Assembly: GCA_031266335.1 (NCBI GenBank)
Contig: JAISBF010000159.1
Location: 1-35,786 of the forward strand
DNA from: Verrucomicrobiales bacterium
GTDB lineage: Bacteria > Verrucomicrobiota > Verrucomicrobiia > Methylacidiphilales > JAAUTS01
Reading direction: 5' to 3'
DNA length: 35,786 nt
This document shows positions 1-35,786 of the stretch, in pieces. Numbering within the stretch: position 1 is the first letter of the stretch; the number at the start of each line of letters is the position of its first letter. A program made the position numbers and the translations under genes. Under the pieces are notes generated by a model. It searched no databases, had not been told where the DNA came from, and saw only the letters and a list, made by a program, of their open reading frames with translations.

Positions 1-170
1 CCACCGATGGCGTGGAAACCTTCACCAGTTCCCTCACCAACGGCACACTGAGCATCTGGGAAACCCAACCCATCCCCGAACCCTCCACCTGGTTCCTGCT
101 CGGCGCGGGCCTGGGCGGCTTGGCGCTGCTGGTCATCCACCGCCACCGCGAGAGCAACCTGAAAATATGA
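1..170 (+). CDS. PEP-CTERM protein, 3' end only
   Basis: The window opens inside this gene; the reading frame starts at base 3 and gives 55 residues before a TGA at 168-170. What remains is a short linker, then the PEP-CTERM sorting signal: the IPEPSTW motif, a hydrophobic helix (FLLGAGLGGLALLVI) and a basic tail (HRHRESNLKI). In this family the signal directs export and then processing by an exosortase-type membrane enzyme, which is not in this window. The last 37 codons and the 160 bases after the stop are nearly identical to the end of the gene at 4650-6110, so this is the tail of a paralogue of that beta-strand-repeat protein. The function of the missing N-terminal part cannot be judged. 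Confidence 0.85.
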   Translation, partial: TDGVETFTSSLTNGTLSIWETQPIPEPSTWFLLGAGLGGLALLVIHRHRESNLKI

Positions 171-328
171 GTTAACCCGACATGCGCGTCCTCCTTCATC
201 GTCAGCCACCGTCTGCCCCTCTCGCCGAGGGGCGGCGGCGCTGCCGACGGAACAGTGCAGCGTATGGAACGCGGACATCCTGTCCGCAGCGGACGAGACG
301 TCCGCGCTCCATACTACAAACGCTGATT
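61..328 (+). repeat. 268-bp direct repeat, copy 1 (PEP-CTERM tail plus 3' flank)
   Basis: This stretch aligns without gaps to 6001-6268 at a constant offset of 5940 bases. It covers the sorting-signal codons, the stop codon and the downstream non-coding palindrome. Non-coding bases are conserved as well as coding ones, so the copies share a recent duplication or gene-conversion history. Recombination between them would delete or amplify the 5.9 kb in between. Confidence 0.85.
262..314. repeat. Palindromic element (GTATGGARCGCGGAC arms), copy 1
   Basis: Arms of 15 bases at 262-276 and 300-314 are complementary with one mismatch, and the centre (TCCGC/GCGGA) is also self-complementary, so transcript or single-stranded DNA would fold into a long hairpin. 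An identical second copy lies at 6202-6254 as part of the 268-bp direct repeat. It sits just downstream of a stop codon and could act as an mRNA 3'-end structure. Confidence 0.7.
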
Positions 329-409
329 CTCAACCAAGATACCCGTCAAAAACTTCGCGCATCCTTGTCCCTGCGCGCCTTCGCGTCAAAACCCGCGCCG
401 AAAACAATT

Positions 410-490
410 GCGCCAGCCCGGTTCGGTCTCGCAAAGAACCATCGTCGTAGCAGCAACTATGGCGGTGCGATTCCAACGCCGGGCTGGCGC
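410..490. repeat. Structured inverted repeat with 12-bp perfect arms
   Basis: GCGCCAGCCCGG at 410-421 is the exact reverse complement of 479-490. Inside are two smaller potential hairpins (GTTC 421-424 with GAAC 436-439; ATCG 441-444 with CGAT 468-471), which would give a three-way-junction shape. It could be a structured leader RNA for the gene at 633 or another mobile palindrome. No known riboswitch consensus was recognised. Confidence 0.5.
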
Positions 491-530
491 TTCATTTTTA
501 TGATCACTCAAAGCGCAAAACACATAACTC

Positions 531-598
531 AAAACCATAACGGTAAAATTCAAAACTGCCGTGAAATCCGCACGTTTTGGATTTTGCGTTATGGTTTT
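531..598. repeat. AT-rich hairpin upstream of the 633 gene
   Basis: AAAACCATAACG at 531-542 pairs perfectly with CGTTATGGTTTT at 587-598, and flanking GCGCAAAAC/GTTTTGCGC-type stretches extend the similarity. It ends about 35 bases before the ATG at 633. It may be a terminator-like or leader structure, but there is no clear U-tract. Confidence 0.5.
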
Positions 599-632
599 GC
601 GCTATGAGATTTGAATTTTGAGATATAACCCT

Positions 633-1871
633 ATGCAATCCAAATTTCTAACCGCCCTCCTCACCGCCGCCCTCGGCCTCGCCGCCGTTGACCTCCGGGC
701 GTATATATCAGAAACCCAGACCTACAACGACTTCATCATCAGCGCGACCTACGAACTGCCCTACGCCACGCAGGGCGGCTTCACCGTGTATGACGGGAAC
801 CTCTACAGTTGGAACTTCGCTGAAAGTTGGGGAGCCAATTCCTCTTACGCCATTTACAACTTTGCCACTTCAAGCACCACCTACTTCAACAACAACAACC
901 CCCTGGACGGCAACAGCTACGGCGACCCCTTCGGCCTCTACGACCCGGTCAGCGGCAAATTCTACGCCGGCACTTACACTGACAAAGGCACCACCGGTGT
1001 GTGGCGCTATGAAGGCGACGGTAACTGGACTAAACTGGGCGTCTTCGCCTCCCTCTACGGCGCCGACTTCTATCAAGGCCGCCTGTACGCCTCCGGCCTG
1101 AACGCTATCTGGAACGGCGCCTTCGGCCAGAACAACCAAATTGCCCTCTACGACCTCACCGGCAACAGCCAACATGACGTCATCATCCAGACCGCCGGCA
1201 ACTCCGCCACCGTCGCCGTGGACAACCAGGGTAATGTCTATTACGCCAACTTCAACGGCATCATCAACGGCGAATCCGTCACCGCCCTCTACATGTGGAC
1301 GGCGGACCAGGTTGACAGCGTCCGCGCCGACCTCGAAGGCGGCGGCACCGCCGGCGGTGGCGAGGGTGACCTCTTCCTCACCTATGAGGATGGCCTCTTC
1401 CTCACCACCGTGCCCGGCGGTGCCAACGGCATCACCGTGGACGCCGCCGGCAACGTCTTCGTCAGCTACAAAATCGACAGCAGATACAACGGTATCCTCA
1501 TGTGGAACGAGAGCCTCGGCCTCGCCGCCGAAGATGACGCGGCCCACTACCTCACCGTCGCCCAATTCGGCGGCTCTGGCGTCGGCGCCGCGCCCAGCTT
1601 CCTCGACACCGAGGGCGATGTCCTCAACGGAGGCATTCTCTACGCCGGCCCGGATTTTGAGGGTGACCAATTTTTCTTCCTCACCTACAACATCATCCCC
1701 GAACCCTCGATCTGGGCCAGCCTGCTCCTCGGCGGCGCCATGCTGCTGCTGGCCCTGCGCCTCCACTTCCGCGAGCCGAAACCCGCCAAGCCGCGGACCT
1801 GGACTTTTGCTGATTTTCTCGTGTTAAAACTAAACCCCGTCCCGCACGACCAACCCAAATCGAAAGACTAA
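633..1871 (+). CDS. Secreted PEP-CTERM protein, beta-propeller-like (family A, copy 1)
   Basis: The protein has 412 residues from the ATG at 633, chosen because it is followed directly by a signal peptide (MQSKFLTALLTAALGLAAV); an upstream TTG at 618 is less likely. No clear ribosome binding site is visible. The body has spaced Gly-Asn-Val-Tyr-Tyr and Gly-Asn-Val-Phe-Val strands (VAVDNQGNVYYA, ITVDAAGNVFVS) like NHL or propeller blades. It ends with IPEPSIW, a hydrophobic helix and an unusually long polar tail of about 40 residues. It is a clear paralogue of the protein at 3269-4450 (shared GDPFGLY, FYAGTYT, NSA-VA-DN-GN-YYA). It is exported and probably surface-bound or matrix-bound; the ligand is unknown. 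The next gene begins 5 bases after the stop. Confidence 0.88.
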   Translation: MQSKFLTALLTAALGLAAVDLRAYISETQTYNDFIISATYELPYATQGGFTVYDGNLYSWNFAESWGANSSYAIYNFATSSTTYFNNNNPLDGNSYGDPFGLYDPVSGKFYAGTYTDKGTTGVWRYEGDGNWTKLGVFASLYGADFYQGRLYASGLNAIWNGAFGQNNQIALYDLTGNSQHDVIIQTAGNSATVAVDNQGNVYYANFNGIINGESVTALYMWTADQVDSVRADLEGGGTAGGGEGDLFLTYEDGLFLTTVPGGANGITVDAAGNVFVSYKIDSRYNGILMWNESLGLAAEDDAAHYLTVAQFGGSGVGAAPSFLDTEGDVLNGGILYAGPDFEGDQFFFLTYNIIPEPSIWASLLLGGAMLLLALRLHFREPKPAKPRTWTFADFLVLKLNPVPHDQPKSKD

Positions 1872-1876
1872 CATCC

Positions 1877-3250
1877 ATGAACCTGTTCGGCACAAACTCC
1901 AGCCGCCAAGACGCAAAGGCGCAAAGATTAATTTTGTTAAAACTTCGTGCCTTGGCGTCTTCGTGGCCTGAGTTCTTCCAAGTCCTGACCCTGGCCGCCC
2001 TGCTCTCGCTCACTCCCGCCGCCAGCGCCCTTGAACTCGGCCCCTTCTCCGGCGGCCAGGAATCCCCCGGCACCCTCGACTCCGGCATTCCCGGCAACAG
2101 CTCCCTCTTCGTCGGTTGGGCCACCGGCTACCTCGACTACGTGCCCAGTCCGACCAGATTTGACGGCAGATTTTGGACGCCAGAAAAAACCCTCGGCCCG
2201 GCCACCGGCAATGTCATGCATATCGCCTCGCTCGGCGACATGTCCGCGGAAGACCTCGTCGCCTATCTGGCAGACCCCGTGAACGCCGCCGTCAAACCCG
2301 GCACCATCACCCTGACCTTCGACTACGCCATCACCAACGGCACCGGCGCGGACTTCGCCGTGTTTGAAAATGCTTTCATCTCCAACTACACCATCCCTGA
2401 AACCGGCGGCGCCGCCGGCCAGGGCTTTTGCGAACTGGGCTACGTTGAAGTCTCCACCGACGGTTTCACCTTCGCCCGCTTCCCCTCCATCTACCTCAAC
2501 ACTTTCGAGGGCATGCAATTCGACGACGATGGCAATCCCAAAAACTTCAACTACGCCACCATGGAAGTCACCACCATCTACAACATCGCCGGCAAACACT
2601 GCAACGGCTACGGCCCCAGCTACGGCACCCCGTTCGACCTGGACACCCTGGTTGATTTTGACGCTGTGCTGGCCTGTTTGGACGAGATTGGTTTTGAGTT
2701 GACCGAAGCGCAACTGACCAGCTTGCTGGCGCAACTCGCATACAATCAGTCACTGGTGGAGAGCGGAGATCTGAATTTGAACGAAATCAACTTCGTCCGC
2801 GTCGTGGACATCCCCGGTACTGGCGCCTTCAAAGACAGTCTCGACAATCCTATCTACGACGCCTGGCAAACCTATGGCAGCGGCGGCTTTGACCTTGATG
2901 CCGTCGGCGTCCTCCACCAAATCCCCGAACCCTCCACCTGGGCGCTGCTAGTCGCCGGCGGCGGCCTGCTGTTCATCCTTGCCAATGCCCCTTCCTCGCG
3001 GAAGGAAAACAATTCCCCTCTCGTAGAGGGGTGGCGCGTAGCGACGGGGTGTTTTAGCGTTCTGCGCTCTTCCCCTCGGAACGCTAAAACACCCCGTCCG
3101 CTGCGCGTCCACCCCTCTACGAGAGGGGAATTGCCGCTTCTGTATTCCTTCCGCGAGGAAGGGGCATTGCCGCAACTACACGCGGACTCCGGCTTTCCCT
3201 CCCCCTTTTGCAGCGGGTGCTGCAAAAAACCAACAACCAATAATCAATAA
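1877..3250 (+). CDS. Secreted PEP-CTERM protein, FENAF family (family B, copy 1)
   Basis: The protein has 457 residues. Residues from about 35 on match the paralogue at 7319-8572: a signal-peptide core (VLTLAALLSL), FVGWATG, TPEK-LGP-TG, a GADF-VFENAF block, YVEVSTDG-FARFPS, NGYG and a C-terminal GSGGFDLDAVGVLHQ, then IPEPSTWALL and a helix. The function of this domain is not known to me; related acidic surface proteins occur in other bacteria. Both ends are odd. The first 30 or so codons (1877-1975) run through a palindromic repeat, pushing the start upstream of the expected signal peptide. The normal basic tail is replaced by about 90 residues encoded by a 185-bp inverted repeat (2984-3168). 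Spacing of 5 bases from the previous gene suggests co-transcription. Confidence 0.85.
   Translation: MNLFGTNSSRQDAKAQRLILLKLRALASSWPEFFQVLTLAALLSLTPAASALELGPFSGGQESPGTLDSGIPGNSSLFVGWATGYLDYVPSPTRFDGRFWTPEKTLGPATGNVMHIASLGDMSAEDLVAYLADPVNAAVKPGTITLTFDYAITNGTGADFAVFENAFISNYTIPETGGAAGQGFCELGYVEVSTDGFTFARFPSIYLNTFEGMQFDDDGNPKNFNYATMEVTTIYNIAGKHCNGYGPSYGTPFDLDTLVDFDAVLACLDEIGFELTEAQLTSLLAQLAYNQSLVESGDLNLNEINFVRVVDIPGTGAFKDSLDNPIYDAWQTYGSGGFDLDAVGVLHQIPEPSTWALLVAGGGLLFILANAPSSRKENNSPLVEGWRVATGCFSVLRSSPRNAKTPRPLRVHPSTRGELPLLYSFREEGALPQLHADSGFPSPFCSGCCKKPTTNNQ
1900..1970. repeat. Palindromic element inside the 5' end of the 1877 gene
   Basis: The sequence CGCCAAGACGCAAAGGCGCAA is followed by an AT-rich centre and then TTCGTGCCTTGGCGTCTTCG, the two halves being imperfect reverse complements. 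It belongs to the same style as the hairpins at 9449-9599, 10624-10728, 21512-21603 and 23040-23158. Here it is translated as the N-terminal extension of the PEP-CTERM protein. Confidence 0.6.
2984..3168. repeat. 185-bp inverted-repeat element in the 3' end of the 1877 gene
   Basis: Perfect 24-base outer arms (2984-3007 and 3145-3168, rich in CCTTCCTCGCGGAAGG) enclose a second long inverted repeat with AATTCCCCTCTCGTAGAGG at one end and its complement near 3118-3136. The centre lies around 3060-3080. The same modules (CCTTCCGCGAGGAAG, AATTCCCCTGCCG) recur at 6283-6460 and 7115-7261. It lies within the coding frame and supplies the C-terminus of the protein. Confidence 0.8.
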
Positions 3251-3268
3251 CCAATAGAAAATGAACAT

Positions 3269-4450
3269 ATGAACCCCAGTATAATCAAATCCCTCCTTGC
3301 CGCAGCCGCCGTTGGCGCGCTGACCCTCGGCGGGGCCAGTAACAACGCTCGCGCGAGCTATGAACCAGTTTCTAGCAGCTACACCGTTTCCACCAGTACC
3401 CTCAACATCAACTTCGAGGGCGGCTTCTCCGTTAACAGCGGTACCGCCTACCTCTGGTCGCCATTCCCCGGCACCACCTCGCCGACCGGCACCGCCGGCT
3501 ATAACACCGCTAATGTCAGCACCGGCGACACCGTCATCGTCAGTTCCGCCACGCTGAACGGCGACGGCGGCGACCCGTTCGGCCTCTACGCCTCCGGCAC
3601 CTTCTACGCCGGCACCTACACCGGCACTGATGACCCGGCTGGCGGCTTGTATTACTATAACACCACCAGCGGCACCTTCACCCCTCTTGCCGACTTTGAG
3701 GGCTTGTACAGCGCCGCCAGCAACCCCAGCGGTACCGTGTTTGTCGCCGGTCTCAACGAGGCCTGGACGGGTACCTACGGGCAGAACACCGTCATTGCCG
3801 TCTATAACAGCGGTTCCTTCAAGCCAATCATCCAGGCGGTGGGTAACTCCGCCGGCGTCGCCTTTGACAATAGCGGGAATTTATATTACGCCAGTTATGC
3901 CGACACTACCGGTACCACGCCCTGTTACCTCTACAAATGGTCGGCTGATGACGTGTCCACTGCCACCGGCACTAGTGGCACCATACTACCGCTGAGCAGT
4001 GGCACCGTCCTTGGTGTCCTGCCGGTCGACAGCTATGGCGCCAACGGTGTCGCGGTGGACGCCGGCGGCAATGTCTTCGTCGCCTCTAACGGTAGTGATG
4101 ATGATAGCAACGGGATATTCGTTTGGGCTGCCACTTCCACCGTCGGTGCTCCACTTACGCAATTTGCCTACCTCACCCCCACCACCGGCGCCCCTTATGA
4201 CTGGGCGGGCTTTCTGGTCGCGTCCGGCACGGTCTTGGAAGGCAGTGGCACTCTCTACCTCGGCAGTTCGGGCGGGTTGAGGGACCTGACGGCCATCACC
4301 TACAGCGGCGGCGGCAAGGCGCTGAAGGCGACCGTCGCCAAGAACGCGGTCAAGACCAAGACCTTGTCCGTGAAACAGCCCAAGGCCACCTCCAACCGTG
4401 ATGCCCATCACCAAATCATCAAGGCGCATAACAGCAAGGTGCGTAAATAA
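3269..4450 (+). CDS. Secreted beta-propeller-like protein without PEP-CTERM signal (family A, copy 2)
   Basis: The protein has 393 residues with an N-terminal signal peptide (MNPSIIKSLLAAAAVGALTLGG, likely cut near NARAS). The body is rich in Gly, Thr and Ser and has repeated strands such as VAFDNSGNLYYA and VAVDAGGNVFVA. It is paralogous to the protein at 633-1871 over almost its whole length. Instead of a PEP-CTERM signal it ends in a lysine-rich tail (KALKATVAKNAVKTKTLSVK and on to HNSKVRK). It therefore probably stays soluble or is retained by charge rather than by exosortase processing. The ATG at 3269 follows a short AT-rich gap after the preceding stop. The ligand is unknown. Confidence 0.85.
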   Translation: MNPSIIKSLLAAAAVGALTLGGASNNARASYEPVSSSYTVSTSTLNINFEGGFSVNSGTAYLWSPFPGTTSPTGTAGYNTANVSTGDTVIVSSATLNGDGGDPFGLYASGTFYAGTYTGTDDPAGGLYYYNTTSGTFTPLADFEGLYSAASNPSGTVFVAGLNEAWTGTYGQNTVIAVYNSGSFKPIIQAVGNSAGVAFDNSGNLYYASYADTTGTTPCYLYKWSADDVSTATGTSGTILPLSSGTVLGVLPVDSYGANGVAVDAGGNVFVASNGSDDDSNGIFVWAATSTVGAPLTQFAYLTPTTGAPYDWAGFLVASGTVLEGSGTLYLGSSGGLRDLTAITYSGGGKALKATVAKNAVKTKTLSVKQPKATSNRDAHHQIIKAHNSKVRK

Positions 4451-4496
4451 CCAGCCGATAACAAAATTAACCTGAAACATGAATCCCATCCCACAC

Positions 4497-4620
4497 CGTC
4501 ATTCCGAGCGTAGCGCCCTAGGCGCGCAGTCGAGGAACCGGTTCGCCGCATTGAGCACATTGGTATCATCACCAGCGTTCGCTACGGCCACCCGGTCCCT
4601 CGGCTCCGCTCGGGATGACG
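4497..4620. repeat. Palindromic element CGTCATTCCGAGCG...CGCTCGGGATGACG
   Basis: The 14-base arms at 4497-4510 and 4607-4620 are complementary with one mismatch. This is the familiar type of dispersed GTCATTCCGAGCG hairpin seen in many environmental genomes. It lies in the 199-base gap before the gene at 4650 and explains why the open frame extends upstream of the real start. Confidence 0.75.
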
Positions 4621-4649
4621 GAAGGGAGTGGCAATACACAAAAGGATAC

Positions 4650-6110
4650 ATGAACAACAATTATCTGGGCAAATACTTAGTCATTGCCCTCGCGTTAGCT
4701 GTCCTCACGGTCAGCGCTGGTGCCGCGACTGTTACTTGGAACACCACAGAAGGCGATTGGTGGGAGACCGCCAACTGGGATCCCAGCAACACCCCGGTAG
4801 CCAGTGACACCGTCATTGTTGATAATGGCGGCACAGTACTGCTTGATTCCGGCTCCACCCCCCTGATCAAATATTTGTACCTTGGCAACAGCGACGGCGG
4901 CAGCGGCACGGTCATCGTCGGCGGCAACGCCGAGCTAACTGACAACGGCTCAGCCGCCAGAAATATCACGATTGGCAAAGCGGCAGGCAGTCTCGGCATA
5001 CTCACCGTCAAGGACAACGCCACCGTCACGGCGAAAGGTCTTGAAATAGCGACTTTTGGCACCGGCATCATGAACGTCACCGATAACGCGGTTATAACTG
5101 TTACGAATGACCAGGTTGTTATAGCCAACAACAGTGATGGTGTTAACGGAACTCTTAATCTTTCCGGTCATGCCAGCATGGTGCCACTAGCCACCGGTGC
5201 AAATGCTCTTAAGGTAATTACCATGAATGGTGTCAGTGCTTTGAATATCAGCGATTTCGCCAACTTGACGGTCAGAAGCTCAATTAATATGTACAGCAGC
5301 AATGCCACACTCACACTCAGTGATCATGCCACGGTAAATGTCGACAGCATTAATCTTGGTGAAGGGAGCACGATCAACATCAATAGCGACCAAGTGAAAA
5401 TCAACACATTTGACGGCAATGGCCCGGCTAATATTGGCCAATATGGCGGCACCATCAATCTCGACCACTACGGCGAGTTCACCTTTGCCAACCAGCTTGG
5501 CGGTGCCTCGCTCGCCGTCAACGCCCTCAGCGGCATCACCACCCTGACCGCGGCCAACACTTACGGGGGCGCCACCACCATCAGCGCCGGTGCGACCCTC
5601 ATCGCCGCCAGTGAAACCGCGCTGGGCGTCGGCAACATCACCGTCAAAAGCAACGGCACCCTCGCCCTCGCCATAGAAGCCCCCACCTTCCAAGCCTTCA
5701 GCAGCCTCAGTGAGGACGGCACCACCTTCATCATCGGCGGCGACTTGACCGTCGAGACCGGCGGCATCCTGCAACTGGCCGCCACTGACAAGTTGTCCGT
5801 GGACGGTGATTTGGCTTTCGACGGCGGATTAGTCCTCACCTATAGCGACAGTTGGGAACCTACGGAGCTCGATCTTAGCGATTTAATCCTCACCAACAGC
5901 GAAAAGAACATTGCCTTGAACATCCAGACCGTCACCGCCACCAACGGCGAGGAAACCTACATTGGCACCCTCAGCGAGGGTGGCGTGCTGGGCAACTGGG
6001 AAGTCCAACCCATCCCCGAACCCTCGACCTGGTTCCTGCTCGGCGCGGGACTGGGCGGCTTGGCGCTGCTGGTCATCCGCCGCCGGCGCGAGGACAACCT
6101 AAAGATATGA
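4650..6110 (+). CDS. PEP-CTERM protein with autotransporter-associated beta-strand repeats (family C)
   Basis: The protein has 486 residues from the ATG at 4650, preceded by AAAGGA and followed by a signal peptide (NNNYLGKYLVIALALAVLTVSAGAA). The frame is open upstream, but that part is a dispersed palindrome. The body is a long run of beta-strand repeats (ILTVKDNATVT, TLNLSGHASM, TLTLSDHATVNV) and includes a typical autotransporter-associated segment (TLTAANTYGGATTISAGA). This predicts a right-handed beta-helix on the outside of the cell. It ends with IPEPSTWFLLGAG, a helix and an RRRRED tail, a textbook PEP-CTERM signal. It is paralogous at its end to the truncated gene at 1-170. It is likely an extracellular matrix or surface protein; the substrate is unknown. 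Confidence 0.9.
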   Translation: MNNNYLGKYLVIALALAVLTVSAGAATVTWNTTEGDWWETANWDPSNTPVASDTVIVDNGGTVLLDSGSTPLIKYLYLGNSDGGSGTVIVGGNAELTDNGSAARNITIGKAAGSLGILTVKDNATVTAKGLEIATFGTGIMNVTDNAVITVTNDQVVIANNSDGVNGTLNLSGHASMVPLATGANALKVITMNGVSALNISDFANLTVRSSINMYSSNATLTLSDHATVNVDSINLGEGSTININSDQVKINTFDGNGPANIGQYGGTINLDHYGEFTFANQLGGASLAVNALSGITTLTAANTYGGATTISAGATLIAASETALGVGNITVKSNGTLALAIEAPTFQAFSSLSEDGTTFIIGGDLTVETGGILQLAATDKLSVDGDLAFDGGLVLTYSDSWEPTELDLSDLILTNSEKNIALNIQTVTATNGEETYIGTLSEGGVLGNWEVQPIPEPSTWFLLGAGLGGLALLVIRRRREDNLKI

Positions 6111-6268
6111 GTTAACCCGACATGCGCATCACTCCACATCGTCAGCCACCGCCCGCCCCTCTCGCCGAGGGGTGGCGGTGCTGCCGGTGGGACAGTGCAA
6201 CGTATGGAACGCGGACATCCTGTCCGCAGCGGACGAGACGTCCGCGCTCCATACTACGAACGCTGAAC
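6001..6268 (+). repeat. 268-bp direct repeat, copy 2
   Basis: Gapless match to 61-328, covering the last codons of the 4650 gene, its stop codon and the downstream palindrome at 6202-6254. Confidence 0.85.
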
Positions 6269-6550
6269 TACCCCGTCGCTCCGCGCCACCCTTTCACGGC
6301 AGGGGAATTATTAAGCGGCAACCACACGCCGCTTCTGTTTTCCTTCCGCGAGGAAGAAACATGGGAAACGAAAAAATCCTTTGCCTCTTTGTTCCTTTGC
6401 GTTAATGAAGCCCTCTTTAATTCCCCTGCCGTGCAGGAGTGGCCGCGCAGCGGACGGGGTGTCTCCGCGTTGACTTGGAGTTTTGATTTTGGGTATTGGA
6501 ATTTAATTGGCGTTTGGAATTTGGCGTTTGAAATTTCCCCGCCTGACATT
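6111..6550. other. Gene-free interval with palindromes and low-complexity DNA
   Basis: It holds the palindrome at 6202-6254 (copy of 262-314), an inverted-repeat element at about 6283-6460 whose arms carry CACGGCAGGGGAATTA and its complement, and a T/G-rich stretch at 6475-6540 made of repeated TTGGAATTT-like words. Open frames across it lack coding character. Confidence 0.6.
6314..6460 (+). repeat. 147-bp direct repeat flanking the toxin-antitoxin pair, left copy
   Basis: It aligns without gaps to 7115-7261 at an offset of 801 bases with only a handful of mismatches. It contains the CCTTCCGCGAGGAAG hairpin, an ATG-GGAAAC stretch and the CCCCTGCCGTGCAGGAG module. The two copies bracket the toxin-antitoxin genes exactly. 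Confidence 0.85.
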
Positions 6551-6811
6551 TCACCGGTAAATCTCTTTCCGATCGCCGATATCGAGCACGAGGATCAGTA
6601 CCTCCGCGCCATGCACTTCGTAAATGATGCGATAATTTCCCACCCGCACCCGATAGCCCGGACGTCCGCACAATTTCTTGCTGCCGGGCGGATGCGGATT
6701 GACGCACAGGGCACGGATGGTGTTCCACAATCGCGCCGCCAGCCCGGGGTCAGACAATTTTTTCATAAACCGCTCGGCCAGCGGTTCCAGGCGGTAAGCG
6801 TACCGCCTCAT
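6551..6811 (-). CDS. RelE/ParE-family toxin
   Basis: The protein has 86 residues, starting MRRYAYRLEPLAERF at 6811. An upstream start at 6856 is possible but would overlap the partner by 49 bases; the chosen start gives the classic 4-base ATGA overlap with the antitoxin stop. The C-terminal half carries the RelE/ParE hallmark run (KKLCGRPGYRVRVGNYRIIY, then VLVLDIGDRKEIY) with conserved basic residues and the final GDRxxIY. Family members are ribosome-dependent mRNA interferases or gyrase inhibitors, neutralised by the protein encoded just upstream. The length is normal for RelE. The pair lies between direct repeats, which suggests it arrived as a cassette. Confidence 0.88.
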   Translation of the reverse strand: MRRYAYRLEPLAERFMKKLSDPGLAARLWNTIRALCVNPHPPGSKKLCGRPGYRVRVGNYRIIYEVHGAEVLILVLDIGDRKEIYR

Positions 6812-7035
6812 ACCAGGGAGCGCGCGAATGCAGGACCGAATTTCTTGACGAGCCACGCCTCGACTTCCTCGCCGGGCACCGTTTTACCGCCGCTCTCGGC
6901 CAGCCGCCGGCGCGCGCGGTCATACGCCTGCGCGTCGCGTAAATCCTCAATCAATTCCTCCACTTGCGCCAAGTCACGGTCATTCATCCCGGCGGTGAAG
7001 CGCTTGGTTTTCGACACTAATTCAGTGGTGGTCAT
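6808..7035 (-). CDS. Antitoxin partner of the RelE-type toxin
   Basis: The protein has 75 residues from MTTTELVSKTKRF at 7035; a longer frame begins at 7128 inside the flanking repeat and is unlikely. It is short and charged, with an alpha-helical, DR-rich middle (DLAQVEELIEDLRDAQAYDR) and a C-terminal segment GEEVEAWLVKKFG. It precedes and overlaps the toxin by 4 bases on the minus strand, which is standard for type II pairs. I do not recognise the DNA-binding family with certainty; its role is inferred from position and size. Such antitoxins usually repress their own promoter, which would lie near 7036-7110. Confidence 0.75.
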   Translation of the reverse strand: MTTTELVSKTKRFTAGMNDRDLAQVEELIEDLRDAQAYDRARRRLAESGGKTVPGEEVEAWLVKKFGPAFARSLV

Positions 7036-7318
7036 GCGTTGCACCCTATCACGCCCCGGCGTAAAAATCAACCGGCTGGTGAATAATAATTCACCTTTCG
7101 TGAAAAGATCCCGCAGCGGCAACCACACGCCGCTTCCGTGTTCCTTCCGCGAGGAAGAAACATGGGAAACAAAAAAATCCTTTGCCTCTTTGTTCCTTTG
7201 CGTTAATGAAGCTCTCTTTATTTCCCCTGCCGTGCAGGAGTGGCCGCGTAGCGGACGGGGTAGTTTTGATTCGCTTCGCTCAGGTCAAAAGTAAAACTGC
7301 CGCACTACCTAAAAAATT
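7036..7318. other. Gap holding the TA promoter region and the right flanking repeat
   Basis: The 80 bases upstream of the antitoxin start are moderately AT-rich (AATAATAATTCACC near 7082) and probably hold its promoter, though no certain -35/-10 pair was assigned. The rest is the repeat at 7115-7261 and a short stretch before the ATG at 7319. Confidence 0.5.
7115..7261 (+). repeat. 147-bp direct repeat flanking the toxin-antitoxin pair, right copy
   Basis: Gapless partner of 6314-6460, about 95% identical by eye. Together the repeats frame a roughly 950-bp unit holding both toxin-antitoxin genes. Confidence 0.85.
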
Positions 7319-8572
7319 ATGAAAACCACCCTGACCCTAACCCTGGCCGCCCTCCTCACCCTGGCCGCCACCCTCAGCGCCCAGCCCATCGCCATCCCAG
7401 ATCCCCCCAACCCCGCCACCGGCCCCTACGGCGGCGGCGTCGGCAGCGACGGCCTGCCGAACGCGTTCAACGAACCCGTCCCCGGCTTCGTCGGCCCCGC
7501 CGGCGACGGCAAAGCCGCCTACCGATACGAAGGCAACTACCTCAACCCCATCTTCGTCGGCTGGGCCACCGGCGTCGTCGAATATAAGCCCGCCAACGGT
7601 GTCGCCCAAAACTGGCAAACTCCCGAGAAAGCCCTCGGCCCTGTCACCGGCGACATCATGGACATCGTTACCCTCGGCGAACTCTGGCTGCCCTACGACG
7701 TTACCGTTGACGGCATCACCGTGTATGCTCCCCGGCAGGGTGAGCCTCCCCCTAACGTCAATCGCGGCGACCCCCAGCGCCTCCCCTACAGCGGCGACCC
7801 CGCCGACCCAACCGACGGCTGGAACTTCGTCGGCTACGACCAGCCCGGCACCATCACCCTCAGCTTCGCCTCCCCCATCGTCAACGGTAGCGGCGCCGAC
7901 TTCGTCGTCTTTGAAAACGCCTTCGTCGCCAACGAGGCCCAACCCGACGTCGGCATCGTCGCCGGCGGCGTCTTCGCCGAACTTGCCTATGTCGAAGTCT
8001 CCACCGACAACATCCACTTCGCCCGCTTCCCCTCCGTCTCCCTCACCGCCGGCCCCGTCAACACCTACGGCAACATCGACCCGAGCAACGTCTATAACCT
8101 CGCCGGCGCCAGTTGCAACGGCTACGGCGAAAGCTGGGGCACCTCCTTCAACCTCGACGACCTGCTCGCCGACCCCGACGCGCTGGCGCTCATCGCCGAC
8201 GGCTACCTGGACCTCGACAACATCATCTACATCAAACTCATCGACATCCCCGGCTGCGGCTACTACACCGACAGCCTCGGCAACCCGATTTACGACGCCT
8301 GGACCACCAACGGCAGCGGCGGCTTCGACCTCGACGCCATCGGCGTCCTGCACAACCGCGAGAGCGAATACGGCGAACTCGTCGCCACCACCACCGCGCT
8401 ATCGCTGTCGCAATCGCTGACCATGAGCGTCCAGCCCATCCCCGAACCATCGACTTGGGCGTTGCTGCTCATGTCGGTAATTGCCCTGCTGGTGGCAGGA
8501 CAATTACCAATTAAAAAATTCAAATTACAAATTACAAATTGCAATGACCAAATCCTAAAGAACCACCGCTAA
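7319..8572 (+). CDS. Secreted PEP-CTERM protein, FENAF family (family B, copy 2)
   Basis: The protein has 417 residues beginning with a clean signal peptide (MKTTLTLTLAALLTLAATLSAQ). The body shares with the protein at 1877 the blocks FVGWATG, TPEKALGPVTG, GADFVVFENAF, AYVEVSTDN-HFARFPS, NLAG-SCNGYGESWG and GSGGFDLDAIGVLH. A 40-residue insertion rich in Pro and Asp (around residues 135-175) is absent from the other copy. It ends with IPEPSTWALLLM and a helix, but the usual arginine tail is replaced by residues encoded in an AT-rich inverted repeat (8507-8540). Predicted to be exported and processed by an exosortase; the molecular role is unknown. Confidence 0.87.
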   Translation: MKTTLTLTLAALLTLAATLSAQPIAIPDPPNPATGPYGGGVGSDGLPNAFNEPVPGFVGPAGDGKAAYRYEGNYLNPIFVGWATGVVEYKPANGVAQNWQTPEKALGPVTGDIMDIVTLGELWLPYDVTVDGITVYAPRQGEPPPNVNRGDPQRLPYSGDPADPTDGWNFVGYDQPGTITLSFASPIVNGSGADFVVFENAFVANEAQPDVGIVAGGVFAELAYVEVSTDNIHFARFPSVSLTAGPVNTYGNIDPSNVYNLAGASCNGYGESWGTSFNLDDLLADPDALALIADGYLDLDNIIYIKLIDIPGCGYYTDSLGNPIYDAWTTNGSGGFDLDAIGVLHNRESEYGELVATTTALSLSQSLTMSVQPIPEPSTWALLLMSVIALLVAGQLPIKKFKLQITNCNDQILKNHR

Positions 8573-8650
8573 CGCCTGCTGCGACACGAATGAAAATTTG
8601 TAATTTAAAATTGAATTTTGAAATTTGTAATTTGAAATTTGTAATTTCGC
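8507..8650. repeat. AT-rich inverted repeat spanning a gene end and the next gene's leader
   Basis: The left side (8510-8541, words like CAAATTACAAATTACAAATT) is complementary to the right side (8592-8648, words like GAAATTTGTAATTTGAAATT). It overlaps the last codons of the gene at 7319 and ends just before the ATG at 8656. It could form a large weak hairpin between the genes. Confidence 0.65.
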
Positions 8651-8655
8651 ATCCC

Positions 8656-9444
8656 ATGCATCGTGCTTTCACCCTGATCGAACTGCTCGTCACCACCACC
8701 GTCATCGCCGTCCTGATCACGCTGGGTTGCGCCGGCTACCAGCGCGTCATGATCAGCGCCTACGCCACCGTCAGCGTCAATAACCTGCGCCAGCTCACCA
8801 TCGCCAACAACGACTACGCCGCCGACCATGAACACTACGTCCCCGCCTCCAACGCCGGCGATAATTGGTATTGGTGCGGCAAGCAGGTCGGCGCCGAATA
8901 CGACCCCGCCAAGGGCTTCCTCGCCGACTACCTCGGCAAAGACCGCCGCGTCACCGCCGACCCGCTGTTCATGCGCCAGCTTCAGCGCCAGGGCAAGATC
9001 AGCAGCTTCTCGCTCGGCTGCGGCGGCTACGGCTACAACACCTATCTCGGCGGCATGGGCAACTGGATCTGGAGCGCCGAGTACAACGACTGGATTGCCG
9101 CGCCCATGGGCGTCGGCGAGGTGCAAAAGCTGGCCAGCACCGTCATGTTCGGCACCACCGCGCTGGCCAAGGCCAACGGCGTGCAGGAATACCCCTTCCT
9201 CGTCCCCCCCTACTGGACGGACGACGAGGGCAACCCCAGCCGCTTCCTCGGCCGCCCCACGCCTAGCCTGCACTTCCGCTTCAACGGCAAGGCGCTGGTC
9301 AGTTGGTGCGACGGCCATGTCAGTTACGAAAAAATGGAAGACCGTCCCGCCGGTTACAACCCCTACGGCGGCAGCGCCGATAAAAACAACCTGGGCTGGT
9401 TCGGCCCCGACGAAAACAACGGCTACTGGAATCCGCGCAATTGA
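8656..9444 (+). CDS. Prepilin-like secreted protein (FTLIELL N-terminus, DGHV motif)
   Basis: The protein has 262 residues from the ATG at 8656. An in-frame ATG at 8590 would add residues encoded by an AT-rich repeat and would bury the prepilin signal. The N-terminus MHRAFTLIELLVTTTVIAVL is a class III prepilin signal, cut after Ala-4 (most family members have Gly there), with a hydrophobic helix to about residue 28. The C-terminal part has HFRFNGKALVSWCDGHVSYE, similar to the H-X9-DG domain that accompanies such prepilins in Verrucomicrobia, Planctomycetes and Lentisphaerae, though the His-to-DG spacing here is 12. It is processed by a PilD-type peptidase and probably sits in a pilus-like or type II secretion-like structure. 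It follows the PEP-CTERM gene closely. Confidence 0.88.
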   Translation: MHRAFTLIELLVTTTVIAVLITLGCAGYQRVMISAYATVSVNNLRQLTIANNDYAADHEHYVPASNAGDNWYWCGKQVGAEYDPAKGFLADYLGKDRRVTADPLFMRQLQRQGKISSFSLGCGGYGYNTYLGGMGNWIWSAEYNDWIAAPMGVGEVQKLASTVMFGTTALAKANGVQEYPFLVPPYWTDDEGNPSRFLGRPTPSLHFRFNGKALVSWCDGHVSYEKMEDRPAGYNPYGGSADKNNLGWFGPDENNGYWNPRN

Positions 9445-9448
9445 TAGT

Positions 9449-9599
9449 TAACCGCGGAGACGCAGAGACGCGGAGATTCTTTTTGTAAACCACGAAGACA
9501 CCAAGGCACGAAGTTTGATTTAAAAAAAGCCTCCCTTCGTGCCTTCGTGTCTTCGTGGTAAACAGGCAACTCTCCGCGCCTCCGCGCCTCCGCGGTGAA
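9449..9599. repeat. Nested double palindrome between genes
   Basis: Outer arms (about 9449-9477 and 9571-9599) carry ACCGCGGAGACGCAGAGACG and its near complement. Inner arms (9485-9513 and 9535-9563) carry ACCACGAAGACACC-type sequence and its complement. Two palindrome families are thus stacked one inside the other, as if one inserted into the loop of the other. It follows the stop codon of the prepilin gene and may terminate or stabilise its mRNA. Confidence 0.85.
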
Positions 9600-9667
9600 C
9601 ACTTTTGTCCGCCAAAGTTTACGCGACCAAGGCTGCGCCAACCGGCGCGCCGGCGTAGGCTCGCCCG

Positions 9668-10621
9668 ATGCGATTTTTTCCGCGTGCCTGGCTGTTGTGC
9701 GGCTGGCTGGCGCTGACGGTGTGTCACGCCTGGGCGCTGCTGCCGCCCAGAATCGTCGTCCCGCCAAACGAAACCGGCCCCGCCGCTGCCGCTGACCGTG
9801 ACCGACCGGTAATCATCGGCTGCTGGAACCTGGAGTGGTTCCCCGGACGCGACCCGCGCGGCACTGACCCTCGGCGGGCGCGGGAACAGGTCGCCGGGGT
9901 CCGGCAAGTCCTCGCCGCGCAACGGCCCGCCGTGCTGTTCGCCTGCGAGGTGCGCGGTCTGGCCGAGTTGCGCCACTTCAAACGCGATTACCCGTTCCGC
10001 GCCTGCACTGAGTTTCCGCGACCCGCTGGCGATGAGCAATCGCTGCCCAACCAGGGACTCGCCATCCTCAGCCGCCGCCCGTGGACGGAAATCTGGGCGC
10101 TGGATTTCAGCGGCCTGCCCGCCGCGCCCAACCGCCCGGCGCGCGGCCTGCTCGGCGTCAAGTTCGCCCCGCGCGGCCGGCCGCCGCTGACGCTGTACGG
10201 CGTCCATCTCAAAAGCAATTTCGGCGATCCCGCCGCCAACCGCGCCAAGCGCGCGGCGGCCATTGACTACCTCGAATGGGACTGGCAGCGGCGCGGCCTC
10301 GACCCCGCCCGCGACCGCATCGTCATCCTCGGCGACTTCAACAGCAGCGTCCACGACCCGGTGTTTGCCCGCGACCAGACCCTGCGCCGCCTGTTCGCGC
10401 TCGGTTTCACCGACGCCGCCGACGGCCTGCCCGCGGACCGGCGCGTCACCATTCCCGCCAGCGGCGAGGGATACCCTGACAATGATTTCGACCACATCCT
10501 GGTGTCCCCGGCCCTGCGGGCGCTGACCGTCACCCCGCCGCCGTGGGTGACCATCGTCCCCGTCCCGTTCACCGTCAGCGACCACTATCCGCTGTTCCTC
10601 GATGCCGACGTGTGGTTTTGA
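9668..10621 (+). CDS. Secreted endonuclease/exonuclease/phosphatase-fold protein
   Basis: The protein has 317 residues and a signal peptide (RAWLLCGWLALTVCHAWA). The fold signature is present: WNLEW near residue 55, a Glu in ACEVRG, LYGVHLKS, ILGDFNS with the catalytic Asp-Asn pair, and a C-terminal SDHYPL with the catalytic His. These are the metal-binding and catalytic residues of the Mg2+-dependent EEP superfamily (DNase I, exonuclease III, phosphoesterases). The substrate cannot be decided; export suggests an extracellular or periplasmic nuclease or phosphoesterase. Two CGCTGACNGTG motifs fall in its first 45 codons, one of them within the signal peptide. It converges on the LysR gene, with a palindrome in between. 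Confidence 0.85.
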   Translation: MRFFPRAWLLCGWLALTVCHAWALLPPRIVVPPNETGPAAAADRDRPVIIGCWNLEWFPGRDPRGTDPRRAREQVAGVRQVLAAQRPAVLFACEVRGLAELRHFKRDYPFRACTEFPRPAGDEQSLPNQGLAILSRRPWTEIWALDFSGLPAAPNRPARGLLGVKFAPRGRPPLTLYGVHLKSNFGDPAANRAKRAAAIDYLEWDWQRRGLDPARDRIVILGDFNSSVHDPVFARDQTLRRLFALGFTDAADGLPADRRVTIPASGEGYPDNDFDHILVSPALRALTVTPPPWVTIVPVPFTVSDHYPLFLDADVWF

Positions 10622-10623
10622 GA

Positions 10624-10728
10624 AAGTGGCTTTGTTTTGCACCACGAAGACACCAAGGCACGAAGTTTCGTTTAAAAAAATCCTTGGTGTCTTCGTGCCT
10701 TCGTGGTGCAAAATAAAACCGCCACTTC
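10624..10728. terminator. Palindrome between convergent genes, possible bidirectional terminator
   Basis: TTTTGCACCACGAAG at 10635-10649 pairs with CTTCGTGGTGCAAAA at about 10698-10712, and outer AAGTGGC/GCCACTT words extend the stem. Between the arms the modules ACACCAAG and GCACGAAG are in a different order on each side. A run of seven A lies in the loop. It belongs to the same family as the inner part of 9449-9599. Sitting between convergent stop codons, it could end transcripts from both sides. Confidence 0.5.
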
Positions 10729-11611
10729 ACGCCAGCGGATCATGCAGGGTCTTGAGGAACCGCTTCATGGCCGGCGACAGCACCCGGCCCTGTTTGTAGA
10801 TGATGCCGAGCGGGCGGAAGTACGGCTGGTGCTTGAATTCAATGGCGGCCAGGCTTTTGGCCTTGATTTCCTGCTCGATGGTGACGCGCGGCACGATGGA
10901 GATGCCGGCGTCGATTTCCACGGCGCGCTTGACGGTTTCGATGTTGTCAAATTCCATCACCGGTTTCGGCACATAGCCGGCTTCATGGAACATTTTGTCC
11001 ACCGCGCGGCGGGTCGGGATGTCCGGTTCGAAGCCGATCAGCTTGTGCGGCGTCAGCTCGGCGAGGTCGATTTCAGCCTGGCCGGCCAACGGATGACCGG
11101 GGGCGGCGATGACCACCAGCCGGTCTTTCTTGAAGACCTCGGTCTTGAGGTTTTTCTTTTGCGCGGGGAAGGCGACCAGTCCCAAATCGGAAGTGCCGGT
11201 CTGCACATCCTCGTAAACCTGGTTGGAACGGCGGTATTCCACATGCACGTTGACGTTCGGGAATTCCCGGAAAAATTTCTTGAGGTACGGCGGCAGCTCG
11301 TGCAAGCCGATGCTGTAAACCGTGGCGAGGCGGATGTTGCCGCTGACGATGTGGCGCATTTCGTCGAACTGGTGTTGCAGGGAATCAAATTGCGCGATGA
11401 TTTCCTTGCTGGCCTGATACATGATGCCGCCTTCGCGGGACAGGGCGAAGCGCTTACTGCTGCGCTCGATCAGCGGCACGCGGAAGCGTTCCTCAATGGT
11501 GCAAATCTGCTGGCTCACCGCCGACTGGGTGATACCATTGAGTTGGGCGGCTTTGCTGAAATTTTGCGATTCCACCAAGTCGCGAAACACTCTAAAAGAT
11601 TCTATTTGCAT
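10727..11611 (-). CDS. LysR-family transcriptional regulator
   Basis: The protein has 294 residues from MQIESFRVFRDLVE at 11611; a Met eight codons upstream is less typical. Residues 1-60 form the LysR winged helix-turn-helix (NFSKAAQLNGITQSAVSQQI). The rest is a periplasmic-binding-protein-like effector domain (IRLATVYSIGLHELPPYLKKF, DLGLVAFPA, GISIVPRVTIEQE). Overall it resembles the CysB/CysL/CbbR group, which sense small metabolites, but the effector cannot be named. It is divergent from yggS with 74 bases between the start codons, so it may control both promoters, as LysR proteins commonly do. Confidence 0.92.
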   Translation of the reverse strand: MQIESFRVFRDLVESQNFSKAAQLNGITQSAVSQQICTIEERFRVPLIERSSKRFALSREGGIMYQASKEIIAQFDSLQHQFDEMRHIVSGNIRLATVYSIGLHELPPYLKKFFREFPNVNVHVEYRRSNQVYEDVQTGTSDLGLVAFPAQKKNLKTEVFKKDRLVVIAAPGHPLAGQAEIDLAELTPHKLIGFEPDIPTRRAVDKMFHEAGYVPKPVMEFDNIETVKRAVEIDAGISIVPRVTIEQEIKAKSLAAIEFKHQPYFRPLGIIYKQGRVLSPAMKRFLKTLHDPLA

Positions 11612-11685
11612 GGAGTCAAGAAAAGTAAGCAACACTCATCATTAGTCAACGATTTTTGAATTGTCGCCAAACTGTTTTACAAATT
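11612..11685. promoter_or_regulatory. Divergent promoter region, LysR regulator / yggS
   Basis: This 74-base AT-rich gap separates divergent start codons. It must contain the minus-strand promoter of the LysR gene and probably the promoter or leader of yggS. LysR proteins usually bind imperfect T-N11-A palindromes in such gaps; several AT-rich candidates exist near 11640-11660 but none stands out. Confidence 0.45.
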
Positions 11686-12390
11686 ATGAACGCCACGGAG
11701 TTGGAACAAAACCTGGCCTGCGTGCGCGCGGTCATGCGGGACGCCGCCGCCAGGGCGGGCCGCGACCCGGCCGCCGTGCGGCTGGTGCCCGCCGTCAAGA
11801 AGGTGCCGCCGGAGACTTTACGGCTGGCGTATGACGCCGGATTGCGGGCGTTCGGCGAGAACCGGGTGCAGGAGGCGCGGGCCAAGCAACCGCTGCTGCC
11901 GGCCAATATCGAGTGGCATTTCATCGGCGGCCTGCAACGCAACAAGGTCCGGGACGCGGTGCGGCTGTTCGCGCTGATTCATTCCGTGGACTCGGCCGAG
12001 CTGGCGCGGGAAATCGACCGCCGCGCGCGCGAGGCGGGCAAGATCCAGCAAGTGCTGCTGGAAGTCAACGTCAGCGGCGAAAGCGCCAAGCACGGCGTCG
12101 CGCCCGCTGACGTTGCCGCGCTGGCGGAGACGATTTTTGCCTGCGACCAGCTGGAGCTAACCGGCTTGATGACCGTCGCGCCGTTTTGCGCGGAGGCGGA
12201 GAAGACGCGCCCGTTTTTCCGTCAATTGCGGGAGCTGCGCGACGATCTGGAACAGCGCGCCGGCGCGACCTTCCCCGTATTGTCCATGGGCATGAGCCAC
12301 GATTACGCCGTCGCCATCGAGGAGGGCGCCACCATCGTCCGCGTGGGCACGGCGTTGTTCGGCGCGCGACATTATGACGAGCCAGCATAA
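11686..12390 (+). CDS. yggS: YggS/PROSC-family pyridoxal phosphate homeostasis protein
   Basis: The protein has 234 residues from the ATG at 11686; a TTG ten codons upstream is unlikely. Family motifs are clear: the PLP-binding lysine region LVPAVKKV, FGENRVQEA, WHFIGGLQRNK, LLEVNVSGESAKHG, LTGLMTVAP and the phosphate-binding end SMGMSHDYAVAIEEGATIVR followed by GTALFG. It has a single TIM-barrel domain with PLP but no known catalysis; members buffer PLP and affect amino-acid metabolism. Its end overlaps the next start by 17 bases, so translation of the two is probably coupled. Confidence 0.95.
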   Translation: MNATELEQNLACVRAVMRDAAARAGRDPAAVRLVPAVKKVPPETLRLAYDAGLRAFGENRVQEARAKQPLLPANIEWHFIGGLQRNKVRDAVRLFALIHSVDSAELAREIDRRAREAGKIQQVLLEVNVSGESAKHGVAPADVAALAETIFACDQLELTGLMTVAPFCAEAEKTRPFFRQLRELRDDLEQRAGATFPVLSMGMSHDYAVAIEEGATIVRVGTALFGARHYDEPA

Positions 12391-13021
12391 GCACACGCGC
12401 CCGCACCGTCAGCGTCAGCATCACGTATTGCCACGGGAGTTTTACCTGCGCGACGACGTGACGCTGATCGCGCGGGAATTGTTGGGCAAAGTCCTGGTCA
12501 CGCGCTGCCGGGGCGCGCTGACCGCGGGCCAAATCGTCGAGACCGAGGCGTATCGCGGCATCGACGACCGCGCCTGCCACGCCAACAACGGCCGCCGCAC
12601 CAAACGCAACGAGGCCATGTACGGCGCCGGCGGCCACGCCTATGTTTACCTGTGTTACGGCCTGCACCATTTGTTCAACGTCGTCACCAACGTCAGCGGC
12701 CGCGCCGATGCCGTGCTCATCCGCGCCATCGAGCCGCTCGACGGCCTTGATGTCATGCTGCGCCGCCGCGGCATGGCACAACTCGCGCCGCGCCTCACCG
12801 CCGGCCCCGCCACGCTGACGATGGCGCTGGGCATCACGGTCAGGCACAACGGCAGCGGCTTGTGCTCGCCGCCGCTGTGGATCGAGGACCGCGGTTTCGT
12901 GTTCGCTGACCGTGACATCCTGGCCAGCCCGCGGGTTGGCGTCGCTTACGCCGGCCCTGACGCCCTGCGCCCGTGGCGCTTCCGCGTCAACGGCAGCGCC
13001 TGGACCAGCGCGGCAAAATGA
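12374..13021 (+). CDS. DNA-3-methyladenine glycosylase (AAG/MPG family)
   Basis: The protein has 215 residues. The family motifs are in order: LARELLGKVLV-like (IARELLGKVLVTRC), the catalytic segment GQIVETEAYRGIDDRACHA with the active-site Glu, AMYGAGGHAYVYLCYGLHHL, NVVT, AVLIRAIEPLDG, LTAGPATLTMALGI and a C-terminal RVGVAYAG-like block followed by PWRF. The enzyme removes alkylated purines such as 3-methyladenine to begin base excision repair. The first 20 residues (MTSQHKHTRPHRQRQHH) are a poorly conserved basic extension; one CACNGTCAGCG motif (12404) encodes its HRQR. The start overlaps yggS by 17 bases; a later start near residue 21 cannot be excluded. Confidence 0.93.
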   Translation: MTSQHKHTRPHRQRQHHVLPREFYLRDDVTLIARELLGKVLVTRCRGALTAGQIVETEAYRGIDDRACHANNGRRTKRNEAMYGAGGHAYVYLCYGLHHLFNVVTNVSGRADAVLIRAIEPLDGLDVMLRRRGMAQLAPRLTAGPATLTMALGITVRHNGSGLCSPPLWIEDRGFVFADRDILASPRVGVAYAGPDALRPWRFRVNGSAWTSAAK

Positions 13022-13450
13022 CGCCGCTGTCGGCCGCCGCAGGAGAAAAAATGGCGTGGAATCCAAAAATAAAGATTGCTTTTGATCAGCGGAAAAGTTA
13101 TTTTAACCATCGTTACTGCGAAACGGCTCATTCCAGACAGTCCTTAAAATAGGGGTGCCAAGTGAGAGTCAGGAATCGGTAACGCACTGAAAATGAGAAA
13201 GATAGGCCATAAATTGAGTGCATCGCGCTCACGCGCTCACGCGCTCACGCGCTCACGCGCTCACGCGCTCACGCGCTCACGCGCTCACGCGCTCCAAGCC
13301 TGAATTTTGTCCCGCCGTTTCCCGTAAATTTTCCCAGCGGGTTTGTTTTTTGTTTATTCCCAATGCGGCACATAACTCCGCGTTGCGTAAGCATTGCCAA
13401 ACAAACCTTCAAATCCAATCAACCCCAAACCAACCAACAGAAAAAAACCA
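13022..13450. other. Gene-free interval with an 8-bp tandem array
   Basis: No gene is recognised. The interval contains an AT-rich stretch (13050-13110), a segment at 13190-13235 that resembles 28604-28650 (shared GATARGCCATAAA and CGCGCTCAC), the 8-bp array, and a weak CCCGC/GCGGG hairpin (13311-13341) followed by a T-rich run. The promoter of the lipoprotein gene at 13451 should lie in its last 100 bases. Confidence 0.55.
13224..13294. repeat. Tandem array of an 8-bp unit, CGCGCTCA
   Basis: Eight exact copies and a ninth lacking its last base run head to tail. The unit length is not a multiple of three, so the array is not a coding repeat. Perfect copies suggest recent expansion by strand slippage. 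Copy number probably varies between strains. Confidence 0.95.
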
Positions 13451-14458
13451 ATGAACCCCAATGTTATAGTCAAGGAATGTAAAATAAAAAAGCAAATGAT
13501 TATGAGCCTCAGTCTGGGCGGACTGCTGACCATCTTCACCGGTTGCGCGAATACGCAACAGACGTATTTGAACATCCAGCGCCCGGCGGAAATCAACATG
13601 GCGGGATATGAGAAAATCCGGCTGGACGGCATCAGCGGCCAGGGCGGGCAGCTCATCAACGCCAAGCTCAGGACGGCATTGGCGAACACCGGTAAGTTCA
13701 CCCTGGTTGACCGCGGCAGCATGACGGCGGCGGCGCAGGAGCGGGCGTTGTCCGACTTAAACGCGCAACAGGATGTCACGACGGCGAATGTGAGCATCAA
13801 AGGCGATGTGTTGCTGGTCACGCCGCGGCAGGAGCGTTTGCAGCAAGTCATGCGGGATTATAAAACCGGCCGGGAGTACTATGTATATGCCAACCAGGGC
13901 AGTAACACGGCGCAGGTGAGTTTTACGGTGACGGACTTGGCCACCAGTGAACTCATCACCACCAAGACCTTCACCGGCGAGGCCAGCACCCAAACCGACT
14001 GGTATAACGACAACCCGCCGAACATCGACATGAACGGCCTCTTTGATAATGCGGCGGAGCGGGTGGTTCAACAGTTCATGAAGACCATCGCCCCGTATTA
14101 TGAAAGCATTGCGGTGAACATCTACAAATTCCCCAAGAACACGGCCAATACCACTGGCCAGGGGTTGTTTGCCGGGAGACAGTACCTCCAGGCGGCCAAG
14201 GCGTTTGAGGAGGCGCTGGCGGCCAGCCAGGCCCAGTCTGAGCCGAAACTTAAGGAACAGGCGCAAATCACCCACAACATCGGATTGGCCTATGAGTGCG
14301 CCGGTGATTATAACCGGGCGGCGGCGACGTACCAGAACGTGCTGGCGCTTGACCCGGAAGGCAAGACCGCCCCGGGAAGGTCTTCGTTGAATCGGGTGAG
14401 TGTGCGGCAAGCCGATGTTGGCCGGCTCAAGAAACAAGGTGTGTTGCCCGCCAACTAA
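13451..14458 (+). CDS. CsgG/LpoB-like lipoprotein with C-terminal TPR
   Basis: The protein has 335 residues from the ATG at 13451; starts at 13496 or 13502 are also possible and leave the signal intact. A lipoprotein signal is seen (KKQMIMSLSLGGLLTIFTGC), with Cys about residue 32 as the lipidation site. Residues 50-230 resemble CsgG/LpoB-type domains: GYEKIRLDGISG, LINAKLRTALANTGKFTLVD, later VSFTVTDLATSELITTKTF and NAAERVVQQFMKTIAPY. The last 90 residues form a tetratricopeptide-like pair (AGRQYLQAAKAFEEAL, NIGLAYECAGDYNRAAATYQ). It is likely outer-membrane attached, perhaps in secretion or envelope assembly; the exact role is unknown. The secreted protein at 14529 follows in the same direction. 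Confidence 0.75.
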   Translation: MNPNVIVKECKIKKQMIMSLSLGGLLTIFTGCANTQQTYLNIQRPAEINMAGYEKIRLDGISGQGGQLINAKLRTALANTGKFTLVDRGSMTAAAQERALSDLNAQQDVTTANVSIKGDVLLVTPRQERLQQVMRDYKTGREYYVYANQGSNTAQVSFTVTDLATSELITTKTFTGEASTQTDWYNDNPPNIDMNGLFDNAAERVVQQFMKTIAPYYESIAVNIYKFPKNTANTTGQGLFAGRQYLQAAKAFEEALAASQAQSEPKLKEQAQITHNIGLAYECAGDYNRAAATYQNVLALDPEGKTAPGRSSLNRVSVRQADVGRLKKQGVLPAN

Positions 14459-14468
14459 AACCTTGTGC

Positions 14469-14500
14469 AGACGGCGCGGCCCGGCGAGGGCGCGCCGTCT
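14469..14500 (+). terminator. GC-rich hairpin after the lipoprotein gene
   Basis: AGACGGCGCG at 14469-14478 pairs perfectly with CGCGCCGTCT at 14491-14500 around a 12-base loop, 10 bases after the stop codon. No T-run follows (TCGCGTTTAC), so it may attenuate or protect the mRNA rather than stop transcription. Confidence 0.5.
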
Positions 14501-14528
14501 TCGCGTTTACCGGAAAGAACAGGAAAGC

Positions 14529-15668
14529 ATGCGCATCAGGATATTCGCGGCACTGCTGGTGGTCGCGGGATTCATTTCCCCTTCATTGCACGGACAGCAA
14601 GTCATCGAGGCGTTGGGCGTCGCCCGCATGACGGGCGAGCCTTCCCCCAAGGACCAGGAAGACGCCGAAACGGATGCCCTGCGGCAGATTCTCGCCAAGA
14701 GCCTGGCGGCCAACCTGCCCGATGGCGCGTCGCCGCGCCTCGCGGCGGACGCGGTGAAAAAACTTGGGCCGGCGCAGGCGCGGGAGTTTTTCACCAGCTG
14801 GCAAATCCTTCGCGCCCGCGAGCGGCGGGGCTATTGCGACGCGACGATCCAGGGCGAGGTGAACCAAGCGGCCTTCGCCCAATGGCTGGGCAGTTTCAAG
14901 GAGGATGACAAAATCAAGAAACTGCGCCTGCTCATCGCCATCCCGGAAACCCATGTGGCCTCGCCGCTGCCCGACCCGGCCGGCGAGACCACCATGATTG
15001 ACGTGTTCACCCAGGCGGGTTTTCGACTCAATCAAGGGGAAGTGGCGCGGGTCAAGGCCCACCCGGAAATTATCCGGCGCGCGCTCAAAGGCGACATGGT
15101 TGACCTGCTTAAGCTGGCCCCGGAACTGCATGTTGACCTGGTGATGATTGGCGAAGCCCTCAGCGACCGCACCACCGCCGGCAATCTCGCCCCCGGCATG
15201 TTCTACTGCGAAGGACAGATAGAGGCGCGCCTCATCATGGTTGACACCGGGGACATCCTGGCCTCCGGCCGCGCCAAGGGCAACGCGACGCACCTGGCGC
15301 TCGCCACCGCGCACAAGGCGGCCATCGAGGCAGCGGCCAAGACCCTTGGCAACGACTTGCTGAGAAAATTACTGGCGGCCAACCACGGGGCGCAGGCGCG
15401 CGGCAGCGTGGCGCTGGTGGTCAACAACGTCAGCTTCAAGCAAAAGGTGCAACTCAAAAAACTGCTCAAGGAGTTGCCAGGGGTGAATGAAGTTGCCGAG
15501 CGCTCGTCCACGAAGACTGGCATTGAAATCGACGTAACCACCGACGCGGCGCTGGAGGACGTGGTGGTGGCGCTGGTGGACAGCGCCGAGCAAGCCGGCC
15601 TGAAATTGGAGCCGGGCAACACGACCAACCGGCGCTGCGAAATTGAGGTGGTACCAACGGCCCCTTGA
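14529..15668 (+). CDS. Secreted protein with FlgT/LPP20-like features
   Basis: The protein has 379 residues from the ATG at 14529, preceded by AGGAAA; the open frame extends upstream but lacks a signal there. The signal peptide is MRIRIFAALLVVAGFISPSLHG. The next part (EALGVARMTG, then DAETDALRQILAKSLAANL) resembles the N-terminal domain of FlgT-like and LPP20-like envelope proteins, in which the precursor alanine-rich helix follows a short strand. The middle (LRLLIAIPETHV, HVDLVMIGEALSD) and the C-terminal segment (GSVALVVNNVSFKQKVQLKK) suggest further small alpha/beta domains. It probably acts in the periplasm with the CsgG-like lipoprotein encoded just before it. The family assignment is tentative and there are no flagellar genes in view. 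Confidence 0.65.
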   Translation: MRIRIFAALLVVAGFISPSLHGQQVIEALGVARMTGEPSPKDQEDAETDALRQILAKSLAANLPDGASPRLAADAVKKLGPAQAREFFTSWQILRARERRGYCDATIQGEVNQAAFAQWLGSFKEDDKIKKLRLLIAIPETHVASPLPDPAGETTMIDVFTQAGFRLNQGEVARVKAHPEIIRRALKGDMVDLLKLAPELHVDLVMIGEALSDRTTAGNLAPGMFYCEGQIEARLIMVDTGDILASGRAKGNATHLALATAHKAAIEAAAKTLGNDLLRKLLAANHGAQARGSVALVVNNVSFKQKVQLKKLLKELPGVNEVAERSSTKTGIEIDVTTDAALEDVVVALVDSAEQAGLKLEPGNTTNRRCEIEVVPTAP

Positions 15669-15693
15669 CCGCCGCTGACGGTGAGGATTTTTT

Positions 15694-16041
15694 ATGAGCA
15701 CGCAAACACCGCAACCGCAACCCCAGTCCAACCCTCCGGCGCCGCCGACCGTCACCGTCAGCGGCGGGCATGCCGGCGCGCCGCCGGTCATCGTGCAAAT
15801 CGTGTCACCGTCAGCGTCCGCGCCGGCCTCGGCGCCGGTGCCGAAATCGCGCGCCGCCTATGTGCTGCTCGCGATTTTTTTCGGCGGGCTGGGCATTCAC
15901 AATTTTTACGCCGGGCGCATGAACCAGGCGACGGCGCAATTGCTCATGGGCCTGTTCTGCCTCGGCGTGCCGAGCTGGGTGTGGGCGCTGGTCGAGTGCT
16001 TCACCGTCAGCGCCGACGGCGCGGGCGTGAAATTTGAGTGA
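15694..16041 (+). CDS. TM2-domain membrane protein
   Basis: The protein has 115 residues; GAGG precedes the ATG at 15694. Residues 1-50 are a Pro/Ser/Ala-rich linker in which three CACNGTCAGCG motifs are found in or next to the gene. Residues 53-110 are a TM2 domain: KSRAAYVLLAIFFGGLGIHNFYAG, with the conserved G-x-HxFYxG between two membrane helices, and then GLFCLGVPSWVWALVECF. TM2 proteins are small two-helix membrane proteins of unknown biochemical role. It is followed by the DUF4234-like gene after only 8 bases, and a GYF_2-like remnant lies downstream; TM2 and GYF_2 domains often occur together. Confidence 0.9.
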   Translation: MSTQTPQPQPQSNPPAPPTVTVSGGHAGAPPVIVQIVSPSASAPASAPVPKSRAAYVLLAIFFGGLGIHNFYAGRMNQATAQLLMGLFCLGVPSWVWALVECFTVSADGAGVKFE

Positions 16042-16049
16042 GGAGTTTT

Positions 16050-17696
16050 ATGAACGCGAAAATCAAACCGCGCAGTTTTCTGACGCTGCTGCTGCTCACG
16101 CTGCTGACGCTGGGCATTTACTTTTTCATTTGGGTGAACGGCGTGGCGCGCGACGTGAACGCGATGTGCCGCGAGGACGGCAAACGCGCCGGCGGCGGGT
16201 GGAAGTTTTTCTTCCTGACGCCGCTGACGCTGGGTATCTACGCGCTGTTGTTTTGGTGCGGTCTGTTCGACCGGGTGCGCGCGGGCGCGCGGCGGCGCGG
16301 CGTCAGCGTCAGCGAGGGCGCGGGGACCTTTCTGGCGTGGGCAATTTTCGGGCACCTGCTGTGCGGCATCGGCTCAACGATTGCGCTGTTCATTTTTATC
16401 AAAAATTTCAACGCCTTGGCGCGCGCTGGCGATGGTAACGGCGGCAGCCTGCCGCCGGCGGATGACACGCGCCGGGCTGGTCATGACGGGCGGCGGCTGG
16501 AAGCCGCCGTCACCTTGCCAACACCGTCAGCGCCGGCATTGTCGGTGAAGCTGCCGTCGCCTTGGACAGAGACGCCGAAGCAAAACTCACTGTCAGCGGC
16601 GAACAATCCGCTGTTATGGAAAATGGTCATCGTGGCGCTGGCGGCGGCGGTGTTGTTGCTGCTCGCGGGTGGCGGCGCGGCGGCGTGGTGGTTTTATTAT
16701 CAACCGTTTGCGCCACTGTCAGCGCGGGCGCTGGACGAGCCGGTGCCGGGCGCGCCCGCCTCGCTGGAGCGGACGCTGCTGGTGCTGCGCGGCACGCGCG
16801 AGGTGGCGCGGGTACCGGTGAGCGGCTCGTTCCTCGGCGCGTTCGCGTCGCCGGACAACAAGTATCTCGCCGTCAACCAGCGCCCCGCCAACGCTGGCAA
16901 TTACGTCCGCGTGTTCCGGCGCGACGGCGTTGAATTGAAAGCCGCCGACGGTGACAACATCAATTTTGCCCCGGCAGTCGAGTGCGCGAGGAAAAAAACG
17001 CCGCGCGCCGAAATGGACGACCTGCATTGGACGCGCGCGGCGGAGGGCTGGGCGGACCACGACACGCTGACGGTGCTCGACCGCGCGCCGTTTGCCAACT
17101 TGCGCCCGGAGCACTGGCCCAAGCTGCGCGTCTCGCTGCGCGCCGTCGGCGACACGCTGACGGTGAGCCAGACCGAGGTGCTCGACCCCTCGCCCGGCTA
17201 TGACGCCGAGCGGGAGGAGGCGGAGCGCGCGGCGGCGCGGGAGGCGCGGAATCGCGTGGTGACGCACAACCAACTCGGCGTGCGCGAGGGCGTCTATGTC
17301 AGCGGCGGCGAGCGGCTGGTCATCAAGGGTTCCTCGTTGCGGTGGTTCTGGCGGCGCGGCGGCGCGGAGTTCAGCGTCAGCGGCGCGCTGCAATTTGGTC
17401 GCGACGGCTTGCAGCGCGGCAATCCCTACCACGCGGGCAGTTATCGCACCGGCGGGCCGTTTTTGTTGGTCGCGGTGAACCTTGGCACACTGGCCAAAAC
17501 GGGCGGTCGCCTGACGAGCGACGAAACCAAGCGCGAAAAAGACGCGGCGTGGAATCGGTTTTATAAGAACCACTTTTTTTACGACAACAACCGGCTGGTG
17601 GAAAAACGAGCGGACTGGTACCACCAGGCTTACTACGACGAATACCGCGAGGTCGCCCGCTGGGAGTGGCGCGCCAACAGCCTCGGCGATTTGTAG
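16050..17696 (+). CDS. DUF4234-like membrane protein fused to a single-pass extracytoplasmic domain
   Basis: The protein has 548 residues from the ATG at 16050, preceded by GAGGAG; a GTG at 16038 is overlapped by the ribosome binding site. Residues 1-130 contain repeated LTLLTLGIYFFIW/LTPLTLGIYALLFW helices and a GTFLAWAIFGHLLCG segment typical of DUF4234. A low-complexity linker follows, then a further helix (MVIVALAAAVLLLLAGGGAA, about residues 190-212) and a 330-residue soluble domain. That domain shares the pattern FxAxxxR-NAGNYVRVFRRDG-ELK with the next protein. The C-terminus is rich in Arg, Asp and Tyr (FYKNHFFYDNNRLVEKRADW). The function is unknown; it is probably an envelope protein acting with its neighbours. 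Confidence 0.75.
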   Translation: MNAKIKPRSFLTLLLLTLLTLGIYFFIWVNGVARDVNAMCREDGKRAGGGWKFFFLTPLTLGIYALLFWCGLFDRVRAGARRRGVSVSEGAGTFLAWAIFGHLLCGIGSTIALFIFIKNFNALARAGDGNGGSLPPADDTRRAGHDGRRLEAAVTLPTPSAPALSVKLPSPWTETPKQNSLSAANNPLLWKMVIVALAAAVLLLLAGGGAAAWWFYYQPFAPLSARALDEPVPGAPASLERTLLVLRGTREVARVPVSGSFLGAFASPDNKYLAVNQRPANAGNYVRVFRRDGVELKAADGDNINFAPAVECARKKTPRAEMDDLHWTRAAEGWADHDTLTVLDRAPFANLRPEHWPKLRVSLRAVGDTLTVSQTEVLDPSPGYDAEREEAERAAAREARNRVVTHNQLGVREGVYVSGGERLVIKGSSLRWFWRRGGAEFSVSGALQFGRDGLQRGNPYHAGSYRTGGPFLLVAVNLGTLAKTGGRLTSDETKREKDAAWNRFYKNHFFYDNNRLVEKRADWYHQAYYDEYREVARWEWRANSLGDL

Positions 17697-17728
17697 CCGC
17701 TGACGGTGACGCGACGGGGTGAAAAATT

Positions 17729-19006
17729 ATGACTAACCAAAATCCAAGCCCGGCACCGGCGGCGGCGGGCAATTTGCTGTATTTGAAACTCATCGCGGGC
17801 GCGCTACTGGCGCTGGGCGCGCTGTTGCTGCTCGCGGGCGGCGGCGCGGCGTGGTGGTGGTGGCACCACCAGCGGGACAACACACCGCTGACCGTGACGG
17901 CGCCGGCGCAAAGCGGGCCGCCGCTGACGGTGTCAATTTCCGAGGGCGACAATCCCAGGCTGACGCTGCAGCGCGGCGGGGAGCGCGTCGCCACTTACGC
18001 GGCAGGCGGCTGGCTGCTCAATCAACAGCCGTCGCCCGGCCAGCGCTTCGTCGCCGCCAGCGAGCGGCGCGGCAACGCGGGCGATTATTTGTGGATTTTG
18101 TCCGCCGACGGCGCGGTGTTGAAAAGAGCCGGCGACGCGCTCGGCGAGCAAATCATGCGCGAGGCCGCGCCGCTGGCCGACGCGGCGGCGCGGAAATTTT
18201 CCGCCGACTACCAGGAACGCCGCTCCTACCTCAGCCTCGGCGCGTGGCGTGACGCGGACACGCTGACGGTGAACTTCGAGCGCGCCTACCATTCACCGTC
18301 GGCGGCGGGCATTTTGCTGAAAGTCGAGGCGCTGGCGCGCGTCACCGACAGCGGCGTGACGATTGAGGGATACGTGCCGTGCGCGGCGCCGCAGGCTGAG
18401 TTGAGTTTCAGCGCGGCTGACCGCGCGGCGTCAGCGGACACTTCACCGTCAGCGGCGGGGTCCGCGCCGGGAGCGACCTATACCAGCACGGTGATTTACG
18501 AGACCGCGCCGGTGGTGGTGACCAGCTGGTGGGTGCGCCTCAATCCGTTCCGGCGCCATCACGCGCCGCCGCGCCCGCCGCATCACGCGCCAATTCATCA
18601 CGCGCCGCCGCCATCGCATCATGCCGCGCCGGCACCGCGCCGCGCGGCGCCGTCAGCGGCGTCGCGTCCAGCGCCGAGACAAGAATTTTCACGACCGGCA
18701 CCGTCAGCGAGCCAAAAGCGGCCGCAACAAGCCTCGCGACCGGCACCGTCAGCGCCATCGCGACGCCAGGAACGGCCGCAACAGACCTCGCGACCGGCAC
18801 CCGCGCCGCGTCCGGCCCCGCAGCAATTTTCCCGTCCCGCGCCGTCCGCGCCGCCACAACGCCAGGAACGGCCGCAACCATTCTCCCGCCCCGCGCCCGC
18901 GTCGCGCCCGGCACCGTCAGCGGCGCCATCGCGTCCCGCGCCACGACAATCTTCCCGTCCCGCGCCGGCAAAAAGCAAAAAAGACGACCGCCAGCCGAAA
19001 CGCTGA
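17729..19006 (+). CDS. Single-pass membrane protein with long Pro/His/Arg-rich tail
   Basis: The protein has 425 residues; GGGGTG precedes the ATG. A short N-terminal part leads to one membrane helix (LIAGALLALGALLLLAGGGAAWWWW, residues 20-46). A domain of about 200 residues is related to the C-terminal domain of the preceding protein (FVAASERRGNAGDYLWILSADG). Residues 265-425 are low complexity: a His/Pro cluster, then many RPAPSA and QRQERPQ repeats, ending with a lysine-rich tip. Several of the RPAPSA units are encoded by CACCGTCAGCG motifs (18699, 18744, 18912). The TGA stop codon lies inside another copy (19001-19011). The function is unknown; the tail may bind nucleic acid or cell-wall polymer. 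Confidence 0.78.
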   Translation: MTNQNPSPAPAAAGNLLYLKLIAGALLALGALLLLAGGGAAWWWWHHQRDNTPLTVTAPAQSGPPLTVSISEGDNPRLTLQRGGERVATYAAGGWLLNQQPSPGQRFVAASERRGNAGDYLWILSADGAVLKRAGDALGEQIMREAAPLADAAARKFSADYQERRSYLSLGAWRDADTLTVNFERAYHSPSAAGILLKVEALARVTDSGVTIEGYVPCAAPQAELSFSAADRAASADTSPSAAGSAPGATYTSTVIYETAPVVVTSWWVRLNPFRRHHAPPRPPHHAPIHHAPPPSHHAAPAPRRAAPSAASRPAPRQEFSRPAPSASQKRPQQASRPAPSAPSRRQERPQQTSRPAPAPRPAPQQFSRPAPSAPPQRQERPQPFSRPAPASRPAPSAAPSRPAPRQSSRPAPAKSKKDDRQPKR

Positions 19007-19110
19007 CGGTGAAAAACGAACTCTGAAAACTGAACCTTTATGCAACTCTACCTGCAAAACAACGGCCAGGCGGCGGGGCCATATCCCCCTTGCGTAAGCC
19101 AATTCCTTGC

Positions 19111-19236
19111 GACAAGTAAGACCTTATCCACGACAAGTAAGACCCTATCCACGACAAGTAAGACCTTACCCACGACAGGTAAGACCCTATCCACGACAGG
19201 TAAGACCTTATCCACGACAGATAAAACCTTATCCAC
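19111..19236. repeat. Tandem array of a 21-bp unit with DnaA-box-like words
   Basis: Six copies of a 21-base unit (GACARGTAAGACC then YTATCCAC) run without spacers; the last is the most diverged. Each contains TTATCCACG or a one- to two-base variant, an 8 of 9 match to the DnaA box TTATCCACA in the best copies. Spacing of 21 bases puts the sites on the same face of the helix. The unit is a multiple of three and is open as TSKTLST. Confidence 0.92.
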
Positions 19237-19315
19237 GTCGGATATAGTAGTTCCTTATCACATAGGCAGGCTATTCCATCATCCATGAGTAGGCTCTCCT
19301 TGGGGACGGGGGCAT

Positions 19316-19524
19316 CAGCGATAATCCCGCAGGGATGAAATATTTATAGCCGCCGGGGTGAACCGGCGGTAGCTGTTGTTACGTCGAACCAACTCCGTCG
19401 GAGTGCCAGAAAAACGTCGCGCAAAGTCGCTATTTCACCCCGGCGGGGTTGATTGGGTTGATGCTACTTACCGCCGGTTGACACCGGCGGCTATAAATAT
19501 TTCATCCCTGCGGGATTATCGCTG
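19316..19524. mobile_element. 209-bp inverted-repeat (MITE-like) element
   Basis: The left end (CAGCGATAATCCCGCAGGGA onward) and the right end (to ATTATCGCTG at 19524) are reverse complements over about 55 bases with a few mismatches. Each arm itself contains a small CCGCCGG/CCGGCGG hairpin. There is no transposase inside. The element interrupts the GYF_2-like gene. Such GGGATGAAATATTTATAG-type palindromes look like non-autonomous mobile elements. Confidence 0.75.
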
Positions 19525-19751
19525 CTGGCGCGGCACGGCCAGCAATTTTACCCAGTTCTCGTGCTGGTCAGCAGGTTCGGCATGATGCAATAACCTGCCA
19601 AGGTTATGCGGAACCACTATATCCGCTGGAACAAATCAAGCCACTCATCGCCGACGGCGCGCTGACGCTGGAATTCCCGGCCGCTGACAGTGTCGCCGGC
19701 CGGCAAATCCGGCTTGCCTGGCGGCGGTGGCGCGGCTTATCATCAGCGGTC

Positions 19752-20276
19752 ATGAATAAACTTTTTGCGTTTCCGTGCCTGCTGGCGCTCACGGTCAGCG
19801 GCTTCGCCCAATCCCAGCCGCTGACCGTCGGCGCCGCCGCGCCGGTGCTGGACGTGGTCACGGACGAGGGGAAAACCGTCAACCTCGGCGAAATCTACCG
19901 GCAGCGCCCCTATACGCTGGTGTATTTTTATCCGAAGGCCAAGACCGGCGGCTGCACCGCGCAGGGATGCGCGTTGCGCGACGCTGACAGTGAACTGGCG
20001 AAACTCGGCGTCACCATCGTCGGCGTCAGCACTGACACGGTGCAGGAGCAGGCCGAGTTCAAGGCCGAGCAGAAATTCCCGTTCATCCTCATCGCTGACA
20101 CTGACCGCAAGGTCACCAACGCCTTCCAACTCGGCGCCGCTGACGCTGCCGGCCAGGGTTTGTCCGCCCGCCAGGCGTATCTCATTCACGACGGCAAAAT
20201 CATCTACGCCGACCACCGGGGCCACACCAAGGACCAGGCGCAGGTGATCCTGGAGTTTCTCGCCGCGCAAAAGTAA
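19752..20276 (+). CDS. bcp: Exported peroxiredoxin, Bcp/PrxQ type
   Basis: The protein has 174 residues. It has a signal peptide (MNKLFAFPCLLALTVSGFAQ) followed by an AhpC/TSA thioredoxin fold: VGAAAPVLDVVTDEGKTVNL, then LVYFYPKAKTGGCTAQGCALRD. The first Cys (GGCT) is the peroxidatic residue and the second, five residues on, is the resolving Cys of the PrxQ type. Later motifs are IVGVSTD, FPFILIADTD and RQAYLIHDGKI. It reduces hydroperoxides in the periplasm or envelope. No strong ribosome binding site precedes it; the frame is open upstream through the GYF_2 remnant. Four CGCTGACNGTG-type motifs lie in or within 70 bases of the gene, one inside the signal peptide. Confidence 0.92.
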   Translation: MNKLFAFPCLLALTVSGFAQSQPLTVGAAAPVLDVVTDEGKTVNLGEIYRQRPYTLVYFYPKAKTGGCTAQGCALRDADSELAKLGVTIVGVSTDTVQEQAEFKAEQKFPFILIADTDRKVTNAFQLGAADAAGQGLSARQAYLIHDGKIIYADHRGHTKDQAQVILEFLAAQK

Positions 20277-20351
20277 CGCCGCCGGCGGTGACGGCCACGG
20301 TCAGCGCCGCTTTTCCTCGACGCGGGGGGAATCCCGCCTAACTTGGTTCCC

Positions 20352-21503
20352 ATGCCCGCGCTGAAGCTCAAACCCGGCGACCGTCCGCGCGTCCTCAAGG
20401 GACACCCGTGGGTGTTTGCCAATGAAGTCCAGCGGCTGTTGCCCGCTGACGCTGACGGCCAGGCGGTCGAGTGTCGCGACGCGCGGGGGCGGCTGCTCGG
20501 CACGGGGATTTACAACGGCAAATCACAAATCGTCTGGCGCCGGTTTGCCGCCGGCCGGGTGGATTTTGACAAGGATTATTTGCGCGGCGCCATCGTCAGC
20601 GCGGCGCGGCGGCGCGGGGACGCTGAGGTTGCGCGGCTGGTGTGGTCGGAGTCGGACCATGTGCCCGGCCTGATTGCCGACCGTTACGGCGACATCATCG
20701 TGTTGCAGGCGCTGACGCTGGCGGTGGACCGGCGCCTGGCTGACATCGCGGATATTTTCGACGAGTTGTTCCACCCGAAATCCATCCTGTTGAAAAACGA
20801 CGCGCCGGTTCGCGTGAAGGAAGGACTCGACCTCACCGTCAGCGTCGCGGGCGCGGAGGTGACGCCGCACTGGCGCAAAATCGGCGACGTGGAATTCTGG
20901 CTCGACCTCGCGGGCGGGCAAAAGACCGGTTTTTACCTCGACCAGCGCGAGGAGTACCGCCGGGTGGCGGCGCGGTGCCGGGGCCAGCGCGTGCTCGACG
21001 CCTGTTGCAACCAGGGCGGTTTCGCGCTGCACGCCGCCGCCGGTGGCGCGACGGAGGTGCTGGGCATTGATATTTCCAAGGAGGCCGTCGCGTTGGCGCG
21101 GCGCAACGCGGAGCATAACCGCTGGCCGAACGTCACGGTCAGCGCCGGGAATGTGTTCGATTATTTCTCGCGCGAGCGGCGGCGCGAGTGGGACGTCATC
21201 ATCCTCGACCCGCCGTCGTTCACGAAAACGAAAGACCGCCTCGGCGCGGCGTTGCGCGGTTACAAGGAACTGAACTTGCGGGCGTTGCAACGCCTGGCGC
21301 CGGGCGGGGTGCTGGCGACTTATGCCTGCTCGCATCACGTCACGCACGATGTTTATTGGAACTTGTTGCTGGACGCTGCCGGTGACGCGGGCCGCGCGGT
21401 GCGGTTGGTGGAGATCCGCCGGCAGCCGGCGGATCATCCGATTTTGCTGAATGTGCCGGAGAGTGAGTATTTGCGGGGCTTCATTTTGGAGGTGGTGGAA
21501 TGA
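20352..21503 (+). CDS. rlmI: RlmI-family class I rRNA (cytosine-C5) methyltransferase
   Basis: The protein has 383 residues from the ATG at 20352 (a TTG at 20343 is less likely). The N-terminal PUA domain is seen in LKPGDRPRVLKGHPWVFANEV. The central part has LVWSESDHVPGLIADRYGD and KTGFYLDQREEYR. The SAM-binding fold follows: LDACCNQGGFALHAA (motif I), VLGIDISKEAVALARRNAEHN and the catalytic IILDPPSFTK, then LAPGGVLATYACSHHV. Family members (RlmI and relatives) methylate a cytosine in 23S rRNA. The gene overlaps the next start by 4 bases (ATGA), so the two are translationally coupled. Confidence 0.92.
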   Translation: MPALKLKPGDRPRVLKGHPWVFANEVQRLLPADADGQAVECRDARGRLLGTGIYNGKSQIVWRRFAAGRVDFDKDYLRGAIVSAARRRGDAEVARLVWSESDHVPGLIADRYGDIIVLQALTLAVDRRLADIADIFDELFHPKSILLKNDAPVRVKEGLDLTVSVAGAEVTPHWRKIGDVEFWLDLAGGQKTGFYLDQREEYRRVAARCRGQRVLDACCNQGGFALHAAAGGATEVLGIDISKEAVALARRNAEHNRWPNVTVSAGNVFDYFSRERRREWDVIILDPPSFTKTKDRLGAALRGYKELNLRALQRLAPGGVLATYACSHHVTHDVYWNLLLDAAGDAGRAVRLVEIRRQPADHPILLNVPESEYLRGFILEVVE

Positions 21504-22135
21504 AAATCAACCTCGCGCAGAGCCGCAGAGACGCGGAGTTTTTGACAGGAAATCATTTATTCTTTTCAAAAAAAACCTCTGCGTCTCTGCGTCTCTGCGC
21601 GAGTATCTTCTTACTGTGCGCCACCGTCAGCGGGGCGGAAATCAAGGCCACTGACGTTGACGGGCGGGAGCGGGTGTTGAACGAGGCGAACACAGTCCAC
21701 GTGGTCATCTACAGCAACGAGGAGGTGCAAGACCGGACGCGCGCGGTGAACCTGGCGCTGGATGAGTTTCAGGGGCTGCCGGGCTTTCGTCCCGTGGTGG
21801 TGGTGGATTTGCGCGGCTCGCTGGCGCAGTTGGCGAAAGGGTACACGCGGCGGCGCGTGGCGCGCGCGCTCGATGCCGAGGCGCTGCGGGTGACGCCGCG
21901 TTATCGTCAGAACGGCAATGCCGGCGACCCGCGCGCGGACCTCTGCGCGGTGGCGGATTTTACCGGCGAGCTGTCGGTCAAGCTGGGCTGGCGGAAGCCG
22001 GCGGCGACGCTGCGGGTGATTATTTTCGACCGACCGGGGGCGGAATTGTTGCGGTGGGAAGATTTGTCCGAGCAGGAGTTTCCCGCGTTGCGCGCGGTGG
22101 TGAAAAAATTGTTGAGCCATGCACCACAAGACTAA
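21500..22135 (+). CDS. Small secreted protein of unknown function, signal peptide built from a palindrome
   Basis: The protein has 211 residues. After five residues the reading frame enters a palindromic element (21512-21603) that encodes AQSRRDAEF and then TSASLRLCASIF. The latter, with LLCATVSGAE, serves as the hydrophobic core and cleavage site of a signal peptide. The mature part (VHVVIYSNEEVQDRTRAVNL, FRPVVVVDLRGSL, LRVIIFDRPGAELLRWEDL) has alternating strands and helices that could be a thioredoxin-like fold, but no catalytic Cys pair is present. The gene lies between rlmI (4-base overlap) and hemC (17-base overlap), so it is part of a tight operon. The function is unknown. Confidence 0.75.
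   Translation: MKINLAQSRRDAEFLTGNHLFFSKKTSASLRLCASIFLLCATVSGAEIKATDVDGRERVLNEANTVHVVIYSNEEVQDRTRAVNLALDEFQGLPGFRPVVVVDLRGSLAQLAKGYTRRRVARALDAEALRVTPRYRQNGNAGDPRADLCAVADFTGELSVKLGWRKPAATLRVIIFDRPGAELLRWEDLSEQEFPALRAVVKKLLSHAPQD
21512..21603. repeat. Palindromic element inside a coding region
   Basis: CGCAGAGCCGCAGAGACGCGGAG is mirrored by CTCTGCGTCTCTGCGTCTCTGCGCG after an AT-rich centre with an eight-A run. It belongs to the ACCGCGGAGACGCAGAG family seen at 9449-9599. Its length keeps the host reading frame open, so it is translated in the gene at 21500. Confidence 0.82.
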
Positions 22136-23030
22136 AATCAATATCGGCACGCGCGGCAGCCGGCTGGCGCTGGCGCAGGCGGAGCTGTTCCAGCGGGCGC
22201 TGACGGCGGCGGACGCTGACGTTGTGCCGGAGACGGTGGTGATTGCCACGACCGGCGACCGCCTGCAAGCCGCCGACGCGAAGCCTGACACGCTGACGAA
22301 GGCGGTGTTTACCAAGGAGTTGGAGGAGGCACTGCTGGCGGGCGCCATTGACGTGGCGGTACATAGCGCGAAGGATTTGCCGGCCGAGTTACCGGACGGT
22401 TTGGTCATCGGCGGCGTGCTGTGTCGCGCGGCGGTGAACGACGTGCTGGTGTCGCGCGCGCCGCTGACAGAGATAGTCGCCAAGCCCGGCGCGGTCATCG
22501 CCACCGGCAGCGTCCGCCGCCGCCGGCAATGGCTGGAACGATACCCTGACACGGAGTTCCTGGCCATCCGCGGCAATCTCGACACCCGGTTGCGCAAGCT
22601 GCGCGAGCAGCCCGCGTGGGACGGCATCATCCTCGCGCAAGCCGGGCTGGAACGCCTGCGTCCCGACACCGACGGCCTCACGGTCAGCGTGCTGCCCGTT
22701 GACTTCGTCAAGCCCGCCGCCGGCCAGGGCGCCATCGCCATCCAATGCGCCGCTGACAGCGCGTGGTTGCCCGTCCTGCGCCTGGTGACGCATCGCCCCA
22801 GCCTGGTGCGGTTGCGCGCCGAGCGGGCCTTTTTGCGCGCCATCGGCGGCGGCTGCCAGGCCCCGCTCGGCGTCCTCGCCCGCGTTTACGACGGGGTGTG
22901 CCTGCATTTGGCCGCTGTTTATTATGCTGACGGCGCGGCGGCCGGCCGCCACGCATATCTCACTGGCAGCGCGTTGCACCCTGAGGAATTGGGGCAACGG
23001 CTGGCGGAGCGGGTGTTGGCGTGGGGGTGA
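22119..23030 (+). CDS. hemC: Porphobilinogen deaminase (hydroxymethylbilane synthase)
   Basis: The protein has 303 residues of typical length. The motifs are in order: IGTRGSRLALAQAE, ATTGDR, FTKELEEALL, DVAVHSAKDLPAELP, a RGNLDTRLRKL, AGLERL, PAAGQGAIAIQC and ERAFLRAIGGGCQAPLGVLA. The Cys in GGCQAP carries the dipyrromethane cofactor. The enzyme joins four porphobilinogen molecules into hydroxymethylbilane in tetrapyrrole synthesis in the cytoplasm. It overlaps the preceding gene by 17 bases. No other heme genes are in this window. Confidence 0.97.
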   Translation: MHHKTKINIGTRGSRLALAQAELFQRALTAADADVVPETVVIATTGDRLQAADAKPDTLTKAVFTKELEEALLAGAIDVAVHSAKDLPAELPDGLVIGGVLCRAAVNDVLVSRAPLTEIVAKPGAVIATGSVRRRRQWLERYPDTEFLAIRGNLDTRLRKLREQPAWDGIILAQAGLERLRPDTDGLTVSVLPVDFVKPAAGQGAIAIQCAADSAWLPVLRLVTHRPSLVRLRAERAFLRAIGGGCQAPLGVLARVYDGVCLHLAAVYYADGAAAGRHAYLTGSALHPEELGQRLAERVLAWG

Positions 23031-23039
23031 TTTACATCC

Positions 23040-23158
23040 TTTCACCACTAAGACACGAAGGCACGAAGGTTTATTAAAAAAAGGCCCTCTCTCCGCGCCT
23101 CCGCGTCTCTGCGGTTATAAAAAGTCTCCCTTTGTGCCTTCGTGTCTTGGTGGTGCAA
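23040..23158. repeat. Nested palindrome after hemC
   Basis: Outer arms TTCACCACTAAGACACGAAG (from 23040) and CTTCGTGTCTTGGTGGTG (to about 23155) are complementary. The loop holds half of a second family (CTCCGCGCCTCCGCGTCTCT, 23088-23113), which appears as one arm only. The outer right arm abuts the first unit of the 42-bp array. Confidence 0.78.
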
Positions 23159-23390
23159 TTGCTTTGGCCACCTCGTTGCCGGTAAAGGTCAACAATGCAA
23201 TTGCTTTTGCCACCCCGCCGCCGGTAAGACCCGGCAATGCAGACGTTTTTGCCACCTCGCCACCGGTAAAGGTCAACAATGCAATTGCTTTTGCCACCTC
23301 GCCGCCGGTAAAGGTCAACAATGCAATTGCTTTTGCCACCTTGCCGCCGGTAAAGGTCATGGTTGCAGCCGTTTTTGCCACTTTGCCAGG
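23155..23390. repeat. Tandem array of a 42-bp unit upstream of fabD
   Basis: Five full units (23155-23196, 23197-23238, 23239-23280, 23281-23322, 23323-23364) and a partial sixth run without spacers. The core words are GCAATTGCTTTTGCCACC, then CCGCCGGTAAAGGTCAACAAT, with unit 3 and the last units more diverged. GCAATTGC is a palindrome within the unit. The array could encode NAIAFAT-PPVKV repeats, but no start or ribosome binding site supports a gene. Confidence 0.93.
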
Positions 23391-23512
23391 ATTGGGAGGC
23401 GTTTTGCGGTTGGCGGGGGATTGGCCGGCGGGGCGGGGCGGGGATAAAAAGTTATTGGCTTAATGGTCGGTCTTTGCCTAGCCTAGGCCGTTCAGTTAAT
23501 CAGGAGGTTGCG

Positions 23513-24439
23513 ATGTCGAAGACAGGGGTGATTTTTTCCGGCCAGGGCGCGCAGTTCGCGGGCATGGGCAAGGATTTGGCGGCGGCTCAGGCCGAGGCGG
23601 CGGCGTTGTTCCGGCAGGCGGACGAGTTGCTGCAAAACGGGTTTCAGGAGGTCTGTTTCAACGGCCCGGCGGAGACGCTGACGGATACCAGTTATTGTCA
23701 GCCCGCGCTGTTCGTACACGGGCTTAGTTTGCTGGCGGTGTTGCAAAAACTCCGCCCGGACTGGCGGTTCCAGGCCACGGCTGGGTTGTCGCTGGGCGAG
23801 TTTACCGCGCATACGGCGGCGGGGCATTTCCGGTTTGCCGACGGGTTGCAATTGGTGGCGACGCGCGGGCGGCTGATGCAGGAGGCTTGCCGGCAGACCA
23901 AGGGCGGGATGTTGTCGCTGATTGGCGCGACGGCGGAGCAGGCCCTGGCGCTGGCGGCGGCGACGGACTTGGAGGTGGCCAATTACAATTGTCCCGGTCA
24001 AATCGTGCTGTCCGGCGCGGCGGACCGCATCGCGGCGGCGGCGGAGCAGGGCAAGGCGCTGGGGTTGAAGCGCGCGCTGCCGCTGAAGGTGGCGGGGGCT
24101 TACCATTCGCGCCTGATGCTGTCGGCGCAGGAGGGGTTGCGGCCGGCGCTGGACGGCGTCACGGTCAGCGCCTCGACCGTCGCGGTGTACAGTAACGTCA
24201 CCGGCAAGCGGGTCATCGGCAACGCCGAAATCAAGGACACCCTGCTGCGCCAGGTCACCGGCAGCGTGCGCTGGCAGGACTGCGTCGAGGAAATGATTCG
24301 CGACGGCGTCACCCAGTTTATCGAGCTTGGCCCCGGCAAGGTGCTGGCCGGCATGTGCAAGCGCATCAACCCCAACATCCCGGTGGTCAGCATCGGCTCG
24401 CTGGACGAATTAACCGCGGCGGCGCCGACCATCCCGTAA
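23513..24439 (+). CDS. fabD: Malonyl-CoA:ACP transacylase
   Basis: The protein has 308 residues from the ATG at 23513, fixed by AGGAGG five bases upstream. The motifs include FSGQGAQFAGMGKDL, the nucleophile elbow GLSLGEFTAH (active Ser; many homologues have GHSLGE, while GLSLGE also occurs in the family), the NYNCPGQIVLSG segment and AGAYHSRLM with the catalytic His. The C-terminus IELGPGKVLAGMCKRI is also typical. The enzyme loads malonyl groups onto ACP for chain elongation. It heads the cluster fabD-fabG-acpP-fabF. Confidence 0.96.
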   Translation: MSKTGVIFSGQGAQFAGMGKDLAAAQAEAAALFRQADELLQNGFQEVCFNGPAETLTDTSYCQPALFVHGLSLLAVLQKLRPDWRFQATAGLSLGEFTAHTAAGHFRFADGLQLVATRGRLMQEACRQTKGGMLSLIGATAEQALALAAATDLEVANYNCPGQIVLSGAADRIAAAAEQGKALGLKRALPLKVAGAYHSRLMLSAQEGLRPALDGVTVSASTVAVYSNVTGKRVIGNAEIKDTLLRQVTGSVRWQDCVEEMIRDGVTQFIELGPGKVLAGMCKRINPNIPVVSIGSLDELTAAAPTIP

Positions 24440-24456
24440 GTTCCCCTTTGCCCCCC

Positions 24457-25197
24457 ATGAAACTCAGCAACCAAACCGCCATCGTCACCGGAGCCAGCCG
24501 CGGCATCGGCAAAGCCATCGCCCTGGCCCTCGCCGGCGAGGGTTGTAACATCGCCGGCGTGGCGCGCAGTGAGGCTTCCGCCAACGCCATCGCCGGGGAA
24601 GTGACCGCGCTGGGCGTGCGGTACACCGGTTACGGCGTGGACATTGCGTCAGCGTCAGCGGTCAACGCGTGCGTGGACGAGGTGCAACGGCAGTTTGGCG
24701 GCATCCACATTCTGGTCAACAACGCCGGCATCACCCGCGACACGCTGCTGCTGCGCATGAGTGACGAGGACTGGGACGCCGTGCTGCAAACCAACTTGAA
24801 GGGCGCCTTCAACTGGACCCGGGCCGTGGCCAGAATCATGATGAAGGCCCGCCAGGGCCGGATTATCAACATCAGCTCGGTCATCGGCCTCCACGGTAAC
24901 GCCGGCCAGGCCAACTATGCCGCCGCCAAGGCGGGTCTCATCGGTCTGACCAAGTCGGTCGCCAAGGAGTTGGCCAGCCGCAACATCAATTGCAACGCCA
25001 TTTGCCCCGGTTTTATCCAGACGGACATGACCGGCGCGCTGGCCGATGAATTGAAACAAAGATTGCAGGAACAAATCCCGCTCAAACGGCTGGGCGAACC
25101 CGGCGATGTGGCGGCCCTGGCGCTGTTTTTGAGCAGCGCGGAGGCCGGCTACCTAACGGGGCAGGTGTTAACCGTTGACGGAGGTTTGTTTATCTGA
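24457..25197 (+). CDS. fabG: 3-oxoacyl-ACP reductase
   Basis: The protein has 246 residues from the ATG at 24457, 17 bases after fabD. It is a short-chain dehydrogenase with TGASRGIG (NADP-binding), LVNNAGITRD, the catalytic NISSVIGLHGNAGQANYAAA followed by K (Ser, Tyr and Lys of the triad), ICPGFIQTDMT and the C-terminal YLTGQVLTVDGGLFI. It reduces 3-oxoacyl-ACP in each elongation round. A clear ribosome binding site is not seen; translation may be coupled to fabD. Confidence 0.96.
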   Translation: MKLSNQTAIVTGASRGIGKAIALALAGEGCNIAGVARSEASANAIAGEVTALGVRYTGYGVDIASASAVNACVDEVQRQFGGIHILVNNAGITRDTLLLRMSDEDWDAVLQTNLKGAFNWTRAVARIMMKARQGRIINISSVIGLHGNAGQANYAAAKAGLIGLTKSVAKELASRNINCNAICPGFIQTDMTGALADELKQRLQEQIPLKRLGEPGDVAALALFLSSAEAGYLTGQVLTVDGGLFI

Positions 25198-25295
25198 AAA
25201 CAAAACTTTGGTTCGATGGAATTTTAGGTTGCCAAAGCCAAACGGCTTCGCAGAATTCGCTTGAACCTTAAACCAAATAAGATAGGAGTAACAAG

Positions 25296-25544
25296 ATGTC
25301 CGATAAATCAATCGAAGATAAAGTTAAGGAAATTATTGTGGAACAACTGAGCGTCAATCCGGAGCAGGTGACGCCTGAGGCCAAGTTCATCGAGGACCTC
25401 GGCGCCGATTCTTTGGATGTCGTCGAACTCGTCATGGCCTTTGAGGAGCACTTCTCCATCGAGGTGCCGGACGAGGACGCCGAGAAACTCACCAGCGTCG
25501 GTGACGTGCTCAAGTACATCGAGGAAAAACAGGAAGGCAAATAA
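25296..25544 (+). CDS. acpP: Acyl carrier protein
   Basis: The protein has 82 residues, is strongly acidic and is preceded by AGGAG. It has the ACP signature [20 protein letters not shown], where the Ser of DSL receives the 4'-phosphopantetheine arm, and the helix around [13 protein letters not shown]. It carries growing acyl chains for FabD, FabG and FabF. The 98-base gap upstream is AT-richer than its surroundings and may hold a separate promoter, as ACP is needed in large amounts. Confidence 0.97.
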
Positions 25545-25817
25545 GCCCTATCGCCGGGGCGCGCAACCCAGGCCCTGGCGCGTTTGATAAAAACTCAAAA
25601 CACGAACTCCGTGGCGTAAAAATAATCTGCCGGGCACATCAGGTTCCCCGTCCCGCGACCAGCGGGCGGCAAATTCCAGGAAACCGGTTCCCCTGTGGCA
25701 GGCGCGGACCTCACTTTGGGTTAAAACAACAACCCGGACCAGCCAGCACCGGTCGCGGCCGCCGAAACTACGAGGCCGCCCGTGGCGCCGCTGGGCGGAT
25801 TTTTGATTTGAGTTTTT
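25545..25817. other. 273-base gap between acpP and fabF
   Basis: No gene is seen. A small hairpin (CGCGC 25560-25564 with GCGCG 25578-25582, plus an inner CAG/CTG) follows acpP and precedes TTTGATAAAAA; it may be a weak terminator. The rest is non-coding with a GCGGCC-rich self-complementary patch near 25755-25785. The fabF promoter is expected here. Confidence 0.4.
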
Positions 25818-27062
25818 ATGAGCAATCGCAGAATCGTAGTCACCGGCATCGGCGTCCTGACCCCGTTGGGCAACGACTTAACCACCACTTGGGACGGCTT
25901 GATCAACGGCCGGAGCGGCATCAGCCCCATCACCTCGTTTGATGTCTCGCAATATTCCACCAAATTCGGCGGCCAGGTCAAAGACTTCAACCCCGCACCC
26001 TTCTTCAAAAATCCCAAGGACGCGCGCCGGTGCGACCGTTACACCCAGTTCGCCTTCGCCGCCACCCGGCAGGCTTACGCTGACAGTGGCCTGGAGCCGG
26101 ACAAACTGAACCCCGAACGCTGCGCCATGATCGTCGGCAGCGGCATCGGCGGCCTACAAACCTTGGAAGACCAGCACACCGCCCTGGTCAACCGCGGCCC
26201 CAACCGGGTTTCGCCGTTCATGATTCCCATGATGATCAGCAACATGGCTGCCGGCCTGCTGGCGATTGATTACAACTTCCAGGGGCCGAGCTTCTCCGTC
26301 GTCACCGCCTGCGCCACCTCCAACCAGGCCATCGGCGAAGGCTGGCGGCACATTCTCACTGACGAAGCCGACGTGGTCATCGCCGGCGGCAGCGAAGCCG
26401 CCGTGATTCCGCTCGGCCTCAGCGGGTTCGGCGCGATGAAGGCGCTCAGCACCCGCAACGACGCGCCGGAAAAAGCCTCCCGCCCCTTTGACCGCGACCG
26501 TGACGGCTTCGTCCTCAGCGAGGGCGCCGGTATTGTCATCCTGGAGGAATTGGAACATGCCAGAAAACGCGGCGCCCGCATTTACGCGGAAATCACCGGC
26601 TACGGCGCCACCACCGACGCCTACCACATGACCGCCACCGCGCCGGAAGGCAAGGGCGGCGCCCGCGCGGTCCGTCGCGCGCTGGAAATCGCCAAACTTA
26701 ATCCCGCTGACGTTGACTACATCAACGCGCACGGCACCTCCACCCCGCTCGGCGACGTGGCCGAATCGCAGGGCATCCTGTCCGTCTTCGGCGAGCACGC
26801 CCAAAAGGTCTGGGTCAGCTCGACCAAATCCATGACCGGTCACCTGCTGGGCGCCGCCGGCGCGGTGGAACTGGCCGCGTGCCTGAAGTCCATCGAGACC
26901 GGCATCGTCCCGCCAACCATCAATTTGGAAAACCCCGATCCCAATTGCCCCCTGGATTACGTGCCGAACACCGCCCGCCAGGGGAAAATCAACGCCATCA
27001 TCAACAATTCCTTCGGCTTCGGCGGACACAATGCTTGCATTGTCGCCAAAAGACTGGTTTAA
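25818..27062 (+). CDS. fabF: 3-oxoacyl-ACP synthase II
   Basis: The protein has 414 residues, normal for FabF. The motifs are RIVVTGIGVLTPLGN, the active-site Cys in VVTACATSNQAIGEG (many homologues read ACATGTHAIG), then DRDGFVLSEGAGIVILEE, the first catalytic His in INAHGTSTPLGD, STKSMTGHLLGAAGAVE with the conserved Lys and second His, and the C-terminal NNSFGFGGHNA. It condenses malonyl-ACP with acyl-ACP during chain elongation. A short AT-rich leader precedes the ATG. Confidence 0.97.
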   Translation: MSNRRIVVTGIGVLTPLGNDLTTTWDGLINGRSGISPITSFDVSQYSTKFGGQVKDFNPAPFFKNPKDARRCDRYTQFAFAATRQAYADSGLEPDKLNPERCAMIVGSGIGGLQTLEDQHTALVNRGPNRVSPFMIPMMISNMAAGLLAIDYNFQGPSFSVVTACATSNQAIGEGWRHILTDEADVVIAGGSEAAVIPLGLSGFGAMKALSTRNDAPEKASRPFDRDRDGFVLSEGAGIVILEELEHARKRGARIYAEITGYGATTDAYHMTATAPEGKGGARAVRRALEIAKLNPADVDYINAHGTSTPLGDVAESQGILSVFGEHAQKVWVSSTKSMTGHLLGAAGAVELAACLKSIETGIVPPTINLENPDPNCPLDYVPNTARQGKINAIINNSFGFGGHNACIVAKRLV

Positions 27063-27087
27063 TGCCCGGCCCCATTGGGAAAATTTT

Positions 27088-27327
27088 ATGAAAATCGACA
27101 CACATCCAGAATATCTTGAGACCACGATTACCTGCGCCTGCGGCGCCGTGTACACCACCCGCTCCACCCGCCAGGACATCCGCATCGGCATTTGCGCCGC
27201 CTGCCATCCCTTCTACACCGGCCAGCAAAAGTTTGTGGACACCGCCGGTCGCGTGGACAAATTCAAACGGCGCTTCGGCACCGTCAAGGCGTCCGAAGCC
27301 GTGGCCGCCGCCAAAAAGAAAAAATAG
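27088..27327 (+). CDS. rpmE: 50S ribosomal protein L31 (zinc form)
   Basis: The protein has 79 residues from the ATG at 27088, 25 bases after fabF. It has the L31 pattern with a zinc site: Cys16 and Cys18 (ITCACGAVY), Cys36 and Cys39 (ICAACHPFYTGQQKFVDT), then a GRVDKFKRRF segment. The C-terminal tail is lysine-rich (AAAKKKK). Keeping all four Cys marks it as the zinc-binding (C+) type rather than the Zn-independent paralogue used under zinc limitation. Confidence 0.96.
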   Translation: MKIDTHPEYLETTITCACGAVYTTRSTRQDIRIGICAACHPFYTGQQKFVDTAGRVDKFKRRFGTVKASEAVAAAKKKK

Positions 27328-27349
27328 CGCCCCCGCACCGACTAGGACC

Positions 27350-27388
27350 AATGGCCGGGATGCCTGCTCATCGCGGCCATTTTTGTTG
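27350..27388 (+). terminator. Rho-independent terminator after rpmE
   Basis: AATGGCCG at 27350-27357 pairs with CGGCCATT at 27374-27381; the loop can close further through GATG/CATC. Five T and a TTTTGTTG tail follow from 27380. It lies 23 bases after the rpmE stop and 48 bases before the prfA start, so it likely separates or attenuates the two genes. Confidence 0.65.
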
Positions 27389-27435
27389 TCACTGGCAGCG
27401 TATTGGCCCCGCGCCCCGGCGTTGGATTGAACTTG

Positions 27436-28509
27436 ATGAACCTGCAACCGCACCTTGACCGCCTGCGCCAACGGTTTGCCGCACTTGCGACGCAAATCGC
27501 CGACCCCGCCCTGTTCAACGACAAGGCCCGGGCGCAGGCGGTGCTCCGGGAACACGCGCAAGTCAGCAACACCCTCGCCCTCAGCGCCCAAATCGCCGCG
27601 CTGGAACATGACATCGCCGCCGACCGCGAACTCAGCGCCGCTGACCATGACCCCGAGCTGGCCGCGCTGGCCCGCGAGGAATTGCCCGCGCTCGAGGCGC
27701 AACTCCCCGCCCTGCGGCAAAACCTGCTCGCCAACCTCCTGCCGCCCGACCCCAACGACTCCCGCAACACCATCGTCGAAATCCGCGCCGGCACCGGCGG
27801 CGACGAGGCGGGCATCTTCAGCGCCGACCTGTTCCGCATGTACAGCCGCTACGCCGAGACCGCCGGCTGGAACATCGAGGTCATGGACAGCAGCCCGTCC
27901 ACCATGGGCGGCCTCAAGGAAATCGTCTTCACCGTCAGCGGCGAGGCCGTGTTCAGAAAAATGCGCTTTGAAAGCGGTGTGCATCGCGTGCAGCGCGTGC
28001 CCGCCACCGAGAGCCAGGGCCGCATTCACACCTCGACCGCCACCGTCGCCGTGCTGCCGGAGGCCAGGGAAGTGGACCTGGTCATCCGCCCCGACGAAAT
28101 CCGCGTGGAAGTCTGCCGCGCCGGCGGGCCGGGCGGCCAGGGCGTCAACACCACCGACAGCGCCGTGCAAATCCTGCACATCCCGACCGGCCTCATCGTC
28201 CGCTGCCAGGACGGCCGTTCCCAGCTGAAAAACCGCGACAAAGCGATGAACATCCTGCGCGCCCGCCTGCTGGAGCAAAAACAAGCGGCAGAAAACGCCA
28301 AATACGCCGCCCACCGCCGGCAACAAATCGGCAGCGGCGACCGCACCGAAAAAATCCGCACCTACAACTACCCGCAAAACCGCATCACCGACCACCGCGT
28401 CAACTACACCATGTACAACCTGGAAGCCTTCATGGAAGGCGACCTTGAAGAACTCCTCCGCGCCCTGCAAGCCGCCGACGTGGAAATGCGCCTGGCGGAA
28501 CTGGCGTAA
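27436..28509 (+). CDS. prfA: Peptide chain release factor 1
   Basis: The protein has 357 residues, standard length, from the ATG at 27436. The N-terminal part is a helical hairpin; then come EIRAGTGGDEAGIF, KMRFESGVHRVQRVPATESQ with the PAT tripeptide that marks RF1 (recognition of UAA and UAG), and the catalytic GGPGGQGVN with the GGQ loop that triggers peptidyl-tRNA hydrolysis. The end has NYPQNRITDHR. The pairing with rpmE is common in this group of bacteria; in many genomes a prmC methyltransferase follows, but none is present here. Confidence 0.97.
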   Translation: MNLQPHLDRLRQRFAALATQIADPALFNDKARAQAVLREHAQVSNTLALSAQIAALEHDIAADRELSAADHDPELAALAREELPALEAQLPALRQNLLANLLPPDPNDSRNTIVEIRAGTGGDEAGIFSADLFRMYSRYAETAGWNIEVMDSSPSTMGGLKEIVFTVSGEAVFRKMRFESGVHRVQRVPATESQGRIHTSTATVAVLPEAREVDLVIRPDEIRVEVCRAGGPGGQGVNTTDSAVQILHIPTGLIVRCQDGRSQLKNRDKAMNILRARLLEQKQAAENAKYAAHRRQQIGSGDRTEKIRTYNYPQNRITDHRVNYTMYNLEAFMEGDLEELLRALQAADVEMRLAELA

Positions 28510-28696
28510 TCAAGCCCCGCCTTCAAAACCCTTCCGCAAGGCAGCCAGACTCCATATCGCCACCTCCCCAAATCGTCATACCGCGTCATCAAAACCCGCT
28601 GAAGATGAACGAGATAAGCCATAAACCAAGCACCCCCGCGCTCACACGCTGAGCATGATCCCCGCCTGTTGCCATTCCATTCATTATTGAACCATT

Positions 28697-28906
28697 TCTA
28701 TCATCGATAGAAGCGTATCTATCGTCGATAGAGGCATGTCTATCGTCGATAGAAGCGTGTCTATCGTCAATAGAGGCGTGTCTATCGTCAATAGAGGCGT
28801 ATCTATCGTCAATAGAGGCGCGTCTATCGTCGATAGAGGAATATCTATCGTCAATAGAGACGTGTCTATCGTTAATAGAGGCGTATCTATCGTCGATAGA
28901 ATTGTC
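28697..28906. repeat. Tandem array of a 21-bp unit with a CTATCGTCGATAG palindrome
   Basis: Ten spacerless 21-base units. Each starts TCTATCGTC and contains a dyad: CTATCGTCGATAG (perfect 13-base palindrome) in units 2, 3, 7 and 10, a GATAG-matching variant in unit 1, and CTATCGTCAATAG or a near variant in the others. The linker is AGGCGTG-like. The period is two helix turns, so the dyads face the same side of the DNA, as in iterons or operator arrays. Confidence 0.95.
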
Positions 28907-28917
28907 TCAATCATCTT

Positions 28918-28985
28918 CATCACAGAGACACAGAGACGCGAAGCCCCAACTAAAAATCTCCGCGCCTCCGCGTCTCCGCGGTTAA
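28918..28985. repeat. Dispersed palindrome next to the 21-bp array
   Basis: CACAGAGACACAGAGACGCG is mirrored imperfectly by CTCCGCGCCTCCGCGTCTCC. It begins 12 bases after the array ends and belongs to the same family as 9449-9477 and 21512-21603. Confidence 0.7.
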
Positions 28986-29068
28986 ATCCTACTTAAAAAA
29001 CCCTTCGCGCCCTCGCGTTTCTGGGTTTTCAACACTCACCCAAAAAAACTTCCCACATTCCGCTGATA

Positions 29069-29083
29069 GTGGCAAAATGCCAC
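29069..29083. promoter_or_regulatory. Small perfect palindrome before the manA start
   Basis: GTGGCA-AAA-TGCCAC is a perfect dyad ending five bases before the ATG at 29088, where a ribosome binding site would be expected. No such site is otherwise visible. It could be an operator or an mRNA hairpin that limits translation. Confidence 0.4.
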
Positions 29084-29087
29084 CCTT

Positions 29088-30026
29088 ATGGCGGTATTCA
29101 CGCTACAACCGATTTTTCAAGAACGCATCTGGGGCGGACGCAATTTGCAAACATTGTTCGGGCGCGCCTTGCCCGCCGGCCAACTCATCGGCGAGTCGTG
29201 GGAATTGTCCGACCGCCCCGAGGCGCAAACGGTGTTGGCCGAGAGCGGCGGCACGCTGCACGAGTGGTGGGCGTCCGCCGACCGTCAGCGCCTCTTCGGC
29301 ACCGCGGCCGCTGACGGCGAGCGGTTCCCCATCCTCATCAAGCTGCTCGACGCGCGGGACAAGCTCTCCCTGCAAGTCCACCCGCCCGCCGCGCTTGCGC
29401 CGCAATTCCACGGCGAGCCGAAGACCGAAATGTGGTATTTCCTCGAGACATCACCGTCAGCGGAAATTTACGCCGGGTTGCGGCGGGGGGTTAACCGTGA
29501 ACAATTTACCCGGGCGATTGCCGCCAACACCGTCGCCGATTGCTTCCACGTCCTGCAAACCGCGCCCGGCGAGGTGATGTTCCTGCCGAGCGGCCGCGTC
29601 CACGCCATCGGCGCGGGCAACGTGATTCTGGAAGTCCAGCAGAACTCCGACACCACCTTCCGCGTGTACGACTGGGACCGCGTCGGCGCTGACGGTCAAC
29701 CCCGCGCGCTGCACGTCGCCGAGTCGCTGGCGTGCATCAACTTCGACGACTGCGAGCCGGCGTTCGCCCAGCCGCACGCCGACCGCCTGGTCGAGTGCCC
29801 GTATTTTGTCACCCGCCGCCATTGCTTTGACGAACCCGGCCAGCGCGACGACCTCAACGTCAGCGGGCGGAGTTTCCGCTATGTGTTTGTCGCGCGCGGC
29901 CGCTTCACCATCGGCGACCGGGAATATCCGCGCGGCGCCAGCCTGTTCGTCACCGCCGGCCACGGCCCGCTGCCGGTGACCTCGCAAGACCCCCTCGGCG
30001 AGCTGGTCACCGTCGCCTGGCCCTAG
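29088..30026 (+). CDS. manA: Mannose-6-phosphate isomerase, class I
   Basis: The protein has 312 residues, in the short bacterial size class. Motifs are FQERIWGGRNLQTLFGR, GESWELSDRPEAQT, PILIKLLDARDKLSLQVHP (Gln and His metal ligands), GEPKTEMWYFLE and the catalytic block FLPSGRVHAIGAGNVILEVQQ. The C-terminal jelly-roll includes FVTAGHG. It interconverts mannose-6-phosphate and fructose-6-phosphate in a Zn2+-dependent way, feeding GDP-mannose and glycan synthesis. A GTG-started YihY gene follows after 9 bases. Three CGCTGACNGT-type motifs lie in the gene. Confidence 0.94.
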   Translation: MAVFTLQPIFQERIWGGRNLQTLFGRALPAGQLIGESWELSDRPEAQTVLAESGGTLHEWWASADRQRLFGTAAADGERFPILIKLLDARDKLSLQVHPPAALAPQFHGEPKTEMWYFLETSPSAEIYAGLRRGVNREQFTRAIAANTVADCFHVLQTAPGEVMFLPSGRVHAIGAGNVILEVQQNSDTTFRVYDWDRVGADGQPRALHVAESLACINFDDCEPAFAQPHADRLVECPYFVTRRHCFDEPGQRDDLNVSGRSFRYVFVARGRFTIGDREYPRGASLFVTAGHGPLPVTSQDPLGELVTVAWP

Positions 30027-30035
30027 GAGCAACCC

Positions 30036-30920
30036 GTGTTCAAGCGCCTCAACCTGTGGCTGAAAATTTCCGTCCGCGCCGCCGCGCGGCTCATCGGCAA
30101 GGAATGGTTGTACAAAAGCGGCTGGCTCGACGCGCACGCCACCTCGCTGGCCTTTTATCTGCTGCTGGCGGTGGCGCCGATGCTGATGCTGTTGATGCTG
30201 CTGGCCACGCGGTTCCACGCCACCGGCGCGCGCGAGGCGATGGAATTCATCGTCGCCAACGTCATCCCCAGCGGCACCGAACTCAAGCCGCGCGACCTGT
30301 TGCACGACGCGACCCTCGGCTCGCGCTCGCCGGCCTGGCTGGCGGTGGCCTCGCTGGCGGCGCTGTGGACGGCCAGCACCTTCATGACGCACCTGTCGGC
30401 GGCGCTGCGGCACATCTTCGCGCCGGGCCTCAAGCCGCCGCGGATGGACTGGCTGAACCGCGTGTACGCCTTCGCGCTGCTGCTGGGCTGGGCGGTGATT
30501 TTGTGCGTGGTGAGCCTGCTGTTCCTCGTCGCGCCGCTGATTGAGGAACAGTTCAATTCGCTGCTGTTCGGCTGGCCGCGCAATTGGGGGCTGCGGATGA
30601 TCCGGCACGGGCTGTCGCTGCTGGCGATGTTCGGCGCGTTCTGGTTCACCTTCCGCGTGCTGTCGGCGTCGGTGGGCGTCGGCTATCGCCACCGGGCGGT
30701 GGTGCGCGCGGCGCTGTGCGCGACGGTGGGCTGGCTGGTGTTCGGCTGGTTGTACAGCGTGTTTCTGGTGAAAATCTGGCAGGGCAACCCGCTGTACGGC
30801 ACCCTCGGCGGCTTCATCGCCACGTTGCTGTGGGCGTATTTTTCCAGCTGGGTTATTTTATTGTCAGCCGTGATTCTGCGGGGCACGGGAACCACCGGCG
30901 CGAAAACTGGGACTGCCTAG
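30036..30920 (+). CDS. YihY/BrkB-family integral membrane protein
   Basis: The protein has 294 residues starting at a GTG (30036) preceded by AGGAG. It has about six membrane helices and the family features: a GWLDAHATSLAFYLLLAVAP segment early on, SPAWLAVASLAALWTASTFM, and a C-terminal GGFIATLLWAYFSSWVILL. Members were once called ribonuclease BN, but this is now doubted; some are linked to transport or serum resistance. The actual role is unknown. The stop TAG shares its last base with the GTG start of the helicase gene. Confidence 0.93.
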   Translation: MFKRLNLWLKISVRAAARLIGKEWLYKSGWLDAHATSLAFYLLLAVAPMLMLLMLLATRFHATGAREAMEFIVANVIPSGTELKPRDLLHDATLGSRSPAWLAVASLAALWTASTFMTHLSAALRHIFAPGLKPPRMDWLNRVYAFALLLGWAVILCVVSLLFLVAPLIEEQFNSLLFGWPRNWGLRMIRHGLSLLAMFGAFWFTFRVLSASVGVGYRHRAVVRAALCATVGWLVFGWLYSVFLVKIWQGNPLYGTLGGFIATLLWAYFSSWVILLSAVILRGTGTTGAKTGTA

Positions 30921-33900
30921 TGAAAACGATTGCACATCTGGACGCGGCGGCGCTGGCGCGGTTGCACGAGCGGCTGCTGGCTTTTCCGCCGAACATCCGG
31001 ACGCGCGGGGAGGATTATTATTCACGCGGCAGGGTGCGCGGCGTCCAATCGCCGGCGCCGCATGTCATCGTCGCCACCGTCAGCGGGACGGAGCTGTACA
31101 CGGTCACCTGGCGTTACACCGGCGGCGACTGGCATGACACGTGTTCGTGCCCGATGGGCGGGGAGTGCAAGCATTCGTTCGCGCTGGCGCTGGCGGTGCT
31201 GCGGCGCGGCGCTGACGATGACCGCGCCTTCGACCAGCGCGACACGCCGCCCCGCAACCCGCCGCCGGCGGACGCGAACAAGGAAAATTACCGCGACCAG
31301 CTGATCCGGCAAGTCGTCGCGGCCAACGGGCGCGCGCTGACGACGGACGAGCTGTTCTTGATCCGCGATTTGACCCGGTTGTGGAACCATCACCGGCAGG
31401 GGCCGCCGATTCGCGGCGAGGAGTTGTATGCGTTGCGCAGTCACCCGAATGTGCTGCGCGGCGAATACGCGCACATCAGCCCGTTTCATGGCTGCTGGGA
31501 GCAATACCCCGCCTCGCCGCTGGAGTTGTGGCAGTTCATCGCGTGGTTTTTTGACAAAAAGAAAGTGCCGGCGCCGGCGTTCCTCGCGGCGCTGACCGAC
31601 TTGCCCGCGGTAACCGCGAAAATCGAGGCGCACCGTCAGCGGCTCGAACTGGCCCGCTGGCGGCAGGTGTTCGAACAGGCCCTGCCGCCGCCGCCCGGCA
31701 AAAAAACCGCCGCCGTCCGTCCGCGCGAGGCGCGGCTCGTGTTTGAGCACTATCGGTTCCGCTGGCAATATCGCGCGGACGGCGGCCGGAGCTGGCACGG
31801 CGCGAAGGCCGCGACGGTCAGGGAATGGCTCGCGCTGACGCCGGCGGAATTGTCGCGCTGCGCGCCGTCACTGTCAGCGCTGGTGCAGGCGCTGTGGGCG
31901 GCAAGTTTCAACGCCGACCAGGCATACCGGCGGCACAGCCCGTCCGGTCTGGAATTACAATCGCCGCTGACGGTCCGCTGGCTGGCGCAAATCCCCGGCA
32001 ACCCCGCGCTCGCCGCGCTGGTGCTCGGCGGCAACGGCCAGCCGCTCAATCCCGAGCCGGTCTGCCTGCATTGGCGCGGCACGCCGGCGGCGGGCGACAA
32101 GGTGCATTTCGCGCTGGCGCAGCCGACCGGCGAGCCGCTGCCGGCGAACACGCTGCCGCTGACGGACACGCTGCGGTTCGATGCGCTCGCCGGGATTTTT
32201 TACCGGCTGCCGCCCGCGCTGGTCGCCGACAGCAACCCCGCGCGCGGGCACCTCATCCCGCGCGCGGCGCTGGCGAGCGGGCTGGGACGGAGTGTGCTGC
32301 GGCGGCTCGGCGCGCGGTTGGAGGGCGTGGCACTGCCCCGCGCGCGCGTCATCGCGCCGCGGCCGCGTTTCGTCTGCCGGCACCGGCTCGGCGCCGGCGA
32401 CCCCAACGGGCGGCTGGAGGTGGAATTGTTCGCGGACGCTGACGGTCAGCCGTTGCGCCGCCACACCAACTCCGGCTGGCGCGACGAACGCGAGTTGAGC
32501 GACAGCGAATTATCGGATCTCGACATGGGGGACGCCGCCGCCGCGGTCAATCTGCTGGCGGAACTGAACCTGCGTTGGGATGACCCTTACTCGGAGCGCT
32601 CGTATTATGTCGCGTCCGTGACCAGGAATTTTCCCGAGCGCTTTGCCAAGTGGGTGGCGGACGCGCGCGCGGCGGGCGCCGACGTGCAGTGCGACCCGCT
32701 GCTGGCGGCGTTCCTGCGCGAACCGGACCGCGCGCGGCTCGGCGTGACGCTCGCGCCCGCCGCCGACGCGGGGGTGGATTGGTTCGACCTCAACCTCATC
32801 ATCAGCGCCGAGGACACCGCGTTCAGCGCCGAGGAAACCAACCTGCTGCTCCAGGCGCGCGGGCGGTTTGTGTTTCTCAAGGGCAAGGGCTGGCGGCGGC
32901 TGCAACTCGACTTGGCTGACGGTCAGCGGGAGCAGCTCGACGAACTCGGCCTCAACCCCGACCTCGCCGCCGGCAAGCCGCGGCGGCAGCGGTTCCACAC
33001 GCTGCAACTCGCCGGTGAAAATTTGTCCGCGCTGCTGCCCGCGCGGCAGGCGGAGGAATTGCGCGAACGCGCCCGGCGGTTGCGCGCCGTGCCGCCGCCG
33101 CCGCTGCCGGCGTCATTGTCGGCGGTGCCGCGCCCCTATCAACTCGACGGCTACCATTTTCTCGCGCACCTCGCGGCAAACAATCTCGGCGGCGTGCTCG
33201 CCGACGACATGGGACTCGGCAAGACGCTGCAAACGCTCATCTGGCTGCTGCACCTGGCGGAGCAGCGCGCCGCCGGGGGACTGCCGCCGCCGCGCGCGCT
33301 GGTGGTGTGCCCGAAAAGCGTGGTGTCGAACTGGCAGCTCGAGGCGGCGCGTTTCACGCCGGCGCTGACGGTCGGCGATTGGCCGGCCGCCGGCCCCTTG
33401 CCCGAGGTCTCGCTGACCGTCATCAATTACGCGCAACTCCGCCGGCGCACGGACGCGCTCGCGCGGCCCGCGTGGGACGCGGTGATTCTGGACGAGGGCC
33501 AGAACATCAAGAACCCGCAGTCGAAAGGCGCGCGCGCCGCCTGCTCGTTGCGCGCCGCGCGCCGCCTCGTGCTGACCGGCACGCCGATTGAGAACCGCGC
33601 GCTGGATTTGTGGAGCCTGTTCGCGTTCGCCATGCCGGGCCTGCTCGGCGGGCAGGCCGCGTTCCAGCGCGAGTTCGGCGACCGCGCCGATCCGCTCGCC
33701 CGCCGGCGCCTCGCGCGCCGCGTCAGCCATTTCATGCTGCGCCGCGCCAAGGCGCAAGTCGCCGCCGACCTGCCGCCGCGCGTGGAGGAGTCGCTGCTGG
33801 TCGAGTTGGAGGGCGCGCAACGAAAATTATACGACGCCGAGCTGAAGCGCGCGCGGCGGCTGTTGCTGAACATCAGCGATGCCGCCGAGTTCAACGCGCG

Positions 33901-34492
33901 ACGCTTTAACATTCTGCAATCGCTGTTGCGCCTGCGGCAGATTTGCTGCCACCCCGCGCTCGTCGGCGCCGACCTCGCCGCCGCCGGCGCCGCCAAGGTC
34001 GAGGCGCTGTTTGACCAACTCGAGCCGATCCTCGCCGAGGGTCACAAGGTGTTGGTGTTCTCCCAATTCGTCACCATGCTGGAAATTTTGCAACGCGAAC
34101 TCGCTGACCGTCGCATCGCGCACCTCATGCTCACCGGCCGGACGCAGCGCCGGCAGGAACTGGTCGAGCGCTTCCAAACCCGACCGGACGAGCAGGTGTT
34201 CCTCCTCTCCCTCAAGGCCGCCGGCACCGGGCTGAACCTGACCGCCGCGAGTTACGTCGTCCTGTTCGACCCGTGGTGGAATCCGGCGGTCGAGGCGCAG
34301 GCCATCGACCGCACTCACCGCATCGGCCAGTCGAGTCAGGTCATCGCCTATCGCTTGTTAGCCAAAAACACCGTCGAGGAGAAAATCCGCCACTTGCAGA
34401 AACACAAAGCCGCGCTGGCAAAAACCATCGTGCGGGAAGAACCCCTGACCGCCATCCTCGACCTCGACGATCTGCGGCAAATCCTGGCGTGA
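30920..34492 (+). CDS. SWIM-domain SNF2-family helicase
   Basis: The protein has 1190 residues beginning at a GTG (30920) that overlaps the YihY stop by one base. A SWIM zinc finger is at residues 75-85 (CSCPMGGECKH, CxCx5CxH). A long central region is followed by the SNF2 ATPase: LADDMGLGKTLQT near residue 765 (Walker A), LDEGQNIKNPQSKGARA near 857 (Walker B, with DEGQ in place of the common DEAQ or DEGH), RLVLTGTPIENRALDLWS, KVLVFSQFVTMLEIL, AAGTGLNLTAA and the final QAIDRTHRIGQSSQ near 1127. It is an ATP-driven DNA translocase; the SWIM finger likely binds nucleic acid. The role is unknown, perhaps repair or chromosome processing. It carries several palindromic CTGAC motifs. Confidence 0.95.
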   Translation: MKTIAHLDAAALARLHERLLAFPPNIRTRGEDYYSRGRVRGVQSPAPHVIVATVSGTELYTVTWRYTGGDWHDTCSCPMGGECKHSFALALAVLRRGADDDRAFDQRDTPPRNPPPADANKENYRDQLIRQVVAANGRALTTDELFLIRDLTRLWNHHRQGPPIRGEELYALRSHPNVLRGEYAHISPFHGCWEQYPASPLELWQFIAWFFDKKKVPAPAFLAALTDLPAVTAKIEAHRQRLELARWRQVFEQALPPPPGKKTAAVRPREARLVFEHYRFRWQYRADGGRSWHGAKAATVREWLALTPAELSRCAPSLSALVQALWAASFNADQAYRRHSPSGLELQSPLTVRWLAQIPGNPALAALVLGGNGQPLNPEPVCLHWRGTPAAGDKVHFALAQPTGEPLPANTLPLTDTLRFDALAGIFYRLPPALVADSNPARGHLIPRAALASGLGRSVLRRLGARLEGVALPRARVIAPRPRFVCRHRLGAGDPNGRLEVELFADADGQPLRRHTNSGWRDERELSDSELSDLDMGDAAAAVNLLAELNLRWDDPYSERSYYVASVTRNFPERFAKWVADARAAGADVQCDPLLAAFLREPDRARLGVTLAPAADAGVDWFDLNLIISAEDTAFSAEETNLLLQARGRFVFLKGKGWRRLQLDLADGQREQLDELGLNPDLAAGKPRRQRFHTLQLAGENLSALLPARQAEELRERARRLRAVPPPPLPASLSAVPRPYQLDGYHFLAHLAANNLGGVLADDMGLGKTLQTLIWLLHLAEQRAAGGLPPPRALVVCPKSVVSNWQLEAARFTPALTVGDWPAAGPLPEVSLTVINYAQLRRRTDALARPAWDAVILDEGQNIKNPQSKGARAACSLRAARRLVLTGTPIENRALDLWSLFAFAMPGLLGGQAAFQREFGDRADPLARRRLARRVSHFMLRRAKAQVAADLPPRVEESLLVELEGAQRKLYDAELKRARRLLLNISDAAEFNARRFNILQSLLRLRQICCHPALVGADLAAAGAAKVEALFDQLEPILAEGHKVLVFSQFVTMLEILQRELADRRIAHLMLTGRTQRRQELVERFQTRPDEQVFLLSLKAAGTGLNLTAASYVVLFDPWWNPAVEAQAIDRTHRIGQSSQVIAYRLLAKNTVEEKIRHLQKHKAALAKTIVREEPLTAILDLDDLRQILA
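32438..32450. repeat. Perfect palindromic form GCTGACGGTCAGC
   Basis: A 13-base perfect dyad inside the helicase gene, which joins the motif in both orientations. Confidence 0.9.
32915..32927. repeat. Second perfect palindromic form GCTGACGGTCAGC
   Basis: Identical to 32438-32450, again inside the helicase gene but in another sequence context. Confidence 0.9.
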
Positions 34493-34556
34493 GCACGGCG
34501 CGCGGCGGGCGGCTAACCGTCTGTCAGCAGGCGGGCGCACGCGCTGATAGTGACGG

Positions 34557-34582
34557 GCCGCCGCCATCGAGCCGGCGGCGGC
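34557..34582 (+). terminator. GC-rich hairpin after the helicase gene
   Basis: GCCGCCGCC at 34557-34565 pairs perfectly with GGCGGCGGC at 34574-34582 around an 8-base loop. No T-run follows on this strand (GTGAAAAAAATC), so termination is uncertain. It sits in the 135-base gap before the M32 gene. Confidence 0.4.
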
Positions 34583-34627
34583 GTGAAAAAAATCGTCAGT
34601 GTCGGCGGCGCGCGATAGGATTGGCAC

Positions 34628-35786
34628 ATGCCTGCCTACCGACAACTCGAAGCCCGTTCACGGGAATGCGCGCTAATCAACACCGCCTGCGCGGTGCTGC
34701 ACTGGGACCACCAAACTTACCTGCCGCCGAAGGCCGCCGCTTACCGTGGCGAGCAGACGGCGTATTGCTCGGCGCTGGCGCACCGGCTGTTCACCGTCGC
34801 CGAGGTCGGCCGCTGGCTCGCTGACAGTGAGCGTCGCGCGGACTCGCTGACCGTGGCGCAGCGGGCGAATGTCCGCGGGTGGCGACGGCGTTACGACCGC
34901 GCGGTCAAAATCCCGCCGCCGCTGGTGGCGGAATTCGAGCGCGCCACCACCGCCGCTTACGAGGCATGGTCAGCGGCGCGGCGCGACAACGATTTCGCGG
35001 TGTTTCGCCCGCACCTGGAAAAAGTCCTCGACCTGCGGCTGCGGATGGCGGAGTTGTGGGGCTGGGAACAGTCGCCATATAACGCCTTGCTAGATGAATT
35101 CGAGCCGGGCGCTGACCGTGACGAGTTGCAAAAATTGTTCGCCACGCTGACGCCGTCACTGTCAGCGCTGGTCGCGCGGGGCGTGGCGCGGCACGCGGCG
35201 CTGCCGGACGAGTTTCCCGCCGGGCCGTATCCGGTCGAACGGCAGCAAATCTTCAACCGGCAGGTCGCGGAAAAATTCGGCTTCGATTTCGGCGCGGGCC
35301 GGATTGACGCGACGGCGCACCCGTTCTGCACCGGCCTCGGCCCCGCCGATTGCCGCCTGACCACGCGCTACACGGAGGACGATTTCACCAACTCGCTCTA
35401 CAGCGTGCTGCACGAGACGGGGCACGGCTTGTACGACCAGGGGACGCGGCCGGAGCATTACGGCACGCCGGCGGGCGAGGCGGTGTCGCTCGGCATTCAC
35501 GAGTCGCAGTCGCGCTTCTGGGAAAACCACATCGCGCGGCACGAGACCTTCTGGCGGCACTGGCTGCCGGCGGCGGCGGAACTATTCCCGCAACTGCACG
35601 GCGTTGACCCGCTGACGCTGACCCGCCACGTCAACCGCGTGCGGCGCGGCTTGATTCGCGTGGACGCCGACGAGGTGAGCTACGACCTGCACATCATCCT
35701 GCGCTTCAATATCGAGACGCGGCTGGTGGAGCGGACGCTGACCGTGGCGGAGCTGCCGGAGTTCTGGCGCGCCGAGTTTCAACGGT
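34628..35786 (+). CDS. Carboxypeptidase Taq (M32) metallopeptidase, 3' end missing
   Basis: The frame runs open from the ATG at 34628 to the window end, giving 386 residues; family members have about 500, so about a quarter is missing. The N-terminus fits the family (YRQLEARSRECALINTAC, then LHWDHQTYLPPKAAAYRGEQ). The metal site is HETGH at residues 262-266, and a third ligand lies in GIHESQSRFWENHIAR (around 292). The enzyme is a zinc-type carboxypeptidase that trims C-terminal residues. Five CGCTGACNGTG motifs lie in the gene. The preceding palindrome and gap suggest its own promoter. Confidence 0.92.
   Translation, partial: MPAYRQLEARSRECALINTACAVLHWDHQTYLPPKAAAYRGEQTAYCSALAHRLFTVAEVGRWLADSERRADSLTVAQRANVRGWRRRYDRAVKIPPPLVAEFERATTAAYEAWSAARRDNDFAVFRPHLEKVLDLRLRMAELWGWEQSPYNALLDEFEPGADRDELQKLFATLTPSLSALVARGVARHAALPDEFPAGPYPVERQQIFNRQVAEKFGFDFGAGRIDATAHPFCTGLGPADCRLTTRYTEDDFTNSLYSVLHETGHGLYDQGTRPEHYGTPAGEAVSLGIHESQSRFWENHIARHETFWRHWLPAAAELFPQLHGVDPLTLTRHVNRVRRGLIRVDADEVSYDLHIILRFNIETRLVERTLTVAELPEFWRAEFQR

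Follow-up and report, generated by a model that had tools for sequence, protein, structure and literature searches.

Between an rlmI-like methyltransferase gene and hemC, the window (the whole analysed stretch of 35,786 nt from a Verrucomicrobiales bacterium, genome G000) encodes a putative secreted protein, and our reading of its ORFs shows the frame of this gene to be open right through a palindromic element (table 1). Orthologues of the gene were found in 45 of 60 relatives, and no Pfam or NCBIfam family scored above the cut-off for it. Its Shine-Dalgarno motif is retained in G002, G004, and G001; together with G003, these are the relatives compared here, G001 and G004 being congeneric and G002 and G003 sister species. 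Short in-frame repeats with GKGQQCNCFCHLAAGKGQQ-like translations lie between hemC and fabD (window positions 23140-23450).

Table 1. Features of the locus between rlmI and hemC, the second case in the window, and other translated palindromes (positions without a locus label are those of the window)
Feature	Position	Strand	Description or basis
PEP-CTERM protein gene	1877..3247	+	second signal-peptide case in the window
Palindromic element, AACTCCAG..CTGAGTT family	1895..1974	.	codes NSSRQDAKAQRLILLKLRALASSWPE, part of the signal peptide
rlmI-like methyltransferase gene	20343..21503	+	PUA and SAM domains; family search
Shine-Dalgarno motif GGAGG	21488..21492	+	sequence; 7 nt 5' of ATG 21500
Secreted-protein gene, family unassigned	21500..22135	+	211 aa; ORF; ATG overlaps rlmI stop (ATGA)
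Palindromic element, family A1	21512..21603	.	92 nt as the tool reports
Left arm	21512..21543	+	codes LAQSRRDAEFL, basic n-region
Core TCGCG..CGCGA of the A1 element	21513-21602	.	90 nt
Loop	21544..21571	+	with inner arm ends codes LTGNHLFFSKK
Right arm	21572..21603	+	codes KTSASLRLCAS
Native hydrophobic core IFLLCATVSGA	21605..21637	+	not element DNA; sequence, alignment with G002, G004, G001, hydropathy
hemC (porphobilinogen deaminase)	22119..23030	+	family search
L062 element	8397-8469		signal peptide MKNFLATGWKK[SRAETRRRGVGFNRKSSASPRLRAR]LILLCVFFLPLTVRA, element part in inner brackets
L127 element	815-886		signal peptide M[NSSRKDAKPRSFFSRSLGVFAAGV]LLSLSAPAHA, element part in inner brackets
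L192 element (G000:C26)	2326-2441	minus	lipoprotein signal MKQIKKILGAPLPLCALVLIAFSGC; GTG start in loop, hydrophobic core in right arm
L066 element	10901-10971		before first hydrophobic segment of a membrane protein
L086 element, different repeat family	1023-1180		before first hydrophobic segment of a membrane protein
L078 elements, two (G000:C143)	5157-5229, 5955-6041	minus	in frame inside one U32-peptidase-like gene
L074 element	6594-6664		internal, in frame, HrpB-like helicase
L081 element (G002)	11120-11186		internal, in frame, beta-lactamase-fold hydrolase

The two arms of the palindrome are 32 nt each, complementary at 29 of 32 positions (91%), and enclose a loop of 28 nt; the peptide coded by the full element is LAQSRRDAEFLTGNHLFFSKKTSASLRLCAS, its first and last codons being shared with the flanks. 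Each arm consists of three 8-nt units, CGCNNAGN, in the layout TCGCGC-NNAG-N-CGC-NNAG-N-CGC-NNAG, which is followed by an AT-rich loop and then by the reverse complement. A search of the same genome returned 58 stretches similar to the palindrome, and the exact arm TCGCGCNNAGNCGCNNAGNCGCNNAG occurs 29 times, against zero occurrences of a reversed control pattern: the palindrome is a member of a repeat family, here called A1, and not a chance structure. The A1 arm pattern is patchy across the phylum, being present in 16 of 145 genomes, with as many as 157 arms in one of them (G063). Related families with units of 8-10 nt (CACNAAGN, CACGGATNNA, and others) occur at about the same frequency as A1. 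Per 100 kb, the total for all such palindromes is approximately 11 in both G000 and G003 and 4.5 in G002; none of these families was found in samples of G001, G004, G005, G006, and G010. Searching the open-access literature by sequence strings and by words, we found no description of families with 8-nt units. Other palindromes of the window include a nested pair at 9447-9600, where a member of a CACGAAG family (9484-9564) sits within one of a CGCGGAG family (arms 9447-9476 and 9571-9600), and further CACGAAG-family members at 10628-10720 and 23040-23158, the latter directly 3' of hemC and with a piece resembling a CGCGGAG-family arm in its loop. Large double palindromes of the form AATTCCCCTTCCGTGAAGGGGTGGC..AACGCTGAACTACCCCGTC, often in tandem, were seen at L061 and L064 in G000 and at L090 and L109 in G002.

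An open frame across such an element says little by itself. On average 5.9 of the six frames of A1 left arms are open, because a unit of 8 nt does not divide into whole codons and each frame therefore cycles through the same stop-free codons; 92 bases in frame are thus weak evidence of coding use when taken alone. At this locus, the stretch from the element to the mature protein contains no ATG, GTG, or TTG start.

The original prediction held that the gene enters the palindrome after five codons, reads it in frame, and uses one arm as the hydrophobic core of its signal peptide. The palindrome does lie in the gene between rlmI and hemC, and the ORF is open throughout both arms; it begins after four codons, and the assignment of the core has to be corrected. 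The right arm ends within the codon for Ser35 (AGT, 21602-21604), so that in the sequence TSASLRLCASIF, which had been quoted as the arm, the I and F, like all of IFLLCATVSGA, lie outside the element DNA. The mean Kyte-Doolittle hydropathy is 2.12 for IFLLCATVSGA versus 0.61 for the arm part TSASLRLCAS, and the best 9-mer is LCASIFLLC (2.74) with the element versus IFLLCATVS (2.43) without it. The right arm contributes basic residues and only the first few residues of the core (LCAS). What stands of the proposed palindrome-derived signal peptide is hence that most of the long N-terminal part is coded by the element; the hydrophobic core is the gene's own. Judged by sequence and hydropathy, the N-terminus has the hallmarks of a Sec signal peptide, with a basic n-region, a hydrophobic core, and small residues at -1 and -3; cleavage probably occurs at SGA|E, and the composition of the 211-aa protein suggests that it is exported.

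Comparison with relatives identifies the site without the element. The orthologues in G004 (MKYFLSRMLLSLSAVASVSGAE) and G001 (MRMFCTLMLILCLVPLMLNAAE) are element-free and encode complete signal peptides from the same Shine-Dalgarno motif and start position; orthologues with the same peptide and no palindrome, which would have spoken against the original prediction, were not encountered, as the element-free copies lack the peptide. Excising TCGCG..CGCGA from the G000 gene (90 nt) leaves an ordinary signal peptide, MKINRIFLLCATVSGAE, and from the G002 gene (72 nt) leaves MKNNRFFLLAATVSGAE; both excisions restore one and the same Arg codon, CGT. It should be understood that a clean excision of a multiple of three hinges on taking these ends rather than the 92 nt delimited by the tool. 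The empty-site orthologues and the restored signals therefore indicate that the signal peptide predates the element, which went in between the n-region and the core. No target-site duplication is visible in the empty-site comparison at this locus.

At the identical base, G002 carries an A1 element built from different units (CGCCAAGC, CGCAAAGC), and G004, a close relative of G002, has none. The G000 element is 18 nt longer than that of G002, with both frames open. Aligning the two reveals five arm positions that differ, each time with a matching change in the opposite arm, so that both copies keep a palindrome of their own; they could represent two separate insertions at the site or a single insertion with arms converted afterwards, loop similarity and gene trees favoring neither. 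G003, the sister of G000, is 92% identical at rlmI and hemC and only 74% identical at the gene in between (L150, G003:C159, 5990-6600), which suggests a probable exchange of this gene in G003. Its 5' junction holds a palindrome from a different family, which would either encode the n-region, with translation starting at an internal ATG, or supply a TTG start at its end.

To place these elements more widely, genes were called on 1.29 Mb from three species and 133 palindromes were placed relative to them: 117 are intergenic, 14 lie at N-termini within open frames, and 2 are inside genes. Further cases came from a more sensitive pass and manual reading, an element being counted as translated if no sensible start follows it. 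This gave about 12 loci with an obligatorily translated element, two of them before the hydrophobic segment of a membrane protein and six in signal peptides: the gene at 21500 (G000 and G002), its G003 version, the gene at window position 1877, L062, L127, and L192 (table 1; protein names not derived from a family search are our reading of the sequence). L118 in G002, which looks like a further signal-peptide case, was left out of the count as it lies at a contig edge. The insertion at window position 1895, together with its peptide, is common to G000, G002 (L091, 9136-9218), and G003 (L154, 4408-4489), and in paralogues of this gene (G000:C77, G003:C149) the match starts no earlier than about residue 31-34, immediately past the residues that the element encodes. 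For the L062 and L192 genes, too, several orthologues align only from a point just beyond such residues: the G003 copy of the L062 gene, 98% identical, matches from residue 50, and the G002 copy of the L192 gene from residue 19; the G003 copy of the latter (99% identity) includes the element. For the L127 gene, the G004 copy is without the element, the G003 copy matches from residue 22, and the G002 copy, matching from residue 2, may carry it.

Signal peptides thus look like a favored refuge for repeats of this kind. A hydrophobic N-terminus is found in 37.5% of the 896 called genes, and at approximately 90 nt each, these termini make up about 3% of the 1.0 Mb of coding sequence. That 6 of 12 translated insertions fall within this 3% corresponds to a binomial probability of about 6e-7, which is a description and not a clean test: the counts are small, the set was assembled after the pattern had been seen, and the requirement that an element must be translated favors genes with dispensable N-termini. 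Tolerance is the simplest reading, in that n-regions take long basic additions and folded domains do not.

Taking the repeat family, the empty sites, the native core, and the recurrence in other signal peptides together, we consider it probable (roughly 0.75) that a copy of the high-copy, nonautonomous A1 element inserted into a pre-existing Sec signal peptide and is tolerated in its n-region. The copy would have entered the Arg codon (C^GT, the exact point as we infer it) that divides the n-region from the core in MKINR-IFLLCATVSGA|E. The frame would have stayed open through a core length that is a multiple of three and arms built of stop-free 8-nt units, and the resulting protein would begin with an element-coded basic n-region about 30 residues long; the original core, to which LCAS adds slightly, would come next. 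Since Sec tolerates long basic n-regions, export should persist, and the insertion, presumably close to neutral, would survive because the n-region is among the few coding places that accept 24-30 added residues.

The term "domesticated" in the original prediction implies more, namely that the element residues (the basic n-region and LCAS) are now needed for targeting and are kept for better or retuned export. The slightly stronger predicted core with the element would fit this, as would the shortness of the element-free native signal, at only about 16 residues, and the reuse of arms elsewhere, in the core of L192 (LGAPLPLCALVLI) and in the n-region and the start of the core of L127. The peptide at window position 1895 is moreover conserved in three species, with a pN/pS of 0.3-0.5 on 7-14 changes in the element codons, a hint that these codons are under some constraint and not fully neutral, and such weak constraint on a shared peptide leaves room for later domestication. 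At the gene between rlmI and hemC, however, the element peptide is quite different in G002, another one in G003, and absent from G004 and G001, and the rebuilt empty-site signal appears complete; a need for the element residues is thus not supported by these comparisons, and we regard domestication here as unlikely. Less likely still is a role at the RNA level, in which a hairpin 12 nt past the start codon would control translation relative to rlmI and its coding would be incidental. Folding around the element is indeed very stable (-72.5 kcal/mol for 21470-21625, z = -7.9) beside the overlapping stop and start, and copies of the families are mostly intergenic; yet G004 and G001 have the same overlap without the element, the frame is kept although the G000 and G002 elements differ in length by 18 nt, and the lack of a downstream start speaks against an untranslated element. 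Least credible is a start inside the element at TTG 21542 (MTGNHLFFSKKTSASLRLCASIFLLCATVSGAE), which is in frame, would leave only the second half coding, and would give a shorter, more conventional signal peptide, as its GGAG lies within the stem at a distance of only 3 nt, whereas ATG 21500 has its conserved GGAGG at 7 nt.

Beyond tolerated insertion at single loci, a broader and still tentative reading would make n-regions a general niche for palindromes in the Verrucomicrobiota, through which sets of secreted proteins are re-signalled and some copies selected, possibly those at window position 1895 and L192. With a period of 8 nt (8 mod 3 = 2), an arm would lack stops and read almost alike in each of the three frames, with one strand coding for basic (RRDAE-like) and the other for mildly hydrophobic (LCVSASLR-like) peptides; insertion after a start codon would therefore tend to yield a usable n-region or core. 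The general idea of signal-peptide domestication in this sense deserves a genome-wide look. The loci form a set of natural insertions by which mobile palindromes have rebuilt N-termini of secreted proteins, and congeners that lack the element serve as controls; such a set makes it directly testable how noncoding repeats turn into protein and how much a signal peptide tolerates. They also carry a warning for annotation, as start codons and signal peptides are possibly misplaced in repeat-rich Verrucomicrobiota where repeats are assumed to be noncoding.

The element has terminal inverted repeats, a trait of MITEs; no parental transposon was identified for A1. A further comparison is with the GTAG and CGTC REPs, high-copy palindromes that are associated with RAYT transposases and include those of Opitutus terrae, of the same phylum (PMC3733652). 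Like these, the palindromes described here are numerous and mainly intergenic, and Y1 transposase genes are present in G000; unlike these, they measure 70-100 nt rather than 20-40, and the element with ends TCGCGC/GCGCGA (70-92 nt, arms of 27-32 nt each) shows no GTAG or CGTC tag at these ends, judged by eye. The palindromes beside the Y1_Tnp RAYT-like genes at L043 and L050 (G000) and L045 (G002) belong to other families (GGAGCGCGGGCGTCCCGCCCGC, CTGGGAGCGCCGGC, CCTGGGAACGCGGGGC), which probably represent the REP families proper of these genomes. A RAYT as the mover of A1 is unsupported, the RAYT-side palindromes at these three loci being of another kind.

In-frame palindromes are known from the Rickettsia palindromic elements (RPE; Ogata et al. 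2000) and the Wolbachia palindromic elements (both cited in PMC2229807), and the resemblance to Rickettsia that had been drawn for this locus, in a far-off phylum, is borne out. Those elements share with ours a length of about 100 nt, an interspersed distribution within and between genes, and in-frame reading in otherwise conserved proteins. The present element is likewise an interspersed, multicopy palindrome that appears as an in-frame insertion in a conserved gene and is absent from orthologues, a likeness of class; it differs in phylum and in sequence, with its 8-nt CGCNNAGN units, and in that many translated copies lie in signal peptides and only some inside proteins. For a repeat within a signal peptide, the direct precedent is the RU-2/YPAL element in the predicted signal peptide of Yersinia pestis YPO1552, homologues of which have unrelated signal peptides (Delihas 2007, PMC2759123). 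That element, of 168 bp, belongs to another family, and a few fusions were reported for it; the present case spans several genes and several families of elements, with congeners that lack them. In-frame palindromes and a signal-peptide repeat are therefore already known; what is novel here is the element family, the phylum, and the repeated landing in signal peptides.
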